Shown one piece after another: positions 1-45,017 of a DNA stretch of 45,017 bases. Every line of letters starts with the position of its first letter. The first letter of the stretch is position 1. Below the pieces are notes generated by a model, which was given only the letters and a program-made list of their open reading frames with translations, did not search any database and was not told the origin of the DNA. The DNA is from an uncultured Oscillibacter sp. (lineage in GTDB: Bacteria; Bacillota; Clostridia; Oscillospirales; Oscillospiraceae), in NCBI GenBank assembly GCA_949959305.1, contig CATLJA010000008.1, positions 1 to 45,017 of the forward strand. Direction: 5' to 3'. The translations under genes were made by a program, and so were the position numbers.

Positions 1-45
1 TCAAGGCATTGGAAGCAACAGAATAGTTTCGACACGTTCATCTTT

Positions 46-79
46 AACAGGATTCCGCCCCACCGGAATCCTGTTTTTT
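46..79 (+). terminator. Intrinsic terminator
   Basis: An 11-bp stem (ACAGGATTCCG with CGGAATCCTGT) around a short C-rich loop is followed by TTTTTT on the + strand. It would end a transcript entering from the left of the window. On the minus strand it lies just past the transglycosylase gene but lacks a strong T-run. Confidence 0.8.
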
Positions 80-153
80 CATCTCCATACGCCCACCGAA
101 CATTGGAAACATTGTTCACCATGTCTCCCGCCGGGGCCAGCAGCTCCGGCACT

Positions 154-1341
154 TTAGTTCCCATAGTACTCGCCGCTGTTCACGAAGTTCACGTGCTCGT
201 TATAGGTCTCGAAATAGTGGTGCTTGCCGTCCTTGCCCAGGGCGTAGTAGTAGTAGCCTGTCTCCTCCGGCTGGAGGGCGGCCTCGATGGCGGCCAGGCC
301 GGGGTTGGCAATGGGCGTGGGGGGGAGCCCCGGGTATTTATAGAGGTTATAGGGCGTGTCCGTCTCCAGGTCCGACTGGGTAATGGCCCCCTCGTGGCCC
401 GGCAGGCCGTAAAGCAGGGAGGCGTCCACCTGCAAAAGGCCGTTGGTTCCCGCCTTGCTGCCGGGGCCGTCCAGGCGGTTGTAGATGACGGAGGCGATGC
501 GGGCCTGGTCCGTGCCGTCGGTTTCCCGCTCAATAAGGGAGGCGACAGTGACGATTTCCTTGAGGCTGTAGCCCTTATCCGCCCAGGCTGCCAGCAACTC
601 GTCGTCAATTTTGCTGTTGAAGTTTTTGAGAAGCCGGTTCAGGGCGTTGTCGGGCTTCTCGTTCACGTAGAACTCATAGGTGTCCGGGAACAGGAAGCCC
701 TCCAGGCGGCTGATATCCTGGGACTCGTTGTCGATGAAGTCGTAATCGAAGCGCGCCGTCTGGGCCGCCTCGGTGAGGGCCGCCTGGGTGTTGACGCCGT
801 TTTTCGCCAGCACGGCGATGGTCTGCGCCACGGTGTAGCCCTCGGGGATAGTGACCTGGACGGTCTCCGCCGTCATGTTCCCGGCGGAGCTCCGCATGCC
901 CAGCACCAGGGCGTGGTAATCCATGTCGGTGTTCAGCGCGTGGGAGCCCATGCCGATTTTCTCCTCCGCGTGGGTGATGTTGGCGTAGAGCTTGAAAAAC
1001 CACGGATACTCGATAAGCCCCGCCGCCTTCAGCTTGCCGGCCACGGTGTCCACGGTGTCCTCGGAGGACACCTCCACCACCATCTCCACCGGCGGCGAGC
1101 CCGCGCGGTTGAAGGAGCAGAAATCGCTGAACAGCAGCCAGCCCGCGCAGCCCAGCAGCGCCGAGGCCAGGGCCACAAAAATCATATGCAGCAACAAAAA
1201 CAAAAGCGGGTGCATCCGCCGCCTCCTCCGGCGGCGCTTCCTCTGGGTGGGATGCTGGGACGCGTGGGAGCGGGCGGGCTGCTCCCGGCGGACCTGTCCG
1301 GCGTCCCAGCTGGCGGTGTCGCTGTTGTGGAATTCGGCCAT
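154..1341 (-). CDS. mltG: Endolytic murein transglycosylase, MltG/YceG-like
   Basis: 395 aa. The family is membrane-anchored and cleaves nascent peptidoglycan glycan strands, which sets strand length. A cytoplasmic tail carries a run of arginines (about 34-42), followed by one membrane segment (about 44-71) and an extracellular YceG domain to the C-terminus. The family signature is clear: LIERET near 269-274 with the presumed catalytic Glu271, and the late PYNLYKYPGLPPTPIANPG block. Length is usual for the family. The start has AAGGAGG 7 nt upstream. It appears to be a single-gene unit. The long basic, charged N-terminal tail is typical of Firmicute MltG proteins. Function is assigned from family; I am confident of the family. 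Confidence 0.93.
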   Translation of the reverse strand: MAEFHNSDTASWDAGQVRREQPARSHASQHPTQRKRRRRRRRMHPLLFLLLHMIFVALASALLGCAGWLLFSDFCSFNRAGSPPVEMVVEVSSEDTVDTVAGKLKAAGLIEYPWFFKLYANITHAEEKIGMGSHALNTDMDYHALVLGMRSSAGNMTAETVQVTIPEGYTVAQTIAVLAKNGVNTQAALTEAAQTARFDYDFIDNESQDISRLEGFLFPDTYEFYVNEKPDNALNRLLKNFNSKIDDELLAAWADKGYSLKEIVTVASLIERETDGTDQARIASVIYNRLDGPGSKAGTNGLLQVDASLLYGLPGHEGAITQSDLETDTPYNLYKYPGLPPTPIANPGLAAIEAALQPEETGYYYYALGKDGKHHYFETYNEHVNFVNSGEYYGN

Positions 1342-1420
1342 GTTAAAACCTCCTTGCGCGGCGCGCTGCCCGGAAAATCCCCCCTCCCAAAAAGGACAGG
1401 ATCGATTTTCAGGGGGCCAG

Positions 1421-1442
1421 GCTCCCGGCGGGAACCGGGAGC
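1421..1442. other. Hairpin upstream of the Cys-rich gene
   Basis: A perfect 8-bp inverted repeat (GCTCCCGG / CCGGGAGC) with a 6-nt loop lies about 70 bp before the small Cys-rich gene and upstream of mltG on the other strand. It is followed by CATAGAATA, which fits the CATAnnnTA -10 of sigma-K promoters, but I see no convincing -35. Role unknown. Confidence 0.35.
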
Positions 1443-1513
1443 ATAGAATATCTCAAATCCAAGGTCCTGACGCCGCGGTCCGCGGCCCCGGGTCCAAAGA
1501 AAGGTGACTGAGT

Positions 1514-1780
1514 ATGTGCTTTAACAACGGAAACGACAATGGCTGCCTGTGGATCGTCCTCATCATCATCCTGTTCTGCTGCTGCGGCTGCGGCAGCGGG
1601 AACAGCTGGGGCGGAAACAACTGGGGCGGCAGCTGCGGCTGCGGCAGCTGGGGCGGCGGCTGCGGCTGCGGCTGCAACAACTGCGGCTGTAACTGCAACT
1701 GCAACTGCGGCTGTGGCTGCGGCTGCAATAACTGCGGCTGCAACAACTGCGGCTGCGGCTGCAACGACTCCTGCTGCTGA
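1514..1780 (+). CDS. Cys/Gly/Asn-rich small membrane protein (unknown)
   Basis: 88 aa, of which 26 are cysteine (30%); nearly all the rest of the C-terminal two thirds is Gly or Asn. A hydrophobic stretch (about 11-22, CLWIVLIIILFC) could be a membrane segment. It is followed by CCCGCG and then repeated CG, CN, NNCGC and WGG units. AAAGGTGA lies 6 nt before the ATG. The composition resembles small spore-coat or metal-binding proteins of clostridia, but I recognise no defined family. Internal repeats of GGCTGC make every frame open, so the existence of the gene rests on the start signal and on the reading frame beginning and ending cleanly. No neighbour explains its role. Metal binding, disulfide cross-linking in a spore layer, or a membrane peptide are all possible. 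Confidence 0.65.
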   Translation: MCFNNGNDNGCLWIVLIIILFCCCGCGSGNSWGGNNWGGSCGCGSWGGGCGCGCNNCGCNCNCNCGCGCGCNNCGCNNCGCGCNDSCC

Positions 1781-1898
1781 GCGCCGCCGGAGCACAGCCG
1801 GCTTCCGCGCGGAACCGCCTCACGGCGGCTCCTCCCCCGCATCTCCTCTCCCGCCGCGTCCGCTTCGCCGGGCCGCGGCGGGGCGGGGACGGGCGGAA

Positions 1899-1926
1899 CG
1901 GGACGCTTCGCGTCCCGCTTTCGCCG
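1899..1926. terminator. Possible terminator between convergent genes
   Basis: GGGACGC/GCGTCCC closes on a TTCG tetraloop and is followed by a modest T-rich stretch. It lies between the convergent Cys-rich gene and thymidylate kinase gene. The weak T-run makes this a moderate call. Confidence 0.5.
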
Positions 1927-1930
1927 TTTC

Positions 1931-2602
1931 TCAGCCGGACAAGCGCTTCAGGACAATGGCCAGCGCCTCCCGGTGGATATCCTCCGGCGTCCGGGGGACG
2001 CCGCCCGCGGCGCAGTCCACTACGGCCCAGTTCTGGGCCCGGGCGATTTCCCCGGCGCACTCCCGGCAGCGGCGGAGATAGTCCCCGTCCTGCTCATGGA
2101 TGTCGGCGGAGGTATTCGTCTCCGCCTCACGGCGGCGCATCAGCCGATTCGCCGCCTCAGTGGGCATGTCCAGGTACAGCACCAGGTCCGGCTCCGGAAG
2201 CCCCAGGCGGCGGTACTCCAAATCAAAGAGCCAGTCCAGGAAGTCCCGCCGCTCCCCCTCCGGGAGCTTGGACGCCTGGTGAACGGCGTTGGACGTGGTA
2301 TAGCGATTGGCCACCACCACGCCGCCGGACTCGTAAAACGCTCCCCAGTCCTCTTTATAAGACGCGAAGCGGTCCACGGCGAACATGACGGAGGCGGCGC
2401 AGGCGTTCACGTCCCCGGGCTTTCCCCCCAGGGCCCCGTGGAGGTACAAACTGGCAGGCTCGGCAAAGGGGCTGCCATACCGGGGAAAGTCAATCTCCCG
2501 GCAGGGAACGCCCCTGTCCTCCAGGCTTTGCAGCAGCAGCCCGGCCTGGGTGGCCTTGCCGGAGCCGTCGGTGCCCTCCAAAACAATCAGCGTTCCCCTC
2601 AT
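1931..2602 (-). CDS. tmk: Thymidylate kinase
   Basis: 223 aa. It phosphorylates dTMP to dTDP for DNA synthesis in the cytosol. The P-loop is GTDGSGKATQ near residues 10-19, with Ala where most bacterial enzymes have Ser. A DRFASY-type segment and an ANRYTTSNAVHQ block give the substrate-binding and lid region expected of the family. The start is the ATG that overlaps the TGA of the upstream glycosyltransferase gene (ATGA); a longer in-frame extension would run through that gene and is rejected. It is thus translationally coupled to wecG/tagA. The SGKATQ variant suggests the clostridial branch of dTMP kinases; a broader dNMP kinase role cannot be excluded. Confidence 0.88.
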   Translation of the reverse strand: MRGTLIVLEGTDGSGKATQAGLLLQSLEDRGVPCREIDFPRYGSPFAEPASLYLHGALGGKPGDVNACAASVMFAVDRFASYKEDWGAFYESGGVVVANRYTTSNAVHQASKLPEGERRDFLDWLFDLEYRRLGLPEPDLVLYLDMPTEAANRLMRRREAETNTSADIHEQDGDYLRRCRECAGEIARAQNWAVVDCAAGGVPRTPEDIHREALAIVLKRLSG

Positions 2603-3318
2603 CTCCGCCGCTTCTCCTTTTCCACGTGGAGCAGGAACAGCGGCAGCTTCGCCATCCGCTTTGCCCGGCGGGGATCGCTGCACAGGCGGTAGAACCACTC
2701 CAGGCCGTGGTCCGTCCAGAACTTCGGGGCCCGCTTCACCGTCCCGGCGAACACGTCCAGGCTTCCCCCCAGGCCGCAGAGGAGGCGGGCTCCCGTGGCC
2801 TTTCCATGCTTCGCCATCCAGAGCTCCTGCTTCGGGGCCCCCAGGCAGACGAAGACGCAGTCCGCCCCGCTCTGCCGGATGGCCTCGATCACGGGGCCGT
2901 CCTCCCGGAAATAGCCGTCATGGGTCCCGGCGATTTTCAAGCCGGGGTATTTTTCCGCCAGCCGTTTTCCGGCGCTCTCCGCCACGCCGGGCTTGGCGCC
3001 CAGGAGGTAGAGGGACAGGCCCTCCGCCGCCATGCGCTCCATCAGCCCGGCGGCGAACTCAACGCCGGGAAGCCTGGCCTTCAAGGGCGTGCCCAGCATT
3101 CTGGCCCCCTTCACCACGCCGATCCCGTCGGGCAGCACCAGGTCCGCCCCGTTCACCGCCTGACGGGCGGCGAGATTCTCCCGGCAGACCTCCACAATCT
3201 CCGGGTTGGGGGTGGCCGCATAATGGGTCCCGGGGCTGTGAAGCAGCTCCATTCCCCGGTCCACCGCCTCGTCCATGGTCAGATTGTCGAAGCCGACGCC
3301 CAGCACATTGATTCGCAC
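2599..3318 (-). CDS. WecG/TagA/CpsF-family glycosyltransferase
   Basis: 239 aa. The family transfers N-acetylmannosamine (or a related sugar) to a lipid-linked GlcNAc carrier in teichoic acid or capsule synthesis at the inner face of the membrane. Diagnostic segments are NPEIV near 38-42, ADLVLPDGIGVV (about 59-70), LYLLGAKPGVA (about 103-113), the CVFVCLGAPKQELWM block (about 152-166) and GLGGSLDVFAGTVKRAP. The start is GTG with GAGGTG 5 nt upstream. The stop overlaps the tmk start by 4 nt, so the two form an operon. The acceptor in this organism is unknown; no other wall-polymer genes are adjacent. Confidence 0.88.
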   Translation of the reverse strand: MRINVLGVGFDNLTMDEAVDRGMELLHSPGTHYAATPNPEIVEVCRENLAARQAVNGADLVLPDGIGVVKGARMLGTPLKARLPGVEFAAGLMERMAAEGLSLYLLGAKPGVAESAGKRLAEKYPGLKIAGTHDGYFREDGPVIEAIRQSGADCVFVCLGAPKQELWMAKHGKATGARLLCGLGGSLDVFAGTVKRAPKFWTDHGLEWFYRLCSDPRRAKRMAKLPLFLLHVEKEKRRR

Positions 3319-3376
3319 ACGCTCACCTCATTTGCACAAACTGGTATCTGCGTATATCCTTGCCATTTTACCGGCA

Positions 3377-4321
3377 TTATAGCATAGTTCCCGCCTCTTG
3401 TCCATCGCCAAATGTCCCGCCGTCCCGCCGCCCCAGCGGGAACGGGAGCTGGGCCAGCACCACCGCCGCCAGCATCAGCGCGCAGCCCAGGTACTCCCGG
3501 CCCGTCATCCGGTTCCCCAGGATCAGCGCCCCGGCAATGGCGGCAAAGAGAGACTCCATGCTCATCAGCAGGGAGACCACCGCCGGGTTGGAGTCCTTCT
3601 GGGCCAGAATCTGGAGGGTATAGGCCACGCCGCTGGAAAACACGCCCACGTACAGCACCGGCCACAGATACTCCGCCAGCAGCGCCGGGGAGGGCGGGGC
3701 CTCCGCCGGCGTCCCGGCGGCGGAGAGGACGGTCATGACCAGAAACTGGACGCAGGACAGGGCCAGGCCGTCCACCTTGTTGGTAAAGTGGTCCACCACC
3801 AGAATCTGCGCGGTGAAGCAGAAGGCGCAGACCAGCACATAGAGGTCCCCTCCGGTAACGGTCAGCTCCTCCGTGACGCAGAGGCAGTACAGCCCCCCCA
3901 CCGCCAGGGCCACCCCCAGCCACAGGGCCCGGGGGACCTTCTTTCCCAGGGCCAGACCCGCCAGGGGCACCAGGACGATATACAGCGCCGTGATAAATCC
4001 CGCCTTGCCGGGGGTGGTGGTCTCCAGGCCCTTCTGCTGGAAGAAGCTGGCCACCGACAGCGCCAGGCCGCAGGCCAGGCCCCCCCGGACCAAGTCCCGG
4101 CGGGACCCGGCGGAGGCGCGTTCCTCTCCCCTCCACCGCCGCCAGGCGGCCCGGAGGCCGCAGAGCCCCAGCAGAAAGAGGAAGGCCACGGCGGCCCGGG
4201 CGGTGTTGAAGGTGAAGGGGCCCATGTATTCCGCGGCCACGCTCTGGGCCACAAAGGCGGTGCCCCAAATCATGGCCGTGACGAGCGGCAGGACGTTTTG
4301 ACGGACTCGGTTGACTTTCAT
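3377..4321 (-). CDS. EamA/DMT-family transporter
   Basis: 314 aa, with about ten hydrophobic segments in two repeated halves, as in the 10-TM drug/metabolite transporters. The first half opens with LPLVTAMIWGTAFVAQ and FTFNTAR, which are typical of EamA repeats. The second half has YTLQILAQKDSNPAVVSLLMSMESLFAAIAGALILGN-like residues, the usual end of the second EamA domain. The chosen ATG (MKVNRVRQ) has GGAG about 9 nt upstream. It is divergent from the neighbouring DNA glycosylase gene. Substrate cannot be inferred; members export amino acids, metabolites or drugs. Confidence 0.88.
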   Translation of the reverse strand: MKVNRVRQNVLPLVTAMIWGTAFVAQSVAAEYMGPFTFNTARAAVAFLFLLGLCGLRAAWRRWRGEERASAGSRRDLVRGGLACGLALSVASFFQQKGLETTTPGKAGFITALYIVLVPLAGLALGKKVPRALWLGVALAVGGLYCLCVTEELTVTGGDLYVLVCAFCFTAQILVVDHFTNKVDGLALSCVQFLVMTVLSAAGTPAEAPPSPALLAEYLWPVLYVGVFSSGVAYTLQILAQKDSNPAVVSLLMSMESLFAAIAGALILGNRMTGREYLGCALMLAAVVLAQLPFPLGRRDGGTFGDGQEAGTML

Positions 4322-4413
4322 TTTTCTTGCTCCATGTTTTCTTCTGTGATATACTGGGGCCAGCGCGCGGCCCTGGGCCGCACAAATCAGTATTCTAACA
4401 CCGGGGTGAGAAA

Positions 4414-5034
4414 ATGGCAAGGCTTTCCCGTGAATTCTACGCCCAGGATACCCTGGAGGCCGCCCGGCGGCTGCTGGGCAAGTACCTGGTCCGCCGCCTG
4501 AACGGCGAAATCCTGGCGGGCCGCGTCGTGGAGACCGAGGCCTATGTGGGCCGCTGCGACAAGGCGTGCCACGCCTACGGCTGCCGCCGGACGGCCCGGA
4601 CGGAGACCCTGTTCGCCCAGCCGGGAACGGCCTATATCTACCTCATCTACGGCATGTACCACTGCCTGAACTTCGTCACGGAGCCGGAGGGGGAGCCCGC
4701 CGCCGTGCTGCTCCGGGCGCTTGAGCCCGTGGCGGGAGCGGGGACCATGGCCCGCCTCCGCTATGGGGACAAGCCCATGACGGCTTACCGGAGGAAGAAC
4801 TTTCTCAACGGCCCCGGCAAGGTCTGCCGGGCCCTGGCCCTGACCCGGGCGGAGAACGGTCTGGATTTGACGGGGGACGAGCTGTTTCTCTGCGACGCGC
4901 CGGAGGACGCGGGGCTGCCCCCCTTCCCGGTTCCGGCGGGGGAAGTCATGATTGCCGGGCCCCGGATTGGGGTGGACTACGCGGAGGAGGCCAGGGACTT
5001 CCCCTGGCGCTTCCGGCTGGTAAAGGAGGAGTGA
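4414..5034 (+). CDS. DNA-3-methyladenine glycosylase (AAG/MPG family)
   Basis: 206 aa. It excises alkylated purines such as 3-methyladenine in base excision repair. The VVETEAYVG block (about 38-46) holds the presumed catalytic Glu40; AQPGTAYIYLIYGMYHCLNFV is the family's DNA-intercalating and base-binding region. FLNGPGKVCRALALT and a PRIGVDY block complete the fold. Length is usual for bacterial members. It is first in a tight run with a HAD phosphatase gene (4-nt gap) and a pentapeptide-repeat gene (4-nt overlap), so the three are probably cotranscribed. Confidence 0.94.
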   Translation: MARLSREFYAQDTLEAARRLLGKYLVRRLNGEILAGRVVETEAYVGRCDKACHAYGCRRTARTETLFAQPGTAYIYLIYGMYHCLNFVTEPEGEPAAVLLRALEPVAGAGTMARLRYGDKPMTAYRRKNFLNGPGKVCRALALTRAENGLDLTGDELFLCDAPEDAGLPPFPVPAGEVMIAGPRIGVDYAEEARDFPWRFRLVKEE

Positions 5035-5038
5035 GCGC

Positions 5039-5689
5039 ATGTTTTTCTTCGACATGGACGGGGTGCTGACGGATTCCAACGGCGTCTGGAAAAAGGTGGA
5101 CCGGGAGTTCCTGGCCCGCCGGGGGATGAAGTACACCCACGCCTATTACGAGGGCGTGGCCCACGTCCCCCTGCCCCTGGCGGCGGTGTTCACCAAGGAG
5201 TTCTGCAAGCTGCCGGAGTCCTGTGAGGAAATCGTCGCCGAGTGGATGGAGCTGGCGGCGGACTCCTATGCCCACGTGCCGGTAAAGCCCGGCATCCGGG
5301 CCTACCTCAAGCAGTGCCGGGCGGAGGGACGGCGAATGGCCGTGGTGACCTCCAGCGTGCCGGAGCACTGCCACACGGCCCTGGAGGCCCTGGGGCTGGA
5401 GAAGTACTTTGAGCGGGTGACCTTCGCCCAGGAGCTGGGGCTGGAGAAGCGGAGGCCGGAGATTTGGCTGGCCGCCGCCAGGGCCGCCGGAGTCCGGCCG
5501 GAGGACTGCACCGTTTTCGACGACAGCCTGGCCGCCTGCCAGGGGGCCAGGGCGGCCCGGATGCGGGTGGTGGGGGTCTACGACGGCCTCTTTGCCCAGG
5601 ACGAAGAGGAGATGCGGGGCTACTGCGACGTATACGTCAGAAATTTTGAGGAGCTCCTGTGGATGCCGGAGCGGAAGAAACGGAAATGA
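5039..5689 (+). CDS. HAD-superfamily hydrolase (beta-phosphoglucomutase/phosphatase-like)
   Basis: 216 aa. Motif I is FFFDMDGVLTDSN (nucleophile Asp5, acid Asp7). A helical cap follows, then motif II VVTSSVPEHC, motif III lysine around KRRPE and motif IV VFDDSLAACQGARAARM. This is the subclass I HAD pattern of small-molecule phosphatases and phosphomutases. Start ATG has AAAGGAGG upstream within the end of the glycosylase gene. The substrate is not predictable; being downstream of a DNA repair gene hints at, but does not show, a nucleotide or damaged-base product. Confidence 0.9.
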   Translation: MFFFDMDGVLTDSNGVWKKVDREFLARRGMKYTHAYYEGVAHVPLPLAAVFTKEFCKLPESCEEIVAEWMELAADSYAHVPVKPGIRAYLKQCRAEGRRMAVVTSSVPEHCHTALEALGLEKYFERVTFAQELGLEKRRPEIWLAAARAAGVRPEDCTVFDDSLAACQGARAARMRVVGVYDGLFAQDEEEMRGYCDVYVRNFEELLWMPERKKRK

Positions 5690-6297
5690 GCGGTTTGGAG
5701 CAGGCCCTCCTCTCCGCCCGGGAGGAGGGGGAGCTGCTGGCCGGGCGGGACTTTGAGCGGGAGGCGGCGGAGGGGCTGGACCTTTCGGACCTCGCCTTCC
5801 GGCAGGTCCGCTTCGCCCGCTGCCGGTTTACGGACTGCGATTTCAGCGGCGCGGCCTTTTACGGCTGCGCCTTTGAAAGCTGCGCCTTCTCCCTCTGCCG
5901 CTTCCCCGTCAGCTTTTGGAGGGAGACCGCCCTCTCCGGCTGCAAGGCCGAGGGCGGAGACTTCCGGAAGGCCCGCTTCAAGGACTGCTCCCTGGAGCGC
6001 CTCCGCCTCCGCTGGGCCAACCTCTCCGGGGCCCTGTGGGAGCGCTGCGTCCTGACGGAGTGCGATTTGTCGGAGAGCGGCTGCCAGGAGCTGCGGGTGG
6101 CAAAGACCGTCCTCCGGGCCGTGGATTTCACCGGGGCGGACCTGTTCCGGGCGGTCCTCCGGGGGACGGACCTCTCCGGCTGCACGCTGGACGGCGTGAC
6201 CCTCTCCGCCTCCTGCCAGGAGCTGCGGGGCGCGAAAATCCACGCCTCCCAGGCGGCGGTGGTGGCCCGGATTCTGGGCATTGAGGTAGACGGCTGA
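5686..6297 (+). CDS. Pentapeptide-repeat protein
   Basis: 203 aa. After a short helix, residues about 30-190 are built of A(D/N)LxX-type five-residue repeats (for example LDLSD, LAFRQ, VRFAR, CRFTD, CDFSG, AAFYG, CAFES), which fold as a right-handed quadrilateral beta-helix. Some members (Qnr, MfpA) mimic DNA and protect gyrase from quinolones; others have no known role. The ATG overlaps the HAD stop (ATGA), indicating translational coupling. It ends just before a strong hairpin. Qnr activity should not be assumed: I see no specific Qnr landmarks beyond the repeats and length. Confidence 0.9.
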   Translation: MSGLEQALLSAREEGELLAGRDFEREAAEGLDLSDLAFRQVRFARCRFTDCDFSGAAFYGCAFESCAFSLCRFPVSFWRETALSGCKAEGGDFRKARFKDCSLERLRLRWANLSGALWERCVLTECDLSESGCQELRVAKTVLRAVDFTGADLFRAVLRGTDLSGCTLDGVTLSASCQELRGAKIHASQAAVVARILGIEVDG

Positions 6298-6307
6298 CAA
6301 GGACGAC

Positions 6308-6350
6308 GCGGGAGGCCCCGGACACCGGAGCCTCCCGCACTTTCATTTTA
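6308..6350 (+). terminator. Terminator of the glycosylase/HAD/pentapeptide operon
   Basis: A GC-rich stem GCGGGAGGC / GCCTCCCGC, extended inward by CCGG pairs, is followed by a T-rich tract (ACTTTCATTTTA). It lies 10 bp after the pentapeptide-repeat stop. The 170 bp from here to the htrA stop hold no recognisable gene. Confidence 0.75.
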
Positions 6351-6511
6351 TATGGCGCTTCACCGTTCTGGCGGACGTCCGCCTGCGTTCATCTATCTCT
6401 TCCGTCCCCGCCCGCCGCATGGCGGCTTTTTTGCCCTGCCGCAGCTTTTGCCGCGAAGCCGTCCCGGGCGCGGGAGGAGATATCCTGCGGGACCCGGAGG
6501 TCCCTATTCAA

Positions 6512-7888
6512 TCAGCGGTAGAAATAGCGGAACAGGTCCTCGAAGGGATTGCCGTAATATCCGCCGTTTCCACTGCCGGAGTTGTTGTTCCCGCTGCCGG
6601 GATACTGCTGGGGCTGATCCTGGGCCTGCTCCTCCTTGGGGGCCGCTCCCCAGGTGATTTCCACAGTAACGGTTCCGTCGGGCCGGTAGACCTCCAAAGT
6701 GGCGGCGTCTCCGGCGGAGTACTTCTTCTTCGCCAGGTTCAAATCCTCCACGGACTTGATGTCCGTGCCGTCCACCTTGGTAATCACGTCGCCCATTTTC
6801 AGTCCCGCCCTGGCGGCGGCGCTGTCCGGCTCCACGTAGGAGATAAAAGCCCCGGAGGTAATGTCATAGTGGTACTGCGCCGCCGTGCCCTCGGTCAGGC
6901 CCCAAACCGTCGCCCCCAGATACGCCCGGTTGGAGACGTAGCCGTTGGTCATGATGTCCTTCACCATGGAGAACACGTCGTTCATGGGGATGGCGAAGCC
7001 CAGGCCCTCCACCGTGGTGCCGTTGGAGGACTGCGAGTATTTGGCGGAGACGATGCCCACCACCTCGCCGTACTCGTTAAAGAGGGGGCCGCCGGAGTTG
7101 CCGGGGTTGATGGAGGTGTCGGTCTGAATCATGTTAAAGGGCGTTCCGTCCACGTTGATGGCCCGGTCCACGCAGGATACCATGCCGCCGCTCATGGAGA
7201 AGGTCAGCTCTCCCAGGGGGTTGCCGATGGCCAGCACGTGGTCCCCCACGTTCAGCGTGGCGCTGTCCCCCAGGGTGACGGGCTGGAGGCTCTCCGCCTC
7301 CACCTTGATGACGGCGATGTCGTAGTCCTCCTCGCCGCCGATATACTGGGCGGAGAATTCATCGCCGTTGTACATGGTGACGGTGACGGTCTCCGCGCCC
7401 TTCACCACATGGTAATTGGTGAGGATATAGCCGTCCGCGCTCAGCACGAAGCCGGACCCGGCGGAGGCCGTCTGCACCGGCTGGCCGTAGAAGTTGTACC
7501 CGGAGGTGGCGGAGGTGCGGATGGACACGACGCTGTTGACGTTGGCGGCGTAAACCTCCGCGTCGCTCATGGCCGTTTTTCCGTCCACGCTGCGCAGGGC
7601 CACCTGGGCGGCGGGGCGGCTGGAGACGTTGATTTCGCTCCCTCTTCCGCCGTACCGGGACGCGGCCCACACGGCCCCGCCTCCCGCCGCGCCGCCAAGC
7701 AGGGCGCAGCTCAGAGCCAAGGCGGTGATTTTCAGGCCCAGGCGGTTTTTCTTCACAGGCTTTCCCTCCAATTCGGGCCCCTGGGGGCCGGGCTGTCCGG
7801 CCGGACGGACCGTTTCCCGCTGGTGGGAGAGCTCGCTGCCGTCCTTGCGGTAGGTGTAGTTATACAAATTGTTCTCGTCGTTATACAT
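6512..7888 (-). CDS. HtrA/DegP-type membrane serine protease with PDZ domain
   Basis: 458 aa. It degrades misfolded proteins at the cell surface. A cytoplasmic tail of about 50 residues precedes one membrane segment (about 52-76), a trypsin-like domain with the triad His160 (ILTNYHVV), Asp190 (DYDIAVI) and Ser265 (NPGNSGGPL), and a PDZ domain (about 340-430, with GAFISYVEPDSAAARAGLKMGDVI). The C-terminus is rich in Gln, Gly and Asn (about 435-458). GGAGG lies 8 nt before the chosen ATG (MYNDENN), which is favoured over an ATG six codons upstream. It is a single gene, divergent from the secreted Cys/His repeat protein; stress induction is usual but no site is evident. Confidence 0.93.
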   Translation of the reverse strand: MYNDENNLYNYTYRKDGSELSHQRETVRPAGQPGPQGPELEGKPVKKNRLGLKITALALSCALLGGAAGGGAVWAASRYGGRGSEINVSSRPAAQVALRSVDGKTAMSDAEVYAANVNSVVSIRTSATSGYNFYGQPVQTASAGSGFVLSADGYILTNYHVVKGAETVTVTMYNGDEFSAQYIGGEEDYDIAVIKVEAESLQPVTLGDSATLNVGDHVLAIGNPLGELTFSMSGGMVSCVDRAINVDGTPFNMIQTDTSINPGNSGGPLFNEYGEVVGIVSAKYSQSSNGTTVEGLGFAIPMNDVFSMVKDIMTNGYVSNRAYLGATVWGLTEGTAAQYHYDITSGAFISYVEPDSAAARAGLKMGDVITKVDGTDIKSVEDLNLAKKKYSAGDAATLEVYRPDGTVTVEITWGAAPKEEQAQDQPQQYPGSGNNNSGSGNGGYYGNPFEDLFRYFYR

Positions 7889-8111
7889 AATCGGTTCCTC
7901 CTTCATTATGTATCCCGTTTCTTCCGTTCTTAGAAGCTAAGATAACAGGGATTCATGTCGAACGTGTGAACTGGGATTGTCCGGTTTTTGAATTCTGGGG
8001 AATTCCGCCGCCGGACGGCTTGGGTCTTCCCCGCTTCGATGGCCTTAGTATAGACGGGCGAACTTAAAACTTGCTGAAAGAAGTTTGAAGGATTTTTGAA
8101 CATGGAACCTC

Positions 8112-8140
8112 TTGCCAGCCGGGGAAGGCTGTGCTATTAT
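8112..8140 (+). promoter_or_regulatory. Sigma-A promoter of the Cys/His repeat protein gene
   Basis: TTGCCA and TATTAT are separated by 17 bp and lie 38 bp before the start codon. Both boxes match consensus at five of six bases. The rest of the 289-bp divergent interval back to htrA shows no gene. Confidence 0.7.
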
Positions 8141-8177
8141 AGAGGCAGAACTATTTTGCCTTAGGAGGTCAACTGCT

Positions 8178-8852
8178 ATGAAACTCAAAAAAGGCCTGCT
8201 CTGCGTCCTGGTTCTGGCGCTGCTGACGCTGCCCGTCTCCGCCCACGGCCGCCACGGCGGCTGCCACGGCCGGCCTGTCCGCCCCGTCCAGCCCGTCAAC
8301 CCCACCGTCACTGTCTGCACAGTGGAGGGCTGCGCCACCGCCGGACGGCATGTCCACAACGGCGTCACCTACTGCGGCTATCCCCACGAGAGCGGCGTCT
8401 GCGACAACAACTGCCGGGCCCTCTGCCCTCTGGAGGGCTGCCCCGAAACCGGGCGGCACGTCCACAACGGCGTCACTTACTGCGGCTATGCCCATGAAAA
8501 CGGCTTTTGCGGCGGCGGCTGCCGGGCCCTCTGCCCGGTTTACAACTGCCCCATTGACGGGCCGCACGCCCACGACGGCGTTACCTACTGCGGCTATCCC
8601 CACTATAACGGCTTCTGCGACGGCGCCTGCCGTCCCCTGTGCACCGCCGACGGCTGCGCCATCCAGGGACGGCACGACCACAACGGCGCTCTCTGCTGCG
8701 GCTACTACCACCTGGACGGCTTCTGCGACGGCACCTGCCGGGCCCTCTGCACGGTGGCGGGCTGCACTGTCCAGGGGAGGCACAGCCACAGCGGCGCGTC
8801 CTACTGCGGGGACTGCCATTCCGGCGGCTTCTGCGAGGGCATCTTCCACTGA
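8178..8852 (+). CDS. Secreted protein of five Cys/His-rich 36-residue repeats (unknown)
   Basis: 224 aa. A signal peptide (about 1-22, MKLKKGLLCVLVLALLTLPVSA) precedes a His/Pro-rich linker and five tandem repeats. Each full repeat has C-x4-C, GRHxHNG, YCGY, a lone His, then C-x3-C and a terminal Leu before the next Cys; the fifth is cut short after GGFCEG. This gives about six Cys and three His per repeat, a pattern suited to metal binding or dense disulfides. The protein should lie outside the membrane. AGGAGG lies 8 nt before the ATG and a good promoter is upstream. I recognise no named domain. The neighbouring Cys-rich DUF1540 and TauE/SafE genes make a sulfur or metal theme possible, but that is inference. 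Confidence 0.85.
   Translation: MKLKKGLLCVLVLALLTLPVSAHGRHGGCHGRPVRPVQPVNPTVTVCTVEGCATAGRHVHNGVTYCGYPHESGVCDNNCRALCPLEGCPETGRHVHNGVTYCGYAHENGFCGGGCRALCPVYNCPIDGPHAHDGVTYCGYPHYNGFCDGACRPLCTADGCAIQGRHDHNGALCCGYYHLDGFCDGTCRALCTVAGCTVQGRHSHSGASYCGDCHSGGFCEGIFH
8316..8849 (+). repeat. Five in-frame 108-bp tandem repeats
   Basis: Repeat starts (the first TGC codon) fall at 8316, 8424, 8532, 8640 and 8748, exactly 108 bp apart; the last unit is partial. Units differ at many synonymous and some coding positions while Cys and most His codons are retained, so the array is not a recent duplication and is under protein-level constraint. Confidence 0.93.
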
Positions 8853-8869
8853 AATCCAAGCCGGGTTCC

Positions 8870-8899
8870 GGGACCGCCTGCGGGCGGTCCCGCTTTTTT
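8870..8899 (+). terminator. Intrinsic terminator of the repeat-protein gene
   Basis: GGGACCGCC pairs with GGCGGTCCC around a short loop and is followed by GCTTTTTT, 18 bp past the stop codon. The remaining interval to the DUF1540 gene shows nothing else. Confidence 0.92.
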
Positions 8900-9068
8900 G
8901 CCAAAATTTTCCGCCCGCGAACCGCGCATACCCGGCGCTTTCCGGCGCACACTAGAAAGGCGCTGACGAGGCACGACACTCTCTCCTTTCCACGTGAACA
9001 CGCGCTGGGGGGACAGATGGCCGGCCCCTCAGCGCCCTAAAAAATCTTCACGCGGGAGGAGCAAAGTC

Positions 9069-9260
9069 ATGACGAAGGACTGCACCAACGGCGGCTGCGC
9101 CTGCACGCCCAACCAGAGCATCAAATGCACGGTGACCAGCTGCGCCAACCACTGCCAGGACACCGGCTACTGCGGCCTGAACACCATCCAGGTGGGCACC
9201 CATGAAACCAACCCCACTATGGTGGAGTGCACCGACTGCCAGAGCTTCAAGCTGAAATGA
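9069..9260 (+). CDS. DUF1540 small Cys-rich protein
   Basis: 63 aa with eleven or so residues in the DUF1540 pattern: SIKCTVTSCANHCQDTGYCGLNTI followed by IQVGTHETNPTMVECTDCQSF. DUF1540 proteins are short, widespread in spore-forming clostridia, and of unknown biochemical role; the conserved cysteines suggest metal binding. GGGAGGAG lies 7-8 nt before the chosen ATG, and an upstream extension has no ribosome binding site. It sits between two other unusual genes (Cys/His repeat protein and TauE half-proteins) but with its own terminator-like structure. Confidence 0.88.
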   Translation: MTKDCTNGGCACTPNQSIKCTVTSCANHCQDTGYCGLNTIQVGTHETNPTMVECTDCQSFKLK

Positions 9261-9262
9261 GC

Positions 9263-9330
9263 CGGAACGGACCGCACTGTGTGAATCCCGTCCCGGGGGC
9301 AGGCTTCACGCCGTTCCGTCTGTTCTTTCT
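9263..9330 (+). terminator. Long imperfect stem-loop after the DUF1540 gene
   Basis: CGGAACGG pairs with CCGTTCCG and, further in, GTGTGAA faces TTCACGC, capped by a CCCG/GGGG helix. A pyrimidine-rich tract (TCTGTTCTTTCTCT) follows. It is probably the terminator of the DUF1540 gene; a structured RNA is less likely. Confidence 0.5.
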
Positions 9331-9332
9331 CT

Positions 9333-9360
9333 CCCCACAAAATCCGCGGATTTTGTGGGG
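9333..9360. repeat. Perfect 28-bp palindrome
   Basis: The half-site CCCCACAAAATCCG is followed directly by its exact reverse complement. No T-run follows on the + strand. It lies immediately before the dispersed repeat copy and the TauE gene, so it could be an operator, a second terminator, or part of a small inserted element. Confidence 0.75.
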
Positions 9361-9365
9361 TTACA

Positions 9366-9391
9366 TAGGGCCTGTTCACATAAGGCCCCAG
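9366..9391 (+). repeat. Dispersed 25-bp repeat, copy 1
   Basis: TAGGGCCTGTTCACA, then AAG and CCCCAG, recurs in inverted orientation at 36527-36551 with one substitution and one 1-bp indel. Both copies sit just before the AAGGAGG of a downstream gene. See findings. Confidence 0.8.
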
Positions 9392-9406
9392 AAAGGAGGC
9401 GGCGGC

Positions 9407-9760
9407 ATGAAAGCAGCCTGGACGGCCCGTCTGGCGGGGGCGGCGGCGGGCCTGGCCAACGGCCTGTTCGGCGGGGGCGGCGGCATGGTCTTCCTGCCCA
9501 TCCAGTCCCGCTGGGGGGACTTGAGCCAGCGGAAGCTCTACGCCACCTGCGTGGGGGTCATCTTCCCGGTGTGCCTGGTGTCGGCGGCGGTGTACGTCTG
9601 GAAGGGCGGCGTGTCCCTGGCGGAGGCCCTGCCCTACCTGGCCGGGGGCCTCGCCGGCGGCTGGCTTGGCGGAAAGCTCTACGGAAGGATTTCCACCAGG
9701 CTTTTAAAGTGGCTGTTCGCCGCCTTTCTTTTCTACGCGGGGGTGAAATATCTGCTGTGA
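9407..9760 (+). CDS. TauE/SafE-family half-transporter, first subunit
   Basis: 117 aa with about four membrane segments. Its opening AAGLANGLFGGGGGMVFLP is the glycine-rich TauE/SafE repeat motif. Full-length family members (about 250 aa) carry two such repeats and export sulfite, sulfonates or sulfoacetate. Here each repeat is a separate gene: this stop codon overlaps the GTG of the next half (GTGA), so the two should be made in equal amounts and pair. AAAGGAGG lies 8 nt before the ATG. A frameshifted single gene is less likely because both halves are intact and start properly. Confidence 0.85.
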   Translation: MKAAWTARLAGAAAGLANGLFGGGGGMVFLPIQSRWGDLSQRKLYATCVGVIFPVCLVSAAVYVWKGGVSLAEALPYLAGGLAGGWLGGKLYGRISTRLLKWLFAAFLFYAGVKYLL

Positions 9761-10131
9761 CGGACTGGATTATCCCCTTCCTCTGCGGTCTGGGGGCCAG
9801 CGTCGTTTCCGCCTGGGGCGTGGGGGGCGGGACGCTGCTGCTGCTGGTGATGACCCTCTTTCTGGGGGTGGACCAGCGGACGGCCCAGGGGGTGAACCTG
9901 CTGTTCTTCCTCCCCACCGCCGCCAGCGCCCTGGCCTGCCACGCAAAGGGCGGCTACCTGGACAAGCCCACGCTGAAGGCCGCCGTGCCTGCGGCGGCGG
10001 CCGCCGCGCTGGCAGGGGCCTGGGTGTCCAACAACCTGGACGTGGAGGTCCTGCGCAGGCCCTTCGGCGTGTACCTCCTCCTCTCCGGGGCCGGCTTAAT
10101 CTGGCCCAAAAAGAAAGAGCGGGAGCCCTGA
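9757..10131 (+). CDS. TauE/SafE-family half-transporter, second subunit
   Basis: 124 aa, about four membrane segments, with GLGASVVSAWGVGGGTLLLLVM as the second TauE/SafE repeat motif and GVDQRTAQGVNLLFFLPTAASAL typical of the family. The start is the GTG inside GTGA at the end of the first half-gene; an earlier start in this frame would run through that gene. It ends in a lysine/glutamate-rich tail (PKKKEREP). Substrate (sulfite, organosulfonate or another anion) cannot be told from sequence. A strong terminator follows. Confidence 0.85.
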   Translation: MTDWIIPFLCGLGASVVSAWGVGGGTLLLLVMTLFLGVDQRTAQGVNLLFFLPTAASALACHAKGGYLDKPTLKAAVPAAAAAALAGAWVSNNLDVEVLRRPFGVYLLLSGAGLIWPKKKEREP

Positions 10132-10137
10132 GCGGAC

Positions 10138-10172
10138 GCCGCCCCTCGCAGGAGGGGCGGCGGTCTTTAAGT
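10138..10172 (+). terminator. Intrinsic terminator after the TauE pair
   Basis: CGCCGCCCCTC pairs with GAGGGGCGGCG around GCAG, followed by GTCTTTAA. It separates the TauE unit from the magnesium riboswitch promoter. Confidence 0.8.
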
Positions 10173-10259
10173 GCGGGGCGGAGAACCGCCTTCCCCTGTC
10201 CATGGCCCTCCGGTTCCCTGTGAGCTTCCGCCTTTGTGCGCTTCTTCGGGCCGCCGCCC

Positions 10260-10288
10260 TTGACAGGGACGGGAATTAGGCATAATAT
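10260..10288 (+). promoter_or_regulatory. Sigma-A promoter of the mgtE leader
   Basis: A perfect TTGACA at 10260-10265 is followed by CATAATATAG at 10281-10290. TAATAT gives a 17-bp spacer and CATAAT a 15-bp spacer. Transcription would begin just before the riboswitch. Confidence 0.75.
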
Positions 10289-10311
10289 AGACAGGTATGG
10301 AAAACTTCACA

Positions 10312-10460
10312 CAGTCCGGTAGGTAAGGCTGCCACAAGGATATGGGTCGCTGCCGCGAAGTGATGGAGACATCACCAGCTGGTTTGAACAGGCGATATCG
10401 AACGGGAAGGTATCATCTAACGCGATTTCACCGCCTTGTGAGGCTAAAGCTCAAACGGTA
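10312..10460 (+). ncRNA. M-box (ykoK) magnesium riboswitch
   Basis: The leader carries the M-box core in order: GTAGGTAAGGCTGCC, GGATATGGGTCGCTGCCG, GAA, GAGAC, and after a variable arm the closing GCTAAAGCTC. M-boxes bind several Mg2+ ions and switch off Mg2+ importers when Mg2+ is plentiful. The next gene is the Mg2+ transporter mgtE, 115 bp downstream, with a terminator between them. Assignment rests on matching conserved blocks by eye; boundaries are approximate. Confidence 0.86.
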
Positions 10461-10499
10461 GGGGCGGCGCGCGGAGCGCCCGCCTGTCAGAGGAGGCTT

Positions 10500-10545
10500 C
10501 CTCCAGTCGTACCGGCCGGGACGATTGGAGGTTTTCGCGTTTTTC
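10500..10545 (+). terminator. Riboswitch expression-platform terminator
   Basis: CCTCCAGTCGT pairs with ACGATTGGAGG (one G-T pair) around a 10-nt loop and is followed by TTTTCGCGTTTTT. The alternative short hairpin AGGAGG-CTT-CCTCC just upstream uses the 5' strand of this stem and could act as antiterminator. This fits Mg2+-dependent premature termination before mgtE. Confidence 0.85.
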
Positions 10546-10573
10546 GCCATCTGCGAGGAGAGGAGGTCCCGGC

Positions 10574-11956
10574 ATGTTTGAACTGCAAAAGGAGCGGGCG
10601 GAGCTGCTGGAAAAAATCGAGGAGCTGTTCGCCCGAAAACGCTACGCTGAGCTGCGGGACCTGCTGCTGCCCATGGAGGCGGCGGACATCGCCGCCCTCT
10701 GCACGGATTTGGACGAGAAGGTGCCGGTGGTCTTCCGGCTGCTGCCCAAGGAGCTGGCGGCGGAGGTCTTCGTGGAGCTGGACAGCGACGACCAGGAGCT
10801 CTTGATCGGCAGCTTCTCCAACACGGAGCTGAAGGAGGTCCTGGACGAGCTTTACCTGGACGACGCCGCCGACATCGTGGAGGAGATGCCCGCCGGGGTG
10901 GTGAAGCGCATCCTGCGCCACTGCGACCCGGAGATGCGCAAAAGCATCAACGAGGTGCTGAAATACCCGGAGGACTCTGCCGGCAGCATCATGACCACGG
11001 AGTTCGTGGACCTGAAGGCCAACATGACGGTGGCGGACGCGCTTAAGCGCATCCGCCGGACGGGGCCGGACAAGGAGACCATCAACATCTGCTATGTCAC
11101 CGACGAGCGGCGGCATCTGATTGGCCTTCTGACCATCCGCACCCTCCTTCTGGCGGAGGAGGACGACGTCATCGGCGACATCATGGAGCGGAACCTCATC
11201 GCCGTCCAGACCCTGGACGACCAGGAGGCCGTGGCCCGGGCCCTGGGAAAGTACGACTTTCTGGCCCTGCCGGTGGTGGACAAGGAGGAGCGCCTGGTGG
11301 GCATCGTCACCGTGGACGACGCCATCGACGTTCTCCAGGAGGAGGTCACGGAGGACATCGAGAAGATGGCCGCCATCCTGCCCTCCGACAAGCCCTACCT
11401 GAAAACCAGCACCCTGGAAACCTATAAGGCCCGCATCCCCTGGCTGCTGCTGCTGATGATTTCCGCCACCTTCACCGGGCAGATCATTGCCAGCTTTGAA
11501 AGCGCCCTGGCGGCGGCCACCATCCTCACCGCCTATATCCCCATGCTGATGGACAGCGGCGGCAACTGCGGCTCCCAGGCCAGCGTCACCGTCATACGGG
11601 GCCTCTCCCTGGGGGAGATTACCTTCTCCGACTTCTTCCGGGTCCTCTGGAAGGAGCTACGGGTGGCGGCGGTCTGCGGCGTGACGCTGGCGGCGGCGAA
11701 TTTTGCAAAGCTGATGCTGGTGGACCGGATGCTGTTCCACAACGCCCTGGTAACCGTGCCTGTGGCGGCGGTAATCTGCGGCACGCTGGTGTGCACGGTG
11801 GTCTGCGCCAAGCTGGTGGGCTGCTCCCTGCCGCTGCTGGCCAAGCGCCTCGGCTTCGACCCGGCGGTGATGGCCTCTCCCTTCATCACCACCATCGTGG
11901 ACGCGCTGTCCCTGCTGATTTACTTCCGCTTCGCCTCGGCGGTTCTGGGGCTTTAA
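10574..11956 (+). CDS. mgtE: Magnesium transporter MgtE
   Basis: 460 aa. A Mg2+ channel gated by intracellular Mg2+. Order of domains: N-terminal superhelical MgtE_N (about 1-130, with DAADIVEEMP), paired CBS domains (about 135-255, with AGSIMTTEFV and FLALPVVDKEERLVGIVTVDDAIDV), a linker helix, and five membrane segments (about 290-455) including LMDSGGNCGSQA, the pore-lining block. Start has AGGAGG 9 nt upstream. Expression is under an M-box and terminator, consistent with uptake. Its stop overlaps the convergent SnoaL-like gene by 4 bp. Confidence 0.96.
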   Translation: MFELQKERAELLEKIEELFARKRYAELRDLLLPMEAADIAALCTDLDEKVPVVFRLLPKELAAEVFVELDSDDQELLIGSFSNTELKEVLDELYLDDAADIVEEMPAGVVKRILRHCDPEMRKSINEVLKYPEDSAGSIMTTEFVDLKANMTVADALKRIRRTGPDKETINICYVTDERRHLIGLLTIRTLLLAEEDDVIGDIMERNLIAVQTLDDQEAVARALGKYDFLALPVVDKEERLVGIVTVDDAIDVLQEEVTEDIEKMAAILPSDKPYLKTSTLETYKARIPWLLLLMISATFTGQIIASFESALAAATILTAYIPMLMDSGGNCGSQASVTVIRGLSLGEITFSDFFRVLWKELRVAAVCGVTLAAANFAKLMLVDRMLFHNALVTVPVAAVICGTLVCTVVCAKLVGCSLPLLAKRLGFDPAVMASPFITTIVDALSLLIYFRFASAVLGL

Positions 11957-12372
11957 AACCAGGCGGCGGGGCCCTCCCGGAAGCGGGGCTCCGGCCCCTC
12001 CCGGTAGGGGTCGTAGCGAGACTCGTTGCAGCCGAATTCCTGCAAGAAGCAAATCTGCCCCGCCGGGGTCCAGCGGACAAGGGACATCCCGTCGAAGGAC
12101 TCCACCCGGCCGCCGTTCATCCGGTCCCGGAAATGCCACTGGACCACGGTCTGGTCCTGCTTATGGAAAAACTGCTGAATGTCCCATTGGAGGACGCTCC
12201 CCCGGGTGTTCCACTCCTGGAACCAGTGCCGGATCTTTTCGGAGCCATGGTACTCCGGCCCCCAGCTCTCAATGTAAACGGCGTCCCGGGCGAAGACGTC
12301 CAGTATGCCCATATCCGTCTTTTTCAGCCACATGTCAAACCAGAGGCGGACTGTGTTTTCACGCTGCTCCAT
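11953..12372 (-). CDS. SnoaL-like/NTF2-fold protein
   Basis: 139 aa. RLWFDMWLKKTDMGILDVFARDAVYIESWGPEYHG, followed by KIRHWFQEW and a C-terminal WHFRDRMNGG / FDGMSLVRW pattern, matches SnoaL-like proteins of the NTF2 fold. Members are often small enzymes or binding proteins of unknown substrate. GGGGG lies about 9 nt before the ATG. It probably follows the HAD gene in one transcript (55-bp gap holding a GGGCCTC/GAGGCCC hairpin). Confidence 0.8.
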   Translation of the reverse strand: MEQRENTVRLWFDMWLKKTDMGILDVFARDAVYIESWGPEYHGSEKIRHWFQEWNTRGSVLQWDIQQFFHKQDQTVVQWHFRDRMNGGRVESFDGMSLVRWTPAGQICFLQEFGCNESRYDPYREGPEPRFREGPAAWF

Positions 12373-12427
12373 GCCGGTTCCCCCTTATCTTCTTTCCGCG
12401 GCGGGCCTCTCCGGGAGGCCCGCCCTT

Positions 12428-13048
12428 TCACTCCGCCGCGATGGCCCGGACCTCCAGCAGGTCCCGGACGACGTAGTCCGCTCTCCCGGCCCCGGAGGGG
12501 GAGTAGAAGACGCTTTTTACCCCGGCGCTTTTGGCGCAGTCCACATCCAGGGTCCGGTCCCCCACGTAATAGACCCGATCCCTTTCCAGGCGGTGCTTTT
12601 CCAGCAGGTAGAGCAGGCCGTCGGGGGCGGGCTTCCGGGGGAAGCCGTTCAGGCTGGAGACCACATCCTTAAAAAACCGCCCCAGCCCCAGGTTTTCCAA
12701 TACCGGCGCAGTGGTGCTTCCCCGGTGGGTATAGACGAAATGGGCGGCTCCCAGGGCGGCGGTTTCCTCCAGAACCTCCCGGGCGTGGGGCATGGCGGTG
12801 ATTTCCAGATACCGCCCGCCGCTGATTTCGGAGTAGCGGCTCTTGATTTCCTGAAAGCTCCGGCCGGTTCTGGCGGCGGCATAGCCCACCACGTCGCTGA
12901 CGGAGCCCTCCGTGGCTCGGCGGCGGATTTCCTCCTCCTCCATAGGGACCCCCAGCTCCTCCAGCGTCCGGCGGAGGCTGGAGACGATTACGCCGTAGGA
13001 GTCCAGCAGGGTCCCGTCCAGGTCCCAGATAAAGGCTTTGCCGTTCAT
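12428..13048 (-). CDS. HAD-superfamily phosphatase (phosphoglycolate phosphatase-like)
   Basis: 206 aa. Motif I is FIWDLDGTLLDSYG (nucleophile Asp9), with a helical cap, motif II FVYTHRGS, a lysine in GFPRKPAPDGLLYL and motif IV VYYVGDRTLDVDCAKSAGVKSV. This is the Gph/PgmB-type pattern. Start has GGGAGG upstream. It is divergent from the amylase gene, whose promoter lies in the 196-bp interval between them. Substrate unknown. Confidence 0.9.
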   Translation of the reverse strand: MNGKAFIWDLDGTLLDSYGVIVSSLRRTLEELGVPMEEEEIRRRATEGSVSDVVGYAAARTGRSFQEIKSRYSEISGGRYLEITAMPHAREVLEETAALGAAHFVYTHRGSTTAPVLENLGLGRFFKDVVSSLNGFPRKPAPDGLLYLLEKHRLERDRVYYVGDRTLDVDCAKSAGVKSVFYSPSGAGRADYVVRDLLEVRAIAAE

Positions 13049-13152
13049 AGGCGTTTCCTCCCAAAGTCAGGTGAATTTCCCGGCCATTATACCAGCTCCG
13101 GCGGGCGCTGTCCAGAGGGGCGCGGCGGGATCCGCCCCTTCGGAGAATTTCC

Positions 13153-13181
13153 TCGACCTTTTTGGAAACCTGTGGTATAAT
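13153..13181 (+). promoter_or_regulatory. Promoter of the amylase-family gene
   Basis: A perfect TATAAT at 13176-13181 with a weaker TCGACC 17 bp upstream. It is followed by a 63-bp leader to the start codon. Confidence 0.65.
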
Positions 13182-13244
13182 ACCCCTGTTTCCTCCGCCG
13201 CGAGACGCGGCGGTTCACCTCCGCCAAGAAAGGACGGCCAAATT

Positions 13245-14555
13245 ATGTGGGCTGACAAAAGCGTATTCTATCAAATTTATCCCCTGGGCTTCTGCGGGGC
13301 CCCCCGGGAAAACGACGGCGTTACCGTAAACCGCATCGGCAAAATCGCGGACTGGGCCCCTCACATTCAAAAGCTTGGAGCCGACGCGGTTTACCTCTCC
13401 CCCATCTTTGAAAGCGACCGCCACGGCTACGACACCCGGGACTACCGGAAAGTGGACTGCCGCCTGGGGACCAACCAGGACTTCGCCAGGGTGGCGGAGG
13501 CCCTCCGCAGCCACGGCATAAAAGTGGTGCTGGACGGCGTGTTCAACCACGTGGGCCGGGGCTTCTGGGCCTTCCAGGACGTGCGGGAGAAGAAGTGGGA
13601 CTCCCCCTACAAGGACTGGTTCCACATCAATTTCGACGGCAGCTCCAATTACAACGACGGCTTCTGGTACGAGGGCTGGGAGGGCCACTTCGAGCTTGTG
13701 AAGCTGAACCTCCGCAACCCGGCGGTGGTGGATTACCTTCTGGACTGCGTAAGGTTCTGGGTGGAGGAATTCGGCATCGACGGCCTCCGGCTGGACGTGG
13801 CCTACTGCCTGGAGCCCGACTTCCTCCGCCGCCTCCGCGCCTTCACCGGGGAACTGAAGCCGGAGTTCTTCCTGGTGGGGGAGACCCTCCACGGGGACTA
13901 CAACCGCTGGGTGGGGGACGGCCTGCTCCACAGCTGCACCAACTACGAGTGCTACAAGGGCCTTTACTCCAGCCTGAATTCCATGAACCTCTTTGAGATT
14001 GTCCACAGCCTCAAGCGCCAGTTCGGCCCGGAGCCCTGGACCCTCTACAAGGGAAAGCGCCTTCTCTGCTTCGCCGACAACCACGACGTGACCCGGGCCG
14101 CCAGCATCCTCACAAACCCGGCCCACCTGCCCCTGATTTACGGCCTGGTCTTCGGCATGCCCGGCATCCCCTGCCTGTACTATGGCAGCGAGTGGGGAGC
14201 CAGGGGTGAGAAGTCCCAGGGGGATGACGCCCTCCGCCCCTCCTTTGACCAGCCGGAGTGGACGGACCTGACGGACCGGATTGCCGCCATGGCAAGGGCC
14301 CACCGGGAAAGCGAGGCCCTGTGCTATGGGGACTTCAAGGATATCGTTCTGACAAACCACCAGACCATTTTCCAGCGCCGGACGGACGGCGAGCGGGTGC
14401 TGGTGGCGGTCAACGCCTCGGACGCGCCCTACACCGCCCATTTTGACGCGGGCTGCGGCCGGGCGGTGGACCTTATCACGGGAACGCCCCACGACTTCGG
14501 CGGCGGCAGCGAGCTGCCCCCGTACAGCGTGGCGTTTTGGAAGTGCGAGCGGTAA
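13245..14555 (+). CDS. GH13 alpha-amylase-family glycoside hydrolase
   Basis: 436 aa, no signal peptide, so cytoplasmic. The four GH13 regions are present: DGVFNH (97-102), GLRLDVAYC with nucleophile Asp184, VGETLHG with acid/base Glu213, and ADNHDVTR with Asp281. The N-terminus VFYQIYPLGFCG and a short C-terminal beta domain resemble small maltodextrin-degrading enzymes (cyclomaltodextrinase or alpha-glucosidase type) rather than secreted amylases. AAAGGA precedes the ATG. It stands alone between its own promoter and a two-way terminator. Exact bond specificity cannot be read from sequence. Confidence 0.93.
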   Translation: MWADKSVFYQIYPLGFCGAPRENDGVTVNRIGKIADWAPHIQKLGADAVYLSPIFESDRHGYDTRDYRKVDCRLGTNQDFARVAEALRSHGIKVVLDGVFNHVGRGFWAFQDVREKKWDSPYKDWFHINFDGSSNYNDGFWYEGWEGHFELVKLNLRNPAVVDYLLDCVRFWVEEFGIDGLRLDVAYCLEPDFLRRLRAFTGELKPEFFLVGETLHGDYNRWVGDGLLHSCTNYECYKGLYSSLNSMNLFEIVHSLKRQFGPEPWTLYKGKRLLCFADNHDVTRAASILTNPAHLPLIYGLVFGMPGIPCLYYGSEWGARGEKSQGDDALRPSFDQPEWTDLTDRIAAMARAHRESEALCYGDFKDIVLTNHQTIFQRRTDGERVLVAVNASDAPYTAHFDAGCGRAVDLITGTPHDFGGGSELPPYSVAFWKCER

Positions 14556-14609
14556 TCCCTCCCTCTCGGTCCGCCGCCGGCCGGATTCCCGGAGGCATAA
14601 CCGTCGCCA

Positions 14610-14640
14610 AAAGCCCCCGCCTTCCGGCGGGGGTTTTCCT
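14610..14640. terminator. Bidirectional terminator
   Basis: AAGCCCCCGCC pairs with GGCGGGGG around TTCC, with TTTT on the + side and AAAA before it. It lies between the convergent amylase and Crp/Fnr genes and can serve both. Confidence 0.9.
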
Positions 14641-14646
14641 TATTCC

Positions 14647-15342
14647 TTATTCCAGCGCGCTCCAGGCGCTCCGCCCCTTCCCGGCGGAGAGGAGGGTGAA
14701 CTCGTTCTTCCGGAAGCGGATCAGCCCCTCCTCCTCCATCCGGCTCAGCTCGTGGGACAGGGCGCTGCGGTTCACGCAGAGGAAGGCCGCCAGCTCCTCC
14801 CGGGAAAAGGGAATGCGGAACGTATGGGTCCCCCGCCGCTCCGCCTGCATGGCGAGGTAGACCAGCACCCGGTCCCGGAGGCCCCGCTGGGCCAGTATCG
14901 CCAGGCGGTAGTGCTTGCGGAGGCTGTCGTCGGAGAGGATGGTCAGCAGGTTCCGCCGCAAAAGCTCCCGCGCCTCCCCGGGCAAAGCCCCCGGCTCCAG
15001 CAGCAGCGCCCCCGGGAGCCGGAGGACCCGGAGCTCCCCGGCGGCCACGGCGTAGTACGGCGAACGGCGGCTGCGGGTGCAGATCAAATCCGTCCCCAGG
15101 GTATAGCCGGGCCCCAGCGCGTCCATCAGGCTGCTGGTTCCGTCGGAAAAAATCTGGGAAATCTGGACCTTCCCCCGGAGGACCACCGCGAACCAGTCCA
15201 CCCGGTCCCCCGGCGCGATGAGGACCGACTGCTTTTCAAACTCCCGGAGCTTCCCCCGGGGCAGGATTTCCCCCTCCAGCGCCTCCGGCGGCAGGCCCTG
15301 GAACAAGCGGCATTCGCTCAGTGGGGACAGCGGCGCGTCCAT
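14647..15342 (-). CDS. Crp/Fnr-family transcriptional regulator
   Basis: 231 aa. An N-terminal cyclic-nucleotide-like beta-roll (about 15-130, with ECRLFQGLPPEAL and DWFAVVLRGKVQI), a dimer helix, and a C-terminal winged helix (about 150-220) with SREELAAFLCVNRSALSHELSRMEEEGLI, the Crp-type recognition element. There is no Fnr-style N-terminal cysteine cluster, so it is not an obvious FeS oxygen sensor. The chosen ATG has GAGGGGG about 9 nt upstream. The effector and targets are unknown; the convergent neighbour is not a likely target. Confidence 0.92.
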   Translation of the reverse strand: MDAPLSPLSECRLFQGLPPEALEGEILPRGKLREFEKQSVLIAPGDRVDWFAVVLRGKVQISQIFSDGTSSLMDALGPGYTLGTDLICTRSRRSPYYAVAAGELRVLRLPGALLLEPGALPGEARELLRRNLLTILSDDSLRKHYRLAILAQRGLRDRVLVYLAMQAERRGTHTFRIPFSREELAAFLCVNRSALSHELSRMEEEGLIRFRKNEFTLLSAGKGRSAWSALE

Positions 15343-15401
15343 AGGCGTTTTCCCCCTCTGCAATCTTCTTCAGGAAATGACGCCGGGAGAACCGCCGTCA
15401 A

Positions 15402-15430
15402 GGGGGATTTCACCAAAAGGGAAATCCCCC
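15402..15430. terminator. Hairpin between the Crp and Imm26 genes
   Basis: GGGGGATTTC pairs with GAAATCCCCC around a 9-nt loop, 42 bp past the Imm26-like stop. It lacks a good T-run but is placed to end the Imm26 transcript. Confidence 0.5.
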
Positions 15431-15471
15431 AATAAAGCGGAAGTTGCCCGCGTCATCCGTTTTGCCATTTT

Positions 15472-15948
15472 TCAGACAGGGCCCAGCTTATCCGCGATTT
15501 CGCGCTTCACATCATAATCTCCGCCGGGAGAGAGAGGCGGCAGGGCTTTCCACTCCTCCTCGCTGATGAACACGGTCTGATCCAGCACATTGGACTTCCG
15601 GCAGGCAGAACGATCCCCCCAGGAGAACCAGACGTCCTCCGCGTTCTCTGGAGCGTAATCCTCCTGATGGCCGATAATCCGCCACTCTCCCTCGCTCTTC
15701 CGGTCGAAAAGGCTGTATGTGTCCAATAGGGTCACCAGGAGCCGGCCCGCGCTGAGAACGTCCTCCTCCGTGATGACGGGCTGGTCCGAGGCATAGTCAA
15801 GGATTTCCACGATATGGAATATCACGCGTGCCATGATTCGCCCAAAACGGTAGGTGTGGTCGTCGTATTTGAAGCAGAAAATGTCCCCAATCTTGAGAAA
15901 CCGCAGCATGGTCCGCGGTTTCTTCTCCCATCCCCAAATTTTTATCAT
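15472..15948 (-). CDS. Imm26-family immunity-like protein
   Basis: 158 aa. LKIGDIFCFKYDDHTYRFGRIMA near the N-terminus matches the Imm26 pattern (GDIF, polar beta strand, (Y/F)GRI), found in immunity proteins of polymorphic toxin systems. GGAGGG precedes the chosen ATG (MIKIWGW). Its base composition is clearly lower in GC than the flanking genes, suggesting transfer. No toxin gene is next to it, so it may be an orphan immunity gene. The family call is from pattern memory and is moderate. Confidence 0.7.
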   Translation of the reverse strand: MIKIWGWEKKPRTMLRFLKIGDIFCFKYDDHTYRFGRIMARVIFHIVEILDYASDQPVITEEDVLSAGRLLVTLLDTYSLFDRKSEGEWRIIGHQEDYAPENAEDVWFSWGDRSACRKSNVLDQTVFISEEEWKALPPLSPGGDYDVKREIADKLGPV

Positions 15949-15990
15949 ATCGATCCCTCCAATTTCGACTTGCCGAATTGATGCAAGCAA

Positions 15991-16019
15991 GGTATACTGC
16001 TGATACTGGCAACTTTCAA
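15991..16019 (-). promoter_or_regulatory. Promoter of the Imm26-like gene
   Basis: On the minus strand TTGAAA and TATACC are separated by 17 bp and lie 43 bp before the start codon. Confidence 0.5.
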
Positions 16020-16043
16020 CCCTAATGAGAAAAGAAACGGAAT

Positions 16044-16068
16044 GGAGCGGCGAAACCGCTCTTTATTT
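16044..16068 (+). terminator. Terminator-like hairpin upstream of moaA
   Basis: GAGCGG pairs with CCGCTC and is followed by TTTATTTATTATA on the + strand. No + strand gene precedes it, so it may insulate moaA from antisense transcription. Confidence 0.45.
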
Positions 16069-16085
16069 ATTATATCTCAAAAAAG

Positions 16086-16126
16086 TTGTTAAGACAACAT
16101 CAATTTTCCCCGGCCCCCGGTATAAT
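16086..16126 (+). promoter_or_regulatory. Promoter region of the molybdenum operon
   Basis: A perfect TATAAT at 16121-16126, 31 bp before moaA, has no strong -35. An imperfect dyad GTTGTTAAGACAAC lies 20 bp upstream and could be a regulator site. I recognise no molybdenum cofactor riboswitch here. Confidence 0.5.
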
Positions 16127-16157
16127 GATAAAAACGCCGGGAAAGGAGGAAGCCGCC

Positions 16158-17096
16158 ATGGAAGACCGGCATGCCCGGGCCATCACCTATCTGCGCCTCT
16201 CCGTCACGGACCTCTGCTCCCTCCGCTGCCGCTACTGCATGCCCGCGGCCGGGATCCCCAAGCGGGACCATGGGGACATCTGCTCCGTGGAGGAGCTGGT
16301 GGAAATCACCCGGGCGGCGGCGGACTGCGGCATCCGCAAGGTCCGCCTTACCGGAGGGGAGCCCCTGGTCCGCCGGGGCATTCTGGATATCTGCCGGGGC
16401 GCCGCCGCCGTTCCGGGGGTGGAGGAGCTGTGCCTCACCACCAACGGCGCGGCCCTTTCCCGGCTGGCAGGGCCCCTCCGGGAGGCGGGGGTGGACCGCC
16501 TGAACGTCAGCCTGGACACCCTCCGGCCGGAACGCTACGCCTACATGACCCGGGGAGGCCGCCTGGAGGAGGTATTCCAGGGACTAAAGGCGGCGGCAGC
16601 CGCCGGATTTACCGGGACAAAGCTGAACGTGGTGCTGATGAAAGGCTTTAACGACGACGAGATACCGGATTTTTTGGACATTTCCTGCCGCTATCCTGTG
16701 GAGGTCCGGTTTATCGAGCTCATGCCCATCGGAGAAGGGCGGAACGCCCAATTTCTCCCGGCGGAGGCGGTGCTGGAGTCAAATCCCTATCTTCGTCCCC
16801 TGGAGGGATCCGGCGTGGCCCGGCGCTACCGCTCTCCCGGCGGACGGGGGACGGTTGGGCTCATCGAGCCTATGAGCCGCCGCTTCTGCGCCCAGTGCGA
16901 CCGCATCCGGGTGACGGCGGACGGAAAATTAAAGCCCTGCCTCCACTCAAACCAGGAGATTTCCCTCCGGGGCCTTCACGGCGAGGCGCTCCGCCAGGCT
17001 GTGCGGGACGGCATCGCCGCCAAGCCGGAGCGGCACCACATGAACGAAACCGGACGCAGCGAGGCGGGCCGGAGCATGCACCAGATTGGAGGCTGA
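16158..17096 (+). CDS. moaA: GTP 3',8-cyclase MoaA
   Basis: 312 aa. A radical-SAM enzyme that starts molybdopterin synthesis by converting GTP to 3',8-cyclo-GTP. The SAM cluster motif is Cys20-x3-Cys24-x2-Cys27; the second, substrate-binding FeS site is Cys244-x2-Cys247 and Cys261. GEP, FIELMPIG and the C-terminal GG tail needed for catalysis are all present. Start has AAAGGAGG upstream. It is the first gene of an eight-gene run, with moaC 4 nt downstream. Length is slightly under the usual 320-340 aa, without missing landmarks. Confidence 0.96.
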   Translation: MEDRHARAITYLRLSVTDLCSLRCRYCMPAAGIPKRDHGDICSVEELVEITRAAADCGIRKVRLTGGEPLVRRGILDICRGAAAVPGVEELCLTTNGAALSRLAGPLREAGVDRLNVSLDTLRPERYAYMTRGGRLEEVFQGLKAAAAAGFTGTKLNVVLMKGFNDDEIPDFLDISCRYPVEVRFIELMPIGEGRNAQFLPAEAVLESNPYLRPLEGSGVARRYRSPGGRGTVGLIEPMSRRFCAQCDRIRVTADGKLKPCLHSNQEISLRGLHGEALRQAVRDGIAAKPERHHMNETGRSEAGRSMHQIGG

Positions 17097-17100
17097 ACCC

Positions 17101-17571
17101 ATGGAACTGACCCATATCAACGAACAGGGCCGGGCCCGCATGGTGGACGTGACGCAAAAGGACGTGACCTTCCGCCAGGCCGAGGCCGAGGGCCGAATCC
17201 GCATGAGCCCGGAGACCCTGGAGCTTATCCGCACCGGAGGCGCCCCCAAGGGGGACGTGCTGGCCGTGGCCCAGGTGGCGGGCGTCATGGCCGCCAAGCG
17301 GACCCACGAGCTGATTCCCATGTGCCACCCCCTCCGGCTGACGGCGGTGGACATCTCCTTCACCCTGGAGGAAGCCGCCGTCCATATCCGGTCCAAGGTG
17401 AAGTGCAGGGGGGAGACCGGAGTGGAGATGGAAGCCCTGACGGCGGTTTCCGCCGCGGCGCTGACCGTCTACGACATGTGCAAGGCCGTCCAGCGGGACA
17501 TGGAGATCGCCGATGTCCGCCTCTGCCGCAAAAGCGGGGGCAGGTCCGGCGATTATGTAAAGGAGTGGTGA
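17101..17571 (+). CDS. moaC: Cyclic pyranopterin monophosphate synthase MoaC
   Basis: 156 aa. It converts the MoaA product to cyclic pyranopterin monophosphate. Presumed catalytic Lys50 (APKGDVLAVAQVAG) and Lys128 (DMCKAVQRDM) are present, as are IPMCHPL and KCRGETGVEMEALTAVS. GGAGG of the moaA tail serves as ribosome binding site. It overlaps the region of the next gene's GTG start. Full family length. Confidence 0.96.
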   Translation: MELTHINEQGRARMVDVTQKDVTFRQAEAEGRIRMSPETLELIRTGGAPKGDVLAVAQVAGVMAAKRTHELIPMCHPLRLTAVDISFTLEEAAVHIRSKVKCRGETGVEMEALTAVSAAALTVYDMCKAVQRDMEIADVRLCRKSGGRSGDYVKEW

Positions 17572-17573
17572 GC

Positions 17574-18017
17574 GTGGCCCAGGTGGTATCCGTCAACATC
17601 AGCGAGAAAAAAGGCACGGTCAAGCGGGAGGTCCCGGAGATTCGCCTGAAGCTCCGCCACGGCATTCTGGGGGACGCCCATGCCGGGGACTGGCACCGGC
17701 AGATTTCCCTCCTGGCGGAGGAGAGCGTGGACAAGATGCGCGCCCTGCTGCCCGGGCTCCGGCCCGGGGCCTTCGCGGAGAACATCAACACCCGGGGGCT
17801 GGAGCTGAAAAGCCTCCCCGTGGGAGCCCGGCTCCGGCTGGGGGAGGCGGAGGTGGAGATCACCCAGATTGGCAAGCAGTGCCACAGCGACTGTGAAATC
17901 AAAAAGCTCACCGGGCAGTGCGTCATGCCCGCCGAGGGCGTTTTCGCCGTGGTGGTGAAAGAGGGGACCGTCCGCGGGGGGGATCCCATCCAGGTTTTGA
18001 AGGAGGCGGAGGCATGA
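17574..18017 (+). CDS. MOSC-domain protein
   Basis: 147 aa. MOSC domains resemble the C-terminal part of molybdenum cofactor sulfurase and bind or carry sulfur or cofactor. GILGDAHAG, RQISLLAEESVD, FAENINTRG and the cysteine-bearing GKQCHSDC / TGQCVMP are family landmarks; the Cys may carry the sulfur. The GTG at 17574 has AAAGGAG at an 8-nt spacing; another GTG at 17568 is too close. It sits between moaC and a moeA-like gene and overlaps the latter by 4 nt. Exact reaction not established for this subgroup. Confidence 0.9.
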   Translation: MAQVVSVNISEKKGTVKREVPEIRLKLRHGILGDAHAGDWHRQISLLAEESVDKMRALLPGLRPGAFAENINTRGLELKSLPVGARLRLGEAEVEITQIGKQCHSDCEIKKLTGQCVMPAEGVFAVVVKEGTVRGGDPIQVLKEAEA

Positions 18018-19033
18018 AATTGATTCCCACCCGGGAGGCCGTGGGCCACGTCCTCTGCCACGATATGACCCAGATCATCCCCGGGCAGTACAAGGACGCG
18101 CGGTTCCGCAAGGGCCATGTGGTGCGGGAGGAGGACATTCCCGTCCTGCTGTCCATGGGCAAGGAACACCTCTACGTCTGGGAAATGACCCCGGGAATGG
18201 TCCACGAGAACGACGCGGCGGAGCGGCTGTGCGCCCTCTGCCAGAACGGCGGCATGGAGAAAAGCGCCGTCAAGGAGGGCAAAATCGAGCTCACCGCCGC
18301 CATGGACGGCCTTTTCCTGGTGGACGGCCGGCGGCTGGACGCGGTCAACGCCCTGGAGGACGTGATGATTGCCACCCGCCACGGCGGCACGGCGGTCCGG
18401 AAGGGGGACAAGCTGGCGGGGATGCGGGTCATTCCCCTGGTGGTCGGGGAGGAGACGCTCCGCCGGGCCGAGGAGGCCGCCGGGCCCGCCCCCCTGCTGG
18501 AGCTGCTGCCCTGGAAGCTGAAAACCGCCGCCGTCATCGCCACCGGAAGCGAGGTGGCCCGGGGCCTGGTTCAGGACTCCTTCACTCCGGTGGTGGAAAA
18601 AAAGCTGGCGGAGTTCGGCATCGAAACCGTGGAGCGCCGCCTCCCCGGCGACGGTACGGAGGCCGTCGCGAACGCCATTCTGGACGTTCGGAAATCCCGC
18701 CCGGACCTGATTCTCTGCACCGGCGGCATGAGCGTGGACCCGGACGACAACACCCCCGGGGCCGTGAAGCGCAGCGGGGCGCGGATTATCACCTACGGCG
18801 CGCCGGTGCTGCCGGGGGCCATGTTCCTGCTGGGGTACTTCGAGGACGGGACCCCCGTGATGGGCCTCCCCGGCTGCGTCATGTACGCCAGGCGGACCAT
18901 CTTCGACCTGGTCCTGCCCAAAATTGCCGCCGGGGTTCCCATCGCGCGGGAGGATATCACCGTCCTGGGGGAGGGAGGGCTGTGCCTGGGCTGCGAGGCC
19001 TGCACATACCCTAACTGCGGGTTCGGCAAATAA
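18014..19033 (+). CDS. MoeA-like molybdopterin-binding protein with C-terminal Cys cluster
   Basis: 339 aa. The central and C-terminal part is a MoCF-biosynthesis (MoaB/Mog-type) domain: AAVIATGSEVARG, LICTGGMSVDPDDNTPGAV and VMGLPGCVMYARRTIFDLVLP. The N-terminal half resembles a reduced MoeA substrate region. The last residues hold GGLCLGCEACTYPNCGFGK, four cysteines that look like an FeS or metal site and are not part of classical MoeA. The ATG overlaps the MOSC stop (ATGA). A role in molybdate insertion is likely; the Cys tail's role is unknown. Confidence 0.87.
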   Translation: MKLIPTREAVGHVLCHDMTQIIPGQYKDARFRKGHVVREEDIPVLLSMGKEHLYVWEMTPGMVHENDAAERLCALCQNGGMEKSAVKEGKIELTAAMDGLFLVDGRRLDAVNALEDVMIATRHGGTAVRKGDKLAGMRVIPLVVGEETLRRAEEAAGPAPLLELLPWKLKTAAVIATGSEVARGLVQDSFTPVVEKKLAEFGIETVERRLPGDGTEAVANAILDVRKSRPDLILCTGGMSVDPDDNTPGAVKRSGARIITYGAPVLPGAMFLLGYFEDGTPVMGLPGCVMYARRTIFDLVLPKIAAGVPIAREDITVLGEGGLCLGCEACTYPNCGFGK

Positions 19034-19072
19034 TCCCCGCCTTTGCAAAGCATATTTGAAAGCGAGGCCGCC

Positions 19073-19867
19073 ATGAAACGAATGCTTCCCCTTCTGCTGG
19101 TCCTTCTGCTCACCGCCTGCGGCGCTCCCAAGGCCCAGAACACGGAGCTGACCGTATTCGCCGCCGCCTCCTTGCAGGAGGCCCTGACGGAAATCGGGGA
19201 GAACTACCATAAGGAGCATCCCAATATTACCCTGGTCTTCAACTTCGACTCCTCCGGCACCCTCAAGACCCAAATCGAGGAGGGGGCGGAGTGCGACATC
19301 TTCATTTCCGCCGGGCAGAAGCAGATGGATGAGCTGGACGCCGCCTCGGACACCGGGGAGGCGCTGGACTTCGTCCTCTCAAGCTCCCGCTTCAATCTGC
19401 TGGAAAACAAAGTCGCCCTGGCGGCGCCCGTGGAAAACCCGGCGGGTATCCAGAGCTTTGACGGTTTGAAAGCCGCCCTGGAGGCCGGGGACATTCTCCT
19501 GGCTGTCGGCAATGGCGACGTGCCCGTGGGCCAGTACACCCGGAAGATTTTCGCGTACTGCGGCCTGGACGAGGAGGCCCTGGCCGCCTCCGGCGTTCTG
19601 ACCTACGGCTCCAACGTCAAGGAGGTCGCCACCCAGGCGTCCGAGGGAACCGTGGACTGCGGCATTATCTACGCCACGGACGCCTTCTCCGCCGGGCTCG
19701 CGGTGGTGGATACCGCCACGGCGGACATGTGCGGCCAGGTCATCTACCCCGCCGCCGCCCTGAAGGAGAGCCGGCGCCCGGAGGAGGCCCAGGCGTTTTT
19801 GGACTTCCTCCGCACGCCGGAGGCCGGGGCCGTGCTGGAGGCCGCGGGCTTCACGCCCCTGGGATAA
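19073..19867 (+). CDS. modA: Molybdate ABC transporter substrate-binding lipoprotein ModA
   Basis: 264 aa. A lipoprotein signal peptide ends at LLLTAC (Cys16), so the protein is tethered outside the membrane. LTVFAAASLQEALTEIGENY, FNFDSSGTLKTQIEEGAECDIFISAG and the late CGIIYATDA block are the ModA pattern. It delivers molybdate (or tungstate) to ModBC. The ribosome binding site is weak (GCGAGG). It begins the mod part of the molybdenum operon, 39 bp after the moeA-like gene. Confidence 0.95.
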   Translation: MKRMLPLLLVLLLTACGAPKAQNTELTVFAAASLQEALTEIGENYHKEHPNITLVFNFDSSGTLKTQIEEGAECDIFISAGQKQMDELDAASDTGEALDFVLSSSRFNLLENKVALAAPVENPAGIQSFDGLKAALEAGDILLAVGNGDVPVGQYTRKIFAYCGLDEEALAASGVLTYGSNVKEVATQASEGTVDCGIIYATDAFSAGLAVVDTATADMCGQVIYPAAALKESRRPEEAQAFLDFLRTPEAGAVLEAAGFTPLG

Positions 19868-19885
19868 CGAAGACGGGAGGGCCCC

Positions 19886-20554
19886 ATGGACTGGTTTCCC
19901 CTTTACAACTCCATCCGCACCGCCGCCGTCTCCACGGCGCTGGTGTTCTTCCTGGGCGTTTTCTCCGCCTATTACGTCGCTCGGGCCCCCCGGCTGGTAA
20001 AGGGCGCGCTGGACGTGGTTTTGACCCTGCCTCTGGTGCTGCCGCCCACGGTGGTGGGCTGGCTGCTCCTGCTGGCTCTGGGGCCCCGGCGGCCCCTGGG
20101 GGCCTGGGCCCTGGAAACCTTCGGCCTCCGGCTGGCCATGACCTGGCAGTCCGGCGTCTTTGCCGCCGCCGTGGTCAGCTTCCCCCTGATGTACCGCACC
20201 GCCCGGGGAGCCTTTGAGTCCTTTGACGAGACCCTGGCCCAGGCGGGCCGGACCCTGGGCCTGGGCAACGCCTATATTTTCTGGCGCGTGCGGATGCCCG
20301 TCTGCCGCCAGGGCATTCTGGCGGGGACGGTGCTGGCCTTCGCCCGGGCCCTGGGGGAGTACGGGGCCACCTCCATGGTGGCGGGCTACACCCCAGGCCG
20401 CACCGCCACCGTCTCCACCACCGTCTATCAGCTCTGGCGCACCGGGCAGGACGCCCTGGCCCTCCGCTGGGTGCTGGTGAACCTGGGCATCTCCGCGGCG
20501 GTGCTGCTGGCGGTAAACCTGCTGGAACGGAAGGAGGGGCGCTCATGGCCCTGA
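19886..20554 (+). CDS. modB: Molybdate ABC transporter permease ModB
   Basis: 222 aa with five or six membrane segments. The coupling helix EAA-type motif is FDETLAQAGRTLGLGNAYIFWRVRMP (about 113-138), followed by ARALGEYGATSMVAG, diagnostic of ModB/CysT permeases. Start has GGGAGG upstream. It overlaps modC by 10 nt. Pairs with ModA and ModC for molybdate import. Confidence 0.95.
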   Translation: MDWFPLYNSIRTAAVSTALVFFLGVFSAYYVARAPRLVKGALDVVLTLPLVLPPTVVGWLLLLALGPRRPLGAWALETFGLRLAMTWQSGVFAAAVVSFPLMYRTARGAFESFDETLAQAGRTLGLGNAYIFWRVRMPVCRQGILAGTVLAFARALGEYGATSMVAGYTPGRTATVSTTVYQLWRTGQDALALRWVLVNLGISAAVLLAVNLLERKEGRSWP

Positions 20555-21603
20555 CGGCCCGGATTCAAAAGCGCTGCGGAAGCTTTCATCTGGACGTGGA
20601 CTTCACGGCAGAAAGCGGAGAGCCCCTGGCCCTGCTGGGGGCCTCCGGCTGCGGAAAAAGCATGACCCTCAAGTGCATCGCCGGGGTTGAGAAGCCGGAC
20701 CGGGGCCGGATTGAGCTGGACGGGCGGGTTCTTTTTGACAGCGAAGCGGGCGTAAACCTCCCGCCGCAAAAGCGCGGGGCAGGCTTCCTGTTCCAAAGCT
20801 GCGCCCTGTTTCCCCACATGACGGTGGAGCGGAACATCGCCGTGTGCCTGGGCCGCCTGGATAAAAGGCGGAGGCGGGAGCGGACGGCGGAGCTTCTCGC
20901 CCTCCTCCGCCTGGAGGGATTGGAGGGCCTCTATCCCCGGCAGCTCTCCGGGGGCCAGCAGCAGCGGGCGGCCCTGGCCCGCCTTCTGGCGGCGGAGCCC
21001 CGGGCGCTGCTGCTGGACGAGCCCTTTTCCGCCCTGGACAGCTTTTTGAAATGGCAGCTGGAGCAGGAGCTCCGGGAGGTTCTGGCCCGCTTTCCCGGTC
21101 CCGTCATCTGGGTCAGCCACGACCGGGGGGAGGTCCGCCGGAACTGTCCCCGGGTCTGCGTGCTGGAGGCCGGGAAGTCCGCCCCGGCGGCCTGCACGGC
21201 GGAGCTGATGGCAAACCCCGGCACCGTCACCGCCGCCCGGCTCTCCGGCTGCGAGAACTTCGCCCCCGTCCGCCCCGGCCCCGCTCCGGGGCTGGCGGAG
21301 GTCCCGGCGTGGGGGCTGACGCTCCGGACCGCCGCTCCCTGGCGGGAGGAGGCCGCGGCCCTGGGAATCCGGGCGGGGCACCTCCGTCCGGCGGAGGCGG
21401 GGGCGGTCAACGCCTTTCCCTGCCAAGTCCTTCAAGCGGCGGAGGACGTGTTCTCCACGCGCCTCGCCCTCCGCCCGGAGGCCGCGCCCCCCGGGGCCCC
21501 GCCCCTTTGGATGGAGCTGGGCAGGGACGCCTGGGCCGCCCTGCCGGACCGGACCCGCCTCTTGATTTCGGTCCGCCCGGAGGACCTGATGCTGCTGGAA
21601 TAG
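20545..21603 (+). CDS. modC: Molybdate ABC transporter ATPase ModC
   Basis: 352 aa. Walker A GASGCGKS (32-39), Q-loop FLFQSCALFPHMTV, signature LSGGQQQR (134-141), Walker B ALLLDEPFSALD and switch VSHDR are all intact. A C-terminal extension (about 230-352) corresponds to the MOP/TOBE-type regulatory domain. GGAGG precedes the ATG inside modB. It energises ModAB. Confidence 0.95.
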   Translation: MALTARIQKRCGSFHLDVDFTAESGEPLALLGASGCGKSMTLKCIAGVEKPDRGRIELDGRVLFDSEAGVNLPPQKRGAGFLFQSCALFPHMTVERNIAVCLGRLDKRRRRERTAELLALLRLEGLEGLYPRQLSGGQQQRAALARLLAAEPRALLLDEPFSALDSFLKWQLEQELREVLARFPGPVIWVSHDRGEVRRNCPRVCVLEAGKSAPAACTAELMANPGTVTAARLSGCENFAPVRPGPAPGLAEVPAWGLTLRTAAPWREEAAALGIRAGHLRPAEAGAVNAFPCQVLQAAEDVFSTRLALRPEAAPPGAPPLWMELGRDAWAALPDRTRLLISVRPEDLMLLE

Positions 21604-21614
21604 GAGGAGCGTTT

Positions 21615-22109
21615 ATGTACAAAGCCGCCGTTTTAACCGTCAGCGACCGGAGCTTCCGGGGCCAGCGCCCCGACGGGGCGGGCCCCCTGGTATCCGCCCT
21701 GCTGGAGGACGCGGGATACCAGGTCGCCGAAACCGCCGTCGTCCCCGACGAACAGCCAGACATCGAAGCCGCCCTGGTCCGTCTGGCGGACCGGGCCGCC
21801 CTGGTGGTGACCGCCGGCGGCACCGGCTTCTCCCCCCGGGACGTAACCCCGGAGGCCACCGCCGCCGTCTGTGAGCGCATGGCCCCCGGCATCCCGGAGG
21901 CCATGCGGGCCGCATCCCTGGCCGTCACCCCCCGGGCCATGCTGTCCCGGGCGGCCGCGGGCATCCGGGGCGGGACCCTCATCATCAACCTTCCCGGAAG
22001 CCCCAAGGCGGCCCGGGAGAACCTGGAGGCGGTGCTCCCCGCCCTTGGGCACGGGCTGGACATGCTTCTGGGCGGGCCCGGCGACTGTGCCCCGGGGGAG
22101 CCGGGCTGA
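21615..22109 (+). CDS. mogA: Molybdopterin adenylyltransferase, MogA/MoaB family
   Basis: 164 aa. It adenylates molybdopterin before metal insertion. VLTVSDRSFRGQRPDGAGPLV, VVTAGGTGFSPRDVTPEA and TLIINLPGSPKAARENL are family blocks; TGGTG-like Ala-Gly-Gly-Thr-Gly is conserved. AGGAGG precedes the ATG. It is the last gene of the operon and is followed by a strong terminator. No moaD, moaE or mobA gene is seen in this window. Confidence 0.93.
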   Translation: MYKAAVLTVSDRSFRGQRPDGAGPLVSALLEDAGYQVAETAVVPDEQPDIEAALVRLADRAALVVTAGGTGFSPRDVTPEATAAVCERMAPGIPEAMRAASLAVTPRAMLSRAAAGIRGGTLIINLPGSPKAARENLEAVLPALGHGLDMLLGGPGDCAPGEPG

Positions 22110-22153
22110 CCGGAGGCCCCTCCGGCCTGCGGGCCCCCGGGAGCCGCCGCCAG

Positions 22154-22211
22154 AAAAAGCCCCCCCAGGGGCCCGGACGCGCCGGGCTCTTGAGGGGGCT
22201 TTCGGATTTTT
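22154..22211 (+). terminator. Terminator of the molybdenum operon
   Basis: AAAGCCCCC pairs with GGGGGCTTT across an inner GGCCCGG/CCGGGC helix, followed by TTCGGATTTTTG. It also lies downstream of the converging glutaredoxin-like gene. Confidence 0.88.
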
Positions 22212-22227
22212 GCCGGGGCGGGGCGGC

Positions 22228-22479
22228 TTATTTCAGCACCGCGTCCAAATCCCGGGTGGCGCTTCCGTCCTCCAGGACGAAGCAGGGGATGCCGATGCCG
22301 CCGTTTTCCCGGATGTCGGCATAGGCGGGGCTGTCCTGCCGCAGGGCCAGGTAGGCCTTCAAATCGGCCAGGCTGGCGGAGAGGTTCTTGAACTCAATCT
22401 CCGCCTTCGCCCCGCTGAGGCGGTTCAGGGCGTACAGGGTATCCGGGCACAGGTGGCTTCCAATCACAGTGACTTTCAT
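22228..22479 (-). CDS. Glutaredoxin-like small protein
   Basis: 83 aa. MKVTVIGSHLCPDTLYALNRL has the thioredoxin-fold beta-alpha start with CPDT in place of the usual CPYC, so only the first active-site Cys remains. GIGIPCFVLEDG supplies the cis-Pro loop and a second Cys. One-cysteine members may bind glutathione-like thiols or FeS rather than reduce disulfides. AAAGGAG precedes the ATG. It lies 47 bp after the DAACS symporter gene and is probably the last gene of the patB operon, which would link it to sulfur amino-acid turnover. Confidence 0.83.
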   Translation of the reverse strand: MKVTVIGSHLCPDTLYALNRLSGAKAEIEFKNLSASLADLKAYLALRQDSPAYADIRENGGIGIPCFVLEDGSATRDLDAVLK

Positions 22480-22526
22480 AGCGGTATCTCCTTTAAAATG
22501 TAATATGTTAAATTCGCGAAGGCTTC

Positions 22527-23786
22527 TTATTTCTGCCGGCCGGAGGCCATGCTTCCGTCAATCCAGCCCTTGCCCTCCACCAGGCGGGTAACCATCATGG
22601 AGGCGATGGTATCTCCGGCGGCGTTGAGGCAGGTGGCGGCGGGGTCAAAGAGGAATCCCAGGGTGGCGATGAGGGGGAACGCCTCGGCGGGGAAGCCGAA
22701 CATGCTGACAATCAGCATCTCTCCCACCAGCCCGCCGCCGGGAGCGCCGGAGAGGACGAAGGCGCTGAGGATGGCCACGGCGATGGCCATGGCATAAGTG
22801 CCCGCGCCGGTAAAGGGCATGTCAAAAATGCCGAACAGGAAAGCGATTTTCACGATGGAGCTGAGGACGGAGCCGTCCATGTGCATAGTGCAGCCCATGG
22901 GCAGCACCAAATCGCTGACGTCCTTGGGCACGCCGATGCTGTCGCAGGCATCCTTGTTCACCGGCAGGGTGGCGGCGGAGCTCTGCGTGGCGAAGGCGGT
23001 GACGGCGGGGGTGAAGATGTGCTTCAGCATCCGCGTGAGGCCGGTTTTCCCTCCGGCGAACAGGGCGTACAGGGGATAGAAAATCAACACGTACAAGAGG
23101 CACAGGGGATAGTAGACCACCATGGAGCGGCCGTAATCGCTGAGGAGCTGGGGGCCGAATTCCCCGATGAGGTTGGCGAAGTACGCGCCCAGGCCCACGG
23201 GGGCGATGGTCATGATGACCCCCACGAACTTCATGATGATGTCGTTGAGGTTGGCCAGCAGCTTCCCCACGGGGCTGCTCTCCCCGCCGCAGGAGGCCAC
23301 GCAGAAGCCGGTGATGATGGCAAAAATGATGAGGGGCAGCATGTGGGACTTGCTCCACAGCTCCGGGAAGTCGCTGACCGTCAGGGAGCCCACAATCATC
23401 TGGGCGGCGGTCTGCGCCTCCCCCACCTCGGCGGCGGCCAATTGAATATTGGTCCCGGCGGAGGGGCTGAACAGGTTCACCCACACCAGCACGCAGGCGG
23501 CGGCCACCGCCCCCGTGCTCAGGAAGACGGCCACGGTGCCGCCCAGAATCCTTCCCAGCCGGGCCATGTTCGCCATGCAGCCCACGGCGCAGGCAATGGA
23601 CACGAAGACCAGGGGCACCACGATGGTAAAGAGCAGGTTCAGGAAGATATCGCCCAGGGGCTTCAGGGTCTGGCCCAGCCCGGGGGAGATCACGCCGATG
23701 AGGGAGCCGATGGCGATGCCGCCAAGAAGGAGGATGGGGGTCTTATACTGCTGCCAAAGGGATTGCTTTCCGGTTTGCGTAGCCAT
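22527..23786 (-). CDS. DAACS-family amino acid/dicarboxylate:cation symporter
   Basis: 419 aa. Sodium- or proton-coupled transporter with about eight membrane helices and two re-entrant loops. LFTIVVPLVFVSIACAVG, ATQSSAATLPVNKDA (serine-rich loop), LPMGCTMHMDGS and GGGLVGEMLIVSM match the family. Members carry glutamate, aspartate, dicarboxylates, serine or cystine (TcyP). GGAG lies 9 nt before the chosen ATG. It follows the PatB-type lyase by 68 bp and should share its sigma-54 promoter, so cystine, cysteine or a related sulfur amino acid is the best guess. That substrate is inference from context. Confidence 0.88.
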   Translation of the reverse strand: MATQTGKQSLWQQYKTPILLLGGIAIGSLIGVISPGLGQTLKPLGDIFLNLLFTIVVPLVFVSIACAVGCMANMARLGRILGGTVAVFLSTGAVAAACVLVWVNLFSPSAGTNIQLAAAEVGEAQTAAQMIVGSLTVSDFPELWSKSHMLPLIIFAIITGFCVASCGGESSPVGKLLANLNDIIMKFVGVIMTIAPVGLGAYFANLIGEFGPQLLSDYGRSMVVYYPLCLLYVLIFYPLYALFAGGKTGLTRMLKHIFTPAVTAFATQSSAATLPVNKDACDSIGVPKDVSDLVLPMGCTMHMDGSVLSSIVKIAFLFGIFDMPFTGAGTYAMAIAVAILSAFVLSGAPGGGLVGEMLIVSMFGFPAEAFPLIATLGFLFDPAATCLNAAGDTIASMMVTRLVEGKGWIDGSMASGRQK

Positions 23787-23854
23787 GATAACATCTCCAT
23801 TTCTCGTTTCTTTGGTGTCTCGTTTTTTGCCTCCGGCAGGGAGGGGATTCCGGT

Positions 23855-25024
23855 TCAGAGGCTGTTGACGGCGGCCTCCAGCTGGTGAAGGGAGCGCTCC
23901 AGGACGCTGCGGGGGCAGGCGGCGTTCAGCCGCATGTAGCCGTTCAGGCTCCTCCCGAAGGCATAGCCGTCGTTCAGGCCCAGCCGGGCCTTTTGAATCA
24001 TGAAGTCGTGAAGCTCCTGGTTGCTCAGGCCCAGCTCCCGGCAGTCCAGCCACATAAGGTAGGTCGCGTCGGGGGCGTAGGTTTTGATTTTGGGGATGTG
24101 CCGCCGGCAGTAATTCACCACGAAGTCGAAGTTGTCCGAGAGGTAGGGCAGCAGCTGCTCCAGCCACTCCTCCCCCTCCCGGAAGGCCGTCTCCATGGCG
24201 GTGACGGAGAAGGCGTTGTTCCGGTGGATGTCCATATTCGTCCAGAAGCGGTCAAAGGTCTCCTTCATGTGGACGCTGGGGAACACCACGGCGCTGGCCT
24301 GGAGGCCCGCCAGATTGAAGGTCTTGGTGCCGGAAATGCCGGTGACCACGTTGGCGGCGATTTCCGGGGACACAGAGGCGGCGGGAATGTGCTTCTTCCC
24401 GTGGAAAATCAAATCGGAGTGAATCTCGTCGCTGACTACCCGCACATGGTATTTCAGGCACAGCTCCATCATCCGGCGGAGCTCCTCCTCACTCCAGACG
24501 ATTCCCAGGGGGTTGTGGGGGCTGCACAGCAAAAACAGGTCCGCCACCCGGAGCTTCGCCTCCAAATCCTCCCAGTCCACCGTCCACGTTCCGTCCCGCT
24601 CCACCAGCGGGTTCTCAATGACCCGCCGCCCGGCGAACTCGGCCATGTCGTAGAACTCGCCGTAAACCGGGGTCTGAATCAGCACGCTGCCCCCCTGGGG
24701 GGTGTAGAGCTGAATCATGGCGGAGAGGGTCTGGACCACCCCCAGGCAGAAGCTCATGAGGCCCGTGTCCGGGCGCCAGCCGTTCCGGCGGTCCTGCCAG
24801 TCCCGGATGGCCTCAAAATAGCTGTCGGGCCGGGCCGTGTACCCCCAGAGGCCCTCCTCCGCCCGCCGCCTAAGCGCGTCGATGACGGGCTGGGCGGTCC
24901 GGAAGTCCATGTCCGCGATCCACAGGGGGATCACGTCGTCCGTGCCGAACTTCTTGACCCGCTCGTCGTACTTGGCGGAGAGGTTTCCGCTGCGGTCGAT
25001 CACCTGGTCAAAATCGTATCGCAT
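23855..25024 (-). CDS. MalY/PatB-family PLP-dependent C-S lyase (aminotransferase fold)
   Basis: 389 aa. Fold type I PLP enzyme. MDFRTAQPVIDAL, FCLGVVQTLSAMI, FLLCSPHNPLG, VVSDEIHSDL (Asp199) and SGTKTFNLAGLQAS with PLP lysine Lys234 are the PatB/MalY hallmarks. Family members cleave cystathionine or cysteine to pyruvate, ammonia and a thiol or H2S. AAAGGA lies before the chosen ATG; longer in-frame starts would cross the sigma-54 promoter. A -24/-12 promoter lies 58 bp upstream. It heads an operon with the symporter and glutaredoxin-like genes. Confidence 0.92.
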   Translation of the reverse strand: MRYDFDQVIDRSGNLSAKYDERVKKFGTDDVIPLWIADMDFRTAQPVIDALRRRAEEGLWGYTARPDSYFEAIRDWQDRRNGWRPDTGLMSFCLGVVQTLSAMIQLYTPQGGSVLIQTPVYGEFYDMAEFAGRRVIENPLVERDGTWTVDWEDLEAKLRVADLFLLCSPHNPLGIVWSEEELRRMMELCLKYHVRVVSDEIHSDLIFHGKKHIPAASVSPEIAANVVTGISGTKTFNLAGLQASAVVFPSVHMKETFDRFWTNMDIHRNNAFSVTAMETAFREGEEWLEQLLPYLSDNFDFVVNYCRRHIPKIKTYAPDATYLMWLDCRELGLSNQELHDFMIQKARLGLNDGYAFGRSLNGYMRLNAACPRSVLERSLHQLEAAVNSL

Positions 25025-25080
25025 GGTCTCGCATCCTTTCTGAAATAATTCTATGTCCGCGGCCTTTGGCAGATTATTAA

Positions 25081-25096
25081 AGCAAAAACCGTGCCA
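25081..25096 (-). promoter_or_regulatory. Sigma-54 (-24/-12) promoter of the patB-like operon
   Basis: On the minus strand the sequence TGGCACGGTTTTTGCT has GG at -24 and GC at -12 with exactly 10 bp between them, the strict sigma-54 spacing. It lies 58 bp before the start codon. Confidence 0.92.
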
Positions 25097-25155
25097 AACA
25101 GGAGGAAAAACTTTCTTCCCTCCAAAACTCCCGCCGGAATTGGCGGGGCGCACAA

Positions 25156-25204
25156 AATCCCCGGGACAGGTTTTGGCAAAATGCCAGTGTCTGTCCCGGG
25201 GATT
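25156..25204 (-). terminator. Long inverted repeat after the regulator gene
   Basis: A perfect 14-bp arm AATCCCCGGGACAG and its complement enclose a 21-nt loop that itself holds TGGCA/TGCCA. On the minus strand it ends in GGGGATTTTG, so it may end the regulator transcript. It lies 60-110 bp upstream of the patB sigma-54 promoter. Confidence 0.6.
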
Positions 25205-25212
25205 CCTGCGCC

Positions 25213-25234
25213 GGAAAAGCCGTACGGCTTTTCC
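25213..25234. repeat. Perfect 22-bp palindrome
   Basis: GGAAAAGCCGT is followed by its exact reverse complement. It lies between the regulator stop and the long inverted repeat. It could be part of a tandem terminator or a protein-binding site. Confidence 0.7.
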
Positions 25235-25248
25235 AGGCGGGCGGTTTA

Positions 25249-25274
25249 TTGGTTAAATTATTTTAATTGGTTAT
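25249..25274 (-). promoter_or_regulatory. Candidate enhancer (UAS) for the patB sigma-54 promoter
   Basis: Two TTGGTTA units (25249-25255 and 25267-25273), which read TTAACCA and TAACCAA on the promoter strand, lie about 155-180 bp upstream of the -24/-12 site. The same TTAACCA motif, in the same orientation to its promoter, occurs three times before the cysteine desulfidase gene. Confidence 0.5.
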
Positions 25275-25280
25275 AAATTT

Positions 25281-27335
25281 TCAACTTTGACCCTTTTCCC
25301 ACAGGGCCCTGCCCTTGGGCGTAAGCTGGCTGCCGCCCCGGCCCCGGCTGACGCGGGCCAGTCCCCGGGCCGCCATGTCCGCCAGAATATCCCGGACCTC
25401 CCGCTGGGAGAGGGGGACATGGGCCTCCCGGGCCTGGCGCAAAAGGGTTTCCCGGCCCATGGGAACCCCCTCCTCCGAGGCGGCGTAGAGCCGGGAGAGG
25501 ACGAAGCGGAACGCGCCGGAGGCTTCGCCCTCCGCCGGAGGCGGGGAAGCGGAGGGGCGGGGCGGGGCCCCTTCGGAAAGGAACAGCGTGGGCGGCAGGT
25601 CCTCCATGCCAACGTCCTCATGCCCGGTATAGATGAAGTACTCCACCGCGTTCCGCAGCTCCCGGATGTTTCCCGGCCAGGCGTGGCGGCGGAAAAAGTC
25701 CTTCACCGGCTCCGTCAGGCGGAAGCTCCCCCCCAGCTCCCGGCGGAAGTGCTCCGTCAGCAAAAACATGTCGTCTCCCCGCTCCGTCAGGGGCGGGATG
25801 AGAACCGGCAGGGTGCTGAGGCGGTAATAGAGGTCCCGGCGGAAGGAGCCCTCCCGGACCTTCTGCTCCAGGGCCTCGTTGGTGGCGGCGACCACGCGGA
25901 CATCCACGCAGATGATGCGGTTTCCCCCCACCCGCATGACCTCCCGCTCCTGGAGGGCCCGGAGCAGCTTGATTTGGAGGGCGGGACTCATGCCCTCCAC
26001 CTCGTCCAGAAACAGCGTGCCCCGGTGGGCCAGCTCAAAGAGGCCGGGCCGCCCGCCCTTCCTGGCCCCGGTAAAGGCCCCCTCCTCATAGCCGAACAGC
26101 TCGCTTTCCAGCAGGTTCTCCGGGAACGCCGCCACATTGATGGCCACGAAGGGCCCCTCGGAGCGGCGGCTGGCCTGGTGGACGGCGTGGGCGAACAGCT
26201 CCTTGCCGGTGCCCGTCTCGCCGATCAGCAGGACGGGGCTCTCGCTGCGGGCCATGCGGGCCAGGGTCTCCTTGGTCCTGCGAATGGCCCCGGATTGGCC
26301 GACGACGTCGGCGAAGCTGTACTTCGCATAGTGGCCCTTATGAAAGAGCTGGCTCCGCAGGTCGTTCTGCCGGGCCTCCACGTCGTTGAACCGCTGGAGC
26401 AGGGCGAAGGCCCCGATGCAGGCGTTCTGCCGGATGACCGGGACCACCTCCACGCTGAGATTCACGCCCTGGACCTTCACGGCCTTGACGGGCAGGGTCT
26501 GGCGGCTTTGCAGGCACTGGGCGAAGGGGATGTAGGGGAACACCTCCCCGCACCGCCGGCCCTGGACCAGGGCGGCGCTGACGCAGGTCATCTCCTCGGC
26601 GCGGCTGCTGCACGCGAAAACCTCCCCTTTTTCGTTAACGCCAATCACGCCGTCCTCCAGGCTCTCCATTAAAATATGGAACTGGCTCTCCAGGCGGATG
26701 GAGCGGGCGAACATCCGGTCAAAGCTGTAATTGCTGGTGGCCACCTCCCGGGCGTAGCGCTGAAAGGCCGCCCCCTCCAGCAGGCTCTCCAATCCCAGCC
26801 GGAGGGCTATCTCAATCATCATGCCGGAGGTGCACACCCGCTGGCCCAGATTGACGACGGTCTCCATCCCCGGGGGGACGTAGCGGGCCTCGTCCGGGGT
26901 AACGGCGATATGAACGTCCGGCGCCTCCGCCGCGCCGGGATAAAAGGGAATCCATTGAATATGGGTAATCCCGAACTGCTCCAGCTGGGCGATGGCCTCC
27001 CGGGCCATGGTCTGGGTCATGTTGACGAACAGCACCCGGCTGCCCGCCGGCAGCTCCTTGAGCTTGCGCAGCTCGCTCCAGCGGAAGGACACCTCCACCG
27101 CCATGGTCTGGCTGTCGATGGGAACGTGGCGCATCAGCTCCTCTGGGGAGCCGTAGGCGTCGGTGGAGGCCACGAACAGGTCCGCCCGCTCCAGCACCCC
27201 GGCGGCGCTGCCGTCCAGCACGGAGAAGGCGGAAACCTCCGCCGCGTCCGCGAACAGCGATTCAATGTCGGAGCGGTAGGACTCCCCCGCCCTGGGGTCC
27301 AGGGCGATGACGGAAATCTTCTTTTTGGGCGCCAT
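25281..27335 (-). CDS. Sigma-54-dependent enhancer-binding regulator
   Basis: 684 aa. N-terminal region (about 1-200) resembles the periplasmic-fold or PrpR-like sensory domain of PrpR-type activators; a PAS-like domain follows (about 213-320). The AAA+ core has Walker A GETGTGKE (372-379), the sigma-54 contact loop GAFTGA (419-424) and Walker B LFLDEV (441-446). Instead of a Fis-type helix-turn-helix, the C-terminus (about 612-684) looks like a winged helix ([23 protein letters not shown]). It lies between two units with -24/-12 promoters and their shared motif. From memory, Clostridioides difficile has a similar regulator (CdsR) beside its cysteine desulfidase gene. Effector probably cysteine or a derivative; that is inference. 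Confidence 0.92.
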
Positions 27336-27346
27336 AAAATCTCCCC

Positions 27347-27375
27347 TTTAACCAGTTTCTTTAACCAGTTAACCA
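27347..27375 (+). promoter_or_regulatory. Candidate enhancer (UAS) for the cysteine desulfidase promoter
   Basis: TTTAACCAGTT occurs twice (27347-27357 and 27360-27370), and the core TTAACCA occurs three times (27348, 27361, 27369). It lies 53-80 bp upstream of the -24/-12 promoter and immediately upstream of the regulator gene, so it could also mediate autoregulation. Confidence 0.55.
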
Positions 27376-27423
27376 CAGCCGCCGCCGCTTTGCAAGGGTT
27401 TTCGGGGAAAGAAGCGGAAAAAT

Positions 27424-27444
27424 ATCCGGCACGGGATTTGCTTT
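27424..27444 (+). promoter_or_regulatory. Sigma-54 (-24/-12) promoter of the cysteine desulfidase gene
   Basis: CCGGCACGGGATTTGCTT has GG at 27428-27429 and GC at 27440-27441 with exactly 10 bp between. It lies 54 bp before the start codon and is the counterpart of the promoter at 25081-25096. Confidence 0.92.
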
Positions 27445-27494
27445 TATGGTAATATGAGAGCAAGCGCAAAACCATTTTAGAGAGGAGCTTTTCC

Positions 27495-28781
27495 ATGATT
27501 ACAAAAGACGAGCTGCTGACCCTTCTGCGCCAGGAGGTGGTTCCCGCCCTGGGCTGCACCGAGCCGGTCTGCGCGGCCCTGGCCGCCGCCGCCGCCCGGC
27601 AGGCCGTGGGCGGAGAAATTGTCTCCGTTAAGCTGGAGGTTAACCCCGGGATTTACAAGAACGGCATGAGCGTGGGGATTCCCGGCTTCCCCCGGGTGGG
27701 GCTGAAATACGCCGCCGCCCTGGGGGCCGGCCTGGCGAACCCGGAAAAGGGCCTCCGCCTGCTGGAGGATTTGAACGGGGAAATCTCCGCCCAGGCCGTC
27801 CGGCTGGCGGAGGGCGGCCTCTCCTCCGTGTCCATCAAGCCCGGCGAAAGCCAGCTTTACGCCCGGGCGGAGGTGCTCACCTCCAATGGAACCGGGGCCA
27901 GCGAAATCCGGGGCACCCATTCCAACATCGTCCTTGTGGAGCGAAACGGCCAGGTCCTTATGGAGAAGCCCTGGTCCCCCTCCGGCGGAGACGGCCTTCA
28001 CGAGGGACTGAAGGCCATGACGGTGGCGGAAATCCGCGCCGTTGTGGAGCAGTGCTCCCAGGAGGAGCTTGCCTTCATGCTGGAGGGCGTGGAGCTGAAC
28101 GAGGGACTGGCGGACTACGGGCTGGAGCACGACCCCGGCATCGGCATCGCCGGGGCGCTGAAACGGCGGATGGCCTCCGGAGACATGGGCGACAGCCTGT
28201 TCACCCGGATTATGACCCGGGTGGCCGCCAGCGCCGAGGGGCGCATGAGCGGCTGCCCCTACGCGGTTATGAGCAGCGCGGGCAGCGGGAACCACGGCCT
28301 GACCGCCGTAATCCCCGTGGCGGAGATGGCCCGGAGCCTGGGCGCGTCCCAGGAGCGGCTGGTGAAGGCCCTGGCCCTTTCCCACACCCTGAACGTCTAC
28401 ATCAAGCTCTTTACCGGGAAGCTGTCCGCCACCTGCGGCTGCGGGGTGTCCGCCGCCACCGCCGCCTCCGCCGCCATGGTCTGGCTGATGGGGGGCTCCG
28501 ACGATCAGATTGGCGGGACCATCATCAACATGAGCGGCGACCTCACCGGCATGGTCTGCGACGGCGGAAAAACCGGCTGTGCCCTGAAGCTGGCCACCGC
28601 CGCCAACGCGGCGCTGATGTGCGCCTATCTCGCCATGGACGGCGTGGTCCTCCAGTCCCGCGACGGCATCTGCGGCGCGACGCCGGAGCAGGCAATCCGG
28701 AACATGGGCCGGATCAGCGCGCCGGGCATGGTGGAGACGGACCGGACCATTTTGGAGATTATGATGGAAAAGGAGGGCTGA
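27495..28781 (+). CDS. cyuA: L-cysteine desulfidase (CyuA/UPF0597 family)
   Basis: 428 aa. The family splits L-cysteine into pyruvate, ammonia and sulfide using a labile 4Fe-4S cluster. PALGCTEP (Cys21) near the N-terminus is the signature; further conserved cysteines lie in [35 protein letters not shown] and [14 protein letters not shown] precedes the ATG. A sigma-54 promoter and putative enhancer lie upstream, and the matching activator gene is divergent. In this setting it supports fermentation of cysteine. Related serine dehydratase alpha-chain-like activity cannot be excluded. Confidence 0.92.
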
Positions 28782-28807
28782 GGGGCCCCCGGGGCTTTTG
28801 ACACTCC

Positions 28808-28847
28808 AAAGCGCTTCCGCCGGAGCTCCGGCGGAAGCGCTTTTTCC
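28808..28847. terminator. Bidirectional terminator
   Basis: AAAGCGCTTCCGCCGGAG is followed by its perfect complement and TTTTT. It lies between the convergent cysteine desulfidase and xdhC genes; the A-run on the other side makes it suitable for both. Confidence 0.95.
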
Positions 28848-28854
28848 ATGTCCG

Positions 28855-29823
28855 CTATAAATGGGACGGGCACACGTGCTCCCCCGTCCCCTCCGCCTCC
28901 CGCCGCAGGGCCCGCTCATAAATCAGCTCCCCGGTGATGCTGACGGCGATTTCCTCCGGCGTTACGGCCTTGATGGCGGTGCCAATGGGGGTGTGCACCC
29001 GCCGGATGGCCTCCTCCGGGACGCCCGCCTCCCGGAGCTTTCCGTTCACATAGGCGGTTTTCGTCCGGGAACCCATGACCCCCACATAGCGCAGGGTCCG
29101 CCGGAGCAGCTGCTCCTCCACCTCAAAGTCATGGCGGTGCCCGCTGGTCATGACCACGGCGTAGTCCTCCTCCGTCAGCTCCAGCCCGGCGGCGATGTCC
29201 GTGTAGGCGTGGCAGGCCACCGTCTCCGCCTCAGGGAAGCGCTCCGCACTGGCAAATTCCGGGCGGTCGTCGAACACGGCCACCCGGAAGCCCACGCTCC
29301 GCAGCACCGGAACCAGGGCCAGGGCGCAGTGCCCGCCGCCGAAGACCACCACCCGCTCCCCCCTGGGCAGGGGCAGAATCAGCCGTTCCCCGTCCCAGGC
29401 GGTGCCCTCCGGCCCTTCGTCCAGCAAAACGGGGGTCTCTCCGGCCCTCAGGACCAGCCGGCCGCCCCGGCGGGCCTCCAGCCGCGCCAGGACCTCCCGG
29501 GCCAGGGCCTTCCAGGTTTCGCTGTCCCGGGGAATGAACTGGAACAGCGCCGTCTGCTCCCCGCCGCAGACGGAGTCCAGCTCCCCGCCGTGGCGGAGCT
29601 CCAGGCGGCGGACGGCGGACTGCCCTTTCTCCAGCAGTTCCGCCGCCAGGGCCAAAGCCTGGGCCTCCCCCGGTCCGCCGCCGATGGTCCCGGCAATGAA
29701 GCCGGACCGCCCGGCCAGCAGCTGGGAGCCGGCTCCCCGGGGGGTGGAGCCTTGGGCGGAGGCCACCGTCACCAGCACGGCGTCCTCTCCCCGCTCCAGC
29801 AGATTTTCAAAAATGGCTTTCAT
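28855..29823 (-). CDS. XdhC/CoxI-family molybdoenzyme maturation factor
   Basis: 322 aa. Two parts: XdhC_CoxI (about 1-70, VTVASAQGSTPRGAGSQLL and GTIGGGPGEA) and a Rossmann-type C-terminal domain (about 165-310, VVFGGGHCALALVPVL and VVMTSGHRHDFE with YVGVMGSRTKT). The family binds molybdenum cofactor and directs its sulfuration and insertion into xanthine dehydrogenase-type hydroxylases. AGGAG precedes the ATG. It is about 7 kb from the molybdenum operon; no hydroxylase gene is in view. Confidence 0.92.
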   Translation of the reverse strand: MKAIFENLLERGEDAVLVTVASAQGSTPRGAGSQLLAGRSGFIAGTIGGGPGEAQALALAAELLEKGQSAVRRLELRHGGELDSVCGGEQTALFQFIPRDSETWKALAREVLARLEARRGGRLVLRAGETPVLLDEGPEGTAWDGERLILPLPRGERVVVFGGGHCALALVPVLRSVGFRVAVFDDRPEFASAERFPEAETVACHAYTDIAAGLELTEEDYAVVMTSGHRHDFEVEEQLLRRTLRYVGVMGSRTKTAYVNGKLREAGVPEEAIRRVHTPIGTAIKAVTPEEIAVSITGELIYERALRREAEGTGEHVCPSHL

Positions 29824-29842
29824 CGTGTGTTCCTTTCTCCTG

Positions 29843-30520
29843 TTACCGCACGGTCAGGGGCGCGGAGAGAATCTGCTCCCGGGTCAGGGCCGTCCCCTCC
29901 GGCAGGTCTACCGTAATGATGTTCCACTCCGTTCCTCCATGCTCCGCGTTCACCGCGTGGTGGCTGTAGTGGACGGATAAGCGGTCCACCGCCGCCGCCG
30001 GGGCCACCCGGCCATAGACCTCCAGGGCGTGGTCCGCCATAATCTCCCGCATGGCCTCCTCCGTGGGGATGGGGTCGCCCTGTCTGCTGGAGCAGTCCAC
30101 GCGGAGGCTGATATAAGGCATCTCCGCGTCCCCCGGCCTCCAGCCGGCATTCCAGAGAACATAGCCGGGGAGTTCCCCTCCCTCCTTCAGCCGCCAGCCG
30201 ATTCCCAGCTCCGACCGGAGGGCGTCCTCCCGCCGTTCGTCCCGCACCAGCCAGAGGCCGTTGTCCCGGTCATAATGGAGCTCTCCATAGGTAAAGTCCA
30301 AACCGTAATCATCATTTACCAGGTTGTACCCGGCCCAGGCGCTTTTGGCCTCCCACTCCGGATGGGCCTGGGCGGCGTAATTCCGCATGGCGCGGGCGGC
30401 GGCCGCGTTTCCGATGACCGGAGGCCAGCCCATCCGCAAAACCGCGTAAAGCAGCAGGGGGACCATGATAAACAGAACCGGAAACAGAACCAGCAAAGAG
30501 ATTCCCATATGTTTTTTCAT
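29843..30520 (-). CDS. Membrane-anchored protein of unknown function
   Basis: 225 aa. One N-terminal membrane segment (about 7-30) precedes a soluble extracellular part of about 190 residues with DYGLDFTYGELHYDRDNGLWLV and EYNIITVDLP-like beta strands. I recognise no named family; it resembles small surface proteins of Firmicutes. GGAGGAGG precedes the ATG. It lies 19 bp upstream of xdhC and 15 bp after the TraX-like gene, so all three may be one transcript. Confidence 0.78.
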   Translation of the reverse strand: MKKHMGISLLVLFPVLFIMVPLLLYAVLRMGWPPVIGNAAAARAMRNYAAQAHPEWEAKSAWAGYNLVNDDYGLDFTYGELHYDRDNGLWLVRDERREDALRSELGIGWRLKEGGELPGYVLWNAGWRPGDAEMPYISLRVDCSSRQGDPIPTEEAMREIMADHALEVYGRVAPAAAVDRLSVHYSHHAVNAEHGGTEWNIITVDLPEGTALTREQILSAPLTVR

Positions 30521-30535
30521 AACGTCCTCCTCCGT

Positions 30536-31387
30536 TCATAAAGCCGCCCCCGGCAGGAAGGGCAGCCAGGACAAAGCGTACAGCACATACACATGGGCGG
30601 GGTAAAACACGTAGAAGAAGGTCTTCGGCCCCCGTCCCCGCACTCCATTGTAACACAGCATCAGCGCCGCCGCAAGGACTCCGTACCACTCATAGGCCAC
30701 GGTGAACATCTGCGTCCAGTGGAACTCCGGCGACTGGGAGAGCATCCACAGGGGAAGAAGGAAGGAAAGCGCCATAGTCCCCGCCGCGAAGGCCCCGGCC
30801 TGCGCCCTCCGGTTCCGCCGGAAGGCGTACAGGAGAATGCCCGTGAGAATGACGGAAATGCTGGCGTCCGGGCTGCTGTTCCACATGGGCAGGAGGGTAT
30901 AGCCCAGAACAAATAAGGGCATTTGCAGGGAGGGGATCATCCCCATGAGCGTCCCCGCCAAAAGCGGCCACGCCAGCGGCAGGACCACCGCCGCGAGGCC
31001 CGGGCCCCAGCGTTTCTCCTCCAGCCAGTCCATCCCCTGAAAGACCACCATCAAAATGGAAAAGGAGGTCATCATGCCGTTCAGGGGGTAAAATCCGTCG
31101 GGCCGGACCGGGAGAAGGCCGCACATCATCATCAGCAGCAGGCCGGACATCAGCAGATGGACTGCGTATACCTTCGCAAAGTATTTCTTCCGGTCATGGG
31201 TGTGGGTAAATCCCTCCGCCAGGCAGAACAGGAACAGCGGCGCGGCCAGCCGTCCCGCCATGCTGAACCACTCCGGGACCCGGCCCGTATAGCCGAAGAA
31301 ATAGTGAACGTGGTCCAGGACCATCAAAACCAAGGCGGTCCATTTCAGCCCCGAGGCGCTGAGGCCCCGCGTCTTTATAAGCTCCAT
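30536..31387 (-). CDS. TraX-family integral membrane protein
   Basis: 283 aa with about eight or nine membrane segments. LKWTALVLMVLDHVHYFF, FSMAGRLAAPLFLFCLAEGFTHTHDRKKY and FYVFYPAHVYVLYAL are the TraX signature. F-plasmid TraX acetylates pilin, but chromosomal members in Firmicutes have no established role; an acyltransferase-like activity is likely. AAGGAC precedes the ATG. No conjugation genes are nearby, so the name should not be read as evidence of conjugation. An AT-rich upstream stretch with GTATTATT/AATAATAC arms (31405-31440) probably holds its promoter. Confidence 0.9.
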   Translation of the reverse strand: MELIKTRGLSASGLKWTALVLMVLDHVHYFFGYTGRVPEWFSMAGRLAAPLFLFCLAEGFTHTHDRKKYFAKVYAVHLLMSGLLLMMMCGLLPVRPDGFYPLNGMMTSFSILMVVFQGMDWLEEKRWGPGLAAVVLPLAWPLLAGTLMGMIPSLQMPLFVLGYTLLPMWNSSPDASISVILTGILLYAFRRNRRAQAGAFAAGTMALSFLLPLWMLSQSPEFHWTQMFTVAYEWYGVLAAALMLCYNGVRGRGPKTFFYVFYPAHVYVLYALSWLPFLPGAAL

Positions 31388-31462
31388 CGAAATTCCGTCC
31401 TTCTATTGTATTATTTAAATAGCGCAATAATATAATAATACAGACGGGAGGAAATGTCAAGC

Positions 31463-31494
31463 AAAAAACCGCCCGGGCAGACGCCCGGGCGGTT
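31463..31494 (-). terminator. Intrinsic terminator of the NhaC-family gene
   Basis: AACCGCCCGGGC pairs with its complement around a 4-nt loop; on the minus strand TTTTTTG follows. It lies 24 bp past the stop codon. Confidence 0.92.
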
Positions 31495-31517
31495 CACCTG
31501 GTTTCAGGACGGGGAAC

Positions 31518-33260
31518 TCAGGAAAGACTGGGATTCTTGGAGCGAATCACAAACAGCGCTCCCAGCATCAGCGCAATGCCGATGGGCAGGCCCAGGAGGC
31601 CGGGCGCGCCCACGCTTACCAGAATGCCCGCGATGAGATAGGTCACGCCGGAGACCACCGCGCAGGTGACGGCATAGGGAAGCTGGGTGGAGACATGGTT
31701 CACGTGGTCGCACTGGGCGCCGGCGGAGGCCATGATGGTGGTGTCGGAGATGGGGGAGCAGTGATCGCCGCAGACGGCGCCCGCCATGCAGGCGGAGATG
31801 CAGACGATGGCCATGGGGTTGTCCATGGAGAACACGTTTTGCACAATGGGAATCAGGATGCCGAAGGTGCCCCAGGAGGTGCCGGTGGCAAAGGCCAGCA
31901 GGCAGCCGATGACGAACACAATCAGGGGCAGGATCATCTGGAGGCCGGAGGCGGAGGAACGGACGAAGTCGCGCACAAAGAACTTTGCGCCCAGGGAGTC
32001 GGTCATGTTCTTCAGGCTCCAGGCGAAGGTCAGAATCATGATGGCGGGCACCATGGCCTTGAAGCCCTCGGGGATGCAGCCCATCATTTCCTTAAAGCTC
32101 ATGGCCCGGCGGATGAGGTAATACACCAGCGTGAAGACCAGGGCGAAGGCGCTGCCCAGCATCAATCCCACGGAAGCGTCGGAGTTGGAGAAGGCGGAGA
32201 TGAAGTCCTCGCCCTCGAAGAAGCCGCCGGAGTAAATCATGCCGATGACGCAGCAGATGATGAGCATCACCACGGGCAGGACCAGGTCCAGCACGGCGCC
32301 CTTGCCCTCGGGGGCCTCGTCGGCGGCGTTGGCATAGGGGTTGGAGCCGGAGAAGAGGTCGCCCTTTTCAACGGCGTTTTTCTCGTACCGGGCCATGGGG
32401 CCGAACTCCGCCTTCATGACAATCATGCCCACCATCATGACGATGGTCAGCAGGGCGTAGTAATTGTAAGGAATCGCCCGCAGGAACAGGTTGAAGCCCT
32501 GGCCGTCCTCGGCAAAGCCCGCCACGGCGGCGGCCCAGGAGCTGATGGGGGCGATGATGCACACCGGGGCGGCGGTGGCGTCGATGATGTAGGCAAGCTT
32601 TGTCCGGGAGATGTTGTGCTTGTCGGTGATGGGCCGCATGACGCTGCCCACCGTCAGGCAGTTGAAATAGTCGTCAATGAAAATCAGCACACCCAGCAGC
32701 ACGGAGCAGAGCTGAGCGCCCACCCGGCTCTTGATGTGGTCCTTGGCCCAGCGGCCGAAGGCGGCGGAGCCGCCGGCCTTGTTCATCAGGCAGACCATGG
32801 AGCCCAGGATGACCAGGAAAATCAGGATGCCCATGTTATAGCTGTCGGTGACGGAGGCCACAATGCCGTCGTTGAACACATGGAGGATGGTGGCCTCAAA
32901 GGCGAAGTTGGAATACAGCAGGCCGCCCACCAAAATGCCCAGGAACAGCGAGGAGTAGACCTCCTTGGTAATCAGGGCCAGGGCAATGGCGATGATGGGG
33001 GGCAGCAGGGCCCAGAAGCTGTTGTAGAAATTGCTGGGGGAATGAACATAGCCCACGCCCTCGCAGGTCCCGCAGGCAACGGCCTCCAGGTCCTCAGACA
33101 GGACAATGCCGGCGGCCCCGCAGTCGGGGCACTCGATAAATTTGGATCCAGCCATCGCAGTGAGGTCCTCGCCGGCGGCCAGGGCGGGGACGGTCATGGC
33201 GGCGCACAGCAGCAGCATGACCGCCAGCAGGGGCAGGAACCATCTTCTCAGGTTTCTCAT
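31518..33260 (-). CDS. NhaC-family transporter with N-terminal Cys-motif extension, probable lysine transporter
   Basis: 580 aa. A cleavable-looking signal peptide (about 1-29, ending ALAAG) is followed by Cys44-x2-Cys47 and Cys63-x2-Cys66 (CGTCEGVG, like a DnaJ CxxCxGxG unit), and then an NhaC-type transporter of about 11 helices, with GFRxxDDYFNCLTVGSVM-like FIDDYFNCLTVG and CGDHCSPISDTT. NhaC proteins exchange Na+ and H+ or, in a subgroup, carry amino acids. A lysine riboswitch in the leader argues for lysine transport (the LysW-type role). AGGAG precedes the chosen ATG. The cysteine extension would lie outside the cell and is not standard for NhaC. Confidence 0.88.
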   Translation of the reverse strand: MRNLRRWFLPLLAVMLLLCAAMTVPALAAGEDLTAMAGSKFIECPDCGAAGIVLSEDLEAVACGTCEGVGYVHSPSNFYNSFWALLPPIIAIALALITKEVYSSLFLGILVGGLLYSNFAFEATILHVFNDGIVASVTDSYNMGILIFLVILGSMVCLMNKAGGSAAFGRWAKDHIKSRVGAQLCSVLLGVLIFIDDYFNCLTVGSVMRPITDKHNISRTKLAYIIDATAAPVCIIAPISSWAAAVAGFAEDGQGFNLFLRAIPYNYYALLTIVMMVGMIVMKAEFGPMARYEKNAVEKGDLFSGSNPYANAADEAPEGKGAVLDLVLPVVMLIICCVIGMIYSGGFFEGEDFISAFSNSDASVGLMLGSAFALVFTLVYYLIRRAMSFKEMMGCIPEGFKAMVPAIMILTFAWSLKNMTDSLGAKFFVRDFVRSSASGLQMILPLIVFVIGCLLAFATGTSWGTFGILIPIVQNVFSMDNPMAIVCISACMAGAVCGDHCSPISDTTIMASAGAQCDHVNHVSTQLPYAVTCAVVSGVTYLIAGILVSVGAPGLLGLPIGIALMLGALFVIRSKNPSLS

Positions 33261-33273
33261 AACGCTCTCTCCT

Positions 33274-33313
33274 AAACAAAAAATGAAGTCATGACAGATC
33301 GTCATGACTTCAT
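33274..33313 (-). terminator. L-box expression-platform terminator
   Basis: On the minus strand ATGAAGTCATGAC pairs with GTCATGACTTCAT around a 5-nt loop and is followed by TTTTTTG, 20 bp before the ribosome binding site. It should form when lysine is bound. Confidence 0.93.
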
Positions 33314-33338
33314 ACCGGACACACGAAACGGTTGAATC

Positions 33339-33512
33339 CACGACAGCGCTCCACTCCAAACGGAGTGACAGTCCGCAGGATGTTATCCTGCGGCCCGGCT
33401 TCGCGTTCCCCTCAGGCCGAAACAGGCGAAACCTCGGCGAAAGCCCCTTTCCCCCTCCCCGGCTCCTGAAATCGTGGGAAGGCGTACTCTTGACGTCCGC
33501 GCCTCTATCATG
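33339..33512 (-). ncRNA. Lysine riboswitch (L-box)
   Basis: The minus-strand leader shows the L-box core in order: GATAGAGGCGCG, AAGAGTA, GGAAAGGG with TTCGCCGAGG, and GGACTGTCACTCC...GGAGTGGAGCGCTGTCG. CATGATAG at the 5' end pairs with CTGTCGTG at the 3' end to close the P1 stem. A terminator follows. L-boxes control lysine synthesis and uptake; the downstream gene is an NhaC-family transporter. Assigned by recognising conserved blocks; boundaries set by P1. Confidence 0.9.
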
Positions 33513-33521
33513 CTGGCACCT

Positions 33522-33549
33522 ATTATAATAAGCAATTTTGAAATGTCAA
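33522..33549 (-). promoter_or_regulatory. Sigma-A promoter of the lysine riboswitch
   Basis: On the minus strand a perfect TTGACA (33544-33549) and a perfect TATAAT (33522-33527) are separated by 16 bp, just upstream of the riboswitch P1 stem. Confidence 0.9.
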
Positions 33550-33728
33550 CACCCTTTTTTCCCTTTTTCCAGCTTTTTCCCATTCCATCCCGCTCCCGCC
33601 GCCGTTTTCCGCCGGAGGACCGCGTCCGCCTCCGGCGGATTTCCCCGGATTCTTGCGCAGTTTGACCAGCATCCGGCGGCGGCGCTTCCGGGTTCATCGG
33701 GCAAAACGCCGATTTTTGGAAAAGTGTT

Positions 33729-33756
33729 TGACTTCATCCGCCGTCATGCTACAATA
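33729..33756 (+). promoter_or_regulatory. Promoter of the aminotransferase operon
   Basis: TTGACT and TACAAT are separated by 16 bp. A short hairpin (CCCCC-ATC-GGGGG) lies in the leader before the start codon. The remaining 33550-33728 region is pyrimidine-rich and shows no gene. Confidence 0.7.
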
Positions 33757-33824
33757 AGAAAATGCACCTCCCCCATCGGGGGGGTGTTCATATGAAACCG
33801 AACGGCCCCAAGGAGGCGAAAAGG

Positions 33825-35027
33825 ATGAAGTTTTCCAGCAAATGCGAGGCGTGCAGCCTCTCCCCCATTCGGAAATTCCACCCCTATGTGGTGGCGGCGG
33901 AGGCAGCCGGGCGGCGCGTCCTCCATCTGAACATCGGGCAGCCCGACGTGGAGACCCCCCAGGCATTCTTTGACGCCGTAAAGGGCTTCGGCAGCTCCGT
34001 GCTGGCCTACGCCCCCGCCGGAGGCGTGGACGAATACCTGGAGGCCGTGCGGGGCTATTACCAGGGCTTCGGCGTTTCCCTGTCCCCGGACGATATTTTG
34101 GCCACCTTCGGCGGCAGCGAGGCTCTCCAGCTCACCGCCGCCTGCATCCTGGACGACGGGGACGAGGTCCTGATTCCCGAGCCCTTTTACCCCAACTACG
34201 GCACCTTCATCGGCGTTGCCGGCGGAAAAATCGTCCCCATTCCCACCTCGGCGGAGGAGGGCTACCGCTTCGCCCGCCGGGAGAAAATCGAGCCTCTGAT
34301 TACCGGGCGCACCAAGGCTGTCATGATCACCAACCCCGGCAACCCCACCGGCGCGGTCCTCACCCATGAGGAGCAGCGCCTCCTGCTGGATATTTGCAGG
34401 GAGCACGGCCTCTTCCTCGTCAGCGACGAGGTTTACCGGGAGATCATCTACTCCGGGAAGAAGCTCAGCTCCCTGCTGGAGTTCGAGGACGGGGCGGAGC
34501 ACGTCATCGTCACCGACTCCATCTCCAAGCGCTTCTCCTCCTGCGGCGCCCGGGTGGGCGCGCTGATCTCCCGGAACCGGCACTTTATGGAGCTGGCCAT
34601 GAAGATCTGCCAGGGCCGCCTCTGCGCCGCCACCCTGGACCAGGCCGGCGCCGCCGCCCTGTACCGCCACATGACGCCGGATTACCTCCGCTCCGTCCGG
34701 GATGAGTACGGCCGGCGGAAGGACGCGCTGGTGGCCGCCCTGTCCAAACTCCCCGGCGTCACCCACAGCTCCCCGGAGGGCGCGTTCTACGTCATGGCCA
34801 CCCTGCCGGTGGACGACGCGGAGAAGCTCCAGTACTTCCTTCTCCAGGAATTCGAGGACCGGGGCGAGACCGTCATGTACGCCCCCGGCGAGGGCTTCTA
34901 CGCCACCCCCGGCAAGGGCCGGAACGAAATCCGCATCGCCTACGTCACAAAGCCGGAGGAGCTGACCCGGGCCATCGAGCTGCTGGGCCTGGGCATCGAG
35001 GCATACAACCGGAAGAGGAGGAAGTGA
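33825..35027 (+). CDS. PLP-dependent aminotransferase, class I/II (aspartate aminotransferase-like)
   Basis: 400 aa. Fold type I: NIGQPDVETPQAFFDAV, ITNPGNPTGAV, FLVSDEVYREIIY and DSISKRFSSCGARVGAL with PLP lysine Lys235. IRIAY near the C-terminus supplies the substrate carboxylate arginine. It probably transfers amino groups between 2-oxoglutarate and aspartate, aromatic or other amino acids. AAGGAGG lies 7 nt before the chosen ATG; ATGs further upstream lack a site. It leads a run with a Dabb protein gene (4-nt gap) and a SMI1/KNR4 gene. Confidence 0.93.
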   Translation: MKFSSKCEACSLSPIRKFHPYVVAAEAAGRRVLHLNIGQPDVETPQAFFDAVKGFGSSVLAYAPAGGVDEYLEAVRGYYQGFGVSLSPDDILATFGGSEALQLTAACILDDGDEVLIPEPFYPNYGTFIGVAGGKIVPIPTSAEEGYRFARREKIEPLITGRTKAVMITNPGNPTGAVLTHEEQRLLLDICREHGLFLVSDEVYREIIYSGKKLSSLLEFEDGAEHVIVTDSISKRFSSCGARVGALISRNRHFMELAMKICQGRLCAATLDQAGAAALYRHMTPDYLRSVRDEYGRRKDALVAALSKLPGVTHSSPEGAFYVMATLPVDDAEKLQYFLLQEFEDRGETVMYAPGEGFYATPGKGRNEIRIAYVTKPEELTRAIELLGLGIEAYNRKRRK

Positions 35028-35031
35028 GCCG

Positions 35032-35316
35032 ATGATTCGCCACATCGTTATGTGGAAGTTCCGTCCCGGGACGGAAAAAGAGCAGGAACGGTTTCTCTGC
35101 AATCTCCGGGCGCTCCAGGGGGTGATTCCCGGACTGGTGAGCAGCGAGGTGGGCCGGAATGTGAACGGCGGAGAATACGACGCCGCGCTCATCAGCGAAT
35201 TCCGGACCTTTGAGGACCTGGAAGCTTATAAGAACGACCCCCGGCACCAGGCGGTTTCCGCCCTGTGCAAGTCCATCCGGGAGGCCCGGGCGGCGGTGGA
35301 TTATGAGGTTATGTAA
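35032..35316 (+). CDS. Dabb-domain (stress-responsive A/B barrel) protein
   Basis: 94 aa. IRHIVMWKFRPGTEKEQ at the start, ALQGVIPGLVSSEVGRNV and DAALISEFRTFEDLEAYKNDPRHQAV are the Dabb pattern, a small dimeric alpha/beta barrel. Roles of bacterial members are mostly unknown; some are heme- or polyketide-related. GAGGAGG precedes the ATG at the end of the aminotransferase gene. Confidence 0.92.
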   Translation: MIRHIVMWKFRPGTEKEQERFLCNLRALQGVIPGLVSSEVGRNVNGGEYDAALISEFRTFEDLEAYKNDPRHQAVSALCKSIREARAAVDYEVM

Positions 35317-35323
35317 AGCGCCC

Positions 35324-35800
35324 ATGAAAATGCCGGAGGAATTTTTAGAGCCGCATCAGGAACCCTGCGTTTCCGAGGAGGAGTTCGCCGCCCTTGAGGC
35401 GGCGTATGGCGTGGTCCTGCCAGAGGACATGAAGGCGTTCTACCGGCGGCAGAATGGCGGCCGCATGAAAAGCGGCAAGAACTTTGTTCTTCAAGACGGG
35501 CTGCCCTTGACAGCCTTTCACCCCATTGCCCGGGCCTTCGCGGACTGCTATTTGACCCTGAACACCCTTTTGGAGTGGCAGCAGATGGACGGGTTTCTTC
35601 CGAATACCCTGGTCCCGTTCTGTTCGGACGCGGGAGGCGATTTTTACTATATCCAGGCCGACGGCAGGAACGAAAAAGTTTACTATATCTTCCACGAAGA
35701 CGACGACGAGTATCTGGACCACCCGGAGGACTGCCTGGCCGCGGACTCTTTTACGGATTTTCTGGAGAATATCCGCATCCGGCCCGACGGTGAAGCATAA
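35324..35800 (+). CDS. SMI1/KNR4-family protein
   Basis: 158 aa. VSEEEFAALEAAYGVVLPEDMKAFYRRQNGG and LVPFCSDAGGDFYYIQ with a DDDEYLDHPEDCLAADSFTDFLENI tail are the SMI1/KNR4 (SUKH) fold. In bacteria many SUKH proteins are immunity proteins against polymorphic toxins, but no toxin gene is adjacent. The start is uncertain: 35324 gives the best N-terminus, while 35303 (14-nt overlap with the Dabb gene) has a slightly better upstream G-rich site. It closes the operon before a strong hairpin. Confidence 0.85.
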   Translation: MKMPEEFLEPHQEPCVSEEEFAALEAAYGVVLPEDMKAFYRRQNGGRMKSGKNFVLQDGLPLTAFHPIARAFADCYLTLNTLLEWQQMDGFLPNTLVPFCSDAGGDFYYIQADGRNEKVYYIFHEDDDEYLDHPEDCLAADSFTDFLENIRIRPDGEA

Positions 35801-35803
35801 GGA

Positions 35804-35850
35804 AAAAGCCCCCCGCTGTGACTGCCGCAGCGGGGGCTTCCCATTTTTTG
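35804..35850. terminator. Bidirectional terminator
   Basis: AAGCCCCCCGCTG pairs with CAGCGGGGGCTT, with A-rich and T-rich flanks on the two sides (TTTTTT follows 5 nt later). It lies between the convergent SMI1 and acetyltransferase genes. Confidence 0.88.
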
Positions 35851-35860
35851 CTTTCTTTCC

Positions 35861-36499
35861 TCAGACCGTCCGCCGCAGGGCTTCCAGGTCTCCGTGCTGA
35901 ATGGCTTGCAGGCTCTTTGCCAGCTTTTCCGGCGGCCAGTCCCACCACCGGAGCTCCAAAAGCGCGCCGGTGGTCTCCCGGTCAAACCGCCGCCGGATGG
36001 GCCTTGCCGGAACGCCGCCCACAATGGTATAGGGCGGCACGTCCTTCGTCACCACGGACCGGGCGGCCACGACGGCCCCGTCCCCGATGGTCACGCCGGA
36101 CAAAATCACCGCCTCATAGCCAATCCACACATCGTTCCCGACTACGATATCCCCCCGGTTGTTCCAAGCCTCCGTCACCTTCATCCCGTGGTCCCACTCC
36201 TCGTAAAAAATGGGAAACACATAGGTGGACAGGGAGCCCAGGGCGTGGTTGGCGCTGTTCATCAAAAAACGCGCCCCGCAGGCGATGGAGCAGAATTTTC
36301 CAATCACCAGCTTATCGCCGTTGACGGGGTAGTGGTAGAGCACGTTGTTCCGCTGGAAGTCCCGGGGGTCGTTGACAAAATCGTTGTAAACTGTAAAGTC
36401 GCCAATCTCAATTCCGGGACTTTGGACGGCGTTTTTCAAATAAATGGTCTGGCTGTCCCCCGATCTGGGGTACAGCTTCGTTGGAGCCGGAATCGTCAT
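35861..36499 (-). CDS. Vat-like xenobiotic acetyltransferase (hexapeptide family)
   Basis: 212 aa. A left-handed beta-helix acetyltransferase: [26 protein letters not shown] with presumed catalytic His85, [39 protein letters not shown], and the C-terminal [13 protein letters not shown]. The NDKL-type [15 protein letters not shown] and WW-WP features match streptogramin A acetyltransferases (VatA/VatD) and CatB-type enzymes. GGAGGAG precedes the ATG. It stands alone with a dispersed repeat just upstream. It may confer resistance or act on another small molecule; the sequence alone does not show which. Confidence 0.9.
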
Positions 36500-36526
36500 G
36501 GAATCTCCTCCTTTTTTGTTTTGACG

Positions 36527-36551
36527 CTGGGGCTTGTGTGAACAGGCCCTA
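36527..36551 (-). repeat. Dispersed 25-bp repeat, copy 2
   Basis: On the minus strand TAGGGCCTGTTCACA, then AAGCCCCAG, matches copy 1 at 9366-9391 with one substitution and one 1-bp gap. It lies 27 bp before the acetyltransferase start codon, just before its AGGAGG. The rest of 36552-36650 shows no feature. Confidence 0.8.
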
Positions 36552-36650
36552 GTTTGGACGATTCCGGCTCAGGCAATGCAGCGCCTCACCCTTTCCCACT
36601 CCTTTGTCAATATGGTCTTTTATAAACGGTTTATCCAGCGGTCTTGCGAA

Positions 36651-37124
36651 TCAGCCCCGCAGAAGCGCCGTCCGCGCGTCCAGCTTCCCGTTCTCCAGCG
36701 TCACAACGCCATAAGCAGGCCGGGCGTAGTCCCCGATGCTGCCGGGGTTCAGAAACAGCGTCTTTCCCCGCATGTCCACCAGGGGCTTGTGGGTATGCCC
36801 GAACAAAAAGAGGTCCAAGTTCTTCTCCTCCGCCGCCAGTCCTGCCGCCAGCAGGGACTGCTTCACGCCGTAGGTGTGCCCATGGCACAGCAGCACCCGC
36901 TTGCCGCCCAGGCACACCAGCTTCTCCGCCTCCCGGGAGCCCCGGAAATAGTCGCAGTTGCCGCATACCTGCTCCATGGGAAGCTCCGGGAAGCGGCTGT
37001 GCAGCCGTTCCCCGTCCCGCCAGCAGTCTCCCAGGTGATAGATTATCCGGGGCTCCTCCCGCTCCACGGCCTGAATCATATTGGCGATATTCCCGTGGGA
37101 GTCGGATAAAACCAATACCTTCAT
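36651..37124 (-). CDS. YfcE-family metallophosphoesterase
   Basis: 157 aa. VLVLSDSHGN (Asp/His metal ligands), LGDCWRD, CGNCDYF and the C-terminal LLCHGHTYGVK and LFGHTHKPLVDMRGKTLFLNPGS are the calcineurin-like YfcE/MJ0936 pattern. Such enzymes hydrolyse phosphodiesters with two divalent metals; natural substrates are mostly unknown. GGAGG precedes the chosen ATG. It is divergent from the feo operon. Confidence 0.93.
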   Translation of the reverse strand: MKVLVLSDSHGNIANMIQAVEREEPRIIYHLGDCWRDGERLHSRFPELPMEQVCGNCDYFRGSREAEKLVCLGGKRVLLCHGHTYGVKQSLLAAGLAAEEKNLDLFLFGHTHKPLVDMRGKTLFLNPGSIGDYARPAYGVVTLENGKLDARTALLRG

Positions 37125-37351
37125 AACGCGCTCCCCCTCCGGCCCGGTGCGTTTCCGCTTCCACCGGCAAATTGTACACAACAGTATAGTAAACTCTTTT
37201 CTGTTTTGCAAGAATATGTAAGCGGAATTTATACTTTATTAAAAAATCACCCGAAACCGCCGCTGAATCCGTCCACAATCCCCCCCTTCCTCCTCCCGCC
37301 GCCCGAAGCTCCGGCCCGCAGGAAAAAATTTAATTTTTTTCTAAAAACCTC

Positions 37352-37380
37352 TTGACAGGCGGAGTTAGTCATGCTAAACT
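37352..37380 (+). promoter_or_regulatory. feo promoter overlapped by candidate metalloregulator operator
   Basis: TTGACA (37352-37357) and TAAACT (37375-37380) are separated by 17 bp. The dyad AGTTAGTCATGCTAAACT (37363-37380) covers the spacer and -10 box, as expected for repression by an iron-responsive DtxR/IdeR-like or similar regulator. The region 37125-37351 shows nothing else but AT-rich DNA. Confidence 0.7.
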
Positions 37381-37397
37381 ACGAGACCGTAGAGGGT

Positions 37398-37413
37398 GTT
37401 AGAGAAAACTAAC
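37398..37413. promoter_or_regulatory. Second candidate iron operator
   Basis: GTTAG-AGAAAA-CTAAC is a perfect 5-bp dyad about 18 bp downstream of the -10 box of feo, near the transcription start. It shares the GTTAG half-site with the promoter operator. Confidence 0.5.
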
Positions 37414-37444
37414 CGCTTTATTATCCACTGGGAGGAGGTTTGCC

Positions 37445-37657
37445 ATGATGCCGCTATCTATGGCGAAAACCGGAGAGACCGTTACCATCCGCAAAATCAC
37501 CGGGAAGGACGAGGTGCGCCAGCACCTGGCGGAGCTGGGATTTGTGGTGGACAGCGATGTGACGGTGGTCAATGAAATCGCTGGAAACCTGATTTTGCAG
37601 GTGAAGGACAGCCGGGTGGCCCTGGACCGGGGACTGGCGAACCGCATTATGATTTGA
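37445..37657 (+). CDS. feoA: FeoA-like iron transport accessory protein (first copy)
   Basis: 70 aa. A small SH3-like protein of the Feo system that helps FeoB import Fe2+. ETVTIRKITGKDEVRQHLAELGFVVDSDVTVVNEIAGNLILQV and SRVALDRGLANRIMI match FeoA, including LGF and the Gly-rich turn. GGGAGGAGG precedes the start; two consecutive ATGs are possible. It is one of two FeoA copies before feoB, a layout common in clostridia. Confidence 0.93.
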   Translation: MMPLSMAKTGETVTIRKITGKDEVRQHLAELGFVVDSDVTVVNEIAGNLILQVKDSRVALDRGLANRIMI

Positions 37658-37670
37658 GGGAGGAAGCCGT

Positions 37671-37892
37671 ATGAAAACGCTGAAAGACGCCAGGGTCGGC
37701 GAGACCGCCACCGTGGCGAAGCTCCACGGGGAGGGCCCCGTAAAGCGCCGCATTATGGATATGGGCATCACCAGGGGCGTGGAAATCTTCGTGCGCAAGG
37801 TGGCTCCGCTGGGGGACCCCATGGAGCTGAACGTCCGGGGCTATGAGCTCAGCCTGCGGAAGGCCGACGCTGAAATGATCGAGGTCGTATAG
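37671..37892 (+). CDS. feoA: FeoA-like iron transport accessory protein (second copy)
   Basis: 73 aa. KTLKDARVGETATVAKLHGEGPVKRRIMDMGITRGVEIFVRKVAPLGDPMELNVRGYELSLRKADAEMIEV is a complete FeoA domain, including RGYELSLR. GGGAGGAAG precedes the ATG, 13 bp after the first copy. The two copies differ strongly in sequence and may have different partners in FeoB. Confidence 0.95.
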   Translation: MKTLKDARVGETATVAKLHGEGPVKRRIMDMGITRGVEIFVRKVAPLGDPMELNVRGYELSLRKADAEMIEVV

Positions 37893-37917
37893 CCCGGCCT
37901 CTATTTTTAAGACCCGG

Positions 37918-37935
37918 AGTTAGTCTAAAATAACC
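37918..37935 (+). promoter_or_regulatory. Third candidate iron operator, upstream of feoB
   Basis: CGGAGTTAGTC, seen at the feo promoter, recurs here, followed by TAAAATAACC. It may permit separate control of feoB. Confidence 0.45.
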
Positions 37936-37958
37936 ATCAAGAAGGGAGAAACAGCGTC

Positions 37959-40163
37959 ATGGACATCAAAATTGCCCTGGCGGGCAATCCAAACTGCGGC
38001 AAAACCACCCTGTTCAACCAGCTTACCGGATCCAATCAATATGTGGGCAACTGGCCCGGCGTCACCGTGGAAAAGAAGGAGGGCCGCCTCAAGGGACAAA
38101 AGGACGTGGTCATTCAGGACCTGCCCGGCATCTACTCCCTCTCCCCCTACACCCTGGAGGAAGTAGTTGCCCGGAGCTATCTGGTGAACGAGCATCCCGA
38201 CGCGATTTTGAACATTGTGGACGGCACCAACATTGAGCGGAACCTCTACCTCACCACTCAGCTTATTGAGCTGGGCCTGCCCGTGGTGGTGGCGGTGAAC
38301 ATGATTGACCTGGTGCGGAAAAACGGCGGCGCCATCGACCTTGCCAGGCTGGGCCAGGCTCTGGGCTGCGAGGTGGTGGAGATGAGCGCCCTGAAGGGCG
38401 AGGGGGGCATGGAGGCCGCCGGGAAGGCCGCGGCCCTGGCCCAGCGCCATCAGGCCGGGGAACTGCCCCATGTGTTCACCGGCAGCGTGGAGCACGCCCT
38501 GGCCCACATTGAGGAATCCATCCAGGGCAGGGTGGACGGACGCTACCTCCGCTGGTACGCCATCAAGATTTTCGAGCGGGACGGGAAGGTCCTGGAGGAG
38601 CTGGCCCTGGACGGGGAGCTGCTCTCCCACCTGGAAGAGCACATTGCCGACTGCGAAAGGGAGCTGGACGACGACGCGGAGAGCATCGTCACCAACCAGC
38701 GCTACGCCTACATCAGCCGCGTGGCGGACCGGGCCGTGCGGAAAAAGACGGCGGGCCGCAGCCTCTCCGCTTCCGACAAAATTGACCGGATTGTCACCAA
38801 CCGGATTCTGGCCCTGCCGATTTTCGCGGTGATTATGTTCTGCATCTACGCCGTCGCCATGGGCGGCTGGGCCATCTCCATCGGCACCATGGGCACCGAC
38901 TGGGCCAACGACGTGCTCTTCGGCGAGTGGGTCCCGGGCCTGTTTGACGGCATTCTCGGCGCGCTGCACGTGGCCGAAGAAGGCTGGCTCTACGGCCTCA
39001 TCCAGGACGGCATCGTGGCCGGCGTGGGCGCGGTGCTGGGCTTTGTGCCCCAGATGCTTGTGCTGTTCTTCCTGCTGGCCATACTGGAGGACGTGGGCTA
39101 CATGGCCCGGGTGGCCTTCATCATGGACCGGATTTTCCGCCGCTTCGGCCTCTCCGGCAAGAGCTTCATCCCCATGCTGGTGGCCACGGGCTGCGGCGTG
39201 CCCGGCATCATGGCCTCCCGGACCATTGAGCAGGACCGGGACCGGAAAATGACCATCATGACCACCGGGTTCATTCCCTGCGGGGCCAAGATGCCCATTA
39301 TCGGCCTGTTCGCGGGCGCGGTGTTCGGCGGGTCTCCCTGGGTCGCCACCTCCGCCTTCTTCATCGGCATTGCCGCCGTGGTTATTTCCGGTATTATGCT
39401 GAAGAAATTCAAGGCGTTCGCGGGCGAGCCAGCTCCCTTCGTCATGGAGCTCCCCGCCTACCATGTTCCCGCCTGGGGCAATGTGTTCCGGGCCACCTGG
39501 GAGCGGGGCTGGAGCTTCATCAAGCGGGCGGGGACCATCATCCTGCTGAGCTCCATCGTGCTTTGGTTCCTCCAGGGCTACGGCTTCACGGAAGCCGGGT
39601 TCGGCGCTGTGGAGGACAACAACGCCTCGCTGCTGGCCTCCATCGGCAGCGCCGCGGCCTGGATATTCGCCCCCATCGGCTGGGTGGGCGACATGGCGTG
39701 GAAGGCCACTGTGGCTACCGTCACCGGCCTGATCGCCAAGGAGGAGGTCGTCAACACCTTCGGCGTGCTGTACCAGTACGCCGGGGAGGCGGACCTGATG
39801 GACGACGCCAGCGGCATCTATGCCGCCATCGGCGCGGACTTCGGCGCTATGGCCGCCTACAGCTTCATGATTTTCAACCTGCTCTGCGCCCCCTGCTTTG
39901 CCGCTATGGGCGCCATCAAGCGGGAGATGAATAACGCCAAATGGACGGCGGCGGCCATCGGCTATATGTGCGCCTTCGCCTATGCGGCCTCCCTGATTGT
40001 GTTCCAGCTGGGTGGGCTGGCCACCGGCGAGGCGGCCTTCGGAATCGGCACCATCGCGGCGGTAATCCTATTGGCCGGCATCCTCTACCTGCTGTTCCGC
40101 AAGGGCTATCAGGGGGAGGCGCAGTCCCGCCGCCAGCCCTCCCTGGCCGCCATGCGGAGTTAA
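37959..40163 (+). CDS. feoB: Ferrous iron transporter FeoB
   Basis: 734 aa. An inner-membrane Fe2+ transporter with an N-terminal G domain: G1 GNPNCGKT (9-16), G3 DLPG, and a helical GDI domain after it, then two Gate repeats with about eleven membrane segments (from about 285). SFIPMLVATGCGVPGIMASR, FIPCGAKMPI and CAPCFAAMGAIKREM supply the cysteines of the pore. GGGAG precedes the ATG. It follows two feoA genes and precedes a Cys-rich FeoB-associated protein. Confidence 0.97.
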   Translation: MDIKIALAGNPNCGKTTLFNQLTGSNQYVGNWPGVTVEKKEGRLKGQKDVVIQDLPGIYSLSPYTLEEVVARSYLVNEHPDAILNIVDGTNIERNLYLTTQLIELGLPVVVAVNMIDLVRKNGGAIDLARLGQALGCEVVEMSALKGEGGMEAAGKAAALAQRHQAGELPHVFTGSVEHALAHIEESIQGRVDGRYLRWYAIKIFERDGKVLEELALDGELLSHLEEHIADCERELDDDAESIVTNQRYAYISRVADRAVRKKTAGRSLSASDKIDRIVTNRILALPIFAVIMFCIYAVAMGGWAISIGTMGTDWANDVLFGEWVPGLFDGILGALHVAEEGWLYGLIQDGIVAGVGAVLGFVPQMLVLFFLLAILEDVGYMARVAFIMDRIFRRFGLSGKSFIPMLVATGCGVPGIMASRTIEQDRDRKMTIMTTGFIPCGAKMPIIGLFAGAVFGGSPWVATSAFFIGIAAVVISGIMLKKFKAFAGEPAPFVMELPAYHVPAWGNVFRATWERGWSFIKRAGTIILLSSIVLWFLQGYGFTEAGFGAVEDNNASLLASIGSAAAWIFAPIGWVGDMAWKATVATVTGLIAKEEVVNTFGVLYQYAGEADLMDDASGIYAAIGADFGAMAAYSFMIFNLLCAPCFAAMGAIKREMNNAKWTAAAIGYMCAFAYAASLIVFQLGGLATGEAAFGIGTIAAVILLAGILYLLFRKGYQGEAQSRRQPSLAAMRS

Positions 40164-40173
40164 GGAGGCTGTG

Positions 40174-40326
40174 ATGAACGCGTTTATCGGCAATGGCGTC
40201 GCACTGCTGGCACTGGCAGTCGTTGTGGGCCTCGCAATCCGCTCTTTGTGGAACTCCCGCAAGTCCGGCGGGCACTGTAACGGCGACTGCGGCAGCTGCG
40301 GCGGCTGCCACGGGCGGACTCCCTGA
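40174..40326 (+). CDS. FeoB-associated Cys-rich membrane protein
   Basis: 50 aa. One N-terminal membrane segment (about 5-23) is followed by a short basic hinge (NSRKSGG) and HCNGDCGSCGGCHG (Cys35, 39, 42, 45), the pattern of the small FeoB-associated family. It may aid Fe2+ transfer or FeoB assembly, as FeoC does in proteobacteria, but this is unproven. AAGGAGG precedes the ATG, 10 bp after feoB. A terminator follows. Confidence 0.88.
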   Translation: MNAFIGNGVALLALAVVVGLAIRSLWNSRKSGGHCNGDCGSCGGCHGRTP

Positions 40327-40360
40327 ATCCCGCTCTCCAGAGACACCTCTTTTAGAATAG

Positions 40361-40399
40361 GGAAAGGCCCCGGGGAACAGGCAGCCCCGGGGCCTTTCC
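40361..40399 (+). terminator. Terminator of the feo operon
   Basis: GGAAAGGCCCCGGGG pairs with its complement around a 9-nt loop. It has few T residues after it on the + strand but is very stable, and also lies past the convergent GIY-YIG gene. Confidence 0.85.
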
Positions 40400-40406
40400 G
40401 CGCAAT

Positions 40407-40703
40407 TTAATGCGGCGGCGGTACGGCACCCTCAGCGGCCGAATCTCCCTGGGACCTTCCCGCTTCTTCTATGAGCGCCAGCTTCTCCCGGCGCTCCAGG
40501 CGCTTGACGGCCGCCTCCCGCCGGAGGGCGGCGGACTTGTCCGGGACCTCCTCCCGGTAAACCAGGGCCACTGGCGGACGGCTTCGGGTGTACTTGGCCC
40601 CCCTGCCGCTTTGGTGGGCCTTCAGCCGCCGGGGCAAATCGTTGGTGCAGCCGGTGTAAAGGCTCCCGTCCCCGCAGCGGAGAATATAGACTGTCCAGGG
40701 CAT
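40407..40703 (-). CDS. GIY-YIG nuclease family protein (YhbQ/UPF0213-like)
   Basis: 98 aa. VYILRCGDGSLYTGCTNDLPRRLKAHQSGRGAKYTRSRPPVALVY is the GIY-YIG core, with the catalytic Arg in RRL and the AKYTR loop. Short single-domain members may act in DNA repair or as remnants of homing nucleases. GGGAGG precedes the chosen ATG. It is divergent from the sigK gene and convergent with feo. Confidence 0.93.
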   Translation of the reverse strand: MPWTVYILRCGDGSLYTGCTNDLPRRLKAHQSGRGAKYTRSRPPVALVYREEVPDKSAALRREAAVKRLERREKLALIEEAGRSQGDSAAEGAVPPPH

Positions 40704-40884
40704 GCCGCCGTCCTCCCTTCGCGCTTTGGGGGCAGTATACCACATCCGCAGGGCAAACGCAAAGGCCGCATAGGGACTTCCCCGGTTTTCATAGGCTAAG
40801 GGGGAGGCGCTCCGCCTCACAATTCGGTCCGCCGCCAGCCGGGAAAGCGGCAGCCGGAGCCTTGCGCTCCGGCGAGGAGGTCTT

Positions 40885-41529
40885 ATGCTGTCTGCCGCGC
40901 TGCTGCTGTTCGCCAACACGCTGCTGTTCTCCCTGCGCCTCTCCGGCGGCGGTTCCTTCCCCAAGCCCCTGTCCGCCGCCGAGGAGCGGGATTGGCTGGA
41001 GAAGTACGCCGGAGGGGACCCGGAGGCAAGGCAGGTGCTGATTGAACGGAACCTAAGGCTGGTGGCGCATATTATTAAAAAATATTACACCCAAAGCGCC
41101 GACCAGGAGGACTTGATTTCCATTGGCACCATCGGATTGATTAAAGGCATCTCCAGCTTCGACCCCGCCAAGGGGGCCCGCCTTGCCACCTACGCCGCCC
41201 GGTGCATCGAAAACGAAATCCTCATGTACTTCCGCAGCCAGAAAAAGCTCCAGGGGGAGGTCTCCCTCTCCGACTCCATCGACAGCGATAAAGACGGCAA
41301 CGCCCTCCAGCTCATGGACGTCGTGGGGGTAGATGACACTATGCTGGAGGACCTTCACGACCGGGATAACGCCCTGCGGCTCCACCGTCTTATCCGGGAG
41401 CGGCTCTCCGCCCGGGAGGCGGAGATCGTCCGCCTGCGCTACGGTCTGGGAGGCACCGTGCCCCTGACCCAGCGGGAGATCGCCTCCTCCTTCGGCATCT
41501 CCCGGAGCTATGTGTCCCGCCGCGCTTAA
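40885..41529 (+). pseudogene. sigK: 5' part of sporulation sigma factor K, cut at the region 4 helix-turn-helix
   Basis: 214 aa. Late mother-cell sigma factor. A hydrophobic N-terminus (about 1-20) resembles the SpoIVFB-processed pro-sequence, then FPKPLSAAEE and IERNLRLVAHIIKKYY begin region 2, with DLISIGTIGLIKGI and ATYAARCIENEILMYFR following. Region 4 has TQREIASSFGISRSYVSR; homology stops there (nt 41520), and the frame ends two codons later. Usual SigK proteins continue with about 20-25 more residues (IEKxAL). GAGGAGG precedes the ATG. A hairpin and then foreign-looking genes follow. This fits an interrupted sigK, whose 3' end would lie beyond the window, rather than an ordinary stop mutation. 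Confidence 0.85.
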
Positions 41530-41537
41530 TGTAAACG

Positions 41538-41578
41538 ATGCCCGGAAAGCCTTGCAGCGCAAGGGCTTGTCCGGGCAT
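41538..41578 (+). terminator. Long inverted repeat at the sigK breakpoint
   Basis: ATGCCCGGA pairs with TCCGGGCAT, and AAGCC plus CTTGC pair with GCAAG and GGCTT further in, with small bulges. TGGATATTTTT follows. It begins 18 bp past the last sigK-like codon. It may be a terminator within the inserted element or part of its end. Confidence 0.65.
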
Positions 41579-41715
41579 TGGATATTTTTGGTATCGCCGC
41601 ACTTATTGTAAATGGTGGGAAATTTTAGGATAAGCGGCCATTCATCGGTTTTTAGTTGAGTAGTTTTTTCAGAGCTTCCACAAATTTTGCAATATCCTCA
41701 TAACTGCAAATATCA

Positions 41716-43032
41716 TCACAAGGATTGCATAAGAAAATCTATCGCTTTTATAACTTTTATCCCATCCTGTGTCTGCGTCAAGTCACAATCCAGCGCGATT
41801 ACGATCTTTTCATAGCTATCCCGAATTCTCCGCAATGGAGCCAGTTCCCGCTCCCGAGTTTCTGGTGCATTCATATTTTCCGTCACTTGGATATATTTCT
41901 TCTCATCCACCTTTGTGGCGATAAAGTCCACTTCCTGGTTGTCGATCTTCCCTATAGCTACATCATATCCTTGCCGCAACAGTTCAAAATAGACGATATT
42001 CTCCAGAATGTGCCCGCTGTCCCCATCTCGATAGCCCAGCAGGTAATTCCGCAAGCCCATATCCACGATATAGTATTTTCCCAGTGTTCGCAGATACTCT
42101 TTACCCTTGATATCGAACCGCTTAATCTCGTAGAAGATATACACTTCCAGCAATGCCTCAATATAGCTCTGAATGGTATGAACCGCAGGTTTCCTGCGGC
42201 CTTTTTCTTCTAAAAGGCCTTCCTTGACCAGCGTGTTGCCGATGGAGGTCGCGGACATATTGTTGCCAATGTTATCCGCCAAAAACATAATGATCTTTCG
42301 GAGCAGGATGGGGTCAGTGATGGTCCTGCGGCCTTTCCGCTTTTCTCGCTCCAGAATATCATTGACGACAGCGGCAGAGTACACACCGTCCAGCGCCGCT
42401 GTTACGCGGTCAATTTCCAGTCCCACATCCGCCAGCATAGGCATACCACCGAACCTAGCATATTCGTTGAACAATTCTCTTTCATCGTAAATATCACCGT
42501 CCTGGTCAGTGATCCGCCGCTTCAATGCGCCAGTAGGTGATTTTTTCTCTGTCACAGTGTACCCATGGAAATCCAAAAACTCTTTGAAAGAAAGGGGGAG
42601 CACCTTGATCTCAACATACCGGCCAGAAAGATAGGTGGACAACTCGGAAGAAAGCAGATAAGCATTGGAACCTGTGATATAGATGTCGCAGTTAAAATCC
42701 ACTCGGAAAGAGTTGACCGCGTTTTCCCATCCAGAGATTCTCTGCACCTCGTCAAAGAACAGATACATCCGTTTATCCAATAGAATGCGGGCTCTCACAT
42801 ATTCGTAAAAACCTCTGGCATCCATGTCCGGAAAACGCATGGACTCAAAGTTCATTTCCAGGATTTGTTCCTGAGTAATGCCGTTTTCGCGCAAATGCTG
42901 GGCCGTCAATTTCATGAGACTGGACTTACCGCAGCGCCGAATCCCGGTGATGACCTTGATCATCTCAATGTCTTGAAACGCGATCATCCGCTTTAGGTAG
43001 AGATCGCGCTTTTTTAATGTGACTTTTTGCAT
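41716..43032 (-). CDS. AAA ATPase with DUF4143 (ATP-binding protein)
   Basis: 438 aa. Walker A GIRRCGKSS (about 29-37), Walker B MYLFFDEVQRI, a sensor ITGSNAYLLSSELSTYLSGR, and a C-terminal DUF4143/PD-(D/E)XK-like region with GHILENIVYFELLRQGYDV and QEVDFIATK. The family is common in anaerobes and mobile regions; its function is unknown. The chosen ATG (MQKVTLKKRD) has AAAGGTGG upstream. Its GC is far below that of the core genes, so it was probably acquired. It lies between the sigK breakpoint and the prophage genes and points toward sigK. Confidence 0.9.
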   Translation of the reverse strand: MQKVTLKKRDLYLKRMIAFQDIEMIKVITGIRRCGKSSLMKLTAQHLRENGITQEQILEMNFESMRFPDMDARGFYEYVRARILLDKRMYLFFDEVQRISGWENAVNSFRVDFNCDIYITGSNAYLLSSELSTYLSGRYVEIKVLPLSFKEFLDFHGYTVTEKKSPTGALKRRITDQDGDIYDERELFNEYARFGGMPMLADVGLEIDRVTAALDGVYSAAVVNDILEREKRKGRRTITDPILLRKIIMFLADNIGNNMSATSIGNTLVKEGLLEEKGRRKPAVHTIQSYIEALLEVYIFYEIKRFDIKGKEYLRTLGKYYIVDMGLRNYLLGYRDGDSGHILENIVYFELLRQGYDVAIGKIDNQEVDFIATKVDEKKYIQVTENMNAPETRERELAPLRRIRDSYEKIVIALDCDLTQTQDGIKVIKAIDFLMQSL

Positions 43033-43273
43033 TGTGTTCACCACCTTTTGACTTATCTTACCACAATTATCCCCAATAACCAAGTTTATTACATTGATAT
43101 TAAAAACTTCTTATTTATTTTGGTTTATTACTTGAAAGAAACAACCTGGTGCATTCTTGGGAATGGATGTGGTAAAATAACACCAAACCAGCAAAGCCTT
43201 GATACAAGCGGGGTTGCGCTGATTTGGTCCAAACAATACAGCAAAATTTCGACAGGAGGTGATACGCGATAGA

Positions 43274-43348
43274 ATGAAAATCCACCGCCGGTCTTATCCT
43301 CGCCAGCAGGATGTGCGACTATCTTCAAAGGATTACCAGCCCCCGTAA
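43274..43348 (+). CDS. Possible 24-aa leader peptide or small ORF
   Basis: MKIHRRSYPRQQDVRLSSKD plus four more residues, rich in Arg, Gln and Ser. AGGAGGTGAT, a full match to the 16S 3' end, lies 8 nt before the ATG. It is in the same frame as the tail gene 50 bp on. Its stop lies within the 5' arm of the terminator that follows. The 190 bp before it (from 43084) hold no clear gene. Confidence 0.4.
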   Translation: MKIHRRSYPRQQDVRLSSKDYQPP

Positions 43349-43382
43349 CCGACGCTCTTTGTTGGTTGCGGGGGCTTTTTAT
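43338..43382 (+). terminator. Intrinsic terminator upstream of the tail gene
   Basis: AGCCCCCGTAACC pairs with GGTTGCGGGGGCT (one G-T pair) around a 13-nt loop, followed by TTTTTATTTTT. It lies only 15 bp before the first codon of the tail-protein frame. Confidence 0.93.
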
Positions 43383-43396
43383 TTTTATCCGAAACC

Positions 43397-44263
43397 GTGC
43401 AGGAGCATAGCGTCTTGGTTATTGACAAAAAGCGGCCAAGGCTGGCCGGAGAGACGGACGAGGGCTACCGCACCAGGCTCTCCATGAAGGGGATTATTGC
43501 CAGCTGGGCCGGGACGGGCAAGGGCGTCCGTTACGCCATGGCCGCCCTTGGCTATGAACACAGCGCGGTGGAGCCGGTATCCCCCCGCGACCCGGCCCGC
43601 TGGGCGGAGTTCGTTGTCAATTTGGGATTTGGAAGTCATGGCGCGGTTGAGGATTTCTCGATTATCCGGGGAGAGATTGAAAAGGTAAAGGAAGGCTCCA
43701 GTAAGCTGGCGTATCTAATCCTTCCCCATGAACCGATCCTATTTATATACCAGGAGAACGTCTGCCTTTACCGCTTCCTCATGCTGTCCATGCGCTTCTC
43801 CCACCTTCGGGAAGCGGTGGTCCGGTGGGACGGGAGCGTGGACTATGACGGGGAGATTCTGTTTGACCAGGTGCCTATGGGTATCCGCCTTCCGGCGATG
43901 CGGTTTTGCATACGCCTCCGGGAGCTGCGGAGCCGCTCCATCCGCTGGGATGGGAGCGTACTGCACGATGGGACGATTGACTTCGGCCAGCAAATCGGCA
44001 GCGGCGGAAGCCCAGCCTTCGGCGTGCGGCTCCGTGCGCCCCACGCCCTGGCGGTCTCCGTGCCGGAGCTGCGGATGGGCGGCGGTATGGCGCACCTGTC
44101 CTCCGCGCGGGTCAGCCGCTCCGTATTCGCCGCGCCCTGCGCCCGCCATGGGGGGCATATCAGCGGGGCGGTGACAATGGACAACTGGCGGGGGATGGAC
44201 GGCGGCCTGTCCTTCGACGGGACCTATAAATTTGACGCGTATCTGAAAAAGGAGGAACTTTGA
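43397..44263 (+). CDS. Phage tail protein (P2 gpI-like), 5' end apparently lost
   Basis: 288 aa from a GTG with no ribosome binding site. RPRLAGETDEGYRTRLSMKGIIASWAGTGKGVRYAMAALGYE and RWAEFVVNLGF match the middle of P2 tail protein I; the usual LLPP start is absent. The C-terminal half carries beta units of the form RWDGSVxxDGxIxFxQ (about 150-165, 190-205), then NWRGMDGGLSFDGTYKF. Such proteins join baseplate and tail fibre. A terminator sits right before it, so the gene has probably lost its promoter-proximal part. Next gene follows after 1 bp. Confidence 0.8.
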   Translation: MQEHSVLVIDKKRPRLAGETDEGYRTRLSMKGIIASWAGTGKGVRYAMAALGYEHSAVEPVSPRDPARWAEFVVNLGFGSHGAVEDFSIIRGEIEKVKEGSSKLAYLILPHEPILFIYQENVCLYRFLMLSMRFSHLREAVVRWDGSVDYDGEILFDQVPMGIRLPAMRFCIRLRELRSRSIRWDGSVLHDGTIDFGQQIGSGGSPAFGVRLRAPHALAVSVPELRMGGGMAHLSSARVSRSVFAAPCARHGGHISGAVTMDNWRGMDGGLSFDGTYKFDAYLKKEEL

Positions 44264-44264
44264 C

Positions 44265-44657
44265 ATGGCGACAAACGAGCACAGCACCGTAACCCGGCGG
44301 CGGAGGGTCAAGCTCTGCCAGGCGTCCAGCGACGCGGCGAAGCCCCTGGCCCCGATTACGCATATCGCTTTCGGCAGCGGCGGGGCCGGGGAGGACGGGG
44401 AGCCGCTGGACCCCCTGGAGACCCAGGAGGCCCTGGCGGAGGAGATTGCGCGGTATCCGGTGGGGACGGTGGCGTACCCGGTGGACGCCACGGCCCGGTA
44501 CAGCGTCACCATCCCGGCGGACGCCCTGGTGGGCCAGACCATCAGCGAGGCGGCGCTTATCGACAGCGACGGGGACGTGGCGGCGGTGAAGAACATGTAC
44601 CCCAAGCGCAAGGACCCGGGCGTGGCCTTTACGTTTGAATTTGACGATGAATTTTAA
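44265..44657 (+). CDS. Phage tail-collar fibre-type protein
   Basis: 130 aa. STVTRRRRVKLCQASSDAAKPLAPITHIAFGSGG and ARYSVTIPADALVGQTISEAALIDSDGDVAAVKNMYPKRKDPGVAFTFEFDDEF match the short tail-collar fibre proteins of myovirus-like prophages. AAAAGGAGG lies 9 nt before the ATG. It is coupled to the tail I gene by 1-bp spacing and is followed by a further fibre gene. Confidence 0.88.
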   Translation: MATNEHSTVTRRRRVKLCQASSDAAKPLAPITHIAFGSGGAGEDGEPLDPLETQEALAEEIARYPVGTVAYPVDATARYSVTIPADALVGQTISEAALIDSDGDVAAVKNMYPKRKDPGVAFTFEFDDEF

Positions 44658-44675
44658 GCGAGGCGGTGAAATAAA

Positions 44676-45017
44676 GTGGCTGAGAAATATTATCAGATTC
44701 CCGAGGAGCCGGTCTACCAGGCGGACATCCGGGAAATCCAGAACAGTGACCCCGTCAACGCGCAGACGATTGTCAATCCGGTGATACGGGCGCTGCTGGG
44801 GAACATTGCCTACCTCAAGCGGGAGGCGGACGGCCTGTCCGCCGCGAGGGCGATTGACGGCATGTCCTTTGACGGCTCCGCCGGAATCGCCCACTTCGGG
44901 ACCTGTTCCACGGCGGCGGCCACGGCGGCAAAGACGGTGGCGCTGACCGGCTTCACGCTGACGGCGGGGGCGCGGATTGCGGTCAAGTTTACCGCCGCGA
45001 ACACGGCGGCAAATCCC
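44676..45017 (+). CDS. Phage tail fibre protein, N-terminal part (runs off window)
   Basis: At least 114 aa, open at the right edge. It begins at a GTG: VAEKYYQIPEEPVYQADI, then an RALLGNIAYLKREADGLSAARAIDGMSFDGSAGIAHFGTCSTAAATAAKTVAL stretch typical of prophage fibre proteins. GAGGCGGTGA lies just before. The C-terminal receptor-binding part would be beyond the window. Confidence 0.8.
   Translation, partial: MAEKYYQIPEEPVYQADIREIQNSDPVNAQTIVNPVIRALLGNIAYLKREADGLSAARAIDGMSFDGSAGIAHFGTCSTAAATAAKTVALTGFTLTAGARIAVKFTAANTAANP

Follow-up and report, generated by a model that had tools for sequence, protein, structure and literature searches.

Why would a sigK-like gene stop inside its last helix-turn-helix and be followed at once by phage tail genes? 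The stretch of DNA in question (the window, 45,017 nt) is the entire contig CATLJA010000008.1 (C8) of the draft assembly GCA_949959305.1 from an uncultured Oscillibacter sp. (163 contigs, completeness 79.5%, contamination 5.5%), and since the contig ends within the element, the window does too. Very probably the left part of a skin-like sigK-intervening element lies in the window; the element has its recombinase at the other end, and its excision in the mother cell would rebuild sigK. Sequence comparison is the basis on which the following parts of this reading are taken as established: both gene halves, the core, the attP arms, the recombinase at attR, the in-frame joining, a relative with the whole arrangement on one contig, and purifying selection. 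The features of the window are these:

40885..41529, + strand: sigK 5′ part (214-aa ORF), from SigK family matches, truncation relative to relatives and in-frame restoration with the fragment on contig C39
41507..41520, + strand: core GCTATGTGTCCCGC (attL), with single copies in the window and in L060
41530..41540, + strand: attP right arm TGTAAACGATG, from sequence comparison of junctions
41536..41581 (about), + strand: terminator-like hairpin (-32.7 kcal/mol, z -5.45 against shuffles)
41716..43083, - strand: cargo ATPase, AAA_14 / DUF4143, from domain matches
43397..44263, + strand: cargo phage tail protein (phrog_34969, E 1.5e-30)
44265..44657, + strand: cargo tail collar fibre protein (PF12571, phrog_1780)
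44676..45017, + strand: open frame running off the contig, without a family match

A sigK gene cut in its recognition helix

The best families for the ORF at 40885-41529 are SigK models: it scores 258.6 bits on NF004471 (cut-off 252) and 256.5 bits on TIGR02846, the latter below its cut-off of 298.65. Pfam sigma-70 regions 2 and 4 are both recognized, with the region 4 match stopping at profile position 40 of 50. The ORF consists of sigK codons 1-209, as far as the Val codon, and a short element-encoded tail (SR-RA-stop), and its N-terminus is hydrophobic and pro-sequence-like. Similarity to intact relatives is lost after SRSYVSR (nt 41520) and a stop follows two codons on, so the original observation of a sigK-like frame that keeps regions 2 and 4 up to this point is borne out, both by the family matches and by a comparison of 30 sigK loci. 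Among these, 21 have the intact continuation SYVSR-[IL]EK.A to the normal end, and 8 (the window and 7 of 29 relatives) are cut at the SRSYVSR place. Because eight loci are cut at one place and the sequence beyond the cut is related in most of them, the truncation is not a chance event; that explanation is ruled out by the many genomes cut at the identical position.

The 3′ part, the recombinase and the attachment sites

The missing end of the gene lies elsewhere in the same assembly. Contig C39 is the only contig of this genome with the matching sigK 3′ fragment, which has the IEKxAL-type start that had been predicted and sits 58 nt downstream of a 533-aa large serine recombinase. The recombinase (PF00239/PF07508/PF13408) has the resolvase N-terminal domain, recombinase domain and zinc ribbon of that class, and TnpX and the SP-beta integrase YokA are among its PDB relatives. 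The remark that no serine recombinase stands next to the 5′ half needs correcting: one exists, but beside the 3′ half, near which a search had been proposed. When the C8 and C39 halves are joined at the core, they give a full 236-aa SigK, collinear with intact SigK of the same genus (G355, G210, G155), and the NF004471 score rises to 281.0 bits, compared with 292.4 for an intact relative. Own contig C2 has a second attR with a different sigK 3′ end; its flank matches another lineage, so it is read as contamination, and pairing C8 with the C2 fragment was rejected on that ground and because the C39 fragment resembles same-genus C-termini. A second intact sigK, which would have spoken against the insertion, was not found in this 79.5% complete genome, where the other matches are at most 40% identical.

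The two junctions are on separate contigs (attL on C8, attR on C39) of an assembly that lacks the element's middle. They share the 14-bp core (L060 7978-7991 on C39), which is the short direct repeat expected at both ends of such an element. Within it the crossover dinucleotide is GT at 41512-41513, retained in 49 genuine attR rows. The partner of the right arm, CATCGTTTACA, lies at L060 7956-7966; both arms are 16 nt from the GT and they are dyad-symmetric, as inverted-repeat arms would be. Judged from these junctions, the insertion site is the Val codon of SRSYVSR, distinct from the reported B. subtilis and B. cereus sites. In a further attR comparison (30 loci given, 28 rows obtained; none from L076 or L081), the sigK 3′ fragments kept frame and stop in the rows examined. 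The idea of another skin-like insertion with its attachment site in the last helix-turn-helix is thus supported by the 3′ fragment, the recombinase, the 14-bp repeat and the in-frame joining.

In the proposed mechanism, the large serine recombinase encoded beside the 3′ fragment would have integrated the element by crossing over at the GT in the Val codon, that is, within the region 4 recognition helix (GISRSY-V-SR). The same recombinase could excise the element in the mother cell during sporulation and so rebuild sigK, probably with the help of a protein of about 45 aa acting as a directionality factor, and the forespore would retain the split copy.

Relatives of the locus and of the recombinase

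The close relative L137 carries a 5′ part (88% nt identity to that of the window over 714 nt), an insert of about 4.0 kb, the recombinase and a 3′ part on a single contig, with parts that can also rejoin in frame. Beyond the 3′ fragment, C39 shows collinearity with both L130 and the end of L137. When the neighbourhoods of the best 80 of 512 named recombinase relatives were read, a sigK-type 3′ fragment abutted the recombinase in 63 (56 by pattern match, 7 by variant sigma 3′ ends judged by eye) and a sigK 5′ half in 12; in the remaining 5 neither half was beside it as far as read. On this evidence the recombinase family is tied to sigK. The recombinase specific to this site (site C below) has relatives in 52 of the 400 genomes of the family and in 21 of the 394 of the order, own included in both counts. 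Just upstream of the recombinase is an ORF of about 45 aa, for which 78 of 88 sequences had a usable upstream region: tblastn matched it in 68 of these at E<=1 and in 52 at E<=0.001, and its product is a candidate recombination directionality factor.

Named-phage relatives of the recombinase number 761 records, all below 60% identity, and IMG/VR has 10 contigs with a related recombinase. One tight attP pattern gave no match in IMG/VR, a zero that is not informative given how narrow the pattern is. Downstream of its recombinase, L170 (G400:C42) has an intact attP-like junction; a closed circle is unsupported for this contig, which lacks a terminal overlap of 12-299 nt.

Contents of the element

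The long inverted repeat, the ATPase gene and the phage tail genes that had been noticed after sigK are all borne out by the results listed above. The hairpin sits just inside the element, and similar sequence occurs in other split loci; the ATPase has relatives 91-92% identical in the site-C loci L053, L120 and L125. The first tail protein probably lacks its N-terminal part, as its match begins at profile position 70 of 285, and its IMG/VR relatives (6) are 29-47% identical. Neither the tail genes nor the two large C39 proteins matched anything in the relative loci searched (L066-L095 left out). A prophage is partly supported: the tail genes are there, but in the variable cargo of the element's small complete relatives (4-8 kb) no phage genes were recognized by eye. 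Of capsid, portal, terminase and tail, the assembled parts show tail genes alone, the middle being unassembled; no capsid or terminase was seen in the subset of ORFs searched on C8 and C39.

Selection and competing explanations

An ordinary mobile element or prophage could have knocked out sigK in a non-sporulating lineage, leaving pseudogene halves and an excision without developmental role. The contigs are drafts, and members of Oscillibacter are termed asporogenous (in an excerpt of PMC3533761), which counts against the favoured explanation as well. Between the window and L137 the split 5′ parts have dN 0.033 and dS 0.545 (the intact pair G355/G155 has 0.072 and 0.931), giving dN/dS of about 0.06 versus 0.07-0.10 in three intact same-genus pairs; by this measure purifying selection acts on the split 5′ half to the same degree as on intact sigK. 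For the short 3′ fragments dN/dS is noisy and sometimes high, but frame and stop are kept, and Spo0A is retained in the genome with a score above its cut-off. Inactivation is improbable. The recombinase beside the missing end, together with relatives that have such elements at two or three places in the gene, suggests that sigK, which encodes the last regulator of spore building, must be rejoined at the DNA level before spore completion. Upstream of the recombinase the best sigma-E promoter scores are 8.18 vs 7.77 (sd 0.07) in shuffles at -250..-70 and 7.92 vs 7.84 (sd 0.06) at -400..-200, and no region reached 10; upstream of sigK the best is 8.65 vs 7.62 (sd 0.19).

An active or semi-active element that excises on its own induction (stress, a phage or conjugative cycle), with sigK repair as a side effect, is unlikely but deserves more weight. 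Tail genes in the window, the IMG/VR contigs and the attP-like junction of G400:C42 all fit it, and intact infectious phages are known in sigK (excerpt of PMC13141910); the lack of a capsid or terminase among the C8 and C39 ORFs searched, the variable cargo of the 4-8 kb relatives and the unsupported circle argue the other way. It is very improbable that the working sigma factor is the truncated protein with the SYVSRRA end: this protein does retain region 2 and the greater part of region 4, but most loci compared continue to the normal end, the tails beyond the cut differ among split loci (L029 stops at SYV), and the 3′ fragment stays in frame beside the recombinase. Relatives with the SYVSRRA ending, which could have undermined the insertion had they been functional, are themselves split, and the intact ones continue SYVSR-IEKKAL. 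An assembly artefact, with the split being a chimeric contig end, is scarcely credible; a contaminated draft in 163 pieces invites the thought, but the identical junction recurs in many other assemblies, among them the single-contig genome G078 and those of isolates, for example Colidextribacter sp. OB.20 (L125). Flintibacter muris DSM 110149 and Pseudoflavonifractor sp. 524-17 are further isolates with a split sigK.

Comparison with known elements

Excision from sigK in the mother cell, the favoured reading, has known parallels. In B. subtilis skin the recombinase lies beside the sigK 5′ part; here it lies beside the 3′ part. Site numbering was aligned on what we take to be the B. subtilis SigK sequence. 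The B. subtilis system (recombinase SpoIVCA, directionality factor Skr) is similar in its in-frame split, its large serine recombinase at one end and its SigK pro-sequence. The combination of a pro-sequence with a split gene had been thought unusual; B. subtilis has both (excerpt of PMC5025042). The gene for Skr (64 aa) lies immediately 5′ of spoIVCA and overlaps it (excerpt of PMC6957869), much as the ORF of about 45 aa is placed here. The insertion is not at the same site: skin uses an AATGA site at nt 423 of sigK, common with B. cereus strains (excerpt of PMC10745906), whereas codon 209 is cut here, on the presumed numbering. C. difficile skinCd (recombinase CD1231, directionality factor CD1234) has its recombinase directly upstream of the sigK 3′ part, and its junctions carry short conserved motifs along with inverted repeats, as here, but its SigK is without a pro-sequence (excerpt of PMC5025042, 2016, in which skin elements are called an exception in clostridia).

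The B. cereus group likewise has several independent sigK insertions at different places (nt 195, nt 423), one with non-prophage cargo; neither is the window site, and no two-element strain is described in the excerpt of PMC10745906. The gin element of B. cereus ATCC10987 is another non-prophage intervening element with a serine recombinase and an additional factor, GirX, its gene rebuilt in sporulation, but it targets gerE and has three recombinases per element (excerpt of PMC5595907). Phage genes inside sigK are known from Clostridium tetani, C. perfringens (phiS63) and Alicyclobacillus (MMB025) (excerpts of PMC5553647 and PMC13141910; phiS63 as cited there); the present element differs in showing tail genes alone, the first probably truncated.

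Several elements in one sigK

Relatives have sigK split at two further sites, so that three are distinguished: A in HIIKK, B in IEN-EIL and C in SY-V-SR, the site of the window. The 47 genomes surveyed were picked because they lacked a full-length match to sigK; the tallies therefore do not measure frequency, and the counts of pieces are minima: G091 has A, B and C, with sigK in at least four pieces, and G078 has B and C on its single contig. The sigK matches considered in the family genomes are the best of those listed, and they do not give the share of intact genes for the family as a whole. A sigK with two or three elements would take as many excisions to rebuild. The balance of evidence leans towards sigK in this clade being a developmental gene in several DNA-level exons, with at least three site-specific element lineages each at its own site and several independent precise excisions where elements coexist. 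In one genome, that of Pseudoflavonifractor sp. 524-17, the apparent excisable interval includes the housekeeping genes topA and lysS; if the reading is correct, a doomed mother cell would shed essential genes as part of its programme.

Our literature search, with most subscription journals outside its scope, recognized no paper on sigK interruption in Oscillospiraceae or on two elements in one sigK. Splitting of sigK recurs within this large family, whose members come mostly from the gut, and some genes contain several elements. In automated annotation such genomes may well be marked as lacking sigK or as having a truncated copy, and a belief that they do not sporulate could draw on this. A multiply split sigK allows a direct test of repeated excision as a timing device versus the gene as a safe harbour for mobile DNA, and the site-C recombinases, their att sites and the candidate directionality factor offer a ready set of related recombination systems. 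One of the B. cereus group insertions, at nt 195 (codon 65; excerpt of PMC10745906), lies near site A of the relatives described here.

The two halves of sigK and the putative crossover site

The window is the whole of contig C8 of a draft genome of 2.37 Mb (163 contigs, 79.5% complete, 5.5% contamination), and comparison with relatives shows its SigK-like frame interrupted after SRSYVSR, where intact ones continue. Among 30 loci (own plus 29 relatives), the gene is cut after SRSYVSR in 8 and runs to its normal end via SYVSR-[IL]EK.A... in 21; one (L022, in G082 of the same genus) has an intact C-terminal end and a broken N-terminal part. Beyond the cut, most split loci have related sequence in common (TAATGTAAACGA..), and many then have a hairpin of the CCCGGAAAG type (folding energy in the window -32.7 kcal/mol, z -5.45). 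An AAA_14/DUF4143 gene and tail genes lie downstream of sigK in the window. The degenerate pattern IEKxAxxKL has a single match in the genome, on another contig, C39, and the core GCTATGTGTCCCGC occurs once on C8 and once on C39. The features are:

Window 40885-41529, forward strand: SigK-like frame (family profile matches)
Window 41530-41540: right arm TGTAAACGATG, 16 nt from GT
C39 6332-7933: large serine recombinase, 533 aa (PF00239, PF07508, PF13408)
C39 7956-7966: left arm CATCGTTTACA, 16 nt from GT

The 3' fragment (ATCGAAAAGCGGGCC...) starts 58 nt past the recombinase end and reaches its stop at C39 8066. Because both inverted-repeat arms sit 16 nt from it, GT is the dyad centre. It is kept in 49 of 49 genuine 3' junctions (50 rows were collected and L166 was left out as spurious), while the flanking bases vary. 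Since GT is constant and its neighbours are not, and since L029 has TAG directly after SYV, we take this GT, within the Val codon, as the putative crossover point. The original prediction was a skin-like element inside sigK; the element is known here from two contigs without an assembled middle, and we infer its excision from these sequences.

Pairing of the halves and selection

Joined at the core, the halves give a protein of 236 aa that aligns end to end with the intact SigK of three same-genus references (G355, G210, G155). The NF004471 score rises from 258.6 bits for the 5' part to 281.0 for the joined protein (intact G355: 292.4), and that of TIGR02846 from 256.5 to 276.6 (intact G355: 289.7), all below its cut-off of 298.65. 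In Oscillibacter sp. ABMPRH_166_8 (L137) a single contig of 5685 bp carries, besides the 5' part (88% nucleotide identity to the window over 714 nt), an insert of roughly 4.0 kb together with the recombinase and the 3' part. Past the 3' fragment, C39 aligns collinearly with L130 in three blocks of 83-87% and also with the end of L137; synteny on this side is based on these two loci because the C39 downstream genes were not found in the sequence compared around sigK in G082, G355, G210 and G155. A GIY-YIG-type frame upstream of sigK was found near sigK of the same four genomes.

Contig C2 of the same assembly has a second recombinase copy (91% identical), and after it comes a sigK 3' fragment that differs from the one on C39; because the flank of this copy matches L118, of another lineage, copy and fragment are read as probable contamination. 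This copy is the outermost of five large serine recombinase genes lying on one strand within about 9 kb (C2 63600-72200, L061).

The constraint on the split gene equals that on the whole gene: the 5' parts of the window and L137 give dN 0.033 and dS 0.545, and three intact same-genus pairs give dN 0.072 with dS 0.931, dN 0.105 with dS 1.071, and dN 0.086 with dS 1.178. For the 3' fragment, C39 against L137 gives dN 0.070 and dS 0.432, from fragments too short for a firm estimate; other 3' pairs are noisier, some with high ratios.

The recombinase family and a candidate directionality factor

At E<=1e-150, 52 of 400 genomes of the family have a recombinase relative, as do 21 of the 394 order genomes; both counts include the own genome. 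A first survey of 3' flanks (30 loci given, 28 with rows) found IEK[RK]A after the recombinase by pattern in 21 of 28 and LEK-type fragments by eye in four more (L067, L068, L082, L092); three had no sigK 3' fragment there (L087, L091, L093), of which L087 and L091 adjoin a sigK 5' part. Named genomes held 512 relatives, and in the best 80 of these a sigK 3' fragment followed by pattern in 56, variant sigma 3' ends by eye in seven (L124, L174, L175, L178, L182, L184, L187), and the recombinase was convergent with an adjoining sigK 5' part, by eye, in 12. In the remaining five (L115, L151, L155, L170, L192) the neighbourhood was unclear by eye. As most relatives read adjoin a sigK 3' or 5' piece, the family is, judged from gene neighbourhood, tied among them to site C (SY-V-SR, the window's insertion place).

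In Blautia wexlerae MSK.20.46 (L182), a recombinase relative (74%) adjoins a variant sigma 3' fragment (IEKTALQKL by eye), and a sigK-like 5' part lies upstream; since Blautia is a genus of Lachnospiraceae, the trait seems to cross families. At L170 (CAMWBA010000042.1, G400:C42 ~9296-9360), an intact junction like that of an element's joined ends (left arm, GT, right arm, hairpin) replaces sigK after the recombinase. A search for terminal overlap of this contig found none, and it may hold a tandem pair of elements.

Immediately before the recombinase is an ORF of about 45 aa, which tblastn matches at E<=1 in 68 of the 78 upstream regions, 52 of them reaching E<=0.001; a motif scan collected it in 71 of 78, several spuriously (including most rows at -37 nt). 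Three examples had no Pfam family match and one had no NCBIfam match. Skr, the recombination directionality factor of B. subtilis skin, is a 64-aa protein whose gene immediately precedes spoIVCA and overlaps it (PMC6957869). The ORF is likewise small and immediately 5' of the recombinase gene, a parallel that is suggestive only and makes it a candidate directionality factor. A sigma-E promoter scan upstream of the recombinase had best scores of 8.18 at -250..-70 (shuffles 7.77, sd 0.07) and 7.92 at -400..-200 (shuffles 7.84, sd 0.06), none as high as 10; before sigK the best was 8.65 (shuffles 7.62, sd 0.19).

Other insertion sites and multiple splits

We surveyed 47 genomes at least 92% complete, chosen for having no full-length sigK match; counts were made by eye among the matches listed and are not frequencies. 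Site A (HIIKK, break at about residues 60-70) was found in at least 22 of the 47 (one side only in G152, G396, G184) and site B (IEN-EIL, break at about 107-118) in at least 25 (one side only in G324). At least 43 had A or B, the other four among the matches listed being G147, G193, G235 and G377. At least three had A and B (G112, G154, G367). At least ten combined A or B with a piece ending at residue 213-215 and the site-C recombinase; B and C occurred in at least seven (G024, G078, G209, G253, G284, G340, G368), A and C in at least two (G182, G237) and all three in at least one (G091). G078, a genome in a single contig, holds in order pieces 1-114 and 109-212 and then the 3' fragment. In G091 one contig bears both the A and the B pieces, and the sequence beside each break distantly resembles the site-C recombinase (24% identity, E 1e-19; 20%, E 2e-6). 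Its last piece, YVSR-LEKKALEKL, is on contig C5, after a site-C recombinase. The site B junction, read in sequence, is IEN-EIL with arms GTGAGGATAGC/GCTATCCTCAC (AAATG shared in G091); that of site A in G082 and G291 falls within HIIKK, in an A-rich stretch. Within the window's genus sigK is intact in G155, G210 and G355 and split at A in G082, G291 and G381, at B in G254 and G324 (one side), and at C in the own genome.

According to earlier reports, the insertion sites of skinBs and skinCd differ, B. subtilis combines skin with a pro-sequence, the CD1231 gene precedes the 3' part, and skin is called exceptional among clostridia, the named cases being C. tetani, some C. botulinum and one C. 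perfringens strain (PMC5025042); skin is also described as spread over several bacilli and clostridia, and gin as a non-phage element in gerE (PMC5595907). Phages inside sigK are reported too (PMC13141910; PMC5553647). In the B. cereus group sigK is reported to be interrupted at nt 195 or nt 423 (PMC10745906), so a site near A is already known there. The literature searched, seen in part, described neither a sigK gene holding two elements nor, leaving the insertions of C. difficile and C. perfringens aside, one at site C. Members of Oscillibacter are given as asporogenous in PMC3533761, which counts against a working sporulation program there unless it is cryptic.

Element cargo

Small site-C elements vary in content: L053 and L125 carry an AAA_14-type ATPase and other genes, L137 a chemotaxis-like protein and L138 a Fic-like protein (both named by eye). 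Proteins 91-92% identical to the window's AAA_14 protein occur in L053, L120 and L125. For the window's tail genes and two large C39 proteins, the loci searched (a set without L066-L095) gave no match. The first tail protein is probably truncated, because its profile match begins at position 70 of 285. The C39 proteins, one of 744 aa truncated at the contig end and one of 1075 aa, lie in the element before the recombinase (L060, 2-5478); Pfam and PHROGs gave no match, and the start of the longer one is J-domain-like by eye.

In Pseudoflavonifractor sp. 524-17 (contig of L131), G284:C69 ~102369-132941 (L098-L099) has site-C 5' and 3' junctions in direct orientation, without Ns, enclosing hisC, ftsE, lysS, dprA, topA, trmFO and plsX, all above curated cut-offs. 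In G064 and G200, of the same genus, none of these genes lies less than about 40 kb from sigK. Rearrangement or misassembly may explain the interval; otherwise it would be an excisable stretch holding housekeeping genes. The site-C interval of Flavonifractor sp. An82 (contig of L149; G182:C1 ~260165-363446; L234-L236, L248, L100, L101) is some 103 kb long. By eye it contains conjugation-like genes and many that resemble ABC transporters, and AAA_14-like ATPases stand near either end; it looks like an accretion of mobile elements.
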